Shown here piece after piece: positions 1 to 56,440 of a stretch of DNA of 56,440 bases. The notes beneath the pieces are model-generated. The model did not search any database, had not been told where the DNA came from, and was given only the letters and a program-made list of their open reading frames with translations. How positions within the stretch are numbered: the stretch's first letter is position 1; each line of letters starts with the position of its first letter. Position numbers and translations under genes: made by a program. The DNA is from an uncultured Schlesneria sp. (GTDB lineage Bacteria > Planctomycetota > Planctomycetia > Planctomycetales > Planctomycetaceae), in NCBI GenBank assembly GCA_903899985.1, contig CAIULL010000258.1, forward strand, positions 1 to 56,440, read 5' to 3'.

Positions 1-777
1 CCTCACACCTGCAGTGGCGATCGAAGGCGATGGCGGAGGGGGCGAACCCCTTTTGTCGAACCTGAGCGGAGTCTCGTACTTTTCCTCAATTAATTACCCA
101 CAAAAACTGGCGACGAACCGAAATTCTTTTGGCAAACGACGGATGTCGCCGGTTTGCATCGATCGACCAATCTCCAGTACTGATCATAATCTGGCTGAGG
201 TTCTTGTCGGGGTACTTGCTTCGTCGTCATTCAATTTGATGAAGACGCTCGCAGTCACACGAACCGGCCATTCCCGCTTTTGACACGTTATGGCGGGTCA
301 ACTTTGTCAGGCTTTTCCAGTAAATCACCACGTGTCATAACCCGTCGCGCGGGCGTTCGCTCGATGCGCGCCGCTACCGCTCCAGATGTGGGCCGAGAGC
401 CCGCATGACAACTACCAACAACCGCGCCGTACAACGGGATCGATTGAAGAAGAATCATTCGTTTGAACTTCCTGATGAACCTGTCATCTCAAGCAGGTTT
501 CGTCACACGACGTCGTCGCTGCTGATTGGAAATGTAACGTCGTTGAACACAATTTTGTGATCTAAAACGGGAGAATCGTTCGGCATTTTGCCGTGAATAC
601 GCTTGGCTGCGTATGTTGGGGACAGTCGACGGTGAAGCTGAGTATATATGAGCACTGAACAAACGGGCATAATTGGGACCCATGTAGAATTGTGTTGAAT
701 TGATCGATCTGAGATTGTCTGCAGAATCGGGTCGCGGCGATTGAAGTCGACAGCAGGGAACGCTAACGAGCAATGTT
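1..777. other. Left-edge stretch without a recognisable gene
   Basis: No open frame here resembles a known family, and the short frames on either strand have no convincing ribosome binding site. A hairpin is visible at 386-406 (ATGTGGGC, five-base loop, GCCCGCAT, one G-T wobble). The last 100 bases must hold the promoter of the following gene, but no clear -35/-10 pair is seen. A gene cut by the left edge cannot be excluded. Confidence 0.4.
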
Positions 778-1683
778 ATGACAGAAGATCAGCCAGATCG
801 CGAAATAATCTCGATTTTCAATAAGAGCCGTACCATGACACCGACATCGACTGTTTCCACCAAGAGATGGAAGGGGGTCGCGCTGGGGTTAGCCTTGGCA
901 TTGATCGGCCTGATTGTCTGGGATGGAGCCGATCGTCGAGCGGCTGATGCGACGCAACCGCTGGTGCAAAGCCTGCAAGCTTCAGTCAAACACGAATCCC
1001 CTGACAATCTGAAGCTGGCCAGTTTTAACATTCACGGCGGAAAGGGATCGGATGGTGTAAGAAGCCTGACGCGCACGGCTGAACTTCTTGCTGACAGTGA
1101 TTTCGCCGGTTTGTACGAAGTCAAAGCGATGTCGGACGGCGCGGTTCCGAATCAGGCTGTCGCACTGGCGAGAACAGGTGACGCGGGCTGGCTGTTCGCA
1201 GCAACCGAACGACGTTGGTGGTCAGATCACTTCGGCAATGGATTGATTTATCGGATTCCAGTTCGTTCCATCCTACGAGTTCCTCTGGTGAATACTCGCG
1301 GCAAAGCCTACCGGAACGCGATTTTTTCGACGGTTGAATTGCAACGTGCAACAGTACGGATTGTCGCGGTCCATATTGACCGGGAAAATGATCGACGCCA
1401 GCAGCTTCAATCAGTCATTGAATTGTTTCTTGGCCTGCAGAAGCCGTGTCTTCTGATGGGAGATTTGAACACGATCGCCACTGATCCGCTGCTGGAGGAT
1501 TTGGTCGCCAAGCACGATGTTCGCAGTCCTCTGCAGGAATCATTGGAGGGACATTTACCCTCGCAAAACATCGATTGGATCTTCACGCGAGGGCTGAGGA
1601 CCGTTTCCGTGAAACTTGTCGAAAACACAGCGTCGGATCATCCACTGTTGAAGGCGGAACTGGCACCGGATGTGACTGAATAA
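778..1683 (+). CDS. Exported or membrane-anchored endonuclease/exonuclease/phosphatase-fold protein
   Basis: A 301-residue protein of the EEP (DNase I-like) superfamily, metal-dependent phosphodiesterases that cut nucleic acids or phospholipids. The full set of family motifs is visible: SFNIHGG with Asn84, GLYEV with Glu114, VHID (His199, Asp201), GDLNT (Asp229, Asn231), IDWIF (Asp266) and SDHP (Asp287-His288). A hydrophobic segment at residues 34-48 should act as a signal peptide or anchor, so the catalytic domain probably works outside the cytoplasm. A second in-frame ATG at 835 gives a shorter, more typical signal sequence and may be the real start; neither start has a strong Shine-Dalgarno. 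The gene stands alone and faces the next gene tail to tail across a hairpin. The substrate cannot be read from the sequence. Confidence 0.85.
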   Translation: MTEDQPDREIISIFNKSRTMTPTSTVSTKRWKGVALGLALALIGLIVWDGADRRAADATQPLVQSLQASVKHESPDNLKLASFNIHGGKGSDGVRSLTRTAELLADSDFAGLYEVKAMSDGAVPNQAVALARTGDAGWLFAATERRWWSDHFGNGLIYRIPVRSILRVPLVNTRGKAYRNAIFSTVELQRATVRIVAVHIDRENDRRQQLQSVIELFLGLQKPCLLMGDLNTIATDPLLEDLVAKHDVRSPLQESLEGHLPSQNIDWIFTRGLRTVSVKLVENTASDHPLLKAELAPDVTE

Positions 1684-1774
1684 AACAAAGCAATGCCTTG
1701 TCGAACCTCTCAATCGGGGTTTTGTTGCACTGCTGCCGGGAAGCAGTCTCTAGTAATTCTGTCAGTCAAAGAGC

Positions 1775-1802
1775 ACAGCTTGACCGAGTACGGTCAAGCT
1801 GT
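1775..1802. terminator. Perfect hairpin between convergent genes
   Basis: A perfect inverted repeat: ACAGCTTGACCG (1775-1786), loop AGTA, CGGTCAAGCTGT (1791-1802). It lies between the 3' ends of two convergent genes and so could end transcription from both sides. There is no long T tract on either side, so it may be a dispersed palindrome serving as terminator. The core CTTGAC/GTCAAG recurs in the hairpin at 35231-35258. Confidence 0.6.
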
Positions 1803-1843
1803 ACAGAAACACTGCGCTACGCTCTGATACGGCGCGATGCGCA

Positions 1844-2128
1844 TTAATGCTTGTAAATCTTGTGTTGCGGACGGCCTGATAGGATTTGCTCCTTGCCCCA
1901 GGTTGTCACTGCTCGGAAGGCATCGCTGCGGATAAATTCCTGAAACGCCGCTTCGTCTGACCACTCGCTTGTGATCAGGAACGAGGCATCGTCGCTGACG
2001 TCGTTCCAGAGTGTTGAACTGGTATGTCCCGGCGCAGCGCGTAACGCTCCGATGACGGCACTGAACTTCTCCTGGAAGTCTTTTTGTTTGCCAGGCAACA
2101 CGTGGTAATTCATTCCGACTGTAACCAT
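1844..2128 (-). CDS. Antibiotic biosynthesis monooxygenase (ABM)-like small protein
   Basis: A protein of about 95 residues with the ferredoxin-like alpha/beta pattern of the ABM family, small dimeric proteins that include cofactor-free oxygenases and haem-degrading enzymes. Visible signs are the opening strand MVTVGMNYHV, the central strand SFLITSEWSD followed by the helix EAAFQEFIRSDAF, and a closing basic strand. The chosen start is the ATG at 2128; an in-frame start at 2194 would add 22 residues that look unlike the family. It is monocistronic, between convergent and divergent neighbours. The substrate is unknown, and a purely structural or detoxifying role is possible. Confidence 0.75.
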   Translation of the reverse strand: MVTVGMNYHVLPGKQKDFQEKFSAVIGALRAAPGHTSSTLWNDVSDDASFLITSEWSDEAAFQEFIRSDAFRAVTTWGKEQILSGRPQHKIYKH

Positions 2129-2327
2129 TTTGAAATACTTCTGGTGAGAGATCGCAAAGCAGCAAACATCGGGATCTCCCGTTTCATCCGGCACATGGCG
2201 TGTTACACATGAGTGCTGATCTTGCAGTGAGAGACGATGCTTGTGCCCAGCTTAGCAGTCAGGGTGACGCCTCACCATCTGGTGAGATGCGACTTTGTAG
2301 AAATGATAGTTGACCTGACAAATCTAA

Positions 2328-2347
2328 GGCGGAGTCTTTGCTCCGCC
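2328..2347. terminator. Hairpin downstream of the FGGY kinase gene
   Basis: GGCGGAG (2328-2334), loop TCTTTG, CTCCGCC (2341-2347). It lies about 80 bases past the stop codon of the leftward kinase gene, where a terminator is expected. No run of U follows the stem, so factor-independent termination is only likely. Confidence 0.45.
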
Positions 2348-2429
2348 GAGCCAACACTTCAAAGTCAGTTTACGCATCGATTCGGCCGCACAGCAGTGGC
2401 TTCACACTCCCAGCTTCAGATTTTTCAAT

Positions 2430-3881
2430 TCAGGCATCGGTCGTCGTGTGGATCAATGTTTTGGCAGCGTCTTCCAGGTTTGCAAAGACTTTGGCTCCGA
2501 CGCTGGCGACTAATACGGCTCCGAAGGCGGCTTCTTCACGGTGTTGCGTGAATTGCATTCGTAAACCAAACGCCTGAGAAACGATTTCGGCGAGAAGCGG
2601 ATTTTCGCGAAGTCCGTTACCGGCGGCAATCAGTTTTGTTGGTCTTTTCCCGGTGACGTTGATGATGGCCTGGAATCCGTCGTGCAGCGAACGACTCATC
2701 CCTTCGAGCACTGCTCGCGCCAGATGGCCGGCGTTGAAATTGTGTGGCGAAAGGCCCGCGATCGAACCACGTACGGCAGGGTCCAGTCGCGTTCCGGAAA
2801 ATCGAGGTTCACAGCACAGGCCGTCAGCACCCGACGGGACCTCACGAGCCAATTCGTTCATGACCTGATAAAGCTTTTTCGTCGGAGCAGACTGAAAGAG
2901 ACGACGGCCGACATCGGCAAAAAACTCTTCCAGGACCTGATACGACCAGCCACCCGCAAGACCGACATTCGAAAGCAGATTACCTCCGCAGGGAAAGGGA
3001 CGCAGTTCGATCGGGGCGACAAATTCGATTCCGTCGGTAAACATCGCGACCTGGGCACCCGTCCCGACATTGACGAGAACGCTATTCCTGCGATCAGCAA
3101 CACTTCCCAGGAAGCTGGCCTGATGATCGCCAATCGCCGCGAAGACAGGGGTTCCGGCGGGTAAACCCGTCAATCCCGCATGTTTACCGGTCAATCTCCC
3201 GACGAGTTCATTCGCTTCGTGGACTTCTGGAAACAGTGAACGTGACAACCCAAGAGCCGTGATCGCTTCATCGTTCCAGTCCCGTTTGCCAACATCGAAC
3301 ACGCCGCTACTACCGGCGCAGGATGGCTCGGTGATTGGCGGCTGTTCTGTGACTGCGGCGGTGAAGTAGTCCATGATAAACAGCGCACGCGAGTTTGCGG
3401 GCAACGCGTGTCGCTTTGCCAATTCAAACAGTGTCACGGCCATAAAACCGGGATGCAGCCAGCAACCGGTTTGGTGCCAGGCTTCGTGACCAATGGCGGC
3501 ACGAGTCGCTGTAAGCCATGTCAAATCACTCCCTGGCATGCGATCCAGGGCTCGTCGATCCTGCCAGTTAATCAGCGGAGAGACAGGTCGAAGTTCGGCA
3601 TCGACCAGGACCATTCCGTGCTGTTGTCCCGTCACACCGATGCCCACGACTTCGCTGACTTTTGACCCTAATTGTTGTGACATTTGAACGAGGCATCGGC
3701 ATGCCGCCGAAAGAATCTTTTCGGCTTGCCATTCGGATCGGCTGCGCGCCCGATCAGCCTCGGATGTGATGTTGGCATCATTTGTTGCAGAACCGATTGC
3801 GATGATTTCGCCCGACAAAGCATCGACGGCAAGGCTGGTGATCTTGGTTGTGCCCAGATCGACACCGACAAGTACTGGCAT
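2430..3881 (-). CDS. FGGY-family carbohydrate kinase (sedoheptulokinase/xylulokinase type)
   Basis: A 483-residue ATP-dependent sugar kinase of the FGGY family, close to the usual length of about 490. The N-terminal ASKHA fold begins with the phosphate-1 loop GVDLGTTKIT; GVTGQQHGMVLVD and LINWQDRR form the sugar-site region, IGDHQASFLGSV holds the probable catalytic Asp, and the C-terminal lobe has AAGNGLRENPLLAEIVSQ followed by EEAAFGAVL. The TGQQHG and WQDRR motifs fit sedoheptulokinase and xylulokinase best; the sequence alone does not separate them. The start at 3881 is supported by the Rossmann-like strand starting at residue 3. No isomerase, transporter or regulator lies beside it, so the context gives no substrate. 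It is transcribed divergently from ompH. Confidence 0.85.
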   Translation of the reverse strand: MPVLVGVDLGTTKITSLAVDALSGEIIAIGSATNDANITSEADRARSRSEWQAEKILSAACRCLVQMSQQLGSKVSEVVGIGVTGQQHGMVLVDAELRPVSPLINWQDRRALDRMPGSDLTWLTATRAAIGHEAWHQTGCWLHPGFMAVTLFELAKRHALPANSRALFIMDYFTAAVTEQPPITEPSCAGSSGVFDVGKRDWNDEAITALGLSRSLFPEVHEANELVGRLTGKHAGLTGLPAGTPVFAAIGDHQASFLGSVADRRNSVLVNVGTGAQVAMFTDGIEFVAPIELRPFPCGGNLLSNVGLAGGWSYQVLEEFFADVGRRLFQSAPTKKLYQVMNELAREVPSGADGLCCEPRFSGTRLDPAVRGSIAGLSPHNFNAGHLARAVLEGMSRSLHDGFQAIINVTGKRPTKLIAAGNGLRENPLLAEIVSQAFGLRMQFTQHREEAAFGAVLVASVGAKVFANLEDAAKTLIHTTTDA

Positions 3882-4126
3882 AGGGAATCTTTCATGAAAA
3901 TATGGATTTAACGATCATTCTGACATGTGGCGAATTCTGCCGATAGACATCGATTTCCTTAAATTTGACAGACGAAATTCATTCTGCAGGTTTCTTCGTA
4001 TTGACGAGAATTCCGGGCTGTGCAAAATGCCGTCGTCTTAGCCTCTGCCCGTCTGCAACCAATGGAACTGGTTGATCTGGTGGATGCGACAACAAATCAA
4101 GATGATTTCCATCCGTTCGGCCACGC

Positions 4127-4133
4127 AAAGGAG
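4127..4133 (+). promoter_or_regulatory. Ribosome binding site deciding the ompH GTG start
   Basis: AAAGGAG sits ten bases before GTG 4144. It is the only strong Shine-Dalgarno in this area. It favours the GTG over the in-frame upstream ATGs at 4072 and 4102, and the GTG start yields a clean signal peptide. Confidence 0.7.
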
Positions 4134-4143
4134 TGCCTCAGCC

Positions 4144-4806
4144 GTGAAGAAAGTTATCGTTTCGGCATCTGTAATCGCCCTATTGGCTGGCGTTCTCGCG
4201 CTGACGGGGGACGCTTGGAGTCAGAATAAGGAACCGGCTGCGGCCGCGACCAACATCCCTCACAAGGTCGGTCTGATCGACATGGCCTATGTCTTCAAGA
4301 ACTACAAAAAGTTCGAATCACTTCGAGAAGACCTGAAGGTCGAAATCTCGGAGAGTGAAGAAAAGGCCAAGGAAATGCAGAAGGGAATCGTCGAACTTCA
4401 ACAGAAGATGAAAGGTCTGGTTGAAGGGGCTCCCGAGTATTCGAAGTATGAACAACAGGCAGTCAAGCAGGCTGCAGAATTCGAAAACTTCCGCCGTCAG
4501 ATGTCCCGTGAGTTCCTCAAGAAGGAATCACAGATCTATCTGCAGGTTTACAACGAAGTTTCGAAGATGGTCGAAAAGTATGCGACCCACTTCAACTATA
4601 CCTTGATCATTCGCTTCAATCGCGAAGATCTCGACACCGAGAACCCACAGCAGTTGCTGCAGGGGATGAATCGTCAGGTCGTTTACTATCGCCCGAACGA
4701 AGACATCACCACGCCAGTTCTCGAGAGCCTGAACAAGAAGTTCAGCCCGGAAAAGAAAGACGCTCCTCAAGAGGCCAAGGCCCCTCGTGGGAATCCTAAG
4801 AACTAG
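4144..4806 (+). CDS. OmpH/Skp family periplasmic chaperone
   Basis: About 220 residues. Skp/OmpH proteins are trimeric periplasmic chaperones that hold unfolded outer-membrane proteins on the way to the BAM complex. The start at GTG 4144 gives the signal peptide KKVIVSASVIALLAGVLALT with probable cleavage after the following GDAWSQ. The mature protein opens with the family strand HKVGLIDMAYVFKNYKKF, followed by a charged helical stretch (EDLKVEISESEEKAKEMQK and beyond) typical of the coiled-coil tentacles, and a returning C-terminal strand region with FNYTLIIRFN. The last 25 residues are Lys/Glu/Pro-rich. It lies just before lpxC, a classic outer-membrane neighbourhood, but a strong hairpin separates the two, so they are probably not a simple operon. 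Confidence 0.85.
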   Translation: MKKVIVSASVIALLAGVLALTGDAWSQNKEPAAAATNIPHKVGLIDMAYVFKNYKKFESLREDLKVEISESEEKAKEMQKGIVELQQKMKGLVEGAPEYSKYEQQAVKQAAEFENFRRQMSREFLKKESQIYLQVYNEVSKMVEKYATHFNYTLIIRFNREDLDTENPQQLLQGMNRQVVYYRPNEDITTPVLESLNKKFSPEKKDAPQEAKAPRGNPKN

Positions 4807-4832
4807 TCCGGTTCGATGGACTTGAAACGCCT

Positions 4833-4860
4833 CCGACCCTGGATTGATCTCCAGGGTCGG
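4833..4860 (+). terminator. Terminator after ompH
   Basis: A perfect ten-base-pair stem, CCGACCCTGG and CCAGGGTCGG, with an eight-base loop, followed by TTT. It lies 27 bases past the ompH stop. It also argues against any upstream start of lpxC, since a long version of lpxC would be translated through this hairpin. Confidence 0.75.
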
Positions 4861-5007
4861 TTTCCGTTCTCTCTTCTGCTATTCGTTATCCACAAGCCCG
4901 TGGCCGCATTTACAACGTCCTGCGATTTTCAAATCGGCTCGGCGGCGGTCTCACCTTTCCGAACTCAGCGATCCGGATGTGGTGAAAGGCAGTGCAGGGT
5001 GAAATTC

Positions 5008-5886
5008 ATGATTCAAAGAAGTCAACGCACGCTGAACGGTCCTGCGGAATATCGGGGCTTCGGGTTCCTGACCGGAGCCGACGTGAAGGTCTCGTTTCTG
5101 CCGGCGGACGAAAACTACGGAATTCGCTTTCAACGGGTCGATTTGAAGGGGACACAGCCAATCCCCGCTCGGTTGGATTTCGTCCTTCCCCGACAAAGAC
5201 GAACCGCCATTTCAGCTCATGGCGCAACCGTGGAACTGATCGAACACGTCATGGCGGCGCTCGCCGGTTTGCAGATTGATAACTGCCTGGTCTGTCTCGA
5301 TGCCCCGGAACTGCCTGGAGCCGACGGATCGTGTCTGCCGTTCGTACAGGTCTTGCTCGAGGCAGGAATCACCGAACAGACGGCTCGACGTGAAGTCCTC
5401 GTTCTTCAATCTGATGATCGAACGGACCCTGCTGCTGACGGTTCACAGATTACAGCGGGACCGGTTTTCCATCGGAGTCTGGTTGTGACCTATGAGCTCG
5501 ATTATGGGCCGCGGTCACCGATCAAGCCGCAGTTGATGACGTTTGAATTTTCGTCCGAACGGTTCATCAGGGAGATTGCCTTCGCCAGAACATTTATTCT
5601 GGAAAGCGAAGTTCAGGCGCTGAAATCCCAGGGATATGGCTCACGTGTGACTGAAAAAGATCTCTTAATCTTCAGCCCACAGGGCGTGATCGGCAACGAA
5701 TTACGTGCGACCGATGAGTGTGTCCGCCACAAAATTCTCGACTGTATTGGCGATTTTGCATTGCTGGGCTGTGACGTCCAAGGTCATTTCCGAGCCTATC
5801 GATCAGGCCACAATCTGAATCATGCGATCTGTGAAAAAGTCCGATTGAATCAACAATTTAAGTTACCCGTTTGCGAGGCGGCTTGA
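5008..5886 (+). CDS. lpxC: UDP-3-O-acyl-N-acetylglucosamine deacetylase
   Basis: About 292 residues from ATG 5008. LpxC is the zinc amidase that makes the first committed step of lipid A synthesis, removing the acetyl group from UDP-3-O-acyl-GlcNAc. The zinc ligands are visible as His80 in IEHVMAAL, His241 and Asp245 in RHKILDCIGD, and the general acid/base His268 lies in YRSGHNLNH (GHALN in most members). PGADGSCLPFV at 103-113 is the usual substrate-passage motif. The frame is open upstream to 4816, but that stretch crosses a terminator hairpin and carries no family sequence; GTG 4999 is a minor alternative. It lies 104 bases before lpxA in the same direction, so the two are probably co-transcribed. 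Length is close to the usual 300. Confidence 0.92.
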   Translation: MIQRSQRTLNGPAEYRGFGFLTGADVKVSFLPADENYGIRFQRVDLKGTQPIPARLDFVLPRQRRTAISAHGATVELIEHVMAALAGLQIDNCLVCLDAPELPGADGSCLPFVQVLLEAGITEQTARREVLVLQSDDRTDPAADGSQITAGPVFHRSLVVTYELDYGPRSPIKPQLMTFEFSSERFIREIAFARTFILESEVQALKSQGYGSRVTEKDLLIFSPQGVIGNELRATDECVRHKILDCIGDFALLGCDVQGHFRAYRSGHNLNHAICEKVRLNQQFKLPVCEAA

Positions 5887-5990
5887 ATGACATATCCGTC
5901 TTTCCATTGAAATCGAATCATTGACCGGCTGATCCATCGTTGAAACATTCAAAGTCCAAATCATCAATTGACGTTCTCAAGGACGACACC

Positions 5991-6839
5991 ATGGCACGAA
6001 CGATCTCACCTTTGTCGCAAGTTGATGCTCGAGCACAGATTGGCGACGATGTCGAGATCGGCCCATTTTGTGTCGTTGGTCCGCACGTGACGATTGGAAA
6101 TGGATCCAAACTGGATAGTCATGTGGCGATTGTCGGTCATACTACGATTGGCGAACGAAATCGTTTCTTTCCTGGATCGGTGATTGGTGGTGAACCACAG
6201 GACATCGGTTACAGCGGTTCAGCGACTCGAGTTGAAATTGGTGACGACAACTTGTTTCGTGAAGGGGTGACGGTCAATCGTGGTGCGGATAAAGAAGACG
6301 GAGTCACCCGGATTGGTCATCGCAATTTTTTGATGGCAAATGCCCACGTCGCACACAATTGTCACGTTTATAATAACGTCATCCTTTGTAACGGAAGCCT
6401 GTTGGGCGGGCATGTTCACGTGCAGGATTATGCGATCGTCTCGGGTAACTCGGTCGTCCATCATTTTGCCACTTTAGGAACCGGTTGTTTCATCAGCGGC
6501 GGCTGTCGAGCGCCTCAGGATATCCCACCGTACATGCTGGCCGCAGGCAGCGATAATCCCGAGATCATTACCGTGAACGTCGTCGGAATGCGTCGCCGAG
6601 GGATCTCTGAAAACGCGATTAATCTTGTTCGACAAGCCTTTAAGCTGATGTTCCGTGAACACGTCAAGCTGGAAGAGGTTCGTGAACGACTGGCCGAGAA
6701 AACGGAAGGAGTGTTCCCGATCGAGCTGATGACGCTGCTCAACTTCTGTGAGCAATCGGCCAAGGGAAAGAATGGTCGTGCCCGTGAAGCTTTGCGTTCA
6801 CAACCTGCCGCCGCAAGCGAAGGGCAAAAAGCAGCATGA
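5991..6839 (+). CDS. lpxA: UDP-N-acetylglucosamine acyltransferase
   Basis: About 282 residues from ATG 5991, which has AAGGA seven bases upstream. LpxA transfers a 3-hydroxyacyl chain from ACP to UDP-GlcNAc as the first step of lipid A synthesis. The N-terminal 190 residues are a left-handed beta-helix with hexapeptide repeats (for example IGDDVEIGPFCVVG, LDSHVAIVG). The catalytic base His122 lies in AHVAHNCHVYNN, aligned with His125 of E. coli. The C-terminal helical domain starts at VNVVGMRRRGIS, the usual position. The tail is basic and Ala-rich. An in-frame start at 5940 is weaker. The enzyme normally works as a trimer in the cytoplasm, and together with lpxC it indicates a lipid A-bearing outer membrane. 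Confidence 0.93.
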   Translation: MARTISPLSQVDARAQIGDDVEIGPFCVVGPHVTIGNGSKLDSHVAIVGHTTIGERNRFFPGSVIGGEPQDIGYSGSATRVEIGDDNLFREGVTVNRGADKEDGVTRIGHRNFLMANAHVAHNCHVYNNVILCNGSLLGGHVHVQDYAIVSGNSVVHHFATLGTGCFISGGCRAPQDIPPYMLAAGSDNPEIITVNVVGMRRRGISENAINLVRQAFKLMFREHVKLEEVRERLAEKTEGVFPIELMTLLNFCEQSAKGKNGRAREALRSQPAAASEGQKAA

Positions 6840-6868
6840 AACCGAACGAAGTTGTGAGTTTTCGAAGT

Positions 6869-6918
6869 GTGGGCTTTAGCCCGCACGAGATGTAACGGCT
6901 CACGGGCTAAAGCCCATG
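6869..6918. repeat. Paired GGGCTTTAGCCC palindromes
   Basis: GTGGGCTTTAGCCCGCAC at 6869-6886 and CACGGGCTAAAGCCCATG at 6901-6918 are inverted copies of each other, each with an internal GGGCT..AGCCC palindrome. They lie between lpxA and the following oxidoreductase gene. Such elements look like dispersed intergenic repeats and can form a strong hairpin that attenuates readthrough. Confidence 0.6.
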
Positions 6919-6977
6919 CTACGGCAAACATCTTATCTTTCAGTATCAGCACCAATTAATACGAATAGGCTTTAAGA

Positions 6978-8063
6978 ATGGATCGGTTGCGAGTTGCTGT
7001 GATTGGCGTTGGAGCCCTTGGTCGACATCATGCTCGCATTCTCAGTGAAATTGACGGCGTTGAACTGGTGGCTGTCGCGGACAGCCAGGCTGAACGTGGT
7101 CAAGAGGTTGCCACCCGACATCAGACTCGCTGGGTGGCGGATTACCGTGATTTAATCGCCAACAAAACTGTTGACGCTGTCTCGGTCGTCGTGCCAACGG
7201 TTGCTCATCGCACCGTTGCCGGTGCATTCCTTGAGAAAGGGATTCCCGTACTTGTGGAAAAGCCTCTGGCTGGAAATGTCACGCAGGCAAAAGAACTTGT
7301 CGAGCTGGCCCGTCGAACCAAATCGTTATTGCAGGTTGGTCACATCGAACGATTTAATCCAGCGTTCCAGGCGGCTCAAAAAGTCATCGTCTCGCCCAAA
7401 TATATTCGTTGCGAACGAACCAGCACATACACGTTTCGATCAACCGATATCGGTGTCGTTCTCGATTTGATGATCCATGACATTGATCTTGTCCTGTCGC
7501 TGGTGCGCAGTCCATTACGCAGCTGCGAAGCCTTCGGGGTCGGAGTCATGGGTCAGAATGAAGATGCGGCTCAAGCCAGGCTTCGCTTTGAAAATGGCTG
7601 TATTGCCGACCTGACGGCAAGCCGAATCTGTCCAACAGTCTCTCGTTCGATGACGGCCTGGTCAGCAACCGGTTGTGTGACCGTGGATATGCATCAGCGG
7701 GAAGTGAAGCGATTCTCTCCCGGTCAGGCGTTAACCCAGGGGACGCCACCTCTGGAACGTGTGGCTCAACCAGGCGCCGATCTGGAAGCCTTAAAAAAGG
7801 AAGTCTTCGGTCAATTTGTGAATATTGCCAATGAGGCGGTCGAAACGACAGGGCCCGACGCGTTATCGCAGGAATTACGCGAATTCGTGCAGTGTGTGAG
7901 AACCGGTGCCGCACCGCACGTTGACGGTGTTCAGGCGCTGGAAGCGATGATTGTCGCTAACGAAGTTCTGCAAGAGATCGCAACCCACCGTTGGGATGGA
8001 CATCCCCACGGAGCCGTGGGCCCCTATCCACGAACTCCGTTTTTGCCGAAAAAAGCGGGGTAA
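6978..8063 (+). CDS. Gfo/Idh/MocA family NAD(P)-dependent oxidoreductase beside lpxA
   Basis: A 361-residue two-domain sugar oxidoreductase. The N-terminal Rossmann fold has GVGALGRHHARIL (residues 10-22) for NAD(P) binding, the family Lys in VEKPLAG (Lys95), and GHIERFNPAF (121-130). The C-terminal domain carries MIHDIDLVLSL (165-175), holding the Asp-x-x-x-His-like catalytic region. Family members oxidise or reduce a hydroxyl of a sugar or cyclitol. The position straight after lpxA suggests a nucleotide-sugar substrate; in some bacteria a member of this family (GnnA) oxidises UDP-GlcNAc at C3 for amide-linked lipid A. No partner aminotransferase (GnnB) is seen nearby, so that role is inference. 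It ends three bases from the convergent ispH. Confidence 0.85.
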   Translation: MDRLRVAVIGVGALGRHHARILSEIDGVELVAVADSQAERGQEVATRHQTRWVADYRDLIANKTVDAVSVVVPTVAHRTVAGAFLEKGIPVLVEKPLAGNVTQAKELVELARRTKSLLQVGHIERFNPAFQAAQKVIVSPKYIRCERTSTYTFRSTDIGVVLDLMIHDIDLVLSLVRSPLRSCEAFGVGVMGQNEDAAQARLRFENGCIADLTASRICPTVSRSMTAWSATGCVTVDMHQREVKRFSPGQALTQGTPPLERVAQPGADLEALKKEVFGQFVNIANEAVETTGPDALSQELREFVQCVRTGAAPHVDGVQALEAMIVANEVLQEIATHRWDGHPHGAVGPYPRTPFLPKKAG

Positions 8064-8066
8064 TCT

Positions 8067-9011
8067 TCACGCCTTGGCGGATTGCAGGACTCGCAGTTCC
8101 CGTGGCAACGGGAACGAAACGTGTTCTTCGCGAATCGTGACTTCTTCAACGGTCGCACCAAATTCCTTGTTCAGCCACGTAATACAGTCCTGAACAACCA
8201 CTTCGGGAGCACTGGCTCCCGCAGTGATCAGGACGGTTGATTTATCGGCGAACCATTCACGGTGAAGTTCTTGAGCACCATCGATCAGGTGCGATGGTTT
8301 ACCGAACAACGCTCCAATTTCCTGTAGCCTGCGACTGTTAGAGCTGTTCTGGCTGCCGAGCACGATGACGATGTCAGATCGTTGCGCCAGTTGTTTTACG
8401 GCATCCTGTCGATTGGTCGTGGCGTAACAGATATCTTCCTTCGGCGGACTTTCGATATGTGGAATCTTCGCTTTGAGCGCGTCGATCACTCGTCCTGCTT
8501 CTTCGACGCTGAGTGTTGTTTGCGTCAAATACGCAATCTTGGCACCATTGGGAAATGATAAAGCATCGACGTCCTGCGGGTCTTCGACTAGCGTGATACT
8601 TGACGGGGCCTCTCCCATCGTTCCGATCACTTCGTCATGCCCTTCGTGTCCAATCAGAATGATGTGATAGCCATCGCGAGCGTACTTGATCGCCTCAAGA
8701 TGTACTTTCGTCACCAGCGGGCATGTGGCGTCGATGGTCTGCAGTTTCCGAATCCGTGATTGTTCACGAATTTCTGGTGAAACTCCATGAGCTGAAAAAA
8801 GCAGAATCGACCCTTCAGGAACTTCGGCGATCGTATCAACGAAGGTGACGCCTTGTTGGGTAAATCGTTCGACGACGTACTTGTTGTGCACAATTTCGTG
8901 GTAGACGTAGATGTTCGGACCAAACATCCGAATCGTTTCGTCCAGACATTCAATTGCCATATTCACACCGGCACAAAAGCCGCGAGGATTTGCCACGAGG
9001 ATTTTCATCAA
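8067..9011 (-). CDS. ispH: 4-hydroxy-3-methylbut-2-enyl diphosphate reductase
   Basis: A 314-residue iron-sulfur enzyme, the last step of the MEP isoprenoid pathway, converting HMBPP into IPP and DMAPP. The three cluster cysteines are present: Cys13 in GFCAGV, Cys97 in DATCPLV and Cys195 in DICYATTNRQ. The proton-relay Glu127 and His residues lie in GHEGHDE. SAHGVSP and the C-terminal GASAPE are also family signatures. Length and motif spacing are normal and the enzyme is expected to be fully active. It converges on the Gfo/Idh gene with almost no space, and its own promoter must lie in the 9012-9090 interval. Confidence 0.95.
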   Translation of the reverse strand: MMKILVANPRGFCAGVNMAIECLDETIRMFGPNIYVYHEIVHNKYVVERFTQQGVTFVDTIAEVPEGSILLFSAHGVSPEIREQSRIRKLQTIDATCPLVTKVHLEAIKYARDGYHIILIGHEGHDEVIGTMGEAPSSITLVEDPQDVDALSFPNGAKIAYLTQTTLSVEEAGRVIDALKAKIPHIESPPKEDICYATTNRQDAVKQLAQRSDIVIVLGSQNSSNSRRLQEIGALFGKPSHLIDGAQELHREWFADKSTVLITAGASAPEVVVQDCITWLNKEFGATVEEVTIREEHVSFPLPRELRVLQSAKA

Positions 9012-9089
9012 AGTCCCATTTCTTATAGGTCGATCGTTCCGCTCGTGGATTCTAGCAGCGAACGCGAACTTTGGGAGCGTTGAGGTTCT

Positions 9090-9131
9090 GGGGTCGGGTG
9101 TTCAAATTTTGAAATTTGAACGCCCGACCCC
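9090..9131. terminator. Long hairpin with GGGGTCGGG/CCCGACCCC arms
   Basis: GGGGTCGGGTGTTCAAAT at 9090-9107 pairs with ATTTGAACGCCCGACCCC at 9114-9131, with one mismatch in an 18-base arm. It lies 20 bases past the stop codon (plus-strand end) of the leftward membrane protein gene and upstream of ispH. Because it is so long and its right arm recurs near 44448, it is probably a dispersed repeat as well as a terminator. Confidence 0.6.
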
Positions 9132-9150
9132 CTCTTCATTCGTTCAATAA

Positions 9151-10413
9151 TTAAAACGGCCACGGAAGCAGGATTCCATGATGCTGGAACAGGACCGCTC
9201 GTCCTTTCGCACCGATGGCTGGAGTGAAGAAGAGCACAAACACATAAAACGCCAATAAGGGAAACAGCAACAGTGAGAGGGGCCAGCGTAAGATTCGCCA
9301 GGTACGTTTCTCGGTCCGGACCGCCTTGGAATAGGCCCAGCCGATCAGGATTTTCGCCGGATAAATCGAAGCAATAAAAATCGGCGTGATCAGCCAGTAA
9401 ACGTCCTGAGGGAGTGCCGCTACTTTGAAAAGGTACAGCGGCAGTGATAATGCATAGAGAACCACAACCGAGACGAACATGACAATCGGTGCTTTACGGT
9501 AAAGTTCCCGGATCTCGCGCAAATCGAACATGGCTCGCCAGCGGTTCTCTGCCGCAAAACGGGCTTGCAGAAAGGGTACCCAGCTTAGAACGAGAATGAG
9601 CAGAAAACTACCGATCAACGTAGCGAAGACCTGGCCCGGTTTTGAGGTATCTCGAAGTGCCGAAAACAGTGCCGTGGGAACAAACAGCCAGGCGAAGGCG
9701 AGAAGAAATCCACGAAGCCCCAGCCAGAAGTGATGCCTGATTTGTAAGGCGACCATGAATTCCTGGACCGCGCTACCTGCTGTTTTCAGGTAATTCCCTT
9801 GCTGAAACTGTTTCCACAGCCACATCGCGTTAAGAGGCGTCGGCCAGAAGAAAAGGCTGAGTCGTCCCCCTCGGGCGAGAGCCAGAACTAAATGGATTGC
9901 AACGGCTGACGAAAAGAGAATCAATCCAATCTGCCAGGCAGCAGAAATGCCGGTTCCGGGCGAAATCAATTGTGCATCGCTTGCGGCATCGGCGACCAGT
10001 CGCACGACCCACCACCAGACCCAGATTCCGGCGGCGATTCCACCTAATCGTGGTGCCAGCGGCAGCAGAGGCAATGCGTATCGCAGCTTACCCGTCCGCG
10101 CGACGCGACCTTCGGCCTCAAGCAGATATCCGAGCGCGATAAAATTCGCGATGGGGACTGCTGCCAGGAATGCCAGCAACGCCAAAAGGCTGAGCAGTCC
10201 AAAACCGAGTTCCAAAATCCAATACGCGGCGAGATGCGGTCTGTAAATCGGGTGAGGGAATGGACGTAATCGATAAAATGTCGAGAAAGTGTCGTCGGCG
10301 AGCAGGTTATCATCGGTTAATACGAATGCGTTATCAGGCTTTGATACAATGATTCCTGAAGAAAAATCATCGGACTGTTGAGTCGTCTGCGGCAACATTT
10401 CGATCGTGCTCAT
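9151..10413 (-). CDS. Multi-pass inner-membrane protein of unknown function
   Basis: About 420 residues from ATG 10413 (an in-frame start at 10440 adds nine residues). The N-terminal 75 residues are soluble and polar. Several hydrophobic segments follow, for example LGFGLLSLLALLAFLAAV, a Trp-rich GIWVWWWVVRLV, LIGSFLLILVLSWV, IVMFVSVVVLYALSL and LLLFPLLAFYVFVLFF, giving six to eight membrane passes. The short motif FLQARFAAENRW before FDLREIRELYRKAP is conserved-looking and cytoplasmic in a simple topology model. It resembles DUF4013-like planctomycete membrane proteins but I cannot name a family firmly. It is divergently arranged with the DUF1549 gene and is not in an obvious operon. Confidence 0.7.
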   Translation of the reverse strand: MSTIEMLPQTTQQSDDFSSGIIVSKPDNAFVLTDDNLLADDTFSTFYRLRPFPHPIYRPHLAAYWILELGFGLLSLLALLAFLAAVPIANFIALGYLLEAEGRVARTGKLRYALPLLPLAPRLGGIAAGIWVWWWVVRLVADAASDAQLISPGTGISAAWQIGLILFSSAVAIHLVLALARGGRLSLFFWPTPLNAMWLWKQFQQGNYLKTAGSAVQEFMVALQIRHHFWLGLRGFLLAFAWLFVPTALFSALRDTSKPGQVFATLIGSFLLILVLSWVPFLQARFAAENRWRAMFDLREIRELYRKAPIVMFVSVVVLYALSLPLYLFKVAALPQDVYWLITPIFIASIYPAKILIGWAYSKAVRTEKRTWRILRWPLSLLLFPLLAFYVFVLFFTPAIGAKGRAVLFQHHGILLPWPF

Positions 10414-10624
10414 AAATACGCCTGCTTGAATCCTTTCCAAGTATCAGAGATTACCCGGAACGAATGCAATCGGTTGCAGCAATCGAACTGAAACCTCCCT
10501 GTCGATTGTTGGGTATTAAATCGGGTAAGCTTTGTACGTTGGCAAAGTGACCGACTGGTTCAGCCGGCCTCCTGTGTTGAACGGGCTTGGTTAGAATCGA
10601 ATTTCGCTCATTGGACGAATCGTC

Positions 10625-12280
10625 ATGAATCGCCGCCGCACGCTGATCACTGCGATTGCACCGTTGCTGGTGGTTGTGGGCGTATTTGTGCTGGTGGCAT
10701 CGGCCGCTCGCAGTCCGATCAAGTCGATTCGGCCTGAAAAAGTCACGGAGAGTGTGGTTGATTCTGCTGAGGTTGAGACGATCGTTCATCGGATTGACCG
10801 GTTGTTTTCAGACCGATGGCACGAAGCGGGGCTGGAGCCAGCCGTCCCTGCGGTTGATTTAACGTTATATCGCCGACTTTCTCTCGTCTTGCTGGGAACC
10901 GTGCCGTCGCTGGAAGAGATTCGTTTGTTTGAATCGGATGGCTCACCTGACAGAATTGATCGGTGGACGGACCGAATGTTGTCCGACCGACGATTCGCCG
11001 ATTATTTCGCGCGCCGGTTTTCGCGGTTTTTTGTAGGGACTGACGAAGGGCAGTTCGTGGTCTTTCGACGGGATAGATTCTGGGCCTGGCTGGGCAATCA
11101 GTTTCATGAAAATCGTCCCTATGACGCGATTGTCCGCAGCATGATCGCTGACCGCGGATTGTGGACCGATAAGCCTGCAGTCAATTTTGTCGCCGCAGTG
11201 GTCACGGAAGGTGTCGTTGACCACAACAAGCTGGCAGGTCGTACGGCGCGAGCTTTTCTCGGTCAACGAATCGATTGTGCCCAATGCCATAACCACCCCT
11301 TCGCCGACTGGAAACAAGCTCAGTTTGAAGGACTGGCGGCCTGCTATGGCCAGCTGAATATCTCGGGGGTGGGCGTTGAAGACAACAACGATAAGAAAGA
11401 CAAACCGCCGTATTTGATTCAGGACCGGCTGACGCTAAATGACCGAAATGTCGAGCCTTCAGTCCCTTTTCATCCTGAATGGATGCCTGAAACGGGCAAG
11501 ACGCGAGAACGACTTGCTGCCTGGGTGACTCATCCCGATAACCGGCGATTCGATCGGGCGATCGTCAATCGCGTCTGGGGACTTATGTTTGGCCGTCCTT
11601 GGATTCAACCTGTCGATGATCTTCCTAATCCGAATGAGGCTGGCAGCGATCCGCAGGACCTGCTGGATTTAATCGGCGCGGACTTTCGATCTCACGGCTG
11701 TGATTTGAAACGACTGATCAGGACGATTGCCGCGACTCGTGTGTTTCGTACATCGTCGCAACATTCCGCATTTGACGAAGGTGACAATTCTGACCGCGTC
11801 GAGGAAACCTGGGCGGCTTTCCCATTGACTCGGTTACGCCCCGAGCAAGTCATCGGGTCGATGTTGCAGGCCTCGTCGATTAAGACTGTCGATCAGAATT
11901 CGCATTGGACGATTCGAGCGGTTCGGTTTTTTCGCGAACTGGATTTCGTCAAAGAATACGGAGACCTCGGTGACGACGAATTGACGGAACGGGCCGGAAC
12001 TATCCCTCAGGCACTCTTGCGAATGAACAGCAACTTTGCCGCAGAATGGACGAAGAGCACGATCTTCAGTGCGGCAGGCCGCATTGCAGGGATGGCACCT
12101 GACGATGACGCATGTCTGGATACCTGTTTTCTGGTCTGCCTGACTCGACATCCAACCAGGGAAGAGCGATCCGTGATCCTGAAGCAACTTGAAGGGACGA
12201 AGAAAGACGAACGCAGCCGTGTCGTCGAAGACCTGTTCTGGACGCTTTTCAACGCCCCCGAGTTCTGTTGGGAACACTAG
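10625..12280 (+). CDS. DUF1549/DUF1553 (PSCyt2-PSD1) exported protein
   Basis: A 551-residue protein of the planctomycete DUF1549 + DUF1553 group. Residues 7-26 are a hydrophobic signal or anchor. DUF1549 covers about 50-250 and includes the signature CAQCHNHPFADWKQ near 220, a CxxCH that could bind haem or metal. DUF1553 fills the C-terminal half, with AAWVTHPDNRRFDRAIVNRVW, PVDDLPNPNEAGSDPQ, RLRPEQVIGSMLQAS and the closing ALFNAPEF-like motif (here TLFNAPEFCWEH). No haem-binding PSCyt1 domain is present. The gene precedes a DUF1501 gene by 69 bases in the same direction, the usual pair. Function is unknown; roles in extracellular degradation or electron transfer have been suggested for such pairs. 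Confidence 0.88.
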   Translation: MNRRRTLITAIAPLLVVVGVFVLVASAARSPIKSIRPEKVTESVVDSAEVETIVHRIDRLFSDRWHEAGLEPAVPAVDLTLYRRLSLVLLGTVPSLEEIRLFESDGSPDRIDRWTDRMLSDRRFADYFARRFSRFFVGTDEGQFVVFRRDRFWAWLGNQFHENRPYDAIVRSMIADRGLWTDKPAVNFVAAVVTEGVVDHNKLAGRTARAFLGQRIDCAQCHNHPFADWKQAQFEGLAACYGQLNISGVGVEDNNDKKDKPPYLIQDRLTLNDRNVEPSVPFHPEWMPETGKTRERLAAWVTHPDNRRFDRAIVNRVWGLMFGRPWIQPVDDLPNPNEAGSDPQDLLDLIGADFRSHGCDLKRLIRTIAATRVFRTSSQHSAFDEGDNSDRVEETWAAFPLTRLRPEQVIGSMLQASSIKTVDQNSHWTIRAVRFFRELDFVKEYGDLGDDELTERAGTIPQALLRMNSNFAAEWTKSTIFSAAGRIAGMAPDDDACLDTCFLVCLTRHPTREERSVILKQLEGTKKDERSRVVEDLFWTLFNAPEFCWEH

Positions 12281-12349
12281 GCTTGCGGCCAGAGTGTAGA
12301 CCTGTGAGAGTAGAGAGTAGACAAGAATGAGGGTGAAGAGGTGAATACG

Positions 12350-13597
12350 ATGGACTCATCTCGTCGAGACTTTCTGCGGCTGGCCGCGTCAACACTCGGG
12401 TTGTCGTTTGCCGTACCGGGACTGGATTTGAGGGCTGCTGAAGCGCGTGGTGCTGAGCGTGCGAAATCTTTTCTCACGATCTGGCTCGGTGGTGGACAGA
12501 GTCAACTGGAGAGTTGGGACCCTCATCCCGGCACGCGGATTGGTGGCGAAGTTTCGTCGATCAAGACCACGATTCCCGGCCTGGAAATTGCCGATCTTTA
12601 TCCGCAGTCGGCCGAGCAACTGCATCATCTGTCCGTCATCCGTTCGATGGTTTCCAAAGAAGGTGATCACGAGCGAGCTTCGTACATTTTGCACACCGGC
12701 TATCGACCGGAACCGACGCTTGTTCACCCCAGTATCGGCTCGATCGCGATTCATGAGCAGCCCAATGCTGCCGTCGAGATACCTCAATTTGTGTCACTGG
12801 GTGACGCCAATTTCCCGCCACGAGGTGGATTTCTGGGTGATCGCTTTGATGCCTATCGAATTATCAATCCCGGAGAAACCGGGCAAAACATCAAAGCCCT
12901 TGTTGATCAAGATCGACAGGGCCGGCGATTGAAGAGCCTGGGCGTTGTGTCTCAGTCATTCATGCAGGGCCGAAGGGCGAAGGTCGAACAGACTCTGCAT
13001 CAACATACGATCGACGCTGCTCTACGGATGATGACATCAGAGCAATTGAACGCATTTTCAATCGAGCAGGAACCAAAACAACTTCGTGCAGCCTACGGTG
13101 ACAACGCGTTTGGCCGAGGCTGCCTTGTCGCAAGACGGCTGATCGAAGTGGGATTACGTTCGCTCGAGGTTTCGCTGCAAGGATTCGACACTCATGCCAA
13201 AAACCACGAAGGACAAGCGGCTCGGGCCAGGACGCTCGATCCGGCCCTGGCCACGCTGCTAAAAGATCTGGTGGATCGAGATCTGTTGCAGTCAACAATT
13301 GTACTTGTGACAGGTGAATTCGGTCGGACGCCGAACATTAATCCCTTGGGCGGACGCGATCATTGGCCCAACGGGTTTTCGTGTTTGCTCGGAGGTGGAG
13401 GTCTTTCCAGTGGTCTTGTCATTGGCGAAACCGATCCTGAAGGCGAGGCGAAGCAACCGAAAGACCCGATCGAGGTCGCCGATCTGTATGCGACGATCCT
13501 GCATCGTCTGGGTGTCGATTATGCGAAGGAAGTCATTACTCCGATCGGCCGACCGATGAAGTTTTGTGCCGGGCAACCGATTGAACGGTTTCTATGA
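12350..13597 (+). CDS. DUF1501 family protein with Tat-type signal
   Basis: About 415 residues from ATG 12350, with GAAGAGG eight bases upstream; GTG 12341 is an in-frame alternative. The N-terminus SSRRDFLRLAAS followed by a hydrophobic stretch is a twin-arginine signal, so the protein is exported folded. The DUF1501 body shows LTIWLGGGQSQLESWDPHPG, VIRSMVSKEGDHERA, GDNAFGRGCLVARRLIEVG, VTGEFGRTPNINPLGGRDHWP and the closing LYATILHRLGVD. The GEFGRTP..GRDHW motif and early Gly-rich strand recall the alkaline-phosphatase/sulfatase fold, which would make it a metal-dependent hydrolase, but this is inference. It forms a pair with the DUF1549/DUF1553 gene. Confidence 0.88.
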   Translation: MDSSRRDFLRLAASTLGLSFAVPGLDLRAAEARGAERAKSFLTIWLGGGQSQLESWDPHPGTRIGGEVSSIKTTIPGLEIADLYPQSAEQLHHLSVIRSMVSKEGDHERASYILHTGYRPEPTLVHPSIGSIAIHEQPNAAVEIPQFVSLGDANFPPRGGFLGDRFDAYRIINPGETGQNIKALVDQDRQGRRLKSLGVVSQSFMQGRRAKVEQTLHQHTIDAALRMMTSEQLNAFSIEQEPKQLRAAYGDNAFGRGCLVARRLIEVGLRSLEVSLQGFDTHAKNHEGQAARARTLDPALATLLKDLVDRDLLQSTIVLVTGEFGRTPNINPLGGRDHWPNGFSCLLGGGGLSSGLVIGETDPEGEAKQPKDPIEVADLYATILHRLGVDYAKEVITPIGRPMKFCAGQPIERFL

Positions 13598-13755
13598 ACG
13601 GTGTAACGTGGATGCGTTCTCACCAGGTGTTCTTTTTGCCGAGAATTGAGTGAGGCTCGCGGTTGTGCGTCCGGCATTAAAGGGGATGCATTTCTCGAAG
13701 CATTCTGACAGAATTCCTTTGTTCCTGGTGCCATTCAGAAAAACCACGACGGTCA

Positions 13756-14841
13756 TTGATCTTGCCGATTAAATTTCGATGTAATTATTGCCGACAGTTT
13801 CTGGGCATCTCGCGCGCTCAGGCCGGTGGCGTCGTCGATTGCCCTACCTGTGGTCGGTCGATTCGCGTGCCATTGCTTGACGGCAGCGTTCAGCCGATGC
13901 CGGGTCCGGAACTTGATCTGGATGATACTCATCTGTCGCGGGCACTCGATGAACTGGCCAAACTTGTCGACGCGCCCGTCCAACCGGCTGTGCCGGTGAA
14001 GTCACTGTCAGACTCAGATGATGTCGAAACAGATAACCAGATTCCACAACCGCTTCCCGAACCGATTCCGATTGAGGTCCCACTTCCACCCACTCCGATC
14101 GTTGTTGTCCCACCGACAAACGCATCACTGACTGCGCCATCCGAAAAAGGGATCGCTGGCGAGCGTGGGCTACTCGCAGAATTAGCCGCTTTATCGGATG
14201 GATTACCAGCTGTCGATTTTGCGCAATCGAAAACGTTTGAACCCGCGCCGACATATCGCAATCGTCGGCTTGAAGCGTCGCCACTAAAAACGTCTTTGAT
14301 GTTACTGGTCCCGTTTGTCGCAGGAATGCTGACCGAACGATTTGTACGAATCTTCGAACGTCAGGGTCGAGTCGAAGTCGTTTCACCCGAAGCGGTGAAA
14401 CAGGAACTGGCTGATAATGAACTGACGGGGCGGATCACCTTTAAATCGAAAGAAGGTGAAAGCCAGCCTGATCGCGGGGCACGAGTGATTGTTTTTCCTC
14501 AGCAGCGACTGGGAGACGTAAAACTTTCCGTCATTGGGTTCCGGCCCGCCGACTCGGCTGCCGACCAGCTTGTTGCCAACGCGGCGATTAAAGCACTTGG
14601 TGGTGCCGCAGCCACAGTCGATGATCGAGGCGGCTATCGATTACCGATCGAAGCGGGATTGTACCGGATACTGGTCTTGTCGCACTTTCAACCGCGACCG
14701 GACGAGGATGCAGACCCGGCACTGGATAAGCTGCTGTCGGAATACTTTGACAAGCCCGAGGACCTGCTGGGCCGCGTTCAACACCAGTTTTCGCCACTGC
14801 GTATCAAAGGGACTGGCGATACCTGGGATCAATCGTTCTGA
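13756..14841 (+). CDS. Zinc-ribbon protein with a central membrane anchor, unknown function
   Basis: A 361-residue protein without a recognised family. The N-terminus has a four-cysteine zinc ribbon (CNYC and CPTC about 18 residues apart, inside KFRCNYCRQFLG and VDCPTCGRSIRVP). A Pro/Glu/Val-rich linker follows to about residue 130 (PLPEPIPIEVPLPPTPI), a hydrophobic segment near 178-192 (SLMLLVPFVAGML), and a C-terminal domain of about 150 residues with GRITFKSKEG and DRGGYRLPIEAGLYRILVL that looks like a beta-sandwich of the carboxypeptidase-regulatory type. The start is uncertain: TTG 13756 opens the frame and TTG 13762 is close by, with no strong ribosome site. Similar zinc-ribbon-linker-membrane layouts are common in planctomycetes. 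Its job is not known. Confidence 0.7.
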   Translation: MILPIKFRCNYCRQFLGISRAQAGGVVDCPTCGRSIRVPLLDGSVQPMPGPELDLDDTHLSRALDELAKLVDAPVQPAVPVKSLSDSDDVETDNQIPQPLPEPIPIEVPLPPTPIVVVPPTNASLTAPSEKGIAGERGLLAELAALSDGLPAVDFAQSKTFEPAPTYRNRRLEASPLKTSLMLLVPFVAGMLTERFVRIFERQGRVEVVSPEAVKQELADNELTGRITFKSKEGESQPDRGARVIVFPQQRLGDVKLSVIGFRPADSAADQLVANAAIKALGGAAATVDDRGGYRLPIEAGLYRILVLSHFQPRPDEDADPALDKLLSEYFDKPEDLLGRVQHQFSPLRIKGTGDTWDQSF

Positions 14842-14949
14842 AAGTCGGGCAGTGGGCCTGATCGCCCATCCGGCTTTCCGCTGTTGGTGAAAGCCGGATG
14901 GGACAGATAGGACTTATGCGACGAATGGGACTTATTTGAGGTCGCTTGC

Positions 14950-16116
14950 TTACAAAATCCCCGACGATTTGACGTTGATTCCTTTCAGCATCATTTTCAG
15001 TTCTTCGACGTTGGGACTGATTTCGAACGCTTCGGCGCGACTGACCATTTCTTTTGTGACGAAGTGGAACAGGCTGTCGTTGAACTGCTGCATCCCTTCG
15101 GCTTTACCGATACGGATGGCTGCGGGCAGCTTTTCGTCCTGCTCTTCCAGAATCAGTTTTCGAATGGTCCCGTTGAAAATCATGATTTCGGTGATGGGGA
15201 CTCGCTTTGGCTTATCGAGAATCGTCGGCAACAGTTTTTGCGCGACGATGGCCTTCATGTTAAAGCCCATCGATGAACGCAATGCGCGGTGCATCGTCTG
15301 AGGGAACAAGTCGAGAATACGACCGATCGTTGAGGGGGCGGACGATGCGTGAATCGTTCCGAACACGAGGTGCCCGGTTTCTGCCGCGTGCATAGCGGTT
15401 TCGAACGTTTCACGGTCTCGCATTTCGCCCACCAGCATGATGTCGGGGTCTTCACGCACCGCGTGTTTCATCGCGGTATGGAAGTCACTGACGTCTTGGC
15501 CCAGCTCCCGTTGGTTGATCAGACACTTATCAGCCTTGTAAACGAATTCGACAGGGTCTTCGATCGTGAGAATGTGCTTCTTATGATTGCGGTTGACCCA
15601 GTCGAGCATCGAGGCGATTGTGGTCGACTTTCCAGAACCGGTCACACCGGCGAGCAGCACCATCCCCTGATCATAGACGCACAGGTTTTCGAGAATCGGG
15701 GGAAGGAACAGACCTTCAAAGTTGGGAATGCTTCGTTCAACCTTACGAGTCACCATCCCCATTTTGCTCATCTGGATGAACAAGTTCACGCGGAACCGCC
15801 AAGGTTCGCCTTTGTGTTCCACAACGTGAGCAAAGTCCGCCCCCCCGGTATCATTGAAAATCTGCTGATTTCTTTCGTCCATCAGTGGCCAGCACCACTC
15901 ACGCATTTTTTCTTCGTCGATCGGAGGCATATCGAGCGGTTGAAGTGAGCCTTTGACTCGCAAGATCGCGGGTTTGCCGACTTGCAGGTGCAAGTCTGAA
16001 CCACCCAAGTCGATCAGTGCCCGGAACAGTTTATTGACCGGCAAATCTTCCTTTTTTGTACCGAGTCGAATCCCGGCTGCGGGCTTGGAACCATGTGATT
16101 CTTCGTGACCACTCAT
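14950..16116 (-). CDS. PilT-type twitching motility ATPase
   Basis: About 388 residues from ATG 16116, which has GGAG seven bases upstream; the frame continues 48 codons further but that stretch looks non-coding. PilT is the hexameric ATPase that retracts type IV pili. The N-terminal PAS-like domain has LIDLGGSDLHLQVGKPAILRV, the Walker A is GVTGSGKSTT, the Asp box is LTIEDPVEFVY, the Walker B is PDIMLVGEMRDRET and the His box is AETGHLVFGTIHA. The C-terminal QKLLP region is present as VAQKLLPTI. The RTIHS-like segment and length match PilT rather than PilB. No other pilus gene is next to it. It could serve motility, adhesion or DNA uptake, the last with ComEC farther on. Confidence 0.9.
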   Translation of the reverse strand: MSGHEESHGSKPAAGIRLGTKKEDLPVNKLFRALIDLGGSDLHLQVGKPAILRVKGSLQPLDMPPIDEEKMREWCWPLMDERNQQIFNDTGGADFAHVVEHKGEPWRFRVNLFIQMSKMGMVTRKVERSIPNFEGLFLPPILENLCVYDQGMVLLAGVTGSGKSTTIASMLDWVNRNHKKHILTIEDPVEFVYKADKCLINQRELGQDVSDFHTAMKHAVREDPDIMLVGEMRDRETFETAMHAAETGHLVFGTIHASSAPSTIGRILDLFPQTMHRALRSSMGFNMKAIVAQKLLPTILDKPKRVPITEIMIFNGTIRKLILEEQDEKLPAAIRIGKAEGMQQFNDSLFHFVTKEMVSRAEAFEISPNVEELKMMLKGINVKSSGIL

Positions 16117-16374
16117 AAGAAACTCCAGACAGAAGCAAAACGAACCAGCGAACGACTTGAAAGAACTCCCCAATTCTAACCAAAAAGGAGGAGTATTCGG
16201 CAAGTCTCGACGGAAGAACTCTTCGGATTGTCGCGAAGAGTCTGGCCGGGTGTTCCTCATGATCTGGTCCGCAACGACAACAGCGGGCTTGACAAATCAG
16301 ACGTTCCGTCTGTTAATGATTAGGGATCTAATCGGATTTCCGGAATCGTCCCGGGTTGGTTTGGGAACTGAATC

Positions 16375-18027
16375 ATGACACAAACGGCTCGATTACGTCC
16401 CTTCGTTACAAAAGGTTCTCGATTCAACGTTCGTTTTCCAGGAACGAGTTTATTGTCATGGGCCTGCTTGATCAGTCTGATGCTGATTCTTGTCGGTGAA
16501 GTCATGGGGGACGAAGTACAGAATCTTGCCGATCTGATTGATCGGCGGATTGAGGCGCGCTGGAAATCTGATGGGGTGACTCCGGCGCCCAGGGCGGGCG
16601 ATGCCGAATACCTGCGTCGTGTCTCGCTGCATATTTCAGGTTCGATTCCTCCCGTAGCCGATGCACGGCAATTCCTGCGCGACGAATCGCTGGATCAACG
16701 GCGCCGGCTGGTCGATCAGCTCCTGGAAAGCCCTCATTACATCACCAATTTCAGCAATTTCTGGACTCGCGTGATGATGCCTGAATCGGCGACCGACCTG
16801 CAGGGGCAGGCTCAGAGGCCGGGGTTTCAGGCTTGGCTCAGGCAACATCTCGGGAATAACACCCATTACGATACCATGGTCTATGAGCTAATGACGACAC
16901 CTCTTGCAGGTGATCGCAGTATGAATGCGGCGCTGCAGAATACTGGCACCGTTTCTCCGATTGCGTTTTTCACGACCAAACAGATCAAGCCCGAGAACCT
17001 CGCCGCTGCCACATCGCGAATGTTTCTGGGGATAAGGATTGAATGCGCCCAGTGCCATAACCATCCTTACGACTCTTGGAAGCAGGAGCAATTCTGGGGT
17101 TATGCTGCGTTCTTCGCCGGTATCGAACGGACGTCTCGAAATGAAGACGTGATTGGTCAGGTAAAGGAAGTGTTTGACCGGCGAGAATTGACGATTCCAG
17201 ATCATGAAACGGTGGTCCAGGCGACGTATCTGGATGGGACTCAACCGCAATGGCGATCACGCGTCACTTCGCGTAAGACGCTCGCAGACTGGATGACGGC
17301 GAAGCAGAATCCGTATTTTGCCAAAGCGGTGGTGAATCGCTTATGGGGACATTTCTTCGGGGTTGGAATCGTTGATCCGATCGACGATTTCGGTGGGTCA
17401 AACAAACCAAGCCACCCAGAACTATTGGACGAACTGGCGGCAGACTTTGTGGCTCACGATTTCGATTTGAAGTATCTGATTCGAGGGATCACCGCGTCCC
17501 ACACGTATCAGCTTTCCAGTCGCAAAACTCACGATTCGCAGAATGAACCGCAACAGTTTGCGAGGATGGCCGTGCAGGGGCTGACGGGCGAGCAACTGTT
17601 CGATTCGATCGCGGTCGCCGTAGGACATCTTGAATCGTTCCAGCAGCAACAACCATTTCAGCTCAATCAGACTGGCGCACGAGGTGAGTTTCTGGAGCTG
17701 TTCGCTCCCGATAATAATTCTCCGACCGAGCGGCAGACTTCGATTCTGCAAGCTTTGGCATTGATGAACGGGCAGTTTACCTCAGCGGCAACCAGTCTGG
17801 ACCAGAGTTCAACTCTCACAGCGGTGGCTGAATTTCCGTGGATGAAGACACCAGATCGGATCAATGCGCTTTATCTGGCAGCTTTGACTCGAAAGCCACG
17901 GCCGGAAGAGTTGGAACGCCTGACGAAGTATGTTGATTCAGGCGGTCCGGCAAAGAATCAGAAGCAAGCCCTGGCCGATGTCTTCTGGGCATTGCTGAAT
18001 AGTTCTGAGTTCTTGTTCAATCACTAG
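16375..18027 (+). CDS. DUF1549/DUF1553 exported protein
   Basis: A 550-residue protein of the same group as that at 10625. The hydrophobic region near residues 25-41 (LLSWACLISLMLILVGE) is a signal or anchor; a later in-frame Met would delete part of it. DUF1549 opens with ADLIDRRIEARWKSDGV, has EYLRRVSLHISGSIP, and includes CAQCHNHPYDSWKQEQFWGY near 224-243. DUF1553 has TLADWMTAKQNPYFAKAVVNRLWGHFFG, PSHPELLDELAADFV and the closing ALLNSSEFLFNH. It has no PSCyt1 haem domain. It is followed at about 195 bases by a DUF1501 gene and then an EF-hand gene, all in one direction, probably one operon. Function unknown. Confidence 0.88.
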   Translation: MTQTARLRPFVTKGSRFNVRFPGTSLLSWACLISLMLILVGEVMGDEVQNLADLIDRRIEARWKSDGVTPAPRAGDAEYLRRVSLHISGSIPPVADARQFLRDESLDQRRRLVDQLLESPHYITNFSNFWTRVMMPESATDLQGQAQRPGFQAWLRQHLGNNTHYDTMVYELMTTPLAGDRSMNAALQNTGTVSPIAFFTTKQIKPENLAAATSRMFLGIRIECAQCHNHPYDSWKQEQFWGYAAFFAGIERTSRNEDVIGQVKEVFDRRELTIPDHETVVQATYLDGTQPQWRSRVTSRKTLADWMTAKQNPYFAKAVVNRLWGHFFGVGIVDPIDDFGGSNKPSHPELLDELAADFVAHDFDLKYLIRGITASHTYQLSSRKTHDSQNEPQQFARMAVQGLTGEQLFDSIAVAVGHLESFQQQQPFQLNQTGARGEFLELFAPDNNSPTERQTSILQALALMNGQFTSAATSLDQSSTLTAVAEFPWMKTPDRINALYLAALTRKPRPEELERLTKYVDSGGPAKNQKQALADVFWALLNSSEFLFNH

Positions 18028-18222
18028 TAGTCCTTCAAAGCTTATGACCGATCGAAAACCGTTCAAACACAGACGCACAAAGGAACACAAACAAAGCAAG
18101 TTCACGAATGAGGAATAATTCGCTGAATTTGCCGCATTTCATGTCTTCACCGTGTCCCCTGTGCGACTGTGTTAAAATTCCTTCTTCTCTTCTGGATCTG
18201 TATCAAAATCAGGAGTTTTGTC

Positions 18223-19572
18223 ATGACCGATCGAGCCAGGCTTACTCGTCGTGATCTGATCAAGTTGTCGGCCTGTGGGGCGTTTGGGTCGTCGATGTCG
18301 CGCTGGTTGCCAGCATTGGCGAATGAAGCCAGCAAGTCACCTGATCGTCGTCGGTCGGTCATCTTGCTGTGGATGACCGGGGGGCCTCCGCAAACCGATA
18401 CGTTTGATATGAAGCCGGGACATGAAAACGGCGGTCAGTTCAAGCCGATCGATACATCGGTCCCCGGCATTCAGATTTGCGAGCATCTGCCGCAGGTGGC
18501 CAAGCTGATGCAGTACAGCGCCCCAATCCGTTCGATGAGCACCAAGGAAGGGGATCATACCCGAGCCACCTACCTGTTAAGGACTGGCAATCTTCCTCAA
18601 GGTCCAATTGATTATCCGACTCTTGGTTCGTTATTCAGCAAAGAGCTTGGGCAGGAGAATTCTGACCTTCCCAACTTTGTTGCCGTTGCTCCGTATACGC
18701 AATTCAGTCCTGCCGCCTACGGACCGGGGTTTCTGGGGCCAAAGTTCGCACCATTGGTGGTTGGCGACGCCAATCGCGTTGTCGCGAATGGACTTGGAAT
18801 GAATTACGACCAGTCACTTGCCGTTAAAAATCTTTCGTTGCCACAGGGGATCAACGTCGAACGGGCTGATGCTCGGCTTTCACTGCTGGGGGACCTGGAG
18901 TCTGACTTTTCCAGTCAAAGGCCTGGATTGAACTCGGAAAGTCATCAATCCGCTTATGCAGCAGCGGTTCGTATGATGCGGTCAGAGGCGGTGAAGGCGT
19001 TCAATCTTGATGACGAAGATGCAAAGCTTCGCGACGCCTACGGACGGAATCAGTTTGGCCAGGCCTGTCTATTAGCACGTCGGCTTGTGGAACGTGGTGT
19101 TCCGTTTGTGGAAGTCTCGCTTAATGGCGTCGGCAACAACCAGACCTTTGCCTGGGACACCCACGCACAGAATTTCACTTCCGTGAAAAGCTTACTGGGG
19201 GTGCTCGACCCTGCCTGGGCCACTTTGATGACCGATCTCAAGGACCGCGGGTTGCTCGATTCGACGATGATCGTCTGGATGGGTGAGTTCGGTCGCACGC
19301 CGAAAATCAATCCGCAGATGGGTCGTGACCATTTTCCGAATGCCTGGTCCAGCGTGCTTTGCGGAGGCGGAATCAAGGGTGGACAGGTTGTTGGCAAGAC
19401 CAGCGAAGACGGGATGAAAGTCGATGATCGTCCTGTTTCTGTGCAGGATTTATTTGCCACAATGTGTAAAGGGTTGGGGCTTGATTCGATGAAACAGAAT
19501 GTTTCCAACGTCGGCAGACCGATTCGACTGGCCGACCCGACGGCGAAGCCGATCACCGAGATCGTCGGTTGA
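18223..19572 (+). CDS. DUF1501 family protein
   Basis: About 449 residues from ATG 18223, with AGGAG seven bases upstream. The signal LTRRDLIKLSACGAFGSS is of the twin-arginine type. The body has SVILLWMTGGPPQTDTFDMKPG, APIRSMSTKEGDHTRA, YGRNQFGQACLLARRLVERG, VWMGEFGRTPKINPQMGRDHF and a C-terminal LFATMCKGLGLD. It is more like the protein at 12350 than like that at 47266, with the same GEFGRTP..GRDH core. It is the second member of the DUF1549-DUF1501-EF-hand gene set; the next gene begins 16 bases after its stop. It is expected in the periplasm or on the outer membrane. Function unknown. Confidence 0.88.
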   Translation: MTDRARLTRRDLIKLSACGAFGSSMSRWLPALANEASKSPDRRRSVILLWMTGGPPQTDTFDMKPGHENGGQFKPIDTSVPGIQICEHLPQVAKLMQYSAPIRSMSTKEGDHTRATYLLRTGNLPQGPIDYPTLGSLFSKELGQENSDLPNFVAVAPYTQFSPAAYGPGFLGPKFAPLVVGDANRVVANGLGMNYDQSLAVKNLSLPQGINVERADARLSLLGDLESDFSSQRPGLNSESHQSAYAAAVRMMRSEAVKAFNLDDEDAKLRDAYGRNQFGQACLLARRLVERGVPFVEVSLNGVGNNQTFAWDTHAQNFTSVKSLLGVLDPAWATLMTDLKDRGLLDSTMIVWMGEFGRTPKINPQMGRDHFPNAWSSVLCGGGIKGGQVVGKTSEDGMKVDDRPVSVQDLFATMCKGLGLDSMKQNVSNVGRPIRLADPTAKPITEIVG

Positions 19573-19588
19573 AATCAAGGAAACCTCG

Positions 19589-21289
19589 ATGAAACGAATC
19601 GGATTGCTTTCACTGTTACTCGTCGCACCAGTAATCGCCCAGGAATTGCCTGGCGATGCGCAATATGCGTTATTCATGGGTGACAACGGCGTTATTGTGC
19701 TGAAGCTTGACATCCAGATTAGCGGGAAAAGTCCGCGCGGATCTTACGAAAGTTACGTTGACAGTCTGATGAAGTCGCTCGACAAAAATCAGGATGGCGT
19801 CGTGACAGTGGAAGAGGCCAAAGGAAAATACCTTACTGCACGGGATGCTCAGCAGGCACAACTGATTCCTCAGTCTGAATCCGTTCCAGCGGATTCATCT
19901 CCCGATATCAGTCCCGCTGATGGCAAGATTTCTCGACAAGAGTTCTTGGCTTATTTCAAGCGAATTGGATTACAGCCGTTCCTGATGCAGTTCCAGCCGA
20001 ATCCGAATCAGGGTCAGGCGGGGAACAGACAAGCCCGACAGCCGGCAGCAAATACTGCGGAAGTTCCGCTGTTCGCTCGACTGGATACAAACGGCGACGG
20101 CAAGTTGTCGGCGGCAGAATTGACGGGAGCGTTACGAACGCTTCGTAAACTCGATCTTGATGACGACGAAACAATCAGCCTGGCCGAGTTAAATCCGATC
20201 AATAATCAGTTTGCGGTCCAGCAACAGCAACAACAGAATGGGGTGCGAACCCCATCGACCAGCCCTTTTCTCGGGACGGGTTCTGATGAATCGCTGCAGA
20301 AACAGATTCGCCGATTGATCGATAAGTACGACAGCATTGATCCGGTCAAATCGGGCGTCGATGGTGCGAAAGTTCGCAATCAAAAACTGAGCCGCCAGGA
20401 ATTGGGGCTTTCCGTTGCTGAGTTTTCTCGATTTGATGGCGATGGCGATGGCCAACTTGATTTCGACGAACTTCGACAGTTTCTGACGTCACCAGATCCG
20501 ACAATAACAATCGTTATCAATGTCGATTCCACCGAGCCCCTAGCTGCGAAATCGGTTCGGGACGAGCTTCAGGAAAAGTTGAAAACGACACCTGACGGAT
20601 CCGCCAATATCAATCTGGGGACAACACAATTGAGTGTTATTCGAGGAGCTTCCTACGATGTCGGGACGGCCGAGACATTTCTGAAACCACAATTCATGGC
20701 TGCTGACACGGACGCGAATGGCTATCTGGAGAAATCAGAGGCCGAGCGTGCCTTCCTTTACGGCGCCACGTTTGAAACCCTTGATACAGACAAAAACGGC
20801 AAGGTTTTTCTCGACGAAGTCATTGCCTATTTTCAGGTTCGATTTGATGCCGCCCGCAGCCGAACGGTGTTGTCGATTAATGAACAAGGGAGAACCTTGT
20901 TTGAAATTCTCGATACCGATCGAGACCGTCGCCTCTCGTTCCGCGAATTGCAGGCGGCCGCAGACAAGTTGTCGTTATGGGATAAAGACGGTGACGGAAT
21001 GCTCTCTGAGTCGGAAGTGCCACTTCAATATCGGTTGACGATTTCCCGAGGGACCCTGCCAGCACTCGGTGGAAATTTCCTGATCGACGCCGGGATGGTT
21101 CAAGCGGGAACTCCAGCAGAACGGACATCGGGTCCGCTGTGGTTTCGCAAAATGGACAAGAACCGTGACGGTGAGGTATCGCACCGTGAGTTTCTTGGCG
21201 AAACCGCCACATTTGAGCAGCTTGATCGGAACCATGATGATTTCATCGACTTGACGGAAGCGGTCACGGCGACGGGATCGGTTGAATAG
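19589..21289 (+). CDS. Secreted EF-hand repeat protein
   Basis: About 566 residues from ATG 19589 (AAGGA 7 bases upstream). The signal peptide is MKRIGLLSLLLVAPVIAQ, so the protein is exported. It carries roughly ten EF-hand calcium loops, for example DKNQDGVVTVEE, DTNGDGKLSAAE, DGDGDGQLDFDE, DTDANGYLEKSE, DTDKNGKVFLDE, DTDRDRRLSFRE, DKDGDGMLSESE, DKNRDGEVSHRE and DRNHDDFIDLTE. Between them lies a strand-rich part near residues 300-360 (TITIVINVDSTEPLAAK) of a different fold. Calcium binding in the periplasm or at the surface is expected. It is the last gene of the DUF1549/DUF1501 set and was probably co-transcribed. The number of loops is large for a bacterial protein but common in planctomycetes. 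Confidence 0.85.
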   Translation: MKRIGLLSLLLVAPVIAQELPGDAQYALFMGDNGVIVLKLDIQISGKSPRGSYESYVDSLMKSLDKNQDGVVTVEEAKGKYLTARDAQQAQLIPQSESVPADSSPDISPADGKISRQEFLAYFKRIGLQPFLMQFQPNPNQGQAGNRQARQPAANTAEVPLFARLDTNGDGKLSAAELTGALRTLRKLDLDDDETISLAELNPINNQFAVQQQQQQNGVRTPSTSPFLGTGSDESLQKQIRRLIDKYDSIDPVKSGVDGAKVRNQKLSRQELGLSVAEFSRFDGDGDGQLDFDELRQFLTSPDPTITIVINVDSTEPLAAKSVRDELQEKLKTTPDGSANINLGTTQLSVIRGASYDVGTAETFLKPQFMAADTDANGYLEKSEAERAFLYGATFETLDTDKNGKVFLDEVIAYFQVRFDAARSRTVLSINEQGRTLFEILDTDRDRRLSFRELQAAADKLSLWDKDGDGMLSESEVPLQYRLTISRGTLPALGGNFLIDAGMVQAGTPAERTSGPLWFRKMDKNRDGEVSHREFLGETATFEQLDRNHDDFIDLTEAVTATGSVE

Positions 21290-21555
21290 CCGTCCATTGT
21301 GACGAGCACAAAGCAGTGAAAATGGTTGCCACGGTTTTACGGTCATCGGTAATGCCGTGCCCGGCGGAAACGTTCTAGAACCACGAAGCCACGTCCTTGT
21401 CGAAGACTCCAGGACCGTGGCACCACGTGTTTCGACCGGAATTCCGGTCCACCGATCGACTGTGTTTTGCTCGTTTCTCTATCGTCCCTCGTCTTTCCCG
21501 ATTACTCTATCTTTCCAATTCATTTCTTGAGTTATTGAAGGAAGGAACGGAATTC

Positions 21556-23892
21556 ATGCGAACGCATTCGCAACGATTAATACTTCTGGTCGCCATGATC
21601 AGTATGACAGCAGAATCTGGCTTTGCGCAAGAAGAAGAATCGACGCTGGCTAAGTATTACGGATTCAGGCCGGTGGAAGTATTTAAGTTGGCGGAACGTT
21701 CAGCAAACATGTTGAACGGCGACTTGAACCATGATGGCTTGATGGACCTGATCCTGGTTGACAACAGTCACAGTCGTCTCGACGTACTGTTTCAGCGTAA
21801 AGACCGCAGCTTGATCAAGGAAACAGTTGCGGGCCGAACGGACGTCAATGCCATCGATAATGATTGGCGTTTCGATCATAAAAAAATACCGGTGGATCAT
21901 GATATCGCCGCGTTAGCACTGGGAGATTTCAATGGCGATGGTCGTACGGACATCGTTTATTTTGGTACTCCTGATCAACTCGTGATTCGTTATCAGCCGG
22001 TGGCAGGTGAGTGGACCGAGAAGAAACAACAACGCATTCCTGACGTTGCTCCAACGCAATGGTTTTTGACCGCCGGGGATCTCGACGGAAACGGTCTCGA
22101 TGATCTGGTGATTTTGGGCAAGTATGAAACGATTCTGTTGTATCAAACCGCGAAAGGTGTCCTCGCAACACCCCGCCGCCTGATGAACACTTCAGACAAA
22201 TTGGGGTTAGCTCAGATTGCCGATCTTGATGGGGACGGTCGTCTGGATCTGTGTTACCTTGCAGGCGAAGGGTTGAGTCGAGTTTTGGGGGCACGGCTTC
22301 AGCAGAGCAACGGTCAACTGGGGCCTGAGTATGTATTTGATCTGGAGCGACCTCGCGCCGTATCGCTTCGGGACGTTGATGGAAAGCCAGGTCACGAGAT
22401 TCTGACGATCGATTCGCGAACCGGGAGGCTGAAGCTTTTGAATGTCGAACAGAAGAAATTAGCGGAACATGAATTGCCAGAACGGTTGATTCAATACGGT
22501 TTTGGCAAGCAAGGTTCTGGAAAAGATCGCGACCTGGCCGTTGGCGATTTTGACGGGGACGGTCTGAGCGATGTGGTAGTGTCCGACCCGGATGCCTCTC
22601 GGGTTTTGTTTTTTAAACAAAACAAGGGTCAGGGGTTGGATATGGGGACTCCCTTTCCAAGCTTGACCGGATCTGACCAGATTCATGCCGCCGATCTGGA
22701 CGGAGATGGCAAATCTGATCTTGTGGTTCACAGCGCATCAGAAAAGACACTCGGCGTCAGTCGGATTCAAGAGGGAAGATTGACCTTTCCCCAATCGATC
22801 CCGACGGAAGCGGACGCTTCAGTGATTGAGTTGGTCGATCTGGACGGTGATGGAAAATTGGAAGTCCTGTTTATCGCCAAGACGAAAAAGGATCGGACAT
22901 CGGAATATTCACTGCAGGCGATGAAGCGTGTGGGCAAGGACGACTGGCAGCCGGTGAAATTTGGTGACAAGCTCGCCGTGACCTTGGAATTGAAGGGGAC
23001 TCCCGAGCGGCTGCTGCTTGCGGATGTGTTTGGAGATGAACGACCCGAGTTCCTGATCTTTCAAGGCTCAAAACCACCCCAGTTGTTTGGTTTGAATGCC
23101 GAAGGAATCCCTGTCGAGATCGTGACAGCGGGGAACCTAGGGGTCGGGGCGGTTGGATCAGGAGCGGTCAGTCTTTGCTCGCTCGGCGGCAAGAAAGGAC
23201 TGCTCGTGACCCAGGAGAATTTTGCCCGGCATATGATTCTCAGTCCACAGAAGCGTTGGGAGGTCGCCGATCAGTTCAATGTGACCGAGTCCAATTCCAG
23301 AATTGTGGCCGGGACCGTGGTTGATTTGAACGGTGAAGGAGATCCTGAAATTACACTCGTGGATGCAGGTCTTCGCAAGTTACGAGTGCTCAGAAAAATT
23401 GATGGCAGCTATCAGCCATGGAAAGAAATCGATATCGGGGAATTTCAACTTAAGTCATTGAAGGTCGCCGATTTGAATGGCGATCATCATGACGATCTGA
23501 TCCTGTTCGGAGCCGACAAGTTCGCGATCTTGTTCGCGGGAGGGACGTCACCCGCCTTGAAGGAACTGGCCGCCTTTGAGAGCCAGCTCGACAAAGTTTA
23601 TCCAACGGATGTGATCGCCGGCGACTTGAATGGCGATGGCCATATTGATCTGGCAATGACCGATACTCGAAGCCATTTTATTGAAATCATTCAGTATCGG
23701 CCCGAGACCGGTTTGAAACACGCCCTTTATTTTAAGATTTACGAACAGAAGTCTTTTCGAAACGACGACGACACGAAAGACGCAGAACCGCGTGAAGCGC
23801 TCATTACAGACGTAACCGGCGACGGTTTAGCCGACCTGATCCTTCTGGCTCACGATCGTTTGCTCGTGTACCCCCAGGATAATGGAAAATAA
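21556..23892 (+). CDS. Secreted FG-GAP/VCBS repeat protein
   Basis: About 778 residues from ATG 21556 (GAAGGAAC upstream); the frame is open further left but the Met with a signal peptide (RLILLVAMISMTAESGFAQ) is preferred. It consists of about thirteen FG-GAP-like blades with the calcium-binding signature, for example DLNHDGLMDLILVD, DFNGDGRTDIVYFG, DLDGDGRLDLCYLA, DFDGDGLSDVVVSD, DLDGDGKSDLVVHS and DLNGDGHIDLAMTD. Such arrays fold as integrin-like beta-propellers, here two if seven blades make one. It is exported and probably cell-surface or periplasmic, binding calcium and perhaps polymers or proteins. It stands after the EF-hand gene by 266 bases in the same direction. No catalytic domain is visible. 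Confidence 0.85.
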   Translation: MRTHSQRLILLVAMISMTAESGFAQEEESTLAKYYGFRPVEVFKLAERSANMLNGDLNHDGLMDLILVDNSHSRLDVLFQRKDRSLIKETVAGRTDVNAIDNDWRFDHKKIPVDHDIAALALGDFNGDGRTDIVYFGTPDQLVIRYQPVAGEWTEKKQQRIPDVAPTQWFLTAGDLDGNGLDDLVILGKYETILLYQTAKGVLATPRRLMNTSDKLGLAQIADLDGDGRLDLCYLAGEGLSRVLGARLQQSNGQLGPEYVFDLERPRAVSLRDVDGKPGHEILTIDSRTGRLKLLNVEQKKLAEHELPERLIQYGFGKQGSGKDRDLAVGDFDGDGLSDVVVSDPDASRVLFFKQNKGQGLDMGTPFPSLTGSDQIHAADLDGDGKSDLVVHSASEKTLGVSRIQEGRLTFPQSIPTEADASVIELVDLDGDGKLEVLFIAKTKKDRTSEYSLQAMKRVGKDDWQPVKFGDKLAVTLELKGTPERLLLADVFGDERPEFLIFQGSKPPQLFGLNAEGIPVEIVTAGNLGVGAVGSGAVSLCSLGGKKGLLVTQENFARHMILSPQKRWEVADQFNVTESNSRIVAGTVVDLNGEGDPEITLVDAGLRKLRVLRKIDGSYQPWKEIDIGEFQLKSLKVADLNGDHHDDLILFGADKFAILFAGGTSPALKELAAFESQLDKVYPTDVIAGDLNGDGHIDLAMTDTRSHFIEIIQYRPETGLKHALYFKIYEQKSFRNDDDTKDAEPREALITDVTGDGLADLILLAHDRLLVYPQDNGK

Positions 23893-24028
23893 CCCGCAAT
23901 CTGTTTGGTTTTCAGGCAGATTTTTGATCAGTATCATCTGGCGAATGCAGTCGGCTGGCGGTATAGTCAGCGATGTTTCGCAAAAGTTATTGAATATTGC
24001 CATTTATTTCGGATCGAGGATCCTCACG

Positions 24029-24418
24029 ATGAGCGACAGCATTCACGACGACCATGAATCCGCAATCGGCGATTCGGCGCTGAAAATGAGCGACTTAAAG
24101 GATCCCAATGTCCTTAAGATCTATCAGACCGGCGAATTGACCGTTGTCGGATTTGGCGGCCAGGATGTGCCTGATGAAGTCTGCATCGCCGCCTATCGCG
24201 ACCAGTTGTTTAAACTGATTGAAGAGCACAAATGTAAGGTCATCGCGTTTGATCTGACAGGAGTCACTTTAGTCCCGAGTGGCATGCTCGGCGTGTTGAC
24301 ATCTTTGCGAAGTCGAGTTCAGCGAGTTGAGCTTTACAATCCCTCGGTCGATGTCCGCGAAGTGCTGCGTTTGACGCGTCTTGAAAGTTTGTTCGACATC
24401 AAGGAAGTCGCGTTCTGA
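24029..24418 (+). CDS. STAS-domain protein (anti-sigma factor antagonist type)
   Basis: About 130 residues from ATG 24029, with CGAGGA eight bases upstream. The STAS fold appears in KIYQTGELTVVGF, the strand CKVIAFDLTGVTLVPSGMLGVL and the C-terminal DVREVLRLTRLESLFDI, as in SpoIIAA-type antagonists. In SpoIIAA the phosphorylated Ser lies after the strand, in the position occupied here by the PSGML segment, so Ser in VPSGML is the candidate site. The protein probably binds a partner kinase or anti-sigma factor. The following gene encodes a Ser/Thr kinase only about 100 bases away, which suggests a regulatory pair, though the kinase is of Hanks type and not the SpoIIAB type. No anti-sigma or sigma gene is seen nearby. 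Confidence 0.8.
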   Translation: MSDSIHDDHESAIGDSALKMSDLKDPNVLKIYQTGELTVVGFGGQDVPDEVCIAAYRDQLFKLIEEHKCKVIAFDLTGVTLVPSGMLGVLTSLRSRVQRVELYNPSVDVREVLRLTRLESLFDIKEVAF

Positions 24419-24505
24419 TGTGAAATTCTCAAATGGGATGTTGCGATAACAAACCATTGGCGTGAACCGATTAAAAATTTCCCTCTTCCGGTTTGACCGA
24501 GAAGG

Positions 24506-25960
24506 TTGTGGACCGAATCAGTAATGCACTTCTCGAGCCTACAGAACTTTCAGAATTATCTGCTACAGTCGAAACTGGTCGATGCATCGCAACTCCAGCA
24601 GTGCATGGTTCGTTTGCAGTCGCGTGGTCAAAGTATCGATGGCTTGATTCGTGAACTCGAGGCGGCACACGTTCTAACCCCATATCAGGTTGCCAAGCTG
24701 AATAAGCGTGATGTCGATGGTTTGTTGTTAGGGAAATTCAAACTTCTTTATCGTAATGCCTCAGGCAGCTTCGCACGCGTTTTTCGCGGGTGCTCAGTCA
24801 ATGACGGGCGCATGGTCGGCATCAAAGTTCTTCGATCACGCTGGGCGGATGATCCTCGGAAAGTCATTCTCTTCAAACGCGAAGGAGAGCTGGGAAAACG
24901 TCTGAAGCACAAGAACATTGTGCCGATTTACGAGGTTGGCTCGGAGGGTAATCAGCACTATCTGACAATGGAGTTTGTCGAAGGTGGAAATCTTCGCGAG
25001 TTGCTCAAGGCACGAGGAAAATTTTCCGCGTTCGAAGCGACTCGATACGTATTAGACATTTCCCAGGGATTGGATTATGCGCTCAGTACCGGAGTGACGC
25101 ACCGCGACTTGAAACTCACCAATGTGTTGTTGAGCGCCCAAGGGGTTGCCAAGCTGGTGGATTTTGGCCTGGCAGGGCAGGACGCCGCTTCACGATCAAT
25201 CGACGAAGAAGTTGATCGAGCCGTTGAATACTCGACACTGGAAATGGGGACCGGAGCACCAGATAACGACCCACGAAGCGACTTGTTTTTTTTGGGGACG
25301 ATTTATTACGAACTTCTGACGGGAAAGCAGCCATATCCCCCGACCAAAAGCAAGGACGAACGACGGCAGTTCAGTCGATATCGCGACATCCAGCCGATTC
25401 GAGATATCGATCCGTCACTTCCACCAGCCGTCACAAAAATCGTCGACAAGTTGCTTCGTATCAGCCCCTCAGAGCGGTATCAGACGCCAGCTGCGGTCGC
25501 AACTGATTTGCGCGCAGTCCTCTTAAGTCTCGCTCCCGCGTCATCAAACGATGACTCGGTGGTTGTCCCGATCCCAAAACAATTCTCTCCGACCGTGATT
25601 TGTGTTGAAGATCGTGTCCGTCAGCAGGATTCACTACGCGAATACTTCTCCAAACACGGCTATCGCGTTTTGTTGTTACGAGATTTTGATCGGGCTTTGA
25701 CGCGACTTCGGTCAGACCCGCCGAAAGGTCTGGTTCTGATGAGCGAAACCCTGGGGAATAACACGAAGACATTTTTCGACAAAGCCGTCGCCACGTGCCG
25801 ACCTTCCGGGACGGCCGTGGTCCTTGTCCTTTCCAAAGCGCAGTCGGATCTCAAGGAAACCGTTGCGGATTCGGATGTCGCACGTGTTCTCTACGAGCAC
25901 CCGGTCACCCTTCGAAGCATTCGAAAGGCGATGGAAGACGTCTGGAATAAATCAACCTGA
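24506..25960 (+). CDS. Hanks-type Ser/Thr protein kinase with C-terminal receiver-like domain
   Basis: A 484-residue soluble kinase. Residues 8-70 form the N-terminal extension seen in planctomycete kinases (LTPYQVAKLNKRDVDGLLLGKF). The kinase domain, about 75-345, has a weak glycine loop (NASGSFARV), Lys107 in VGIKVL, the HRDLKLTN catalytic loop (Asp201, Asn206) and DFG at 219-221, so it should be active. A second domain at about 362-482 has the shape of a response-regulator receiver: VICVEDR with the acidic pair, VLVLSK with the Lys444, but Ser413 in GLVLMSETL stands where the phosphoacceptor Asp is expected. That makes it a pseudo-receiver. No membrane segment follows. The start may be ATG 24524 instead of TTG 24506. 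Confidence 0.85.
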   Translation: MWTESVMHFSSLQNFQNYLLQSKLVDASQLQQCMVRLQSRGQSIDGLIRELEAAHVLTPYQVAKLNKRDVDGLLLGKFKLLYRNASGSFARVFRGCSVNDGRMVGIKVLRSRWADDPRKVILFKREGELGKRLKHKNIVPIYEVGSEGNQHYLTMEFVEGGNLRELLKARGKFSAFEATRYVLDISQGLDYALSTGVTHRDLKLTNVLLSAQGVAKLVDFGLAGQDAASRSIDEEVDRAVEYSTLEMGTGAPDNDPRSDLFFLGTIYYELLTGKQPYPPTKSKDERRQFSRYRDIQPIRDIDPSLPPAVTKIVDKLLRISPSERYQTPAAVATDLRAVLLSLAPASSNDDSVVVPIPKQFSPTVICVEDRVRQQDSLREYFSKHGYRVLLLRDFDRALTRLRSDPPKGLVLMSETLGNNTKTFFDKAVATCRPSGTAVVLVLSKAQSDLKETVADSDVARVLYEHPVTLRSIRKAMEDVWNKST

Positions 25961-25981
25961 CGGTCACCGTTTGACCGTCAG
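25957..25981. terminator. Hairpin shared by the kinase and ileS 3' ends
   Basis: CTGACGGTCA (25957-25966), loop CCGTT, TGACCGTCAG (25972-25981): ten perfect base pairs. The kinase stop TGA (25958-25960) and the ileS stop, read on the minus strand from 25978-25980, both lie inside the stem. It is a compact bidirectional terminator candidate, although no U run follows. Confidence 0.65.
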
Positions 25982-28900
25982 ACGGATTCTATCCAGATCG
26001 ACACTTTTGCTTCACCAACGGAAACTGACTCGACTTCGTTTTCGTTCAACGGAGTGTGATTCAGGCTTTCGGCCAGGGTTTCATTTCGAATCAGGTCGCC
26101 CCATTCACTCAGCATTTCTGCAATTTGCGGATTATCACTGACGTAATAGGCACGAATGCGGCTTTCGATTTCGAGGTTTGTGTCCTTCCGAAGCTGTTGA
26201 ACCTGACGAATGAAGTCGCGAGCCATCCCTTCGCGAAGCAGGGCAGGGGTCAGCTCTGTTGACAATGCCAGTTGAATGCCTCGATCATCGGCACAGACCC
26301 AGCCGGTTGCCCGTTCAGTTCCAACCTGGACATCGTCTGGATCAAGCTTGATTTCGTGGCCGTCGAGAATCACGGTCACCGACTGGCCCAAACGAATCGG
26401 CGCCATGAGATCGGCGTTAACAGACGGTAGCTTCTCACGCAGCAGATTCAGCAATTTGCCATACTTGGGGCCCAAGGTCTTGAGATTGGCTTTGTAAACG
26501 TACTTGACGATATCAGCCAGGCTGTCGCAGACGGTCACTTGTTTGACATTCAGTTCTTCTCGAATAAGGTCACTGAGACGTTCGATCGCGCGATGTTGTT
26601 CGACGTTACTGGTCGAGACTCGGAGTTCTGGCAGCGGTTGCCGGACTCGACGGTCGGCTTCGTCCCGTAACTTGTGTCCCAGCGCAACGACTGTCTGTGC
26701 GGCCGCCATACTCTCGTTTAAATCGCGGTCGAGGATCGTCAGATCCGGTGTCGGATAGTCGCAAAGGTGAACAGATTCCGGTGTTTTGTCATTGACATTT
26801 TTTCTCACCGCGACCACGAGATTCTGATAAAGCCGTTCAGCCAAAAACGGGATCATCGGCGCCAGCAGTTTGCTGAGCGTGACAAGGACGTCGTACAGCG
26901 ACTGGTATGCCGCCAGTTTGTCCCGGTCGCCGGCATCTTTCGATCGCCAGAATCGGCGACGATTTCGCCGGATATACCAGGATGAAAGGTCGTCAATAAA
27001 AGCTGCAGCCAGACGGGTGGCTTCTGGTGTATCGTAATTTTCCAGAGCCGTTCGCATGCCTCCGATGAGTGCCTGCAGATTCGAAAGCAGCCAGCGATCG
27101 ATCTCGGGCCGCTGGGCAACGGGAATTTGAGGGGCATGCGGATCGAATTCGTCGAGTCGGGCATAATTGACGAAGAAGGCATAGCTGTTCCAGAGCGGAA
27201 TCAAAACCATACGGCGGGTTTCGTCAGCCGGAGCGCTGGTGACGAGGCTCGTATAGACGCCATCGATCGTCATGTTCGTCGGACCGTTAACCGTCTCGAG
27301 GGTGACGGGCTGATCCTTATGACGTGTGCCGAACCGCAGGTCTGAGGCGGGATTCTGGGCCAGATACATCCAACGCATCGTATCGACGCCGATTTGTTCT
27401 GCCGCTTCTTCAAACCAGATTGCCGTACCATCCGACTTGTGCATCGGTTTCCCGGCTTCGTTCATCACCAGGCGATGCCCCAGCAGGGTCTTGAACGGCT
27501 TCTTTTCATCGGGATTTTCCGTGCGATCCCAGTTCATCATCGTTCCCATCGAGAGCAATGAATAGAACCAGTTACGGAATTGACCAGGAAAACACTCCGT
27601 GACCAGATCGGCCGGATACCACTTTCGCCAAAAGTCGGGATGAGTGTTAAAGCCCAATGTGCTGAAGGAGACGATCCCTGCGTCGAGCCAGGGATTTCCT
27701 ACGTCGGGAATCCGCGTCAGGACAGCACCGGTTTTCTCACTGCGGATCTTGACCAGATCGATCCAGGGCTTGTGCGGCGTATGACCTTCAAATTCTGCCC
27801 AGCCTTCGACCGCTCGCTCTTTCAATTCAGCAACCGATCCGATCACGTCGAAGTCTGTCGGATCATCAGGGTTGATCCAGATCGGTAGCGCAAGACCCCA
27901 GAAACGCTTTTTCGAGATCATCCAGTCCCGCATATTCGTCAGCCACTCTCGCTCCCGCTCGCCCCCCTGGATGCTGTCCGGAAGCCAGCGGATCCGATCC
28001 GTGACTTCCATGATCTCGTCGCGCCAGTCCATATTGATGAACCATTCATCGACAAGTCGAAACACCAGTTCGTCACCCGTCCGCCAGCAGAACGGATAGA
28101 TGTGCGGGTACTTTTCGTCAGCGACGAGTAAATGACGCTCTTTGAGCCGGGTCAGGACCAGATCGATCGTTGCCGGATCGGTCGCTTCGCGGCCGGTGAA
28201 TTCTCCAAATCCGTCGACAAATCGCCCATCTTCACCCAGAGGTGCGATTCCCACGATGCCTGCTGCGATGCCTAATTGATGATCGATATCACCGCAACCC
28301 GGCGCGATGTGGACAATGCCGGTCCCTTCACCAGCGACGACGTTGGGGCTTCCTTTGAAATCGCGCCCACCATCGATCACTCGATGGCAGAGAACACCGG
28401 TCTTCCCTTCGAGCCGTGGATCAAGTGGAACTCCGCCGGAAGCATTTTGAGCGGGCAACTCGTCGAAGGGACCGGTATACCGCCAACCGATCATTTCGGC
28501 TCCCTTGATCGTCCCTTCGATTTCGTAGCCGCCAATTTCTTTGAAGAATTGGCCGATGGTCTTCAGCTTTGGAACTCCAGCCGGCCACATCCATTCCGGC
28601 CGACCGAATCCTTCCTTAAACTCCTTGGCGAGTCTCTGAAAATCGAGATTGTCCTTGGCGAAGTAGTAAATTGCGCCGTCCCGTTTCGCCCGTAATTTGA
28701 TGTAATCCAGGTCGGGATTCACTGCGGCAGCGACATTGCTTGTCAGCGTCCATGGAGTTGTGGTCCAGACGAGCAAAAACTCTTTGTCCTGGTCAGTTGT
28801 CTTCGCGCCTTGATGGTCATGTACGACCGGGAATCGAACAAAACAACTGCGATGGACGGTCAGCTTTCGTCCGTCAGCAACTTCCATCTGACTGTAGGCG

Positions 28901-29598
28901 CTTCCACCTCGACCCGACCAAGGCATGACATCGTGGCCGCGATAGACCTTGCCTCGCTGAAAACACTTTTTCAAGAAAGTCCAGATTGTCTCGTTGTTCT
29001 CGGTCGAGAACGTAAAGTAGCTTCCACCCCAGTCGGGATTGCCAAGTTTTGCGACGATGGCCTCAGCGGTATCGCGGACCACCGTTTCAGGCTGCTTCGG
29101 TGGAGTGAATTCGACGATGTCATCAGTTCCAATCTTATCCGCAAGTCGTCGCAACTGATCGGGATCGTCCCATTCCATCCAGTAGCCCAGTCGGATGGAC
29201 TGTTCCGTCTGAATGGCGGCGTATTTAAGAACCCGCTGCTTACAGGTGTGCACAAATTTATCGATGCCGTAGGACTCGATCTGACTTTTCGCACCAAGTC
29301 CTAGTTGCTTTTCGACTTCGACTTCAACCCACAGTCCCTGGCAATCAAAACCGTTCTGATGACGCAAATCGCGTCCGTTCATCGCCCAGTAGCGCTGGAA
29401 GGTGTCTTTGTACGTGCGGCCCCAGGCATGATGGACACCCATCGGATTATTGGCCGTAATCGGGCCATCCAGGAAACTCCAGGGGGTTTTTCCCGAGATT
29501 TTCTGTCGCAGCTTGGCGAAAACCTTCTGTTGATCCCAGAGCTTCAAGATCTCATGCTCGCCCTGCACAAACTCTGCATCACCGACTTTTTGAAACAT
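25978..29598 (-). CDS. ileS: Isoleucyl-tRNA synthetase with altered HIGH motif
   Basis: A 1206-residue class I synthetase that charges tRNA-Ile with isoleucine. The active-site opening is [20 protein letters not shown], where the canonical H-I-G-H appears as Gly54-Val55-His56-His57. The rest of the family is clear: [10 protein letters not shown], editing-domain region with [29 protein letters not shown] Trp cluster, and the second signature written as [11 protein letters not shown] instead of KMSKS, near residue 717. The C-terminal half has the anticodon-binding domain ([10 protein letters not shown] and [15 protein letters not shown]). It is longer than bacterial type 1 enzymes (about 940 residues) and lacks a cysteine-rich tail, fitting the larger type 2-like group. 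The leader has a hairpin at 29632-29656. Specificity is assigned by overall similarity, not by the motif alone. Confidence 0.85.
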
Positions 29599-29944
29599 CG
29601 TCTTCCGAATCCTTTTCCACCATCAGTCAAACCAGGATTTGGTTTTCCAATCCTGGGCCAACTGTTGTATCCGCAAAACCGATCGTTCAGAAAGTGACAG
29701 GAAATCGGTTTCCGGTTGAAAATACGAAAAACCACGAGCAAATGCATTCTGCTTGAGGGGAATTCTAATCCGAGACGACGTGAGTTTCGGTAGAAATGGA
29801 CTTATAATATGGATTTGACACTGGGCGTTGTTTCCAATCCGGTGGTCCGACGATCGAAAGCAAAAGCCCGTTTACTTTTGATCCTGAAATCGTTTGACTT
29901 TACCTTTTTCTCGCTTCCGACAGTCACACTGGACCAGGCCTCTC
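29599..29944. other. Intergenic leader/promoter region between ileS and the LarA-like gene
   Basis: A gene-free divergent region of about 350 bases. On the ileS side, CCAGGATT (29632-29639) and AATCCTGG (29649-29656) make a perfect eight-pair hairpin in the mRNA leader, about 35 bases before the ileS start. It does not look like a T-box: no specifier loop or conserved T-box sequence was noticed. TATAAT occurs at 29803-29808 facing right, but no -35 box stands at the proper distance. A TTGACA at 29815-29820 has no -10 partner. Confidence 0.45.
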
Positions 29945-31216
29945 ATGTTGCTTTTCCCTCGAATGTTCCGACTCCGTCAAACGTTTGATGCCCGTCGCGT
30001 CACGGATATCTCTGGCGAAGTTTCACGCCAGCTTGATTCACTGAAGTTGAACGAGCAGATTCGCGCTGGTCAATCGGTCGCGATCACGGCAGGCAGTCGA
30101 GGGATTGCTCATATCGGCCAGATCACACGTGCAGTGGTCGACCATTTCAAGGGCTTGGGTGCCAAGCCGTTTATCGTTCCCGCGATGGGAAGTCACGGTG
30201 GTGGAACGGCGGAAGGACAAACGCAGTTACTTGAGCATTACGGTATCACTCCCGAAAAGATGGGTTGTGAGCTTCGTGCGTCGATGGAGACAGTGATTGT
30301 CGACAGGACGCCACAAGGTATTCCCGTCCACTTCGACAAGCATGCTTCGCTTGCAGACCACGTTTTTATTGTCGGTCGAGTGAAGCCGCATACCGGCTTT
30401 GTCGGCGATGTGGAATCAGGACTGCACAAAATGATGCTGATCGGTCTTGGCAAGCACGAAGGGGCCAAGATTTATCATCGAGCCATTGCCGACTACAGTT
30501 TTATGGAAATCATTACGGCGGTTGCCGCTTCGGTGATTGCCAGGTGTCGTGTTGCGGGTGGTCTGGCGATCGTTGAAAATGCCTATGATGAAACTGCCTT
30601 GATCGAAGCGGTCCCCCCTGTGCGGTTTCTTGAACGCGAAAAGGAGCTTCTCAAGCTGGCGATCCAATGGTTGCCCCGATTGCCGTTCACGGTCGCCGAC
30701 CTGCTGATTATTGATCAAATCGGCAAGAACATCAGTGGAACCGGGCTCGACACAAATGTGGTCGGGCGAAAGTACAATGACCACGCCGGTACAGACCGTG
30801 ATCCCGTTCGTTGTAAAAGGATTTTCGTAAGAGGACTGACAGAAGAGACTCATGGTAACGCGACGGGGATCGGGATCAGCGAGTTTACCAATCAACGCAC
30901 CGCCGACGCGATTGACCGGAAGATCACAGCGATCAATTGCATTACCGGACTGCATCCCACGGCAGCGATGATCCCGATCGCCTATGAAACTGACCGCGAA
31001 GCAATCTCACAAGCTTTGCACACGTGCGGATTAGTTGAACCACCGCATGCAAAAGTCATTCAGATCAAGGACACGCTGCATCTGGCAGATGTCCTGGTCA
31101 GCGAAGTATATCTTGATGCATTATCAGGGCGAAGCGATCTTGAACGACTGAGTGAGCCTGAGGAAATGGCGTTCGACGCCCATGGAAACTTGCGAGCCGT
31201 TGATGACCTTGCCTGA
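29945..31216 (+). CDS. LarA-like (DUF2088) protein
   Basis: About 423 residues from ATG 29945; the frame opens earlier without a better start. The N-terminal half matches the DUF2088/lactate racemase N-terminal fold: VAITAGSRGIAHI, FIVPAMGSHGGGTAEGQ, GKHEGAKIYH, and VGRVKPHTGFVGDVESGLHKMM. In LarA, histidines and a lysine of this region hold the nickel-pincer cofactor; the VKPHT and GLHK motifs here could correspond, but I cannot align them residue by residue. The C-terminal part has DIGKNISGTGLDTNVVG-like sequence (DQIGKNISGTGLDTN). No larB, larC or larE gene is seen in this window, so racemase activity cannot be assumed. It overlaps the cysteine desulfurase gene, suggesting translational coupling. 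Confidence 0.75.
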   Translation: MLLFPRMFRLRQTFDARRVTDISGEVSRQLDSLKLNEQIRAGQSVAITAGSRGIAHIGQITRAVVDHFKGLGAKPFIVPAMGSHGGGTAEGQTQLLEHYGITPEKMGCELRASMETVIVDRTPQGIPVHFDKHASLADHVFIVGRVKPHTGFVGDVESGLHKMMLIGLGKHEGAKIYHRAIADYSFMEIITAVAASVIARCRVAGGLAIVENAYDETALIEAVPPVRFLEREKELLKLAIQWLPRLPFTVADLLIIDQIGKNISGTGLDTNVVGRKYNDHAGTDRDPVRCKRIFVRGLTEETHGNATGIGISEFTNQRTADAIDRKITAINCITGLHPTAAMIPIAYETDREAISQALHTCGLVEPPHAKVIQIKDTLHLADVLVSEVYLDALSGRSDLERLSEPEEMAFDAHGNLRAVDDLA

Positions 31217-32345
31217 AATCTATCTCGATAATAACGCGACGACGCAACCGTTACCGGAAGTCGTTGAAACGGTTTCGCGGCATCTGCGCGACTCGTACGG
31301 TAACCCCAGCAGTCGGCATGGATTAGGCCGTAAGGCTCGGCGCGTCTTGGAAGACAGCCGCGAACAGATTGCGGTGATCCTCGGTGCCCAGCCCTCTGAA
31401 TTAATCTTCACGAGTGGAGGGACCGAAGCCAACAATCTGGCTGTCTTCGGTCTGACACCGCACCAGGGCGGTACGATTTTGATTTCGCCGGGCGAGCATC
31501 CCTCAAATCTGGAAGCGTGCCGCTTGCGCGAGCGACAAGGATGGCGGTTACAGACAGTCCCCGTTGACGGATCTGGGCTGCTGCAGTGGAGTGGGGAGAG
31601 CCTGGCCGAACTCGATTGGACTGACGTCCGGTTGGCTGCTGTCATCCTGGCTCATAATGAAACTGGCGTCATCCAGAACGTTGAGCCGTTGATTGAGCGA
31701 GGAAGAGAGTCTCGATTTGCGGTGCATCTGGACGGCGTTCAAGCGGTTGGAAAGCTTCCGGTCAATTTTCGGAAGCTCGGTGCAACAACACTGAGTTTTG
31801 GGGCTCACAAATTTCACGGACCGCGCGGAATTGGTGGATTGCTGGTACGAGACGGGGTCAATCTTTCTGCCGGGTTTTCGGTGGGTGGACTTCAGGAGTC
31901 TGGACGGCGAGCGGGGACGGAACCTGTACCTCTTGTGGCTGGCATGGCCAAAGCTCTGGAAATCTGGAATCAAACTCAGGCTGAACGAACCACGTATGTG
32001 ACGAGTTTGAGGGATCAACTGGAAGCACGACTTTTGTCTCTCGCTGCTCCTGCGGTCATCAACGGGCAGTTGGCTACGCGGCTTCCGAATACGTTGAACA
32101 TCTCGTTTCCTGGTGTCGATGGTGAAGCCCTGCTGGTCGCACTCGATCTCGAGGGGGTTGCGGCTTCGCTCGGTAGTGCGTGTGCCAGCGGTTCCATCGA
32201 ACCGACCCCCATTCTTGTCGCGATGGGACTGGCTCCAGAGCTGTATCGCTCGGCCGTTCGCCTGACTTTAAGTTGTCTCAATACCTGTGATGAAATTGAG
32301 GAAGCAGCCACTCGAATTGCTGACGTCGTCAAGTATTTGCGTTAG
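31203..32345 (+). CDS. Cysteine desulfurase / NifS-like aminotransferase class V
   Basis: About 380 residues from ATG 31203, overlapping the previous stop by 14 bases; ATG 31182 and 31152 are in-frame alternatives. A PLP enzyme that takes sulfur from cysteine to make Fe-S clusters or thiolated tRNA. Motifs: YLDNNATTQPLPEV at the start, TSGGTEANNLAVFG, His99 in PGEHPSN, Asp177 in LDGVQ, the PLP Lys203 in FGAHKFHGP, RRAGTEPVPLVAGMA, and the catalytic Cys near 327 in GSACASG, followed by SAVRLTLS. All key residues are present and length is normal. The IscS/NifS split cannot be made here; no scaffold gene (iscU, sufU) is adjacent. A coupled LarA-like gene upstream suggests sulfur delivery to a cofactor, which is inference. 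Confidence 0.88.
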   Translation: MTLPEIYLDNNATTQPLPEVVETVSRHLRDSYGNPSSRHGLGRKARRVLEDSREQIAVILGAQPSELIFTSGGTEANNLAVFGLTPHQGGTILISPGEHPSNLEACRLRERQGWRLQTVPVDGSGLLQWSGESLAELDWTDVRLAAVILAHNETGVIQNVEPLIERGRESRFAVHLDGVQAVGKLPVNFRKLGATTLSFGAHKFHGPRGIGGLLVRDGVNLSAGFSVGGLQESGRRAGTEPVPLVAGMAKALEIWNQTQAERTTYVTSLRDQLEARLLSLAAPAVINGQLATRLPNTLNISFPGVDGEALLVALDLEGVAASLGSACASGSIEPTPILVAMGLAPELYRSAVRLTLSCLNTCDEIEEAATRIADVVKYLR

Positions 32346-32461
32346 CCACATGTCAGTCGTAAGACATTACTCGGTTTCCAAAGTACGTCAGAAAAACGAG
32401 CGGCGTCGACCTGATTGATTCGTCGACCGATTCATTATTCCCAGAAAGTCTTGAGACCGTT

Positions 32462-33358
32462 TTGACTTCGAATCCGCAGATTTCCGAGCAGTTATCCACT
32501 GACAATACGACACCCTCCCATGTTCGTACGTTGCGAATGACTCTCGCATACGATGGAACGAATTATTGTGGATGGCAGGTTCAACCGAACGGTGTCGCCG
32601 TGCAGGCTGTTGTCGAACAAGCTCTTGCGGAATTTACGGGCGAAGCAACTCGGGTTGTCGCATCGGGGCGAACGGATGCTGGTGTGCATGCGGTCGGTCA
32701 AGTGGCAAGTTTTACCACGAGTTCGACGGCTCCCTGCCATGGTTTTCTGCACGGCTTACCTTGTTATCTTCCAGAAGATATTGTTGTCAGAGACGTCCAG
32801 GAAGTCCCCGATGGCTTCAATGCCCGTTATGACGCAAAGCGAAAGTGGTATCGCTATGTGATTCATAACAGTCGTATACGAGTTCCCTTTCTCCGCAATG
32901 CTGCCCTCTGGCAGCGTTCGCCGCTTGATGAAGTGGCGATGCACACTGCCGTTCAATGTCTTGTGGGGACACATGACTTTCGCTGTTTTGAAACCCAGTG
33001 GCCCAATCGCTCGTCCAGCGTCCGTACGATCTATCATGCCTCAGTCATGCGTACGACCGGCTGGAATGTCTGGGAGTCATCAGATCTTGAACGCCCGGGT
33101 ACGAGCATTCTTTCGGCGACAACGCTGACCTCCGATCGGGAAACCTCGAAACACGATCCTTCGTTTCTTTGTTTTGACGTGGAAGCGGACGGATTTCTTT
33201 ACAATATGGTGCGAGCCATCGTTGGGACTTTGATTCACGTCGGACGTGGGCGTTGGACACCGGATGATCTTCGTCGGATTCTCGAATCCGGTGACCGGAC
33301 GCATGCTGGCGAAACGGCGCCCCCACAGGGGCTTTATCTGATGCGAGTCGACTACTGA
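32462..33358 (+). CDS. truA: tRNA pseudouridine(38-40) synthase
   Basis: A 298-residue enzyme from TTG 32462, or about 273 from ATG 32537. TruA isomerises uridines 38-40 of the anticodon stem. The catalytic Asp lies in ASGRTDAGVHAVGQVASF; LAYDGTNYCGWQ is the opening strand, RKWYRYVIHNSRIRVPFL and GTHDFRCFETQ are family motifs, and the last FLYNMVRAIVGTLIHVGRG is the C-terminal signature. Between the second and third motifs there is an insertion of about 35 residues (around WESSDLERPGTSILSATTL) absent from typical 250-residue TruA. Alternative start codons make the exact N-terminus uncertain. The gene is 116 bases after the desulfurase in the same direction. Confidence 0.9.
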   Translation: MTSNPQISEQLSTDNTTPSHVRTLRMTLAYDGTNYCGWQVQPNGVAVQAVVEQALAEFTGEATRVVASGRTDAGVHAVGQVASFTTSSTAPCHGFLHGLPCYLPEDIVVRDVQEVPDGFNARYDAKRKWYRYVIHNSRIRVPFLRNAALWQRSPLDEVAMHTAVQCLVGTHDFRCFETQWPNRSSSVRTIYHASVMRTTGWNVWESSDLERPGTSILSATTLTSDRETSKHDPSFLCFDVEADGFLYNMVRAIVGTLIHVGRGRWTPDDLRRILESGDRTHAGETAPPQGLYLMRVDY

Positions 33359-33451
33359 TGATCATTCTTTAAATCGAAAGCGATCATCGCCAATTCAACG
33401 CGCGCGTCCCGTCGCCTCTCAACTCGTCAAGTACAATCAGGCCTGAAGCAA

Positions 33452-34966
33452 TTAAAACCCTTCTCCGGTCGTAAAATGTCCACCACTGCGGGGTCGACCC
33501 GTTTGAGTTTGGCGGGCTTCACGTTCAGGAGCTCGACGTTCGATTCCGCTTTGAGCCATTGAGTTCAAAGCGCCTTCGACGACTTGTGCGGTTGCATTGA
33601 CCAGTACTCGCGAGACCTTGGGGTTATTTAGCGCTTCCATAACGATCTGGGCACCCTGGACCGAAACGGTTTCAGCCCAGGTTGGTTCAAACTTCTGCTG
33701 CCTGCGAAAGACCTGCCAAAGCTCTTCAGGTTTGGTCAGTCCCTGTAGATACCTTTGTAACTCGGCATCCGTGCGGAGAGCGTCAGCGAAGGAACTGCGT
33801 TCGGAATCGAAGTTGTTCTGACGGAAACGATTAACCACAAGGTCCATCCCTCCGGCCAGTTCGTCTGCCTTTTTCCGTTCGAGTACCGCTCGAGCAATTT
33901 GAGGCTTCAGTCGTTCGATCTGTGCTGTAAGGTCAGCAATTCGCGCGACGATTTCGTCATCGCGAGGATCAGGAGTTCGCTGTGCCCGCGTCTGAAGTAC
34001 ACCAGTTTCGGTCTGCGTGAGAAACTGCTCGAACTTCTTGATCGCCTCTTCATAAAACTTTCCTTGAGTCTGATCGAGTTGCTGCAATTCCACGTCAACC
34101 GCCTGTTGCTCGGTCCGCGTCTTTTCGAGTGTCGCGACGATTTCGTCGCGCTTGGCTCCCAGTTTTCGACCTTCTTCCAGGACCGCCGTCAGGCCGATCT
34201 CATCGGTATGGCGATATTCGATGGCTTCGATCTGTTCCATCAGTGATTTAAATTCCGCCTGACGCCGAGCGACTTCTTCGGCCATCAATTTCGGCGTGTT
34301 TCGAAGAAACTCGTAACCGTTTCTCGCTTTCGGAAAGTCGATCAGCTTGGCGACCCACTTATCAAGCGATTTGGTCATCCCCGTCCCCTTGTAGTCGGAA
34401 GTGCCATAGCCGTTTCGATACAGGTATTGAAACAACTGACTTTGCTCATAAGGGGGAAGCTTTTCGTTCGCGGAAGATTGCAGTTCGTGGACGCGAGCTT
34501 CGTTCTGCTGCAGTCTCGCTTCCATCTGTGCCGCCTCGCGCGACAGTCGCTGGAAATCAACGTCTTCTTTCAACTTATCGGCGACTTGAATCTCCAGCTC
34601 TTCTCGGCGTTCGACCTGCTTGTTGAGTTGCTGCGTAATAAAGTCCAGCTTGTCGTCGAGCGTCTGGACCGTTTCGACGAATCGTTGAGCCCGGGCGGTC
34701 AATTCCGCCTGAGTCCGTTCTTTCCGCCCGAGAACTTCCAATAGTGCCGCTCGGACCTCGGCAAATGTCGATTCGACGGCGGCCCGACTGAATTCGGGCA
34801 GGTAGTACCGCGCAAGGTCCAGCAGTGCCGCACCTTTTTGTGCGACCAGTTCATTCAGTTGAACATCAAGCAAATCAACGTCCCGTTTCTGACTTGCTGC
34901 AATCGACCGGCTTTGATCGAGTACTTCCTGCAACTGATGGTAGATCGTAACGCCGGGTATGGGCAT
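33452..34966 (-). CDS. Long coiled-coil protein of unknown function
   Basis: About 504 residues from ATG 34966 (in-frame start at 34987 adds seven). The protein is rich in Glu, Gln, Arg, Lys and Leu with extended heptad-like stretches: roughly residues 15-180 (QLNELVAQK, RFVETVQTLDDKLDFITQQLN, AQMEARLQQNEARVHELQ) and 240-390. A more globular part at about 180-235 has the aromatic-rich sequence PPYEQSQLFQYLYRNGYGTSDY followed by WVAKLIDFPKARNGYEFLRN. The C-terminal 70 residues are Arg/Gln/Gly-rich and probably disordered. No signal peptide or membrane segment is seen, so it is cytoplasmic. I know no family name. It is monocistronic, facing truA tail to tail. Confidence 0.65.
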   Translation of the reverse strand: MPIPGVTIYHQLQEVLDQSRSIAASQKRDVDLLDVQLNELVAQKGAALLDLARYYLPEFSRAAVESTFAEVRAALLEVLGRKERTQAELTARAQRFVETVQTLDDKLDFITQQLNKQVERREELEIQVADKLKEDVDFQRLSREAAQMEARLQQNEARVHELQSSANEKLPPYEQSQLFQYLYRNGYGTSDYKGTGMTKSLDKWVAKLIDFPKARNGYEFLRNTPKLMAEEVARRQAEFKSLMEQIEAIEYRHTDEIGLTAVLEEGRKLGAKRDEIVATLEKTRTEQQAVDVELQQLDQTQGKFYEEAIKKFEQFLTQTETGVLQTRAQRTPDPRDDEIVARIADLTAQIERLKPQIARAVLERKKADELAGGMDLVVNRFRQNNFDSERSSFADALRTDAELQRYLQGLTKPEELWQVFRRQQKFEPTWAETVSVQGAQIVMEALNNPKVSRVLVNATAQVVEGALNSMAQSGIERRAPEREARQTQTGRPRSGGHFTTGEGF

Positions 34967-34987
34967 GATTCGCGTAGTCCGTTTCAC

Positions 34988-35327
34988 AAGTCAATTAAGT
35001 GGCAGGGTCGTTCCTGACAATCGAGAGTCTTTCGCTCTCGAATTCGATGTCACGATAATGCAATACGAATCGTCTCACAAATAGTCAACGAACATGGGAC
35101 CCACGGCGCTGGTCCTCAGGACTAGCACAGGCATATTCGTTCCCCACCATTCGCTTCCTCTTAAAGTGCCACTGCTTAGCAGTCTTCGAAGAAGCAGCGT
35201 CTTGACCTTTCGGATCCCTGATACATGACCACTGCTTGACAGAAGGAGGTCAAGCAGTAGCAGGGGCATCCGTGGACCAAGTGTTTTCTTAAAGAAAAAT
35301 GCATCACAGCGTTGCAGGCCAGTCGAC
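34988..35327. repeat. Intergenic stretch of palindromic dispersed repeats
   Basis: No gene is supported. It holds three hairpins: TCGAGAG/CTCTCGA (35021-35041), ACTGC/GCAGT (35171-35183) and the perfect ten-pair ACTGCTTGAC/GTCAAGCAGT (35231-35258). The block at 35166-35199, starting GTGCCACTGCTT, has a near-identical inverted copy at 47202-47235. A frame running across it on the minus strand has no ribosome binding site and is taken as chance. Confidence 0.65.
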
Positions 35328-36278
35328 CTAATTGCATTCAGCCAATAACGGTCCAGCAAGTTCCTTCAGGAAGAACAACCGGCCAGGTTGGCCAGGCATG
35401 TATGTCGACGGAATCCAGGGTGTTGGTTCATGTCGAAGAGTCATCCATAGCGACAGACCCTGCCATTGCATCCCGCGACCGAACGTTCCGTCCGCTCCCC
35501 CAATGATTTTATCGCAACCCAAAAACAGGCCGGGTCCGACCGTGTTGGCGAAGGCTGGAACATGAGTTGTGCGGCTTTTGAAGCTGGTCAGCGCGTTTTG
35601 TTCAATCGTCAATGGATGTAGTTTGGCACCCAGCCGGTGAGTCTGCTTCTTCCACTCGCCGACTGAAGCGAATTCGGCGGCGAAGTGAGGTTCCCAGAAG
35701 GCGATGTGACAGACGCGACCGATCCCGAAGATCGTTGTCAGTTTGGCTCCTTGAGACCGAAGCTCGCCAATCCGTTCAGCATAGGTTGGCAAAAGTTTCT
35801 TCGTGGCGAAGTAACGCTGTTTTTTCGGGACGGTCAGTTTGCCAAGCGGTCCATAGAAGGCTTGCTCCATGGCATACTGAAACGAACCGGTGTTCGTTGG
35901 CGGCAATGTATTTCCCGCACTGTCCGACCATTCATCCATGTTAAAGCCATGCACATGATCGCATGACACGTTCCACTCTGTCAGGAAATAGATCGCCCAG
36001 CGATACATACCCATCGGTCCCACGGGCAGGATCATCGCTGCTTGTTGATTGGCATCGCGAGCCTGTTTGATGGATAGCGCAATTTCGTGGCCGAGCATTA
36101 TGTCAAAGTCGGAAAGGCTGGCACAGGGGATGGGCTGAAAGTTCTTGTGCCAGGACTTTTGCCGGACCGTAATTGTTGCCGGATCTGGATCGATGCAGGC
36201 ATCGATCTTTGCCAGATCCCATCCAGCCGGGAAAAAGCCTTCCATCAACGAACCAGACAGCGTCGTGAGCAAATCCAT
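35328..36278 (-). CDS. Glucosamine-6-phosphate deaminase-like protein, catalytic Asp missing
   Basis: About 316 residues from ATG 36278, which has GGAG eight bases upstream. NagB-family enzymes convert glucosamine-6-phosphate into fructose-6-phosphate and ammonia. The family fold shows in [28 protein letters not shown] (Asp115, Glu116) and [14 protein letters not shown]. In E. coli NagB that last motif reads GIGxDGHIAFNEP with catalytic Asp141 and His143; here Val189 and Cys190 replace the Asp-Gly, while His191 and Glu196 remain. It is longer than the usual 260 residues. It may have lost deaminase activity or belong to a divergent planctomycete branch. No nagA or other amino-sugar gene is beside it. 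Confidence 0.75.
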
Positions 36279-36484
36279 TAACAAGACTCCCAAAATGGCG
36301 AACCGGATATTTCCACGAAAACGTGCTCAATCAGTACCGTGATTGTAAACCAATCTCGCGACCGTCGCGAACTCGGCAGAAAATCGAGCCAACGAAGACC
36401 CGTCTCAGTACGATGCTGGCTTGCACTCGACGTGTGGGGTCTTTACCGTGACAACTGCCTCGACACTTTTCCGGAAATTGATGA

Positions 36485-36826
36485 ATGGCCAAGCAGACCG
36501 CCTCAGAAAAAAATTCACGCAGCGATAAAGGTTCGACCGCTTCGAACGACGCGGTTAATCCCGAACAGGCTTTGACCTTTGAACAGGCAATGTCTGAATT
36601 GCAGCAGATTGTGAACGACTTGGAAGATAATTCGCTGGGCCTGGAAGCATCTCTGGCTCAGTTCGAACGTGGAATCGGGTTGCTTCGTAACTGCCACTCG
36701 TTTCTGGAACAGGCTGAGCAGAAAATTGAAATCCTTGTCAATTTTAAAGCGAATGGCGAACCGACGACCGCTCCGTTTGACGCCACTCCAACCGCCGGTA
36801 CGAGCGATCCGAAGACGCTTTTCTAA
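36485..36826 (+). CDS. xseB: Exodeoxyribonuclease VII small subunit
   Basis: A 113-residue protein. XseB is the small helical subunit that, with several copies around one XseA, makes exonuclease VII, which degrades single-stranded DNA. The family core is residues 30-85: LTFEQAMSELQQIVNDLEDN, LGLEASLAQFERGIGLLRNCH and FLEQAEQKIEIL. The N-terminal 25 residues are Lys/Ser-rich and the C-terminal 25 are Pro/Thr-rich, both probably disordered extensions beyond the usual 80 residues. The large-subunit gene xseA is not in the window, so it is encoded elsewhere. The next gene begins 12 bases after the stop, so the two share an mRNA. Confidence 0.88.
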   Translation: MAKQTASEKNSRSDKGSTASNDAVNPEQALTFEQAMSELQQIVNDLEDNSLGLEASLAQFERGIGLLRNCHSFLEQAEQKIEILVNFKANGEPTTAPFDATPTAGTSDPKTLF

Positions 36827-36838
36827 CGAGGAATTCCC

Positions 36839-38131
36839 TTGAGTCACGGCTCGGTACCGGAAATGTGGAGTCGAACGGAACTCGCCGACTGGCAGGGAGC
36901 CCGACTGGCGGAATTGCTGAAGGCGGTTGTTCCAGCAAATCCATTCTGGACACGAAAGCTGGCTGACGCCGGAGTGGACCACAGCTCGATTCGCACGCCC
37001 GATGACCTTAATCGGCTGCCGTTCACAACAAAAGCAGAGCTTGTCGAAGACCAGTTGGTCCATTCTCCTTATGGTACGAATCTGACGTTCCCCATTGTTG
37101 ATTATTCGCGATTACACCAAACAAGCGGAACAACAACCGGTCAACCTTTGCGGTGGCTTGATACACCGGCGAGCTGGACTTGGATGCTGGACTGCTGGTC
37201 GACGATTTATCGGTTGCTCGGCCTGCGCCGAGACGACCGATTGTGTTTTCCTTTTTCATTCGGCCCGTTTCTTGGCTTCTGGGCAGGGTTCGAAGGAGCG
37301 GCTCGACAAGGCAACCTTTGCCTCGCAGCAGGTGGCATGAGCAGTGAAGCACGGTTGAAACTGATCCTGGAAAATGATGTCACCTGGCTTGGTTGTACGC
37401 CGACTTATGCCTTGCGCTTGGCGGAAGTGGCTGCTTCGCAGGGAATTGACGTTTCAAGCAGCAGTGTTCGCGCCGTGCTAGTTGCTGGTGAACCCGGTGG
37501 TTCGATCCCTTCCGTCCGGGCTCGGATCAGCGACGTGTGGGGAGCACGCGTCTTTGATCATTGGGGCATGACAGAAATCGGCCCACTGGCAACCGAATGT
37601 GAAGACGATCCCGATTGTCTAACGGTCAACGAATCGGCATGTATTCCCGAAATCATCGATCCTGCAACGGGCAGGCCCTCGACGGATGGTCGCGGCGAAT
37701 TGGTGATCACGAATCTGGGTCGGACCGGTTCACCCCTTTTACGGTATCGCACGGGTGATCTGGTCGAGGCGGAGCTGTCACCACATGCTTCAGGCCGGAA
37801 TTGGCTGCGTTTGAAAGGTGGCATTCTAGGCCGAACTGATGACATGTTGATCATTCGCGGGAACAATGTCTTTCCATCGAGTATCGAAGCGATTGTCCGT
37901 GAATTCCCTGACGTGACGGAGTTTCGAATTGTTGTCACTCGCCATCGTGAGATGCAGCACATTCGGCTTGAACTGGAGCCTCAACCGGGGATCGACGCCG
38001 AGACGTTAGCCCAGAATGTGGCCGCGACGATCAAGCAGCGACTTCAGTTTCTGGCGGAAGTGAAGGTCGTACCGACAGGTTCGTTACCTCGGTTTGAAAT
38101 GAAAGCAAAACGACTTGTCCGCGAAGGGTGA
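36839..38131 (+). CDS. PaaK-like phenylacetate-CoA ligase family protein
   Basis: A 430-residue adenylate-forming enzyme. The start is TTG 36839, supported by GAGGA six to seven bases upstream. Members activate an aromatic or other carboxylate with ATP and transfer it to CoA. Motifs: HQTSGTTTGQPLRW (Ser/Thr/Gly phosphate loop, residues 97-110), DHWGMTEIGPLATEC (A5-like), YRTGDLVE (A7), and GGILGRTDDMLIIRGNNVFP (A8) before the small C-terminal domain. The C-terminal FEMKAKRLVR resembles the A10 region with the Lys. The length agrees with PaaK. The substrate is not known: no phenylacetate pathway gene is near. It follows xseB closely and is probably co-transcribed with it. Confidence 0.85.
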   Translation: MSHGSVPEMWSRTELADWQGARLAELLKAVVPANPFWTRKLADAGVDHSSIRTPDDLNRLPFTTKAELVEDQLVHSPYGTNLTFPIVDYSRLHQTSGTTTGQPLRWLDTPASWTWMLDCWSTIYRLLGLRRDDRLCFPFSFGPFLGFWAGFEGAARQGNLCLAAGGMSSEARLKLILENDVTWLGCTPTYALRLAEVAASQGIDVSSSSVRAVLVAGEPGGSIPSVRARISDVWGARVFDHWGMTEIGPLATECEDDPDCLTVNESACIPEIIDPATGRPSTDGRGELVITNLGRTGSPLLRYRTGDLVEAELSPHASGRNWLRLKGGILGRTDDMLIIRGNNVFPSSIEAIVREFPDVTEFRIVVTRHREMQHIRLELEPQPGIDAETLAQNVAATIKQRLQFLAEVKVVPTGSLPRFEMKAKRLVREG

Positions 38132-38175
38132 TGCGATGCCAAAGGGACATTGCAGTCATCTTCGCCGGATCCGAA

Positions 38176-40767
38176 TTACTCACGTGTGATGAACTCATCC
38201 AGGTTCATCAGAACTCGCGAAATGGCGGTCCAGGCGGCTGCGTCAGAGACCGAGACATTTGACGGCACGGACTTTGGAGCGAAGGCGGCCGCGGCATTCG
38301 GGTCGTTTGCGAACAGGTCGCGTTGTTGCTGCAGATATCCCCGAAGGCGAGCCAGTTCCGTTGAAGTGGGTTCTCGCCCCAATGCTGTTTCCACCGCAAA
38401 AGACAAACGCTGGCTGTCGTCGGCAACTGGGGTCTCAAGCAGCTTCGTGGCAAAACCACGAGCGAATTCGAAGAACGTTTCATCGTTCGCCAGCGTGAGC
38501 GATTGCAATGGCGTGTTGGAACGATTGCGACGAGTACACGCAACATTGGGTTCGGGGAAATCAAAGACCGCCATCGCAGGATACAAGCTGGATCGCCAGA
38601 TGTGCGTATAGATTCCTTTGCGATATCGATCGCGACCGACGGAAGTCTTCCAGGGCTTCTTATCCTGAGTGAAATCGAAGACCCCTTCAGGCTGAGGTGG
38701 GTAGACGGGCGAACCACCAAGTTCTTCCGTCAACAAGCCGCTCGCGACCAGAGAGGCATCGCGGATTACTTCTGCGTCGACGCGTAGTCTCGACTGGCGT
38801 GCAAGCAGTTTGTTGAGGGGATCAGCTTCCAGCAGATCGGGCCGGGCATGAGACGATTGTCGGTATGTCGCCGAAGAGACGAACAGCCGATGAAGGCGTT
38901 TGAGATCCCACAACGGACGTGGCGTCATCGATCCCCGCTGGTCCGTGCCGGCTGAACCACGTAGTTCATTTGCCAGCCAATCCAGCAATTCAGGATGTGT
39001 CGGGCGATCACCTTGAACTCCAAAGTCGTTTTCCGTCTCGACAATTCCACGTCCGAAAAATCGCTGCCAGTAACGATTGACGATGACGCGAGCTGTCAGG
39101 GGGTTGTCAGGTGAGACCAGCCATTCGGCCAGATCCAAACGGTTTGCCTTCTGGTTCTGCTGGTTTTCTGGTGTTTCCCGATTTGCCACTCGATGAAGGG
39201 CATTGGGGACTGCTGGTTGGACCTTTGCCCCCTTTCGCAGAAAGTCGCCGCGAATCTGAATGTACGCTTCACGTGGCGTCTTGGTTTCTCGCGTGATCAT
39301 CGTGGTCGGAAACTTGGGTTCTGAACTACGTAAACGCGCGATCTCGTTCAATTGCGGGTACTTCTCTCGAGCGATGGTTAATCCCCGAAAATATGCGTCG
39401 AGATCTCGCTTGTGAACTTCAGACCGATCCATCAGGGGTAGGTCGACGGCATTCTTCACATTGAACGGCAGCTTCTTCTTTTCGTCCTCGGTCAACTCCT
39501 TTTCCCAAGCGGCCAGATCGGCTGCGATGTTTGGTGCCTGTTCTTTCAACTCCTGTTCGAGTCGGCGGATTTCGCTTCGAATCTTTGCCAGTCGCTCGGG
39601 CTCGCCGTTCTTGATTTGGTCGGATGAAGGAACATCGATCCGCGGCGCAGCAGGGTCGCCGGGAGAGAACTCGGTCGAATTGAAGTACGCGTAAAGTTGA
39701 TAGTACTCACGTTGTGAAATGGGATCGTACTTGTGATCGTGGCATTGGGCACATCCAATCGTCAGCCCGAGAAAGACGGAACCGGTGGTGTTAACGCGAT
39801 CAACGACCGCTTCAACGCGGAATTGTTCGGGGTCGGTTCCCCCTTCTTCATTGATTAATGTGTTGCGGTGGAATCCGGTGGCGACCAGTTGTTCCAGCGT
39901 TGGTTTGGGAAGCAGGTCTCCGGCAATCTGCTCAATGGTAAACCGGTCGAATGACAGATTTTCGTTGAACGCATTGACCACCCAGTCGCGGTACTTCCAG
40001 ATCGTTCGCGGCTGGTCGCGAGTGAATCCGTTTGAGTCTGCGTAGCGGGCAGAATCAAGCCAGTCTCGACCCCAGCGTTCTCCGTAGTGGGGCGAGGCGA
40101 GCAATCGGTCGACAAGTCGTTCGTAGGCATCAGGTGATCGATCGGCAAGAAACTCACGAACGGTTTCGATTGAAGGGAGTACACCGAGCAGATCGAGATG
40201 CACCCGTCGTACGAGCGTCGTCTTGTCGGCTTCTGGCGACGGAGCGATTCTCTCACGCGAAAGTCGATCGAGAATAAAATCATCAATCCCGTTATGTCGC
40301 TGGAAATCATCGGCGTGATGGGGAGGAACGGTCGCCCGGATCGGTTGGAATGCCCAATGATCGCTGGTACGCACTTCGGCCGCTTCGGTCAATTCATCCG
40401 CAGGATACTTTGCACCGTCATTGATCCATTTGCGAATCGTGGCGATTTCGGCATCGCTCAGTTTGTCACCTTCAGGAGGCATCTGTGATGCCCCTTCAGT
40501 CCCTGTCACTGCTTGAAACAACAAGCTTTTCGCAGCCTCACCAGGGACAATCGCCGGCCCCGAATCCCCACCGTCGAGCATCCCTTTGGCCGAATCGACG
40601 CGCAACCCGACCTGCTGCTTCTTGACCCCGTGGCATACGGCACAATGTCTGGCCAATATCGGTTTGACCTGTGTTGCATAGTCAATGGGCGCATCATCCG
40701 CAGGTGCCGCCGAAGCGGTGAACAGCAACAACAACGCGCAAAAACATCGAGCGACGGGCATCAGCAA
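38176..40767 (-). CDS. PSCyt1-DUF1549-DUF1553 exported protein
   Basis: An 863-residue protein with the full planctomycete arrangement. Residues 1-23 form a signal peptide; ATG 40761 is an in-frame alternative start. Residues 28-125 are PSCyt1, a cytochrome c-like domain with haem motif CAVCHG (about 43-48) and the Met ligand in SQMPPEGDKLSDAEIATIRKWI-like sequence (MPPEGDKLSD). DUF1549 follows (GIDDFILDRLSRE, RRVHLDLLGVLPS, CAQCHDHKYDPISQREYYQLYA), and DUF1553 ends the protein (AEWLVSPDNPLTARVIVNRYWQ, GDRPTHPELLDWLANEL, NTPLQSLTLANDETFFEFA). It is periplasmic or surface-exposed. Unlike the others, no DUF1501 gene lies beside it. The gene converges on the PaaK-like ligase. Confidence 0.88.
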   Translation of the reverse strand: MLMPVARCFCALLLLFTASAAPADDAPIDYATQVKPILARHCAVCHGVKKQQVGLRVDSAKGMLDGGDSGPAIVPGEAAKSLLFQAVTGTEGASQMPPEGDKLSDAEIATIRKWINDGAKYPADELTEAAEVRTSDHWAFQPIRATVPPHHADDFQRHNGIDDFILDRLSRERIAPSPEADKTTLVRRVHLDLLGVLPSIETVREFLADRSPDAYERLVDRLLASPHYGERWGRDWLDSARYADSNGFTRDQPRTIWKYRDWVVNAFNENLSFDRFTIEQIAGDLLPKPTLEQLVATGFHRNTLINEEGGTDPEQFRVEAVVDRVNTTGSVFLGLTIGCAQCHDHKYDPISQREYYQLYAYFNSTEFSPGDPAAPRIDVPSSDQIKNGEPERLAKIRSEIRRLEQELKEQAPNIAADLAAWEKELTEDEKKKLPFNVKNAVDLPLMDRSEVHKRDLDAYFRGLTIAREKYPQLNEIARLRSSEPKFPTTMITRETKTPREAYIQIRGDFLRKGAKVQPAVPNALHRVANRETPENQQNQKANRLDLAEWLVSPDNPLTARVIVNRYWQRFFGRGIVETENDFGVQGDRPTHPELLDWLANELRGSAGTDQRGSMTPRPLWDLKRLHRLFVSSATYRQSSHARPDLLEADPLNKLLARQSRLRVDAEVIRDASLVASGLLTEELGGSPVYPPQPEGVFDFTQDKKPWKTSVGRDRYRKGIYTHIWRSSLYPAMAVFDFPEPNVACTRRNRSNTPLQSLTLANDETFFEFARGFATKLLETPVADDSQRLSFAVETALGREPTSTELARLRGYLQQQRDLFANDPNAAAAFAPKSVPSNVSVSDAAAWTAISRVLMNLDEFITRE

Positions 40768-40958
40768 CGCCTCACAACGCCAAACGGCAAAAATCGAAAG
40801 CCATTCATGAGTATGGCCAGCAAATCGGCGCAGGTCAATTCGGGGACAAGTCGAACTCGCAAAACCAGCGCAGCCTGTTCACGTGCATCTGACGACGTGT
40901 TCAGAACAGGTCAACGCGAGAACGACTTACCTATTCTGAACCCATCATCCGACGCGCG

Positions 40959-41954
40959 TCAAACTCCTTCGATCAGCTTGGCCACTTCGTCTTTGGTAAA
41001 GGGCTTTTGTAAGCGGGCACCCATTTGAGCGACCACCCGCGCGGCAGCGTGTGAGGCCAGGTGACCTGACTGCTTCCATGTCAGGCCGTTCGTGATGCCG
41101 TACAGGATTCCCGATGCGTACATGTCGCCAGCCCCGGTCGTGTCGATCGCTTTGGTTGTGACCCCTTCAATGGGGATTGCCTGACTTTGATGCATGAGCA
41201 GCGAACCGTCGGCTCCGAGGGTCAGTGCCACATCGGCGGCATGCTGATGAATGTCATGAGCACAATCGACTGGATCAGTTTTGCCAGTCAGGCTGCGGGC
41301 TTCTTCGAGGTTGCAGAACAGCAGGTCAACAGGCCCCTTGATCAAGTCCCAGAACAGATCACGATGCATGCCGATCAGGAACGGGTCCGAAACCGTGAAG
41401 GCGACTTTGACTCCGTTTTTCTTCGCCAGTTCAATAGCTTTCAGCGCGGCTGCTTTCGTCGAATCGCCAGCGAACAAATATCCTTCGATATAGACGTACT
41501 TGGCCTTCTTGATTTCGGCTTCCGAAATGTCGTCAGGGCCTAAGGTGGCAGAGAGGCCAAGATGAGTCAGCATCGTGCGCTGAGCATCGTCAGTGATCAA
41601 AACCACGCAGGTACCAGTCTGGCCTGGGGCTTGTGGAACTTCGATCGTCACACCCAGATCACGCATGAATTTCAGGTAAAAATCGCCCAGTTCGTCCTGC
41701 CCCGTTTTGGCGGCGTAGGCCCCTTTGCCTCCAAAATCGACCAGACCGGCAATTGTGTTGGCTGCCGAACCACCTGCACAGCGATTGAACTTGGCACCAC
41801 GAATCTTGTCGAGCACCCGAGCTTGTGTCGGCTCGTCGACCAGCGTCATGATTCCCTTATGAAACTGAAGGCTTTCGAGCGTAGAATCATCAATAACAGC
41901 CTGGATATCAACAAGCGAATTGCCAACGCCAAACACGTCATAGCTGGTGGACAT
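40959..41954 (-). CDS. PfkB-family sugar/nucleoside kinase (adenosine kinase type)
   Basis: About 331 residues from ATG 41954; an in-frame start at 42020 adds 22 residues. The ribokinase-like fold is clear: [19 protein letters not shown], then [47 protein letters not shown] loop ([13 protein letters not shown]), and the signature [17 protein letters not shown] with the catalytic Asp. GGSAANT and the length fit adenosine kinase and related nucleoside kinases; a sugar kinase cannot be excluded. It is preceded by the 190-base interval upstream of the PSCyt1 gene and stands divergent from yjbQ. Confidence 0.82.
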
Positions 41955-42255
41955 GAAGAAATACTTTCGAGAAGGATCACGCGAACCAGACAATCGCCGA
42001 AAAATAAGCACGTTTGCCAATTTGTCGTGTCTGGAATTATCGAAATTTAAGAGCGTTTTCTATCAGACAGACGGTCAGCCTGCCACTCGACCGAAGTCGA
42101 TTGTGCGACCGTGATTTCAGAAGGCCAGCGGACTTCTCATTCGAAAAGTGCTCGCGCTCAAGGAGTTAGCTGCCAGCAAAGTATTCGACGGGTTATTTCT
42201 ACGATATCTTAGGTTGAATGTCCTGTTCACGACAACTCCCCAAACTGGAATCGTC

Positions 42256-42678
42256 ATGAAGTCACACACCGAATACCTGACCTTCAACCTTCCCAGGCGG
42301 ATGGGCTTTCTGAATATCACCCCCACGATCGAAGAGATTGTCCGGAAGAGCGGCATTTCCGAAGGGCTTTTATTATGCAACGCCATGCATATCACCGCTT
42401 CGATCTTTATCAACGACGACGAAGCGGGCCTTCACGAAGACTACAAAAAGTGGCTCGAAGGTCTCGCGCCGTTTGATGCGTCGCCGCAAAGATATGCTCA
42501 TAACCGAACCGGCGAGGACAATGCCGATGCCCACATGAAACGTCAGATCATGGGCCGGGAAGTGGTTGTCGCGGTCACGAAAGGGAAACTCGATTTCGGA
42601 CCGTGGGAGCAGATTTTTTATGGTGAATTTGATGGTCGCAGATCCAAACGTGTGTTGGTTAAGATCATTGGAGAGTAG
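42256..42678 (+). CDS. YjbQ/UPF0047 family protein
   Basis: About 140 residues from ATG 42256; the frame is open to 42148 without family sequence. This is the UPF0047/YjbQ family, whose E. coli member has a weak, secondary thiamine-phosphate synthase activity. Motifs: [98 protein letters not shown]. The AHMK and HxTxS residues of the putative metal/active site are present (H in NAMHITAS, H in DAHMK). It is alone and followed by a hairpin. Its physiological role is unknown. Confidence 0.88.
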
Positions 42679-42743
42679 TAAGAACTTCGAACCGATCCCG
42701 GGTCAAACCGACAAAATTTCTAAAAAAAGTCTTCGGCGAGATG

Positions 42744-42765
42744 ACATCAGGCTCAAGCCTGATGT
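42744..42765 (+). terminator. Hairpin after yjbQ
   Basis: ACATCAGGCT (42744-42753), two-base turn, AGCCTGATGT (42756-42765): a perfect palindromic stem, practically a nine-pair stem with a four-base loop TCAA. It lies 66 bases after the yjbQ stop, with an A run just upstream (42722-42729). A terminator or dispersed palindrome. Confidence 0.55.
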
Positions 42766-42846
42766 TGACCGATTTTTGAGTCATCGCTATCACACGCACC
42801 CCGCCTGTCGATTCCCGACACTGCTGCAAATCCCCTTTAAATTCAG

Positions 42847-43380
42847 GTGCTTATCTTGGACACTTCTCACGTGCTCTCAGCGTCGGTCACGCCGGTTGTG
42901 CTGATCTCGGCGTGTGGGTTAGTCACGTTGGCTCTCTATAACCGTTTAGGGACTATTCTCGCTCGAATCCGAGCCTTTCATTTGCAGAAAATCGAATTGC
43001 TGAAACAACGGCACGAACAAGTCCGCAAAGAGCACACGATGTTGCTGGAAATGCTCGATACACAGATCGACGTTGTGACAGTCAAAGCCAGGATGGTTCA
43101 GAGAGGTTTGATGTGCCTCTTGGCTGCGATCGCCGCGTTTCTGGTCTGTTCCCTGCTTGCCGGAGCGGCTTTCTTACATGACAGAGTCGGGACGGCCGCA
43201 ATTGTCACTGGGGCTATCGGCAATATCCTGTTCCTGACCGGACTCGGTTGGGCCATGCGGGAATTGATGCTGTCGCTCAGTCCACTGGAAGAAGAAAGCA
43301 ACTATTTGAAAGTCGTTTCGGATCACTATTCCAATTCATCTTCCGTTGAAAAGAGACTGACAATCGCAGAAAGTGCGTGA
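42847..43380 (+). CDS. DUF2721 family membrane protein
   Basis: A 177-residue protein of the DUF2721 family of unknown function. Three hydrophobic segments: residues 12-31 (ASVTPVVLISACGLVTLALY), about 88-108 (GLMCLLAAIAAFLVCSLLAG) and 117-138. Between the first two lies a cytoplasmic helical stretch RLGTILARIRAFHLQKIELLKQRHE, the usual arrangement. The C-terminal tail is soluble (SLSPLEEESNYLKVVSDHY). The start GTG 42847 has no strong ribosome site; TTG 42856 is nearby. The next gene lies 38 bases downstream in the same direction. Confidence 0.8.
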   Translation: MLILDTSHVLSASVTPVVLISACGLVTLALYNRLGTILARIRAFHLQKIELLKQRHEQVRKEHTMLLEMLDTQIDVVTVKARMVQRGLMCLLAAIAAFLVCSLLAGAAFLHDRVGTAAIVTGAIGNILFLTGLGWAMRELMLSLSPLEEESNYLKVVSDHYSNSSSVEKRLTIAESA

Positions 43381-43418
43381 TCTCTCCCCAGTACGCTCAC
43401 TGACGAGGTGTCACCTAG

Positions 43419-43604
43419 ATGAATGAAGAAGTAGCCAGTTACACTTGCGCATCCTGTGGCGAGCAAATCGTCGTTCCCGTCGATTTGTCTGCCGGGTCCG
43501 AAAAGGAATATGTGGAAGCCTGCCCGATCTGTTCCCACCCCAATGTGATCCACGTCGAAGTCGACAATCATGGAGAACCGCGTTTGTGGGTGACCGGTGA
43601 TTAA
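43419..43604 (+). CDS. CPXCG motif-containing cysteine-rich protein
   Basis: A 61-residue protein of the CPXCG family: CASCG (residues 10-14) and CPIC (35-38) form a small zinc ribbon, with strand sequence VIHVEVDNHGEP following. Function unknown; small zinc ribbons of this kind are widespread in bacteria. It follows the DUF2721 gene by 38 bases, in one direction, probably one transcript. Its last bases overlap the 3' end of the next, opposite gene by four bases (43601-43604). There is no strong Shine-Dalgarno; the start is chosen for the family length. Confidence 0.8.
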   Translation: MNEEVASYTCASCGEQIVVPVDLSAGSEKEYVEACPICSHPNVIHVEVDNHGEPRLWVTGD

Positions 43605-43975
43605 TCAATTGCCCGGCGACTAAGTTTCATCATTTCCGCTTTGACATATAACTCGCCGGGGGCTTCGTCGAAATAATTAAAGAGCGCCGGGCATAGCCAG
43701 CCTTGCATCGTGGGTGAATCGGTCTGGTACCAGTTGCCACCCATTTCCTCCCGAACCCATTCGAGTCGTTTTTGGTAACCGGGAAACGGTGACGCCGAGA
43801 AGAGCATTCGAAATCCGTTCCGTGCGTTAGGGATTTCTGCCACAAGATCATCGATCATCTCCGGAATCCCGTTAACGAACGGCTCCTGGACGAGACCCGT
43901 TGCGACGTCATCAAAAACCCATGTTTCTGCTCTACCCAGCCAGTAAGGGACGATCACCTGGATTTGATTGGGCAT
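43601..43975 (-). CDS. Small globular protein, DUF6717-like
   Basis: About 125 residues from ATG 43975; the open frame continues to 44107 (168 residues) but the upstream stretch is polar and less conserved-looking. The sequence opens with QIQVIVPYWLGRAETWVFDD, continues with VQEPFVNGIPEMIDDLV and ends in WVREEMGGNWYQTDSPTMQGWLCPALFNYF. I recall a planctomycete family of this shape as DUF6717, at low certainty. It is soluble, without signal peptide. It overlaps the previous gene tail to tail by four bases. No function can be given. Confidence 0.65.
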   Translation of the reverse strand: MPNQIQVIVPYWLGRAETWVFDDVATGLVQEPFVNGIPEMIDDLVAEIPNARNGFRMLFSASPFPGYQKRLEWVREEMGGNWYQTDSPTMQGWLCPALFNYFDEAPGELYVKAEMMKLSRRAID

Positions 43976-44174
43976 GGGATGTTCAATCTGTTGTGGGGCG
44001 TTCGATCTCGAAATTCTGTGATCTGTAATACTCGTTGACGCGTGATAAACAATGTCAGTGTTGATGAGTTCTTCTTGATCGCAAACGAGTTCACCGAAAC
44101 CAATCATACTGTCGGTACTACAGGGTTCGTTTTACAATTGAAGCCGCGTTGCTCAGTCATGAACGAGGTTCCGG

Positions 44175-44402
44175 GTGAAAAAATACATTGAAGTGTTACA
44201 GATCTTCATCCAAAGACTGTTCTCAAGTTTGATGTTCGGAGAATTGTTTGGTGTTTGGCTCCTTTGGACGGCAATTGCATCGTGGATCAAGGGCATCGAC
44301 ATGATTTTTGCAAGCGCAGCATTATTTGGTTTAGTTTTCATCTTTATCCTTTTGATCGACGGATGTCTACAACATTGGCTGGACTCCTTCGACAAGAAGT
44401 AA
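44175..44402 (+). CDS. Small membrane protein
   Basis: A 75-residue protein from GTG 44175, with GAGG about eight bases upstream. Residues 20-34 and 43-62 are hydrophobic (MFGELFGVWLLWTAIAS and MIFASAALFGLVFIFILLI), making two membrane passes with charged ends (KKYIEVLQIFIQRL at the N-terminus, SFDKK at the C-terminus). It belongs to no family I know. The frame is short and could be chance, but the hydrophobic pattern with basic flanks and the ribosome site support it. It is followed by about 216 bases without another gene. Confidence 0.5.
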   Translation: MKKYIEVLQIFIQRLFSSLMFGELFGVWLLWTAIASWIKGIDMIFASAALFGLVFIFILLIDGCLQHWLDSFDKK

Positions 44403-44447
44403 CAACTGCGGACGAGGGACAGCCCTAATCCTCCTCATCCAACTCTT

Positions 44448-44470
44448 TGAAATATGAACGCCCGGCCCCA
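44448..44470. repeat. Second copy of the GAACGCCCG[A/G]CCCC repeat
   Basis: A stretch reading TTGAAATATGAACGCCCGGC and then CCC is nearly the right arm of the hairpin at 9109-9131. Unlike there, no opposite arm was found, so this copy is a half element. It lies in the interval between the small membrane protein and comEC. Confidence 0.45.
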
Positions 44471-44621
44471 GAGCATAAGAGAGTCGATTTCGGGGAGATC
44501 TGCTGATAACAAGGATTGCCGACGGCGACAGCCTGACCGATATCGAACTGTGACAAAGGCGAATCCCCAAGGATTTCGATAAACTGGATTACCAATCAAG
44601 TCTTTTGCGTGAGGCACGGTG

Positions 44622-47117
44622 ATGTCGCATGTCTTTGAGCTGGCTGCAAACTCGCCGGTGACGGATCGTCGCCGCCGTTGCCCGGCCATTGTCATCGTTG
44701 GTATCGCCTCGCTGGGAATCCTGGCAGACCGGATTTATCCCGTCTCGCTCAACGTATGGCTGTTGCTGACCACTGTGTCGGCGAGTGCCTGGCTTGTGGC
44801 GTTTTCCACTCGACACCGATGGCCGTCCGCCTTGTTCCTTTTACTTGGCTGGTTCGGACTGATGGGAGCCTGGCATCATTGCCGCTGGAATTGTCGAGCC
44901 GAGACCAATATCGCCAATTCCGCAACCAGTACTCCAGAACTGGTTCGCGTTGTGGGAAAAGTCGTTCAAACACCCTGGATTGTCCACCATCCTGAGGCGA
45001 GCCGCGCAAGCTGGCAAAGTCCTGAACACACGATTCTAATCCTGGAAAGCCGATCGCTGGTGACTGACGCCACGAAGTCGCTGCCGGTTTCGGGGACAAC
45101 GCGAGTCTCTGTCGATGGCGCTTTGTCCAAAGTCGCGTTGGGTGATCTTGTCGAAGTCACGGGAACGTTGGCTCTTCCCAGTGAACCAGCGAATCCCGGC
45201 GATTTCAATCAGCGTTCCTTCTTGCGTGCTCAGGGGATCTTCGCGGTAGTCCGTTCTGACCACCCTGACTGTGTTGCTGTCTTAAGTCGAGAACGAACCG
45301 TATGGGATTGGCTGCTGGTCCTGCGTGGCCAACTGCGATCGCGTGCTGAGCAATTGATTTCGAACTGGCTTCGGAGCGACACGGCTCCCGTGGCTCAAGC
45401 CATGCTGTTGGGAAGCCGTGTCCAAATCGATGATGAAACTCGTCGAGCTTTCCGCGAAAGCGGGATGCTCCACGTCCTGGCCATTTCGGGAATGAATGTC
45501 GGGCTGCTATGGAGCTGGCTCTGGTCACTCAGCCGATGGCTGGGTCGATCGGCCGAGACTTCGACGTGGATCGTGTTGATCGCTTTACCTCTCTATGCAA
45601 TCGTCACGGACGCGAATCCCCCAATCGTCCGTGCGACGGTTGTCGCTGTCGTTGTTGCGATGGGAACACTGCTGGGGCGTACCGGGTCGATGGGTAACTC
45701 ACTGGCCCTTGCCGGCCTGTCCGTACTGGCCTGGAATCCGACCGACTTGTTCAACACCGGAGCTCAGCTTTCGTTTCTCGCGGTTTTCGCCATCCTGCAC
45801 ACCACGAACTGGCTGAAGCTGTTGCAGCAGCAGACACTGGTCAAGGAGGACGACGGACCATTGGAAAATTCGTTTCTGAAGCGATCGGTTCGTCGAATCG
45901 TACGTGCCATCATCGAGGCGAATGTCGTGGGACTGGCGGTCTGGGTCATGACCTCACCACTGGTCGCCAGTGAGTTTCATCTTGTTTCACCGATCGGATC
46001 ATTACTGACAGTCCTGCTTGCAGTTCCGGTCACCGTCATGTTCTGGATTGGCTACTCCTTCCTGTTGCTCGGTCTGGTCTGGTCAAGCCTGTTTGGCTGG
46101 CTGGGGATTCCGTTCGACATGATGTTGCGAGGCTTTCTCTGGACCGTCCATGCCGGTGCGAGTCTTGACCTGGGACACGTCTATGTCCCCTCACCTCCAC
46201 TCTGGTGGACGATAGGGTTTTATGGATTGACCCTGCTGCCAATTCTGTTGATTCGCAACCATCGCTGGGCTGCCGCTGTTTCAGTTCGCGCCGGATTAAC
46301 CTGGATGGTGCTGGGGCTTGCCTGGGATCTTTATCGCGAGCCTCAGCGTGGGGTCACATGCACGTTCATCTCCGTCGGGCATGGGCTAAGCGTCTTAATC
46401 GAGTGCCCAAACGGTCGCACGGCTTTGTACGATGCGGGTGGAATGGTCGGTGGCGGATCGGTCGCTCGGACAATCTCACAGGCATTGTGGACGACGGGCC
46501 GTTCGCGACTGGACGCCGTGGTAATCTCACACGCCGATGGCGACCACTGCAACGCCTTGCCCGAGTTAAGTCGTATCGTGTTACCGGGGAATCTATTTGT
46601 GCATCGTACCTTTCTCGACTGGAAACAACTGCCGGTCGCTGATGCGATCGAACGTTCAGCCAGCGCCGGGGCCAAGGTCCGCTTGATCTGCGAAGGAGAA
46701 TCGCTGGTTCTCGATCCGAGTGTGTCATTAAAAATCCTCCATCCACCGAACGAGTTTCACTCATCCAAAGACAATCCCAACAGCATCGTGCTTTGCATTG
46801 AATATGCCGGGCGACGAATCATGCTGACCGGGGATCTTGAACTTGACGGCCTTGAGCGACTGTTAAAGACACCTCCCGTCGACACGGATGTTTTGCTTTC
46901 ACCACATCACGGCAGCTTGAAAGCGAACCCACCCGATCTGGCTCGCTGGGCGACCCCGGAATACCTGGTCGTCAGCACTCCAGAAGCGAGTGCCGCCGAA
47001 CGCCTTGCCGCGCGTTATGGCCCTGAAACTCAAATCCTGACGACGGCAACTCGAGGGGCAATCCGCTGTCATATCAGTCCTGACGGACAACTTCAGATTG
47101 TTCCGTTCAAGAATTAG
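44622..47117 (+). CDS. comEC: ComEC/Rec2 family DNA-uptake channel
   Basis: About 831 residues (GTG 44619 is an alternative start one codon earlier). ComEC forms the inner-membrane channel for single-stranded DNA in natural transformation. Layout: N-terminal membrane segments (about 20-90), the DUF4131/OB-like region (about 110-215, GDLVEVTGTLALPSEPANPGDFNQR), the competence membrane domain (about 255-560, with LLGSRVQIDDETRRAFRESG, HVLAISGMNVGLL and PPIVRATVVAVVV), and a C-terminal metallo-beta-lactamase-like domain (SHADGDHCNALPEL with H-x-D-x-D-H metal ligands, LTGDLELDGLERLL, LSPHHGSLKANPPD). The domains are complete and in normal order, and the nuclease-like metal ligands are present. 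A 93-bp palindromic element follows. Confidence 0.9.
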   Translation: MSHVFELAANSPVTDRRRRCPAIVIVGIASLGILADRIYPVSLNVWLLLTTVSASAWLVAFSTRHRWPSALFLLLGWFGLMGAWHHCRWNCRAETNIANSATSTPELVRVVGKVVQTPWIVHHPEASRASWQSPEHTILILESRSLVTDATKSLPVSGTTRVSVDGALSKVALGDLVEVTGTLALPSEPANPGDFNQRSFLRAQGIFAVVRSDHPDCVAVLSRERTVWDWLLVLRGQLRSRAEQLISNWLRSDTAPVAQAMLLGSRVQIDDETRRAFRESGMLHVLAISGMNVGLLWSWLWSLSRWLGRSAETSTWIVLIALPLYAIVTDANPPIVRATVVAVVVAMGTLLGRTGSMGNSLALAGLSVLAWNPTDLFNTGAQLSFLAVFAILHTTNWLKLLQQQTLVKEDDGPLENSFLKRSVRRIVRAIIEANVVGLAVWVMTSPLVASEFHLVSPIGSLLTVLLAVPVTVMFWIGYSFLLLGLVWSSLFGWLGIPFDMMLRGFLWTVHAGASLDLGHVYVPSPPLWWTIGFYGLTLLPILLIRNHRWAAAVSVRAGLTWMVLGLAWDLYREPQRGVTCTFISVGHGLSVLIECPNGRTALYDAGGMVGGGSVARTISQALWTTGRSRLDAVVISHADGDHCNALPELSRIVLPGNLFVHRTFLDWKQLPVADAIERSASAGAKVRLICEGESLVLDPSVSLKILHPPNEFHSSKDNPNSIVLCIEYAGRRIMLTGDLELDGLERLLKTPPVDTDVLLSPHHGSLKANPPDLARWATPEYLVVSTPEASAAERLAARYGPETQILTTATRGAIRCHISPDGQLQIVPFKN

Positions 47118-47142
47118 TGCTTTGCCAAGCTTCTGAATCAGG

Positions 47143-47235
47143 GTGCCACTGTATGAACGTCTTCGGTCATGCAGTGCTCTTTCACTGGTCGAACGAGAAG
47201 ACACTGCTTCTCCGAAGACTCTGAAGCAGTGGCAC
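47143..47235. repeat. Palindromic element after comEC
   Basis: GTGCCACTG (47143-47151) pairs with CAGTGGCAC (47227-47235), and inside it GTCTTCGG (47159-47166) pairs with CCGAAGAC (47212-47219). The 34-base right end (47202-47235), read on the minus strand, matches 35166-35199. It lies between the convergent comEC and DUF1501 genes, so it can act as a two-way terminator, but its copy elsewhere marks it as a dispersed, MITE-like repeat. Confidence 0.7.
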
Positions 47236-47265
47236 AGAATTCTTATTAGGAAGTTTGACAAGGTA

Positions 47266-48723
47266 TTAAAACAGTCCGGCAATCGGATTCGCGTCGAAGA
47301 TATGCGTCGGTCGATTCAGATCGTCGTACCAGGCTGCCGTGTCAGGAAGACCCAGTGCCGTATAGATCGTAGCGGCCATGTTCTCGGGCTTTTGTGGATC
47401 AGCGGCAGGGTAGGCCCCGATCTTGTCCGAAGCGCCGATAACATGGCCCCCTTGTGTCCCACCTCCGGCGAAGAACACAGTTTGCACCGCTCCCCAATGA
47501 TCACGTCCCGGCAATTTATAGTGCTGTGGCAGATGAGTCACTTTCGGTGTTCGACCAAACTCACCCGCCATCACGATCAGCGTGTCATCCAGCATCCCTC
47601 GATCATGAAGATCGTCCAGCAGGGCAGACAGGCACTTGTCGGTTGGTGGGAAAAGTTTGTCTTTCAAGTGCGGAAACGCTTCGCCATGAGTATCCCAGGT
47701 CTCGTTGTTCCCCAGATTGACCTGGACCAGATTCACACCCGCTTCCACCAGGTTACGTGCCATGAGCAGCGACCAGCCGAACGAATTTCGTCCGTAGCGA
47801 TCCAGTGTCTCGGGCCGCTCATTTTTGACATCCAGGATTTGTTTCACCTTGGGGTCGGTTAACAGCGAGATTGCTCCCTGACGCGATCGATCAAACGATT
47901 CGGTCCCTGCCGCACGATCCAGGTCCTGTCGCTGATGTTCGATCGACTGCAACAGATCCATCCGTTTGCCGAAACGGTCGAATGACAGTTCGGCAGGAAG
48001 GGTCAAATCAGGGATTTGAAATTTGCGATCGGCGTTAAAGACCTTCGGTCGCTCCTGATGATCGAAGGCAAATTCCGGGTAGGCCCCGTAACAGGCCGAA
48101 TCATATCCGGCCGCATCAATCACCCACGGGTCCCGGTGTGATCCCAACTGCCCGGCGAATTGACCCGGTATCACGCGTCGTGTCGTATGGATCAACCTTT
48201 CGGGGAGAATGGCCGCTGGAGGAAGATTATTGCGAGGTTTGGTGACCGCTCGGGCAACGGAGGCAATCGAAGGCCAGTCGGTTCGTTTCGGACCATTGGG
48301 ATCAAAGCCGGGCGGAAGCATCGACTTTCCCGTCAGCATGATCATGTGACCGGCCGAATGATCATTCGTCGGATGAGTCAGCGAACGGCAGATCGACCAC
48401 AGGTGACTGCGCTGCGCCAGCTTCGGCAAATGTTCGCAAATCTCAAGCCCAGGGGTTTTCGTGGCGATCGGCTGAAACTCGCCCCGGATATTATCCGGCG
48501 CTTCTGGCTTCATATCAAAACTGTCGTGTTGACCAAGTCCGCCAGAGAGAAAGATGTAGATGACCGATTTTGCCGTCTTATTCCCGCGATATGTCGTAAC
48601 ATCAGCAGCTTGCAGGGCCTGCAAATGATTCATTCCCAAGCCCAATAGACCGATCCCGCCCGCCTGCAATGCAGCACGTCGGCCGATTTGAGGATGAGCG
48701 AATTTGGGAACGGACGCGGACAT
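47266..48723 (-). CDS. DUF1501 family protein
   Basis: About 485 residues from ATG 48723. The N-terminal signal has IGRRAALQAGGIGLLGLG, a twin-arginine motif, so it is exported. The body: VIYIFLSGGLGQHDSFDMKPEAP, GEFQPIATKTPGLEICEHLP, SICRSLTHPTNDHSAGH, YGRNSFGWSLLMARNLVEAGV, VMAGEFGRTPKVTHLPQHY and GRDHWGAVQTVFFAGGG, ending TIYTALGLPDT. It is a different subgroup from the other two in the window: LTHPTNDHSAGH replaces the STKEGDH motif, and it is longer. No DUF1549 partner lies beside it. Its role is unknown. Confidence 0.88.
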   Translation of the reverse strand: MSASVPKFAHPQIGRRAALQAGGIGLLGLGMNHLQALQAADVTTYRGNKTAKSVIYIFLSGGLGQHDSFDMKPEAPDNIRGEFQPIATKTPGLEICEHLPKLAQRSHLWSICRSLTHPTNDHSAGHMIMLTGKSMLPPGFDPNGPKRTDWPSIASVARAVTKPRNNLPPAAILPERLIHTTRRVIPGQFAGQLGSHRDPWVIDAAGYDSACYGAYPEFAFDHQERPKVFNADRKFQIPDLTLPAELSFDRFGKRMDLLQSIEHQRQDLDRAAGTESFDRSRQGAISLLTDPKVKQILDVKNERPETLDRYGRNSFGWSLLMARNLVEAGVNLVQVNLGNNETWDTHGEAFPHLKDKLFPPTDKCLSALLDDLHDRGMLDDTLIVMAGEFGRTPKVTHLPQHYKLPGRDHWGAVQTVFFAGGGTQGGHVIGASDKIGAYPAADPQKPENMAATIYTALGLPDTAAWYDDLNRPTHIFDANPIAGLF

Positions 48724-48816
48724 TGGATACCCACCGTGTAACAATCACGAATCAATATCGACTTAAATGTCATACCGGATTGAACGAGACTTCGCAATTT
48801 CGAATTTCAAGTTAGC

Positions 48817-50115
48817 ATGGAAGCTCCTTCTTCTGTGAGAAAGAGATTCATGGCTGGTCCGCGTCTGGAATTGCCCGTACTTCAAAACTGGAGCTGTCAC
48901 AATTGTGGCGGTTGCTGTCGACAGCACTTGATCGAAGTGACAGAAGCGGAGCGACAGCGAATTCTCCAGCAAAACTGGACAGCCGAGGACGGCGTTCATC
49001 AACCTGTCATGCAATGGCACTCAGGCCCCCCCTGGCGCAAGCAGTATCGACTAAGTCATACGGCGGATGGGGGATGTGTCTTTCTGAACGAAAAAGGACT
49101 TTGCCGCATCCACGCAAAATTTGGCGAAGCAGCCAAGCCGCTTCCTTGCCGAGTCTATCCATTTGCCTTTCATCCGTCGGGAAAATCATTCGCCGTCAGT
49201 CTCAGGTTCAGTTGCCCGTCCGTCGTCGCGAATAAGGGGATGGCAGTCACCCAGCGGTCGAGTGAATTACGACGAATGGCCGAGGAAGTCATTCCGCGTG
49301 GTGCCGAAAAATCTCCGCCACCCTTGCTCACCCGTTCTGATCGAGTTGACTGGTCCGATTTGCTTCCCTTCGTCGAAGCACTCGATCACACGTTCGCGGA
49401 CCCGACTTCACCCCTCATTGTGAAACTCCTGCGTGCCATCATCTGGACAACATTGGTCGGTCAGTCGTCATTCGAGAAATTGAAAGGACCCCGCATTCGC
49501 GAGTTAATTGGTTTGCTCATGGAAGCGGCTCGCGTTGAATTTCCCGGCATCCCTGCTCAAATCGATGAGCCGAGTCGATTAGGTCGGCTGTATTTTCGGA
49601 CGCTGGTCGCTCAATACGCGAGGAAGGACACGGTGGCGGATCTCTCAGCAGGCCCCTGGGGACGCTGGCGTCTGTTTCGAGCGATCCTCAAATTCACGAA
49701 GGGAAACGGCGACGTTCCGCCGCTTCAACCAGGTTTCAAACCGGTCCCTTTCGCCTCTCTGGAGACACCGTTCGGCTCATTGGACGCCCAGTCGGAAGAG
49801 GTTCTGACCCGTTATTTTCGAGTCAAGATTCAAGGAATGCACTTTTTCGGTTCGGCATACTATGACGTCCCGTTCGCAGAGGGCTTTCAGAGTCTGGCAT
49901 TGATGCTACCCGTGACGTTGTGGCTGGCCCGCTGGCTGGCGGTCGGTGACGGACGAAACCATTTGACCGTTGATGACATTTCCAAAGGACTGGCAATTGC
50001 TGACCACCATCACGGCTACTCACCCGCCCTGGCACAATACGCAGCCAGAAGCCGAGTCCGATGGCTAGCGGAATCAAACGACCTCAGCCGGTTGTGCCTC
50101 TGGTACTCCCGGTGA
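48817..50115 (+). CDS. YkgJ-type cysteine-cluster protein
   Basis: A 432-residue protein whose N-terminal 130 residues match the YkgJ/FliB-like cysteine cluster: CHNCGGCCRQHL (27-38), then GGCVFLNEKGLCRIHAKFG and LPCRVYPFAF, with a last Cys in RFSCPSV. Such clusters probably bind zinc or an Fe-S centre. The remaining 280 residues (FTKGNGDVPPLQ onward) are soluble and helical, without known family, including GMHFFGSAYYDVPFAEGFQSLALMLPVTLWLARWLAVG, which is amphipathic or weakly hydrophobic. ATG 48850 is an alternative start. It is divergent from the DUF1501 gene. Function unknown. Confidence 0.8.
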   Translation: MEAPSSVRKRFMAGPRLELPVLQNWSCHNCGGCCRQHLIEVTEAERQRILQQNWTAEDGVHQPVMQWHSGPPWRKQYRLSHTADGGCVFLNEKGLCRIHAKFGEAAKPLPCRVYPFAFHPSGKSFAVSLRFSCPSVVANKGMAVTQRSSELRRMAEEVIPRGAEKSPPPLLTRSDRVDWSDLLPFVEALDHTFADPTSPLIVKLLRAIIWTTLVGQSSFEKLKGPRIRELIGLLMEAARVEFPGIPAQIDEPSRLGRLYFRTLVAQYARKDTVADLSAGPWGRWRLFRAILKFTKGNGDVPPLQPGFKPVPFASLETPFGSLDAQSEEVLTRYFRVKIQGMHFFGSAYYDVPFAEGFQSLALMLPVTLWLARWLAVGDGRNHLTVDDISKGLAIADHHHGYSPALAQYAARSRVRWLAESNDLSRLCLWYSR

Positions 50116-50443
50116 ATCTGGAGATTCCGAAAAAAGTTGGCCGAGTTGGCCAAGTTCCGTATTTCATAGGCTTTTTGCAGGTTTGAACTTGGCCAAGTTC
50201 GCCAACTTCCTTCATTCTCACGTTATCCCCGTGAGTACTGCGGTGAAGGATTTCCCAAAGCCGCCACCCCACCACCCCTGCGGTGGAGGTTAACGGGCCT
50301 TTGCCCTGGGAATCAACATGATATTTCATGTGCGTGAATAATGTCTCGTGCCTGCTCTTAGTAAGGGCAAGGTTCCACCCGAACGGTCCTCTGTATTTCG
50401 TAGGTTGGTTCGAGCCATCGCCGCCGAACAAATCATTAAAAAA

Positions 50444-50877
50444 AGTTGGCCAAGTTGGTCAAGTTCCCTGTTTCGTAGGCTTTGTCGCAGGTTCGAAGTT
50501 GGCCAACTTGGCCGACTTCTCGGAGTCGGGCGTAATCTTCGGGCGGTGGAGGTTCCACTCGATCTGTCTTTTTATTCGCAGGATGCGACGAGTCATCGAG
50601 ACCCACCGAGTTATCGAAAAAAAGTTGGCCAAGTTGGTCAAGTTCCCTGTTTCGTAGGCTTTGTCGCAGGTTCGAAGTTGGCCAACTTGGCCGACTTCGC
50701 GGAGTCGGGCGTAATCTTCGGGCGGTGGAGGTTCCACTCGATCCGTCTTTCTATTCGCAGGATGCGTCGAGTCATCGAGGCCCACCGAGTTATCGAAAAA
50801 AAGTTGGCCAAGTTGGCCAAGTTCCCTGTTTCGTAGGATTTTTCGCAGGTTCGAAGTTGGCCAACTTGGCCGACTTC
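50444..50877. repeat. 179-bp tandem array (2.4 units)
   Basis: Three modules start at 50444, 50623 and 50802, exactly 179 bases apart. Besides the module, each full unit carries a constant linker (CGGAGTCGGGCGTAATCTTC, GGGCGGTGGAGGTTCCACTC, GTCATCGAG and CCACCGAGTTATCG). Because 179 is not a multiple of three, a protein frame would shift at each unit, so the array is not a coding repeat. Differences between units are few, so the duplication is recent. The linker preceding the first unit (50371-50443) is a diverged version. Confidence 0.8.
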
Positions 50878-51023
50878 GTTGTGCGAGCGGCCTCCCGACC
50901 CCGCACAAACCACCGACCGAAGAACTCCTGTGGATTCTCTTCCCATCGTTCCCTTCGTGTCCTTCTGTTAAAAAATCTTCTCTTCTATTCTGCTGTCATC
51001 ACGTCACCGCGAAATCTGGTGTC

Positions 51024-51150
51024 AAAGTTCGATCAAGTTCGATCGACTTCGACCATTCCTCGTAATTCATAGCGTTTTGGCGATCATTTCCGTGTTTTTT
51101 GGGGTGTGCGAGTTCGATCAAGTTCGACGCAGTTCGATCGAGTTCGATTC
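51024..51150. repeat. Related 9-mer array AGTTCGATC
   Basis: AAGTTCGATCAAGTTCGATC at 51025-51044 followed by GACTTCGACC, and at 51111-51150 four units (AGTTCGATC, AAGTTCGAC, CAGTTCGATC, AGTTCGATTCC). The spacer contains AATTCATAGCG, and the end reads CCCTTCATTCT; both match the corresponding parts of the first module at 50135-50216 (TTTCATAGGC and CCTTCATTCT). It is thus a divergent relation with another 9-mer. Confidence 0.65.
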
Positions 51151-51445
51151 CCTTCATTCTGCCCGAGCGAGTTGTCCAGTGAACCGCAGGATTCTTATTG
51201 CATCGTTAAACCGCGTCTCCCAGAGAAGCGAGTCCATCGGAATCGATCACGAGCCCGAGGTGTCATTGTGAGCTTGGTCATTGCCGTTACCTTTCACCGC
51301 CGTCAACCAACTATTCGTAATAAGGCTCGGCAACGTTCGAAGAAATCGGCTGGACGCCGATTCTCCTGCGCCGCTGGCTGCGGGTTAAACTAAGTGACGC
51401 TGACATCGTTTATCAGCGTCTCAAAGAGAAACGCGGATTCGCAGC

Positions 51446-51476
51446 AACGAAACGAAACCCGAGCCTTCGTTTCGTT
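51446..51476. repeat. Perfect hairpin AACGAAACGAA/TTCGTTTCGTT
   Basis: An 11-pair stem (51446-51456 with 51466-51476) and a nine-base loop, about 300 bases upstream of the glycosyltransferase gene. It could be a terminator, a protein-binding palindrome or part of the repeat field; there is no T run. Confidence 0.55.
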
Positions 51477-51779
51477 CAACAGGCGTGCAACAAAAAAATA
51501 CAACATAACGCAAACATATTCAATAGAAAAATGAAACTCTTTCTTAACGTTTGGAACCTGCTCATGGAAAGCCCGCTTGCGAGACGGCGACTCTGGTCCG
51601 AGGCGTAATCTCGCTGGTTTCTCAGGTAAGGCCCGCGTCGGTAACGACACCGGCCTGAAATGATATTTTGGATTTCCTTTTCACCAACGCTTTGTGCGAG
51701 TGAATCGGTGTCTACTCCAGCCGGGCTTGAACTAATATAGTTGGCGACGGGTTTTGTCTTTCTGCGTTTCGAATGAAAA

Positions 51780-52871
51780 ATGGTTTTTGACAACAGTGAT
51801 TCCAACGATCTCATCGCGACCCACCCGCAGGGGCAGCCGTGGGCCCGCATTGTCTATTGGTCCAACGGCGGTGGCCTGTCCCGTTCAGCACGTATCGTGT
51901 CTGAGGCACTCACTTCCGCAGGCTGGTGGGTCGAGCTTGTCGAGGATGTCCGGTTTTCCCCGTCCCGGTACCGAGTCGTGCGGTTGGCGCACCGGTGTCG
52001 AAGGTGGCTGAGGCACGGGATGGAAAGAGGGGCCCGGGCAGTGGCCGCTCGTGCTGGCTGGATCGAACAGGCCGACCTGAACATCTTCCTCGAAGAACTG
52101 GTTCCGTCTCAGTTCAGTCTTGCCCGACGGAACGTCTGGATTCCGAATCAGGAATGGATGCCTGTTCGCTGGAAGCCCTATCTTCCATCGCTTGACGGAA
52201 TCTGGGTCAAAACCCGATATGCGGAACAACTTTTCAACCCCTACTCACCGCTCGTCACTTACGTGGGATTCAGTTCGTTCGACCGTTACGACCCATCGGT
52301 CGTTAAGGAACCACAGACATTTCTCCACCTCGCAGGCCAGAGCCTCCAGAAGGGGACGCCTGCGTTGCTCGAAGCCTGGCGGCGTCACCCTGAATGGCCG
52401 AAGCTGGTCCTGATTCAGAATCCGAACAGGGCACAGGTCGTCAAGATCCCGAACGTTGACTACCGGCCAATACGGATCGGCGACGAGGAATTGCGTCTCC
52501 TGCAGAATCGATCGGAATTCCATATGTGTCCGTCGGAAGCAGAAGGCTTCGGGCACATCCTCTGCGAGTCAATGGGTCTCGGGGGAATCGTCCTGTCGAC
52601 CGACGCGCCACCGATGAACGAGTTGGTCACCAACGACCGCGGGATCCTTGTCTCATACGACCGTACGAAACAACAGGGGCTGGGTACAACATGCTACGCG
52701 GCCGTTTCCTCAATCGAGGCGGCTGTCAATCGTCTGCTGCAGTTGAGCGAGACAGAAAAACAAAAGCTTCGTGAACGGGCCCGGGAGTGGTTTCTCGACA
52801 ATCACGCTCGATTCACGCAGGATATTGCCAAAGCGGCGGCGGCTGCCGCGGAGAGAGAGAGGTCGTCATGA
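51780..52871 (+). CDS. GT4-like glycosyltransferase
   Basis: A 363-residue glycosyltransferase of the GT-B fold, GT4/group 1 type, using a nucleotide-sugar donor. The C-terminal donor-binding half carries FLHLAGQSLQKGTPALLEAW, then the signature SEAEGFGHILCESMGLGGIV (Glu in EAEGFGHILCE, the E-x7-E motif) followed by STDAPPMNELV. The N-terminal half starts RIVYWSNGGGLSRSARIVSEALTSAG. No membrane segment is present. Two hand-counted 60-base lines within the gene had 42 and 40 G+C (67-70%), above the rest of the window. It overlaps the next gene (ATGA), so the two are translationally coupled. The acceptor is unknown; the context suggests a surface glycan. Confidence 0.8.
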   Translation: MVFDNSDSNDLIATHPQGQPWARIVYWSNGGGLSRSARIVSEALTSAGWWVELVEDVRFSPSRYRVVRLAHRCRRWLRHGMERGARAVAARAGWIEQADLNIFLEELVPSQFSLARRNVWIPNQEWMPVRWKPYLPSLDGIWVKTRYAEQLFNPYSPLVTYVGFSSFDRYDPSVVKEPQTFLHLAGQSLQKGTPALLEAWRRHPEWPKLVLIQNPNRAQVVKIPNVDYRPIRIGDEELRLLQNRSEFHMCPSEAEGFGHILCESMGLGGIVLSTDAPPMNELVTNDRGILVSYDRTKQQGLGTTCYAAVSSIEAAVNRLLQLSETEKQKLRERAREWFLDNHARFTQDIAKAAAAAAERERSS

Positions 52872-53761
52872 AGATCGAGATCGTTGGTGCAGGTGTGGTC
52901 GGTTCGGCGTTCGGCCGAGCTCTTATTTCGCAAGGGGCCAACATTCAGTGGGTTGATAGTAATCCCGATCGCGTCCAGGATCTCCGAAACCAGGGACTTC
53001 ACGCGACCCTTCCCGACGAGAATGCCGATCCCTGTTCACTCTATTTCCTCTGTGTGCAGACACCGACCATCAGGGGTGAGCAGGAGCGTACCGCTTTGAG
53101 AGAGTCGCTGGCACGAGTCGCAACATTACTTCGACCGGAACTGTCGCCGACGGTCGTGATCCGCAGCACCATCCTGCCGGGTACGTCGCGCGATTGGGCA
53201 ATCCCCTACATCGAACACGTAAGCGGACTACGACGAAACGAACACTTCAAGTTCGTGTATTATCCCGAGTTTCTCCGCGAAAAGCATGCGGCCGCCGACG
53301 CCTCAGCACCGCGAATCCATCTGCTTGGGGAATGTGAACCCGGGCACGGAGATGCCGTCGCGAAAATCCTGGCTGACATCGGAGGCCCCGTCGTGCGGGT
53401 TTCACTCGAAGCGGCGGAATTGCAGAAGTACATCCATAACAATTTCAATACGCTGAAAATCGGCTTTTTCAATGAAATGCGTCGCGTGGCAGAGCGACTT
53501 AATCTGACTGCAGAGACCGAAGCCATCTTTTCGGTCACATCTCAGAGTGCCGAAGGGATGTGGAATCCCGCTTACGGCACACGAGACTGGGGCCCGGTTT
53601 CTGGCAACTGCCTTCCCAAGGATCTTGAAGCCTTTCTCAGCTGGATGCGGTCCCGCGATCTCGTATCGCCGCTGCTCGAGGGCCTCTCAATGTCGAGTTC
53701 GATGGAATCTACAAAACAGAACGCTCTCCCCAACCTGGGAAAAGGTAGTTCAAGCGATTGA
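52868..53761 (+). CDS. UDP-glucose/GDP-mannose dehydrogenase-like protein without C-terminal domain
   Basis: About 297 residues from ATG 52868, overlapping the previous stop by four bases. The family makes UDP-glucuronate, ManNAc-uronate and related acids through two NAD-dependent oxidations. The N-terminal NAD domain shows IEIVGAGVVGSAFGRAL and IRSTILPGTS; the central domain has YYPEFLREKHA, AELQKYIHNNFNTLKIGFFNE and the catalytic Cys248 in GNCLPKD. The protein ends about 50 residues after this, so the C-terminal nucleotide-sugar-binding domain (100-150 residues) is missing; the tail SMSSSMESTKQNALPNLGKG is unlike it. This is a complete gene, not a frameshift visible in the sequence. It may be a reduced family member or use a partner. 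Confidence 0.8.
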   Translation: MKIEIVGAGVVGSAFGRALISQGANIQWVDSNPDRVQDLRNQGLHATLPDENADPCSLYFLCVQTPTIRGEQERTALRESLARVATLLRPELSPTVVIRSTILPGTSRDWAIPYIEHVSGLRRNEHFKFVYYPEFLREKHAAADASAPRIHLLGECEPGHGDAVAKILADIGGPVVRVSLEAAELQKYIHNNFNTLKIGFFNEMRRVAERLNLTAETEAIFSVTSQSAEGMWNPAYGTRDWGPVSGNCLPKDLEAFLSWMRSRDLVSPLLEGLSMSSSMESTKQNALPNLGKGSSSD

Positions 53762-53849
53762 CCTTAATAGATCAGGGCTGAGTTCAATCTAAGAATATCA
53801 CAAACGTTCCTGAGATCGCTTATTTCCTGGTTCGGCAGTAGCAAAAAAT

Positions 53850-54182
53850 ATGCATCCAATCGTCCAGCAGTTCGTTGAAAAGCGCCCTCGAACATATGGA
53901 CTCCTCGTTTTGATCTCTGCTTCCCTGTTGATGGTGGCAAGCAGGTACATCCCGGACTACCGATTCTGGTTTTTCTGTTTATCCGTAGTTGTTGGCGTGA
54001 CCGGGATTTTGTACATCACGCTGGGATCGATATTCGCTAAGTGGATGGCCGCTCGCGATGCGACATTAAATCCCAATCGCCTCTCTTTGCGGCAGTCACT
54101 GATACTTGCGGCAATCTCCTTCGCAGCGCTGGCGTTCTGCCTTGTGCTCTATTCGACGTTGGGGTGGGATCGGCGCATTTGA
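53850..54182 (+). CDS. Small three-pass membrane protein
   Basis: A 110-residue protein with three hydrophobic segments, about residues 15-31 (TYGLLVLISASLLMVAS), 38-61 (FWFFCLSVVVGVTGILYITLGSIF) and 86-104 (SLILAAISFAALAFCLVLYS). The N-terminus is basic (VQQFVEKRPR). No family known. It lies 88 bases after the dehydrogenase-like gene in the same direction, and may belong to the glycan cluster. The start has no strong ribosome site but the hydrophobic pattern supports a gene. Confidence 0.6.
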   Translation: MHPIVQQFVEKRPRTYGLLVLISASLLMVASRYIPDYRFWFFCLSVVVGVTGILYITLGSIFAKWMAARDATLNPNRLSLRQSLILAAISFAALAFCLVLYSTLGWDRRI

Positions 54183-54302
54183 CCCAATCGCCGTACGAAG
54201 GTTCGAAATGAAAAAAGTCGTTACGGAGATCATTCTTAGTCCGGAGCATCCAAAGCCCCCTGAATGCTAGTGATCATCCTTGATCCATCTTGGTATTGCC
54301 AC

Positions 54303-55892
54303 TCATTTTTCCACCGACGGCAGTTTTCCAGTTCTCTGGATCTCTGCCACATAAGCGCTGCCGGTCTGAGCTTGTTTCAGTTCCGGATTCAGCTCAAGAG
54401 CGATCGCGAACGCCTCGGCCGCCTTGCGCAATTCCTCGGGGCCGGGCACGATTCCGGTTTTCCGCCAGCGCTTGATCATTGATCCCCCCAGCCACATCTG
54501 GCCCATCGGCGAGCGCGGATGGGCCGCCACCGTCGTGCGCCACAGGGTCTCTTCGTCGCGCCAGGTACTGACCGTCACCCAGGCCATGACGGCAGAGGCC
54601 GCCACCAGGCCCACTAGCGCGAAGCGACGGAAGTCGGTAAACTGACCGAACACCGCCGCAATCAGGAAACAAATCCCCAGTGATGGGGTATAGAGCGTCC
54701 GTTCTGCGACCAGCACCCCCGTCGGGACAAGATTGGCGACAGGAAGCAGCGTCAGCCCGAACCAGCCCGTGCCGAACAGTACGGGCCAGGCCCCCAGTCG
54801 CTCGACAAGCCAGACCAGCACCCCCATCGCGAAGACGATCCAGATCAGTTCGTTCACTGGCCAGCCAAACACCGAATCGCGGAGATGGCCGTAGTACAGC
54901 GTCTGCCCGCTCGGGACGCTGCAAAGGCGCAGTGCGTGGCCGACCGAGACGACAACCGCCTTGACCCGCTGACCCGGGGTGTAGTTCTGCGAAATGGTAG
55001 CGTCAGGGTGCGGCGCCAGGCTCCCCATTGCATCGTGACGCAGCAGCAGATAAGCCAACACCGGCAGCAGAAACAGTGCGTCCCAGCCCAGGCCCCGTTT
55101 GAACCGATGGGCGCGGCTGGCAAGATCGCCATCGCCGCTCATCCACACCGCGCGAACGAGCAGCAAAAGTGCCGGCAACATCAGAGCCGATTCCTTCGAG
55201 CAGGCCGCGGCGAACGCCAGTAAAATGGACAGCGCGAATGGCACGGGCTTCAGTGCGTCCTGACGAGCCCGTATGTAAAACCAGATCGCCGAGAGCGTGA
55301 ACAAGGCCGCACAGAGCTCCAACTGGCCATAGACCATCCCCACCGCCTCGGCGTGGATCGGATGCACGGCGAACAGCAGGGCACACAGCCAGCCAACCCG
55401 CGCCCCGGCCAGCCGACCGACCACCGCCATCACCAGCAGGCTGACGGTAGCATGCAGCAGCAGACTGACCACATGATAAGCCGCCACAGGCGGTTTGCCA
55501 CGCGCTTCCGCTCCATGAACCGAAGGATCTGTGCCGACAATTCCGCCGTCAAGTTGCTCACGAGGTGCCACAGATGTCCCGAACGCCAGCCGTTCCAGAT
55601 AGATCAGCGACAAGGAGAGGGGGCGGTAGGTGTCGGGGAGACCGATCTTACCCCAGTACGGCTGCCGCCAGATATCAACCCAGCCACTGGTGTTTTCCGG
55701 GGCCAGTCTCTGCGCGAGCAATATCGAGTCGTCCCAAATCCAGGGGTTACCCAGGCATGCGAGATATGGCAGGCAGGCGGCCAATATCACCAGTGCAATG
55801 CGCACCGGCTGCGGCGTCGGGTTGACGGTGACGGCAGGGGCTTCCAGCGACACAGAAGACTGAGAGGGAGATGGCTCGGGACTGGGTCGCAT
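54303..55892 (-). CDS. TMTC/PMT-like GT-C membrane protein
   Basis: About 529 residues from ATG 55892; ATG 55904 and a frame start at 55940 are alternatives. It has about ten membrane segments. The first extracytoplasmic loop holds NPWIWDDSILLAQ and the motif TYRPLSLSLIY; a second loop follows HPIHAEAVGMVYGQLEL. The motif LVAERTLYTPSLGICFL near residue 410 is very close to the one in the TMTC/DUF1736 family of O-mannosyltransferases (ERxLYxPS). The C-terminal 70 residues (RKAAEAFAIALELNPELKQA) look like one TPR unit, again as in TMTC. Two hand-counted lines had 45 and 40 G+C of 60. The protein probably moves a sugar from a lipid carrier onto an exported acceptor; the details are inference. 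Confidence 0.75.
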   Translation of the reverse strand: MRPSPEPSPSQSSVSLEAPAVTVNPTPQPVRIALVILAACLPYLACLGNPWIWDDSILLAQRLAPENTSGWVDIWRQPYWGKIGLPDTYRPLSLSLIYLERLAFGTSVAPREQLDGGIVGTDPSVHGAEARGKPPVAAYHVVSLLLHATVSLLVMAVVGRLAGARVGWLCALLFAVHPIHAEAVGMVYGQLELCAALFTLSAIWFYIRARQDALKPVPFALSILLAFAAACSKESALMLPALLLLVRAVWMSGDGDLASRAHRFKRGLGWDALFLLPVLAYLLLRHDAMGSLAPHPDATISQNYTPGQRVKAVVVSVGHALRLCSVPSGQTLYYGHLRDSVFGWPVNELIWIVFAMGVLVWLVERLGAWPVLFGTGWFGLTLLPVANLVPTGVLVAERTLYTPSLGICFLIAAVFGQFTDFRRFALVGLVAASAVMAWVTVSTWRDEETLWRTTVAAHPRSPMGQMWLGGSMIKRWRKTGIVPGPEELRKAAEAFAIALELNPELKQAQTGSAYVAEIQRTGKLPSVEK

Positions 55893-55940
55893 GAGGGAAC
55901 ACATCGTATAGGGTGCATAGAGGTTGAGCCGGCGGCGCAA

Positions 55941-56200
55941 TCGCCGCTCGACGTTCCCGAAGATATCGGGCGATAAATGACGAACGCAACCTACGAGTTC
56001 GACGAAGCCAAATCCAAGTGTGATTTAGATCGTTGATTTATGTAGCCGCATAGCGGCGGCCGAATAAAGCCGGGGCGGTTTCCGCCCCCGGTTGCAGACC
56101 AACAAAATTTACAATAAGCCCAAGAGGGGAATGCCGTGAAGGAATTTTCTGCGAGAAAACAGGGGTATTTTGAAAAAGTGTGGTGGCGACTCTCAAGCTT
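55941..56200. repeat. Gene-free stretch with GC-rich hairpins
   Basis: No gene supported. GCCGC ATA GCGGC (56045-56057) and CGGGGCGG TTT CCGCCCCCG (56071-56090) make two neighbouring hairpins, of a type common between planctomycete genes. A frame on the minus strand crosses this and the following repeats; it has the composition of repeat readthrough and is not accepted. Confidence 0.5.
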
Positions 56201-56406
56201 CAAGCTCTCCACCGACCTCGCGTCGGTGGAAGCAACGACTGAGAGGCTACCACCAAGCTTTATCGCAAAAAGGCAAGCTCTCCACTGACCTTGTGTCAGT
56301 GGAAGCAACGACTGAAGAGCTATTCAACTAACTCAATCGGATGGTTAATGAGAAGAATTAGCTTGAAAGGCGCTGCTCCCACCGACGCGAGGTCGGTGGA
56401 GAGCAA
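56201..56406. repeat. Hairpin repeat trio with a compensatory change
   Basis: Copy A (56201-56246) and copy B (56274-56319) are direct repeats 73 bases apart; both read CAAGCTCTCCAC, then a hairpin, then GGAAGCAACGACTGA. The stems are CCACCGAC/GTCGGTGG in A and CCACTGAC/GTCAGTGG in B, so one base pair changed from C-G to T-A on both sides. Copy C (56371-56406) is inverted, with TCCCACCGAC, GCGAG and GTCGGTGGAGAG. Loops are five bases (CTCGC, CTTGT). This looks like an element selected as a folded RNA or DNA hairpin. Confidence 0.65.
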
Positions 56407-56440
56407 GATATTTCACATTTGTTCCATCGGTGTAGCTGGC

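Follow-up and report, generated by a model that had tools for sequence, protein, structure and literature searches.

Structure of the repeat region

The locus between positions 50116 and 50900 raises the question of what kind of element its repeated, inverted modules are and what keeps or spreads them. The window analyzed is a 56,440-nt stretch, contig CAIULL010000258.1 of an uncultured Schlesneria sp.; its genome is designated G000, the other genomes compared are G001, G002, G004, G005, G006, and G008, and L-numbers denote individual stretches. A CxxCxxCC-domain gene lies upstream of the array, and a group 1 glycosyltransferase gene and a UDPG/GDP-mannose dehydrogenase-like gene lie downstream.

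The window contains four modules of approximately 80 bp each, all on the + strand and spanning 50129-50877. Module 1 (50129..50210) begins 12-14 nt past the stop codon of the upstream gene. Module 2 lies at 50438..50519; module 3 (50617..50698) is identical to it over 82 nt, and module 4 (50796..50877) shares 96% identity with it. Three of the four belong to a tandem array on the + strand (50438..50878; period 179, 2.5 copies, 96% matches). The arms measure 24-29 nt, are 83-92% complementary, and are separated by 27-28 nt. The coordinates, arms, and period bear out the initial annotation, which had described four inverted 9-mer modules, three of them in a 179-bp array. Folding of module 2 as RNA resulted in -44.8 kcal/mol on the + strand (z -8.4) and -30.7 kcal/mol on the - strand (z -5.1). 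The window gave no Rfam match at the gathering score. Two 9-mers in tandem, with up to 2 mismatches, occurred 74 + 66 times in the genome, against 1 + 0 for the reversed pattern, and this abundance is not due to chance.

Dispersal and clade range of the module

A blastn search with one module returned at least 75 matches (E<=2e-6) on 32 contigs of the genome, a lower bound with 40 of 62 candidates scored. The profile search resulted in 101 matches without overlap, distributed over 38 stretches, and 75 of these were nearly complete. The covariance model detected the module in 6 of the 59 relatives screened and, across the order, in 6 of 170 genomes, every one from a single genus; copy numbers from this search are lower bounds, as at most 80 candidates per genome were scored for the 59 relatives and at most 27 for the 170 genomes. 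The matches were strong in G000, G001, G004, and G005 and weaker in G006 and G002, and the model found no module in nine other members of the genus (up to 80 candidates scored per genome). Across named genomes, the exact pattern matched 45 stretches, every one from an uncultured Schlesneria MAG. The expectation that something keeps or spreads the unit therefore holds in the main: the module is dispersed in the genome, restricted to one clade, and tied to another dispersed repeat.

Modules are more alike within a locus (83% identity, 97 pairs) than between loci (72%, 2678 pairs). Unit spacing ranges from 144 to 309 bp across loci and is mostly constant inside one array, whereas copy numbers and array lengths vary between close genomes. 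Several matches sit at contig ends, so the assembly probably breaks at arrays; the 140-kb contig C164 of G000, with module arrays at both ends (L061, L062), shows the same sign.

A probable GTAG-REP in the linkers

The linker between units had been described as constant. It is repeated, but a second dispersed repeat inside it had been overlooked. Linkers of separate arrays align mutually around GTAGGGTGCGGTCGAGTCTTCGAGGCCCACCAAATC and hold a common second dispersed element, GTAGGGTGCGGTCGAGTCTTCGAGGCCCACC, which, judged by its sequence form, is a GTAG-REP. A CRISPR array was rejected as a candidate, because the linkers are repeated too and are not unrelated spacers.

Decayed REPs lie on the + strand in the first linker of the window (50577..50609; profile E 4.4e-5) and in the second (50756..50788; profile E 1.5e-6). 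The first is called decayed because its foot reads GCAG, not GTAG, and it has no REP hairpin fold. A possible further decayed REP before module 2 (50400..50437, + strand) was read by eye and is absent from the profile matches.

Exact REP copies starting with GTAG numbered 27 in G001 and 15 in G004. Allowing up to three mismatches, we counted 9 REP places in G000, 53 in G001, 39 in G004, 10 in G005, and 8 of a variant in G008, and none in ten other genomes searched. Under a crude ORF rule with arrays unmasked, 8 of 35 REPs in G001 and 1 of 28 in G004 fell within predicted genes. The DNA fold of the REP consensus is weak; the stem is present at -5.9 kcal/mol (z -1.8), and 9 of 200 shuffles were as good. 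In the aligned stem, 82% of cells are paired versus 28-51% when the alignment is slid, and no pair shows a double change, with three rows that carry an extra loop base misaligned by one. Inverted REP pairs occur only outside arrays (L206, L215, and L239), whereas REPs within arrays are direct. Homology of the module core to the REP was also considered and rejected as too weak, the alignment score being reached by 165 of 5000 shuffles.

Architecture of the module and its hairpin

The module of approximately 79 bp is composed of an A-tract, tandem 9-mers AAGTTGGCC, a T-rich core TTCCCTGTTTTGTAGGCTTTT, and opposite-sense 9-mers. Of 75 copies, 43 have the A-tract. Fifty-six copies gave the consensus AAAAAGTTGGCnAAGTTGGCCAAGTTCCCTGTTTTGTAGGCTTTTTGCnGGTTTGAAGTTGGCCAACTTGGCCAACTTC, and AAGTTG at 9-bp steps is the most constant part of the module. 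The 9-mer contains TTGGCCAA, which is identical to its own reverse complement, and tandem 9-mer arms therefore pair in either sense. The hairpin proposed in the initial annotation is present as arms and stem, but its inversion, and with it the long hairpin, would be largely a by-product of the self-palindromic TTGGCCAA.

The comparison of copies weakens the RNA-hairpin option that had also been offered. The full module stem shows no covariation among 56 copies (4 double-change pairs versus 5.7 in shuffles), and the consensus fold of these copies is near zero. The bias of G-U over A-C is not significant with one copy per locus (43 versus 34, p 0.36; 90 versus 62 with all copies). In G006, the blocks and the core are kept, but the two iteron blocks are direct rather than inverted. 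A different 9-mer (AAGTTGAGC/AAGTTGAAC) occurs on both sides in the G002 copies, with TTGAGCAA on one side and TTGCTCAA on the other, and an inner 12-bp inverted match survived this sequence change. For these inner 12 pairs, compared between G002 and the other genomes, 20 double-change cells were counted versus 10.2 in shuffles (0 of 500 as high), and, by pair, 3 versus 2.8 (367 of 500). The inner stem thus seems to have changed in concert between two lineages, mostly as one lineage event, and such a change fits a cruciform or an inverted protein site alike.

Linkage and turnover of REPs and modules

In stretches selected for the module, 39 of 45 REPs from G000 and 32 of 32 REPs from the named MAGs have a module no more than 250 bp away. 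On the 5' side and within 60 bp, a REP on the same strand accompanied 27 of 86 modules in G000, 10 of 17 in G001, 9 of 12 in G004, and 23 of 81 in the named MAGs, whereas opposite-strand REPs in this position numbered one in G000 and zero in G001, G004, and the named MAGs. REPs on the 3' side numbered 26, 7, 4, and 12, respectively. The remaining 59 of the 86 G000 modules had no REP detected within 60 bp 5', and none was detected at the G006 and G002 modules.

For the converse comparison, 40 stretches were sampled from the 92 REP places of G001 and G004. An iteron lies within 110 bp 3' of 24 of 60 untruncated REPs, against 127 of 4000 random pieces, and on the 5' side of 16 of the 60. The motif CACGGATAAC follows 3' of 7 of the 60, against 12 of 4000 random pieces, and lies 5' of none. 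REP and module are also found apart from each other. Both repeats are dispersed and limited to one genus, REP and module share the same strand, and the arrays run head to tail.

Nine orthologous REP pairs were hand-picked from the blast list; L216/L229 ends at a contig edge, leaving eight scorable. Two of the eight have different right-hand DNA at the same REP: in L219/L224, an iteron module follows in G001 and other DNA in G004, and in L225/L060, a CACGGATAAC hairpin follows in G004 versus other DNA in G000, with an iteron at the contig edge. The other six share the right-hand DNA or differ only in part; it is kept in L206/L239, L217/L241, L221/L228, and L233/L050, L205/L226 share a short piece and then diverge, and in L212/L227 the iteron modules differ between orthologs. 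On the left side of L233/L050, a three-module array in G000 stands against a half module in G004, with 97% identity over 2.7 kb. Some exchange of neighbors at a fixed REP and local homogenization of modules are observed. Nine arrays, not including L231, could be scored. Four of them start at GTAG, since the DNA on the 5' side of their first REP bears no relation to the DNA preceding the later REPs, whereas the other five do not begin there.

Gene context

The upstream CxxCxxCC-domain gene is present in 15 of 15 genus genomes, but G000 and G004 alone have modules beside it (E<1e-7). The gene is followed by a REP in G001, and in G005, neither a module (E<1e-7) nor a REP was found beside it. With arrays masked, 9 of 191 module matches lay inside predicted genes; before masking, the count was 23 of 88 in G000, distorted by spurious ORFs in the arrays, and both counts depend on a crude ORF rule. 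Copies thus lie mostly between genes, and the initial statement that this is not a coding repeat holds in the main, also because 179 is not a multiple of 3 and the reading frame is broken at each window unit. Several copies in G006 fall in long open frames, with 5 of 13 examined frames lacking a Pfam match above the cut-off. This genome (L184-L201) gave 71 matches at E<=0.1, with direct half-units in 14 loci examined; several half-units lie inside long open frames common to paralogous stretches that reach about 1.1 kb.

Where a gene points its 3' end toward a module, the two share a strand in 45 cases and differ in 17 (45/62, p 5e-4), a count in which orthologous loci of related genomes enter separately, so that the 62 are not independent events. 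Under the unmasked ORF rule, a facing stop codon lay no more than 60 bp from the REP in 8 of 17 cases in G001, 6 of 11 in G004, and 0 of 9 in G000.

Search for a mobilizer

A co-occurring transposase gene had been proposed as something to check, and no linked one was found among the Y1 genes. G000 has 11 Y1_Tnp matches, and no AGTTGGCC module was found in their flanks (up to 1.5 kb, less at contig ends); the Y1 gene on contig C76 has a module 2.3 kb away. On the fragmented contigs of G001 and G004, 92 strict REPs were compared with 28 Y1 genes; no REP had a Y1 gene on its own contig within 5 kb, the closest being 5.8 kb away, and no cognate TnpA-REP (RAYT) gene flanked by strict REPs was found. 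Among the G000 matches, five proteins (L076-L080) carry the motif Y-xxx-Q-xx-HH, as does a sixth gene with two matches (C217); two carry YVERNP or YVERNA, and two are cut at contig ends. We take YVERNP to be the mark of a RAYT group. In G000 and G004, an orthologous Y1_Tnp gene has two diverged REPs in inverted orientation a few hundred base pairs upstream (L168:6322-6425 and L169:7504-7607), and the orthologous stretch of G001 (L170) has no REP match. The Y-xxx-Q-xx-HH subclass is reported to occur mostly in Cyanobacteria and Bacteroidetes (PMC6006769).

Interpretation and comparison with known systems

We consider it somewhat probable that two dispersed repeats, a GTAG-footed REP and a noncoding module of approximately 79 bp, make up the window array as a BIME-like mosaic between genes, the module being non-autonomous and spreading or arraying at GTAG-REPs. 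Several results weigh against this reading: the strict REPs without a Y1 gene within 5 kb, the modules of G000, G006, and G002 without a detected REP nearby, the six orthologous pairs with shared or only partly changed right-hand DNA, the five arrays that do not begin at GTAG, the weak fold and missing covariation of the REP stem, and the concerted change of the inner module stem. Units would be copied or recombined at GTAG-REPs acting as exchange points. As a linked Y1 gene is missing, the agent would be either recombination between REPs or a HUH Y1 protein that is encoded elsewhere and works on single strands, and unequal exchange or slippage may afterwards multiply the units locally. The modules would be non-autonomous passengers, and recognition of the DNA may be what preserves the inner 12-bp inverted match. 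The strand agreement of 45:17 would be expected from polar spread of 3'-end REPs; it could also mean function and, in that case, counts against the passenger reading. A quite improbable variant casts GTAG-REPs as docking sites, at which an unlinked HUH protein would insert, 3' of resident REPs, noncoding modules that can replace one another, among them the AGTTGGCC iteron module and CACGGATAAC hairpins; if true, a single mobilizer spreads several unrelated hairpin families. The evidence for docking is the two of eight scorable orthologous pairs with different right-hand DNA.

Among the rival explanations, a site for a clade-specific DNA-binding protein (nucleoid, partition, or regulatory) that recognizes the 9-mers, with the core and flanking blocks as the site and an incidental REP linkage, is rather unlikely in our view. 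The constancy of AAGTTG at 9-bp steps speaks for it, as do the G002 copies, in which the 9-mer differs on both sides as if binding specificity had moved, the retention of blocks and core without inversion in G006, and a second family in the same genome with AGTTCGATC blocks in direct order; however, no co-occurring gene was found, and copy number and array length vary among close genomes. The strand agreement, the REPs close to facing stop codons in G001 and G004 (0 of 9 in G000), and the better fold on the + strand would suit a 3'-UTR RNA element, in which the REP and long hairpin are co-transcribed with the upstream gene and stabilize or attenuate its mRNA. We regard this as quite unlikely given the 56 copies without covariation, the per-locus G-U count, and the direct blocks of G006.

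An intrinsic terminator on the opposite strand, with a stem followed by a T-run from the complement of the A-tract, is extremely unlikely: two terminator-like - strand sites lie inside modules 1 and 4, but the region has 4 such sites versus 3.4 in shuffles, and the orientation relative to upstream genes is opposite (45:17). The locus-specific, mostly constant unit spacing and the greater likeness of copies within a locus are what plain minisatellite growth at each locus, with no exchange between loci, predicts. This is very unlikely as the whole story and is disfavored because unrelated loci carry the same core and the same REP; it is kept as a mode of local array growth.

The preferred mosaic can be compared with described systems. 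Like the GTAG-REP families of PMC3733652, its REP combines a GTAG foot with a putative short palindrome and occurs dispersed, as singletons, inverted pairs, and head-to-tail clusters with flanking DNA. The initial annotation knew no named family of this form; this stands with respect to Rfam, but tandem GTAG-REP clusters carrying flanking DNA had already been described there, and arrays flank exopolysaccharide genes in Thauera (PMC3733652). Unlike those clusters, the carried DNA here is a dispersed family itself, also found without the REP (G006 and G002), and no REP-flanked Y1 gene was found for the strict copies. As in the E. coli BIMEs and REPINs, REPs and other motifs form a tandem mosaic; however, BIMEs hold inverse REP pairs, whereas the REPs of an array here all point the same way, with an unrelated module between them (PMC8266576). 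Class 3 TnpA-Y1 elements of Planctomycetes likewise form high-copy atypical secondary structures, but these have a CnGA foot rather than GTAG and flank the class 3 gene, and the Y1 proteins with a readable motif here carry Y-xxx-Q-xx-HH or YVERNP/YVERNA, unlike class 3 (PMC6006769).

The present case departs from earlier descriptions in two respects: the DNA carried along is a dispersed family in its own right, built as iteron-core-iteron, and several families of this sort occur next to REPs. Searches of open-licence literature, sequence strings included, turned up no description of the Schlesneria mosaic. According to PMC8266576, the mechanism of REP spread remains to be elucidated, and since relatives sharing a REP can differ in neighbors and array length, the exchange step is open to study by strain comparison. 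Long hairpins that stand out between planctomycete genes may be repeat mosaics rather than RNAs.

Other repeat families

A copy of the second dispersed family, with its AGTTCGATC blocks, lies at 51018-51152 of the window; its inner part, TTCATAGCGTTTTGGCG, resembles the iteron-module core by eye. AGTTCGATCAAGTTCGATC, with up to 2 mismatches, gave 77 genome matches against 0 for the control. At 50275-50310 of the window, CCCCTGCGGTGGAGGTTAACGGGCCTTTGCCCTGGG is similar to an arm of a further family of long hairpins (L059:8724-8834 and L062:982-1092). Further long hairpins of tandem short repeats were found at L045:6198-6301, L049:6315-6425, L065:2261-2332, L061:7388-7483, and L075:8639-8719, with arms of the types CACGGATAAC, TTTCGTG, ATGGGACTT, GGGGTCGGGCGTTC, and CACGAAG. 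Two of these hairpin types neighbor REPs in G001 and G004.
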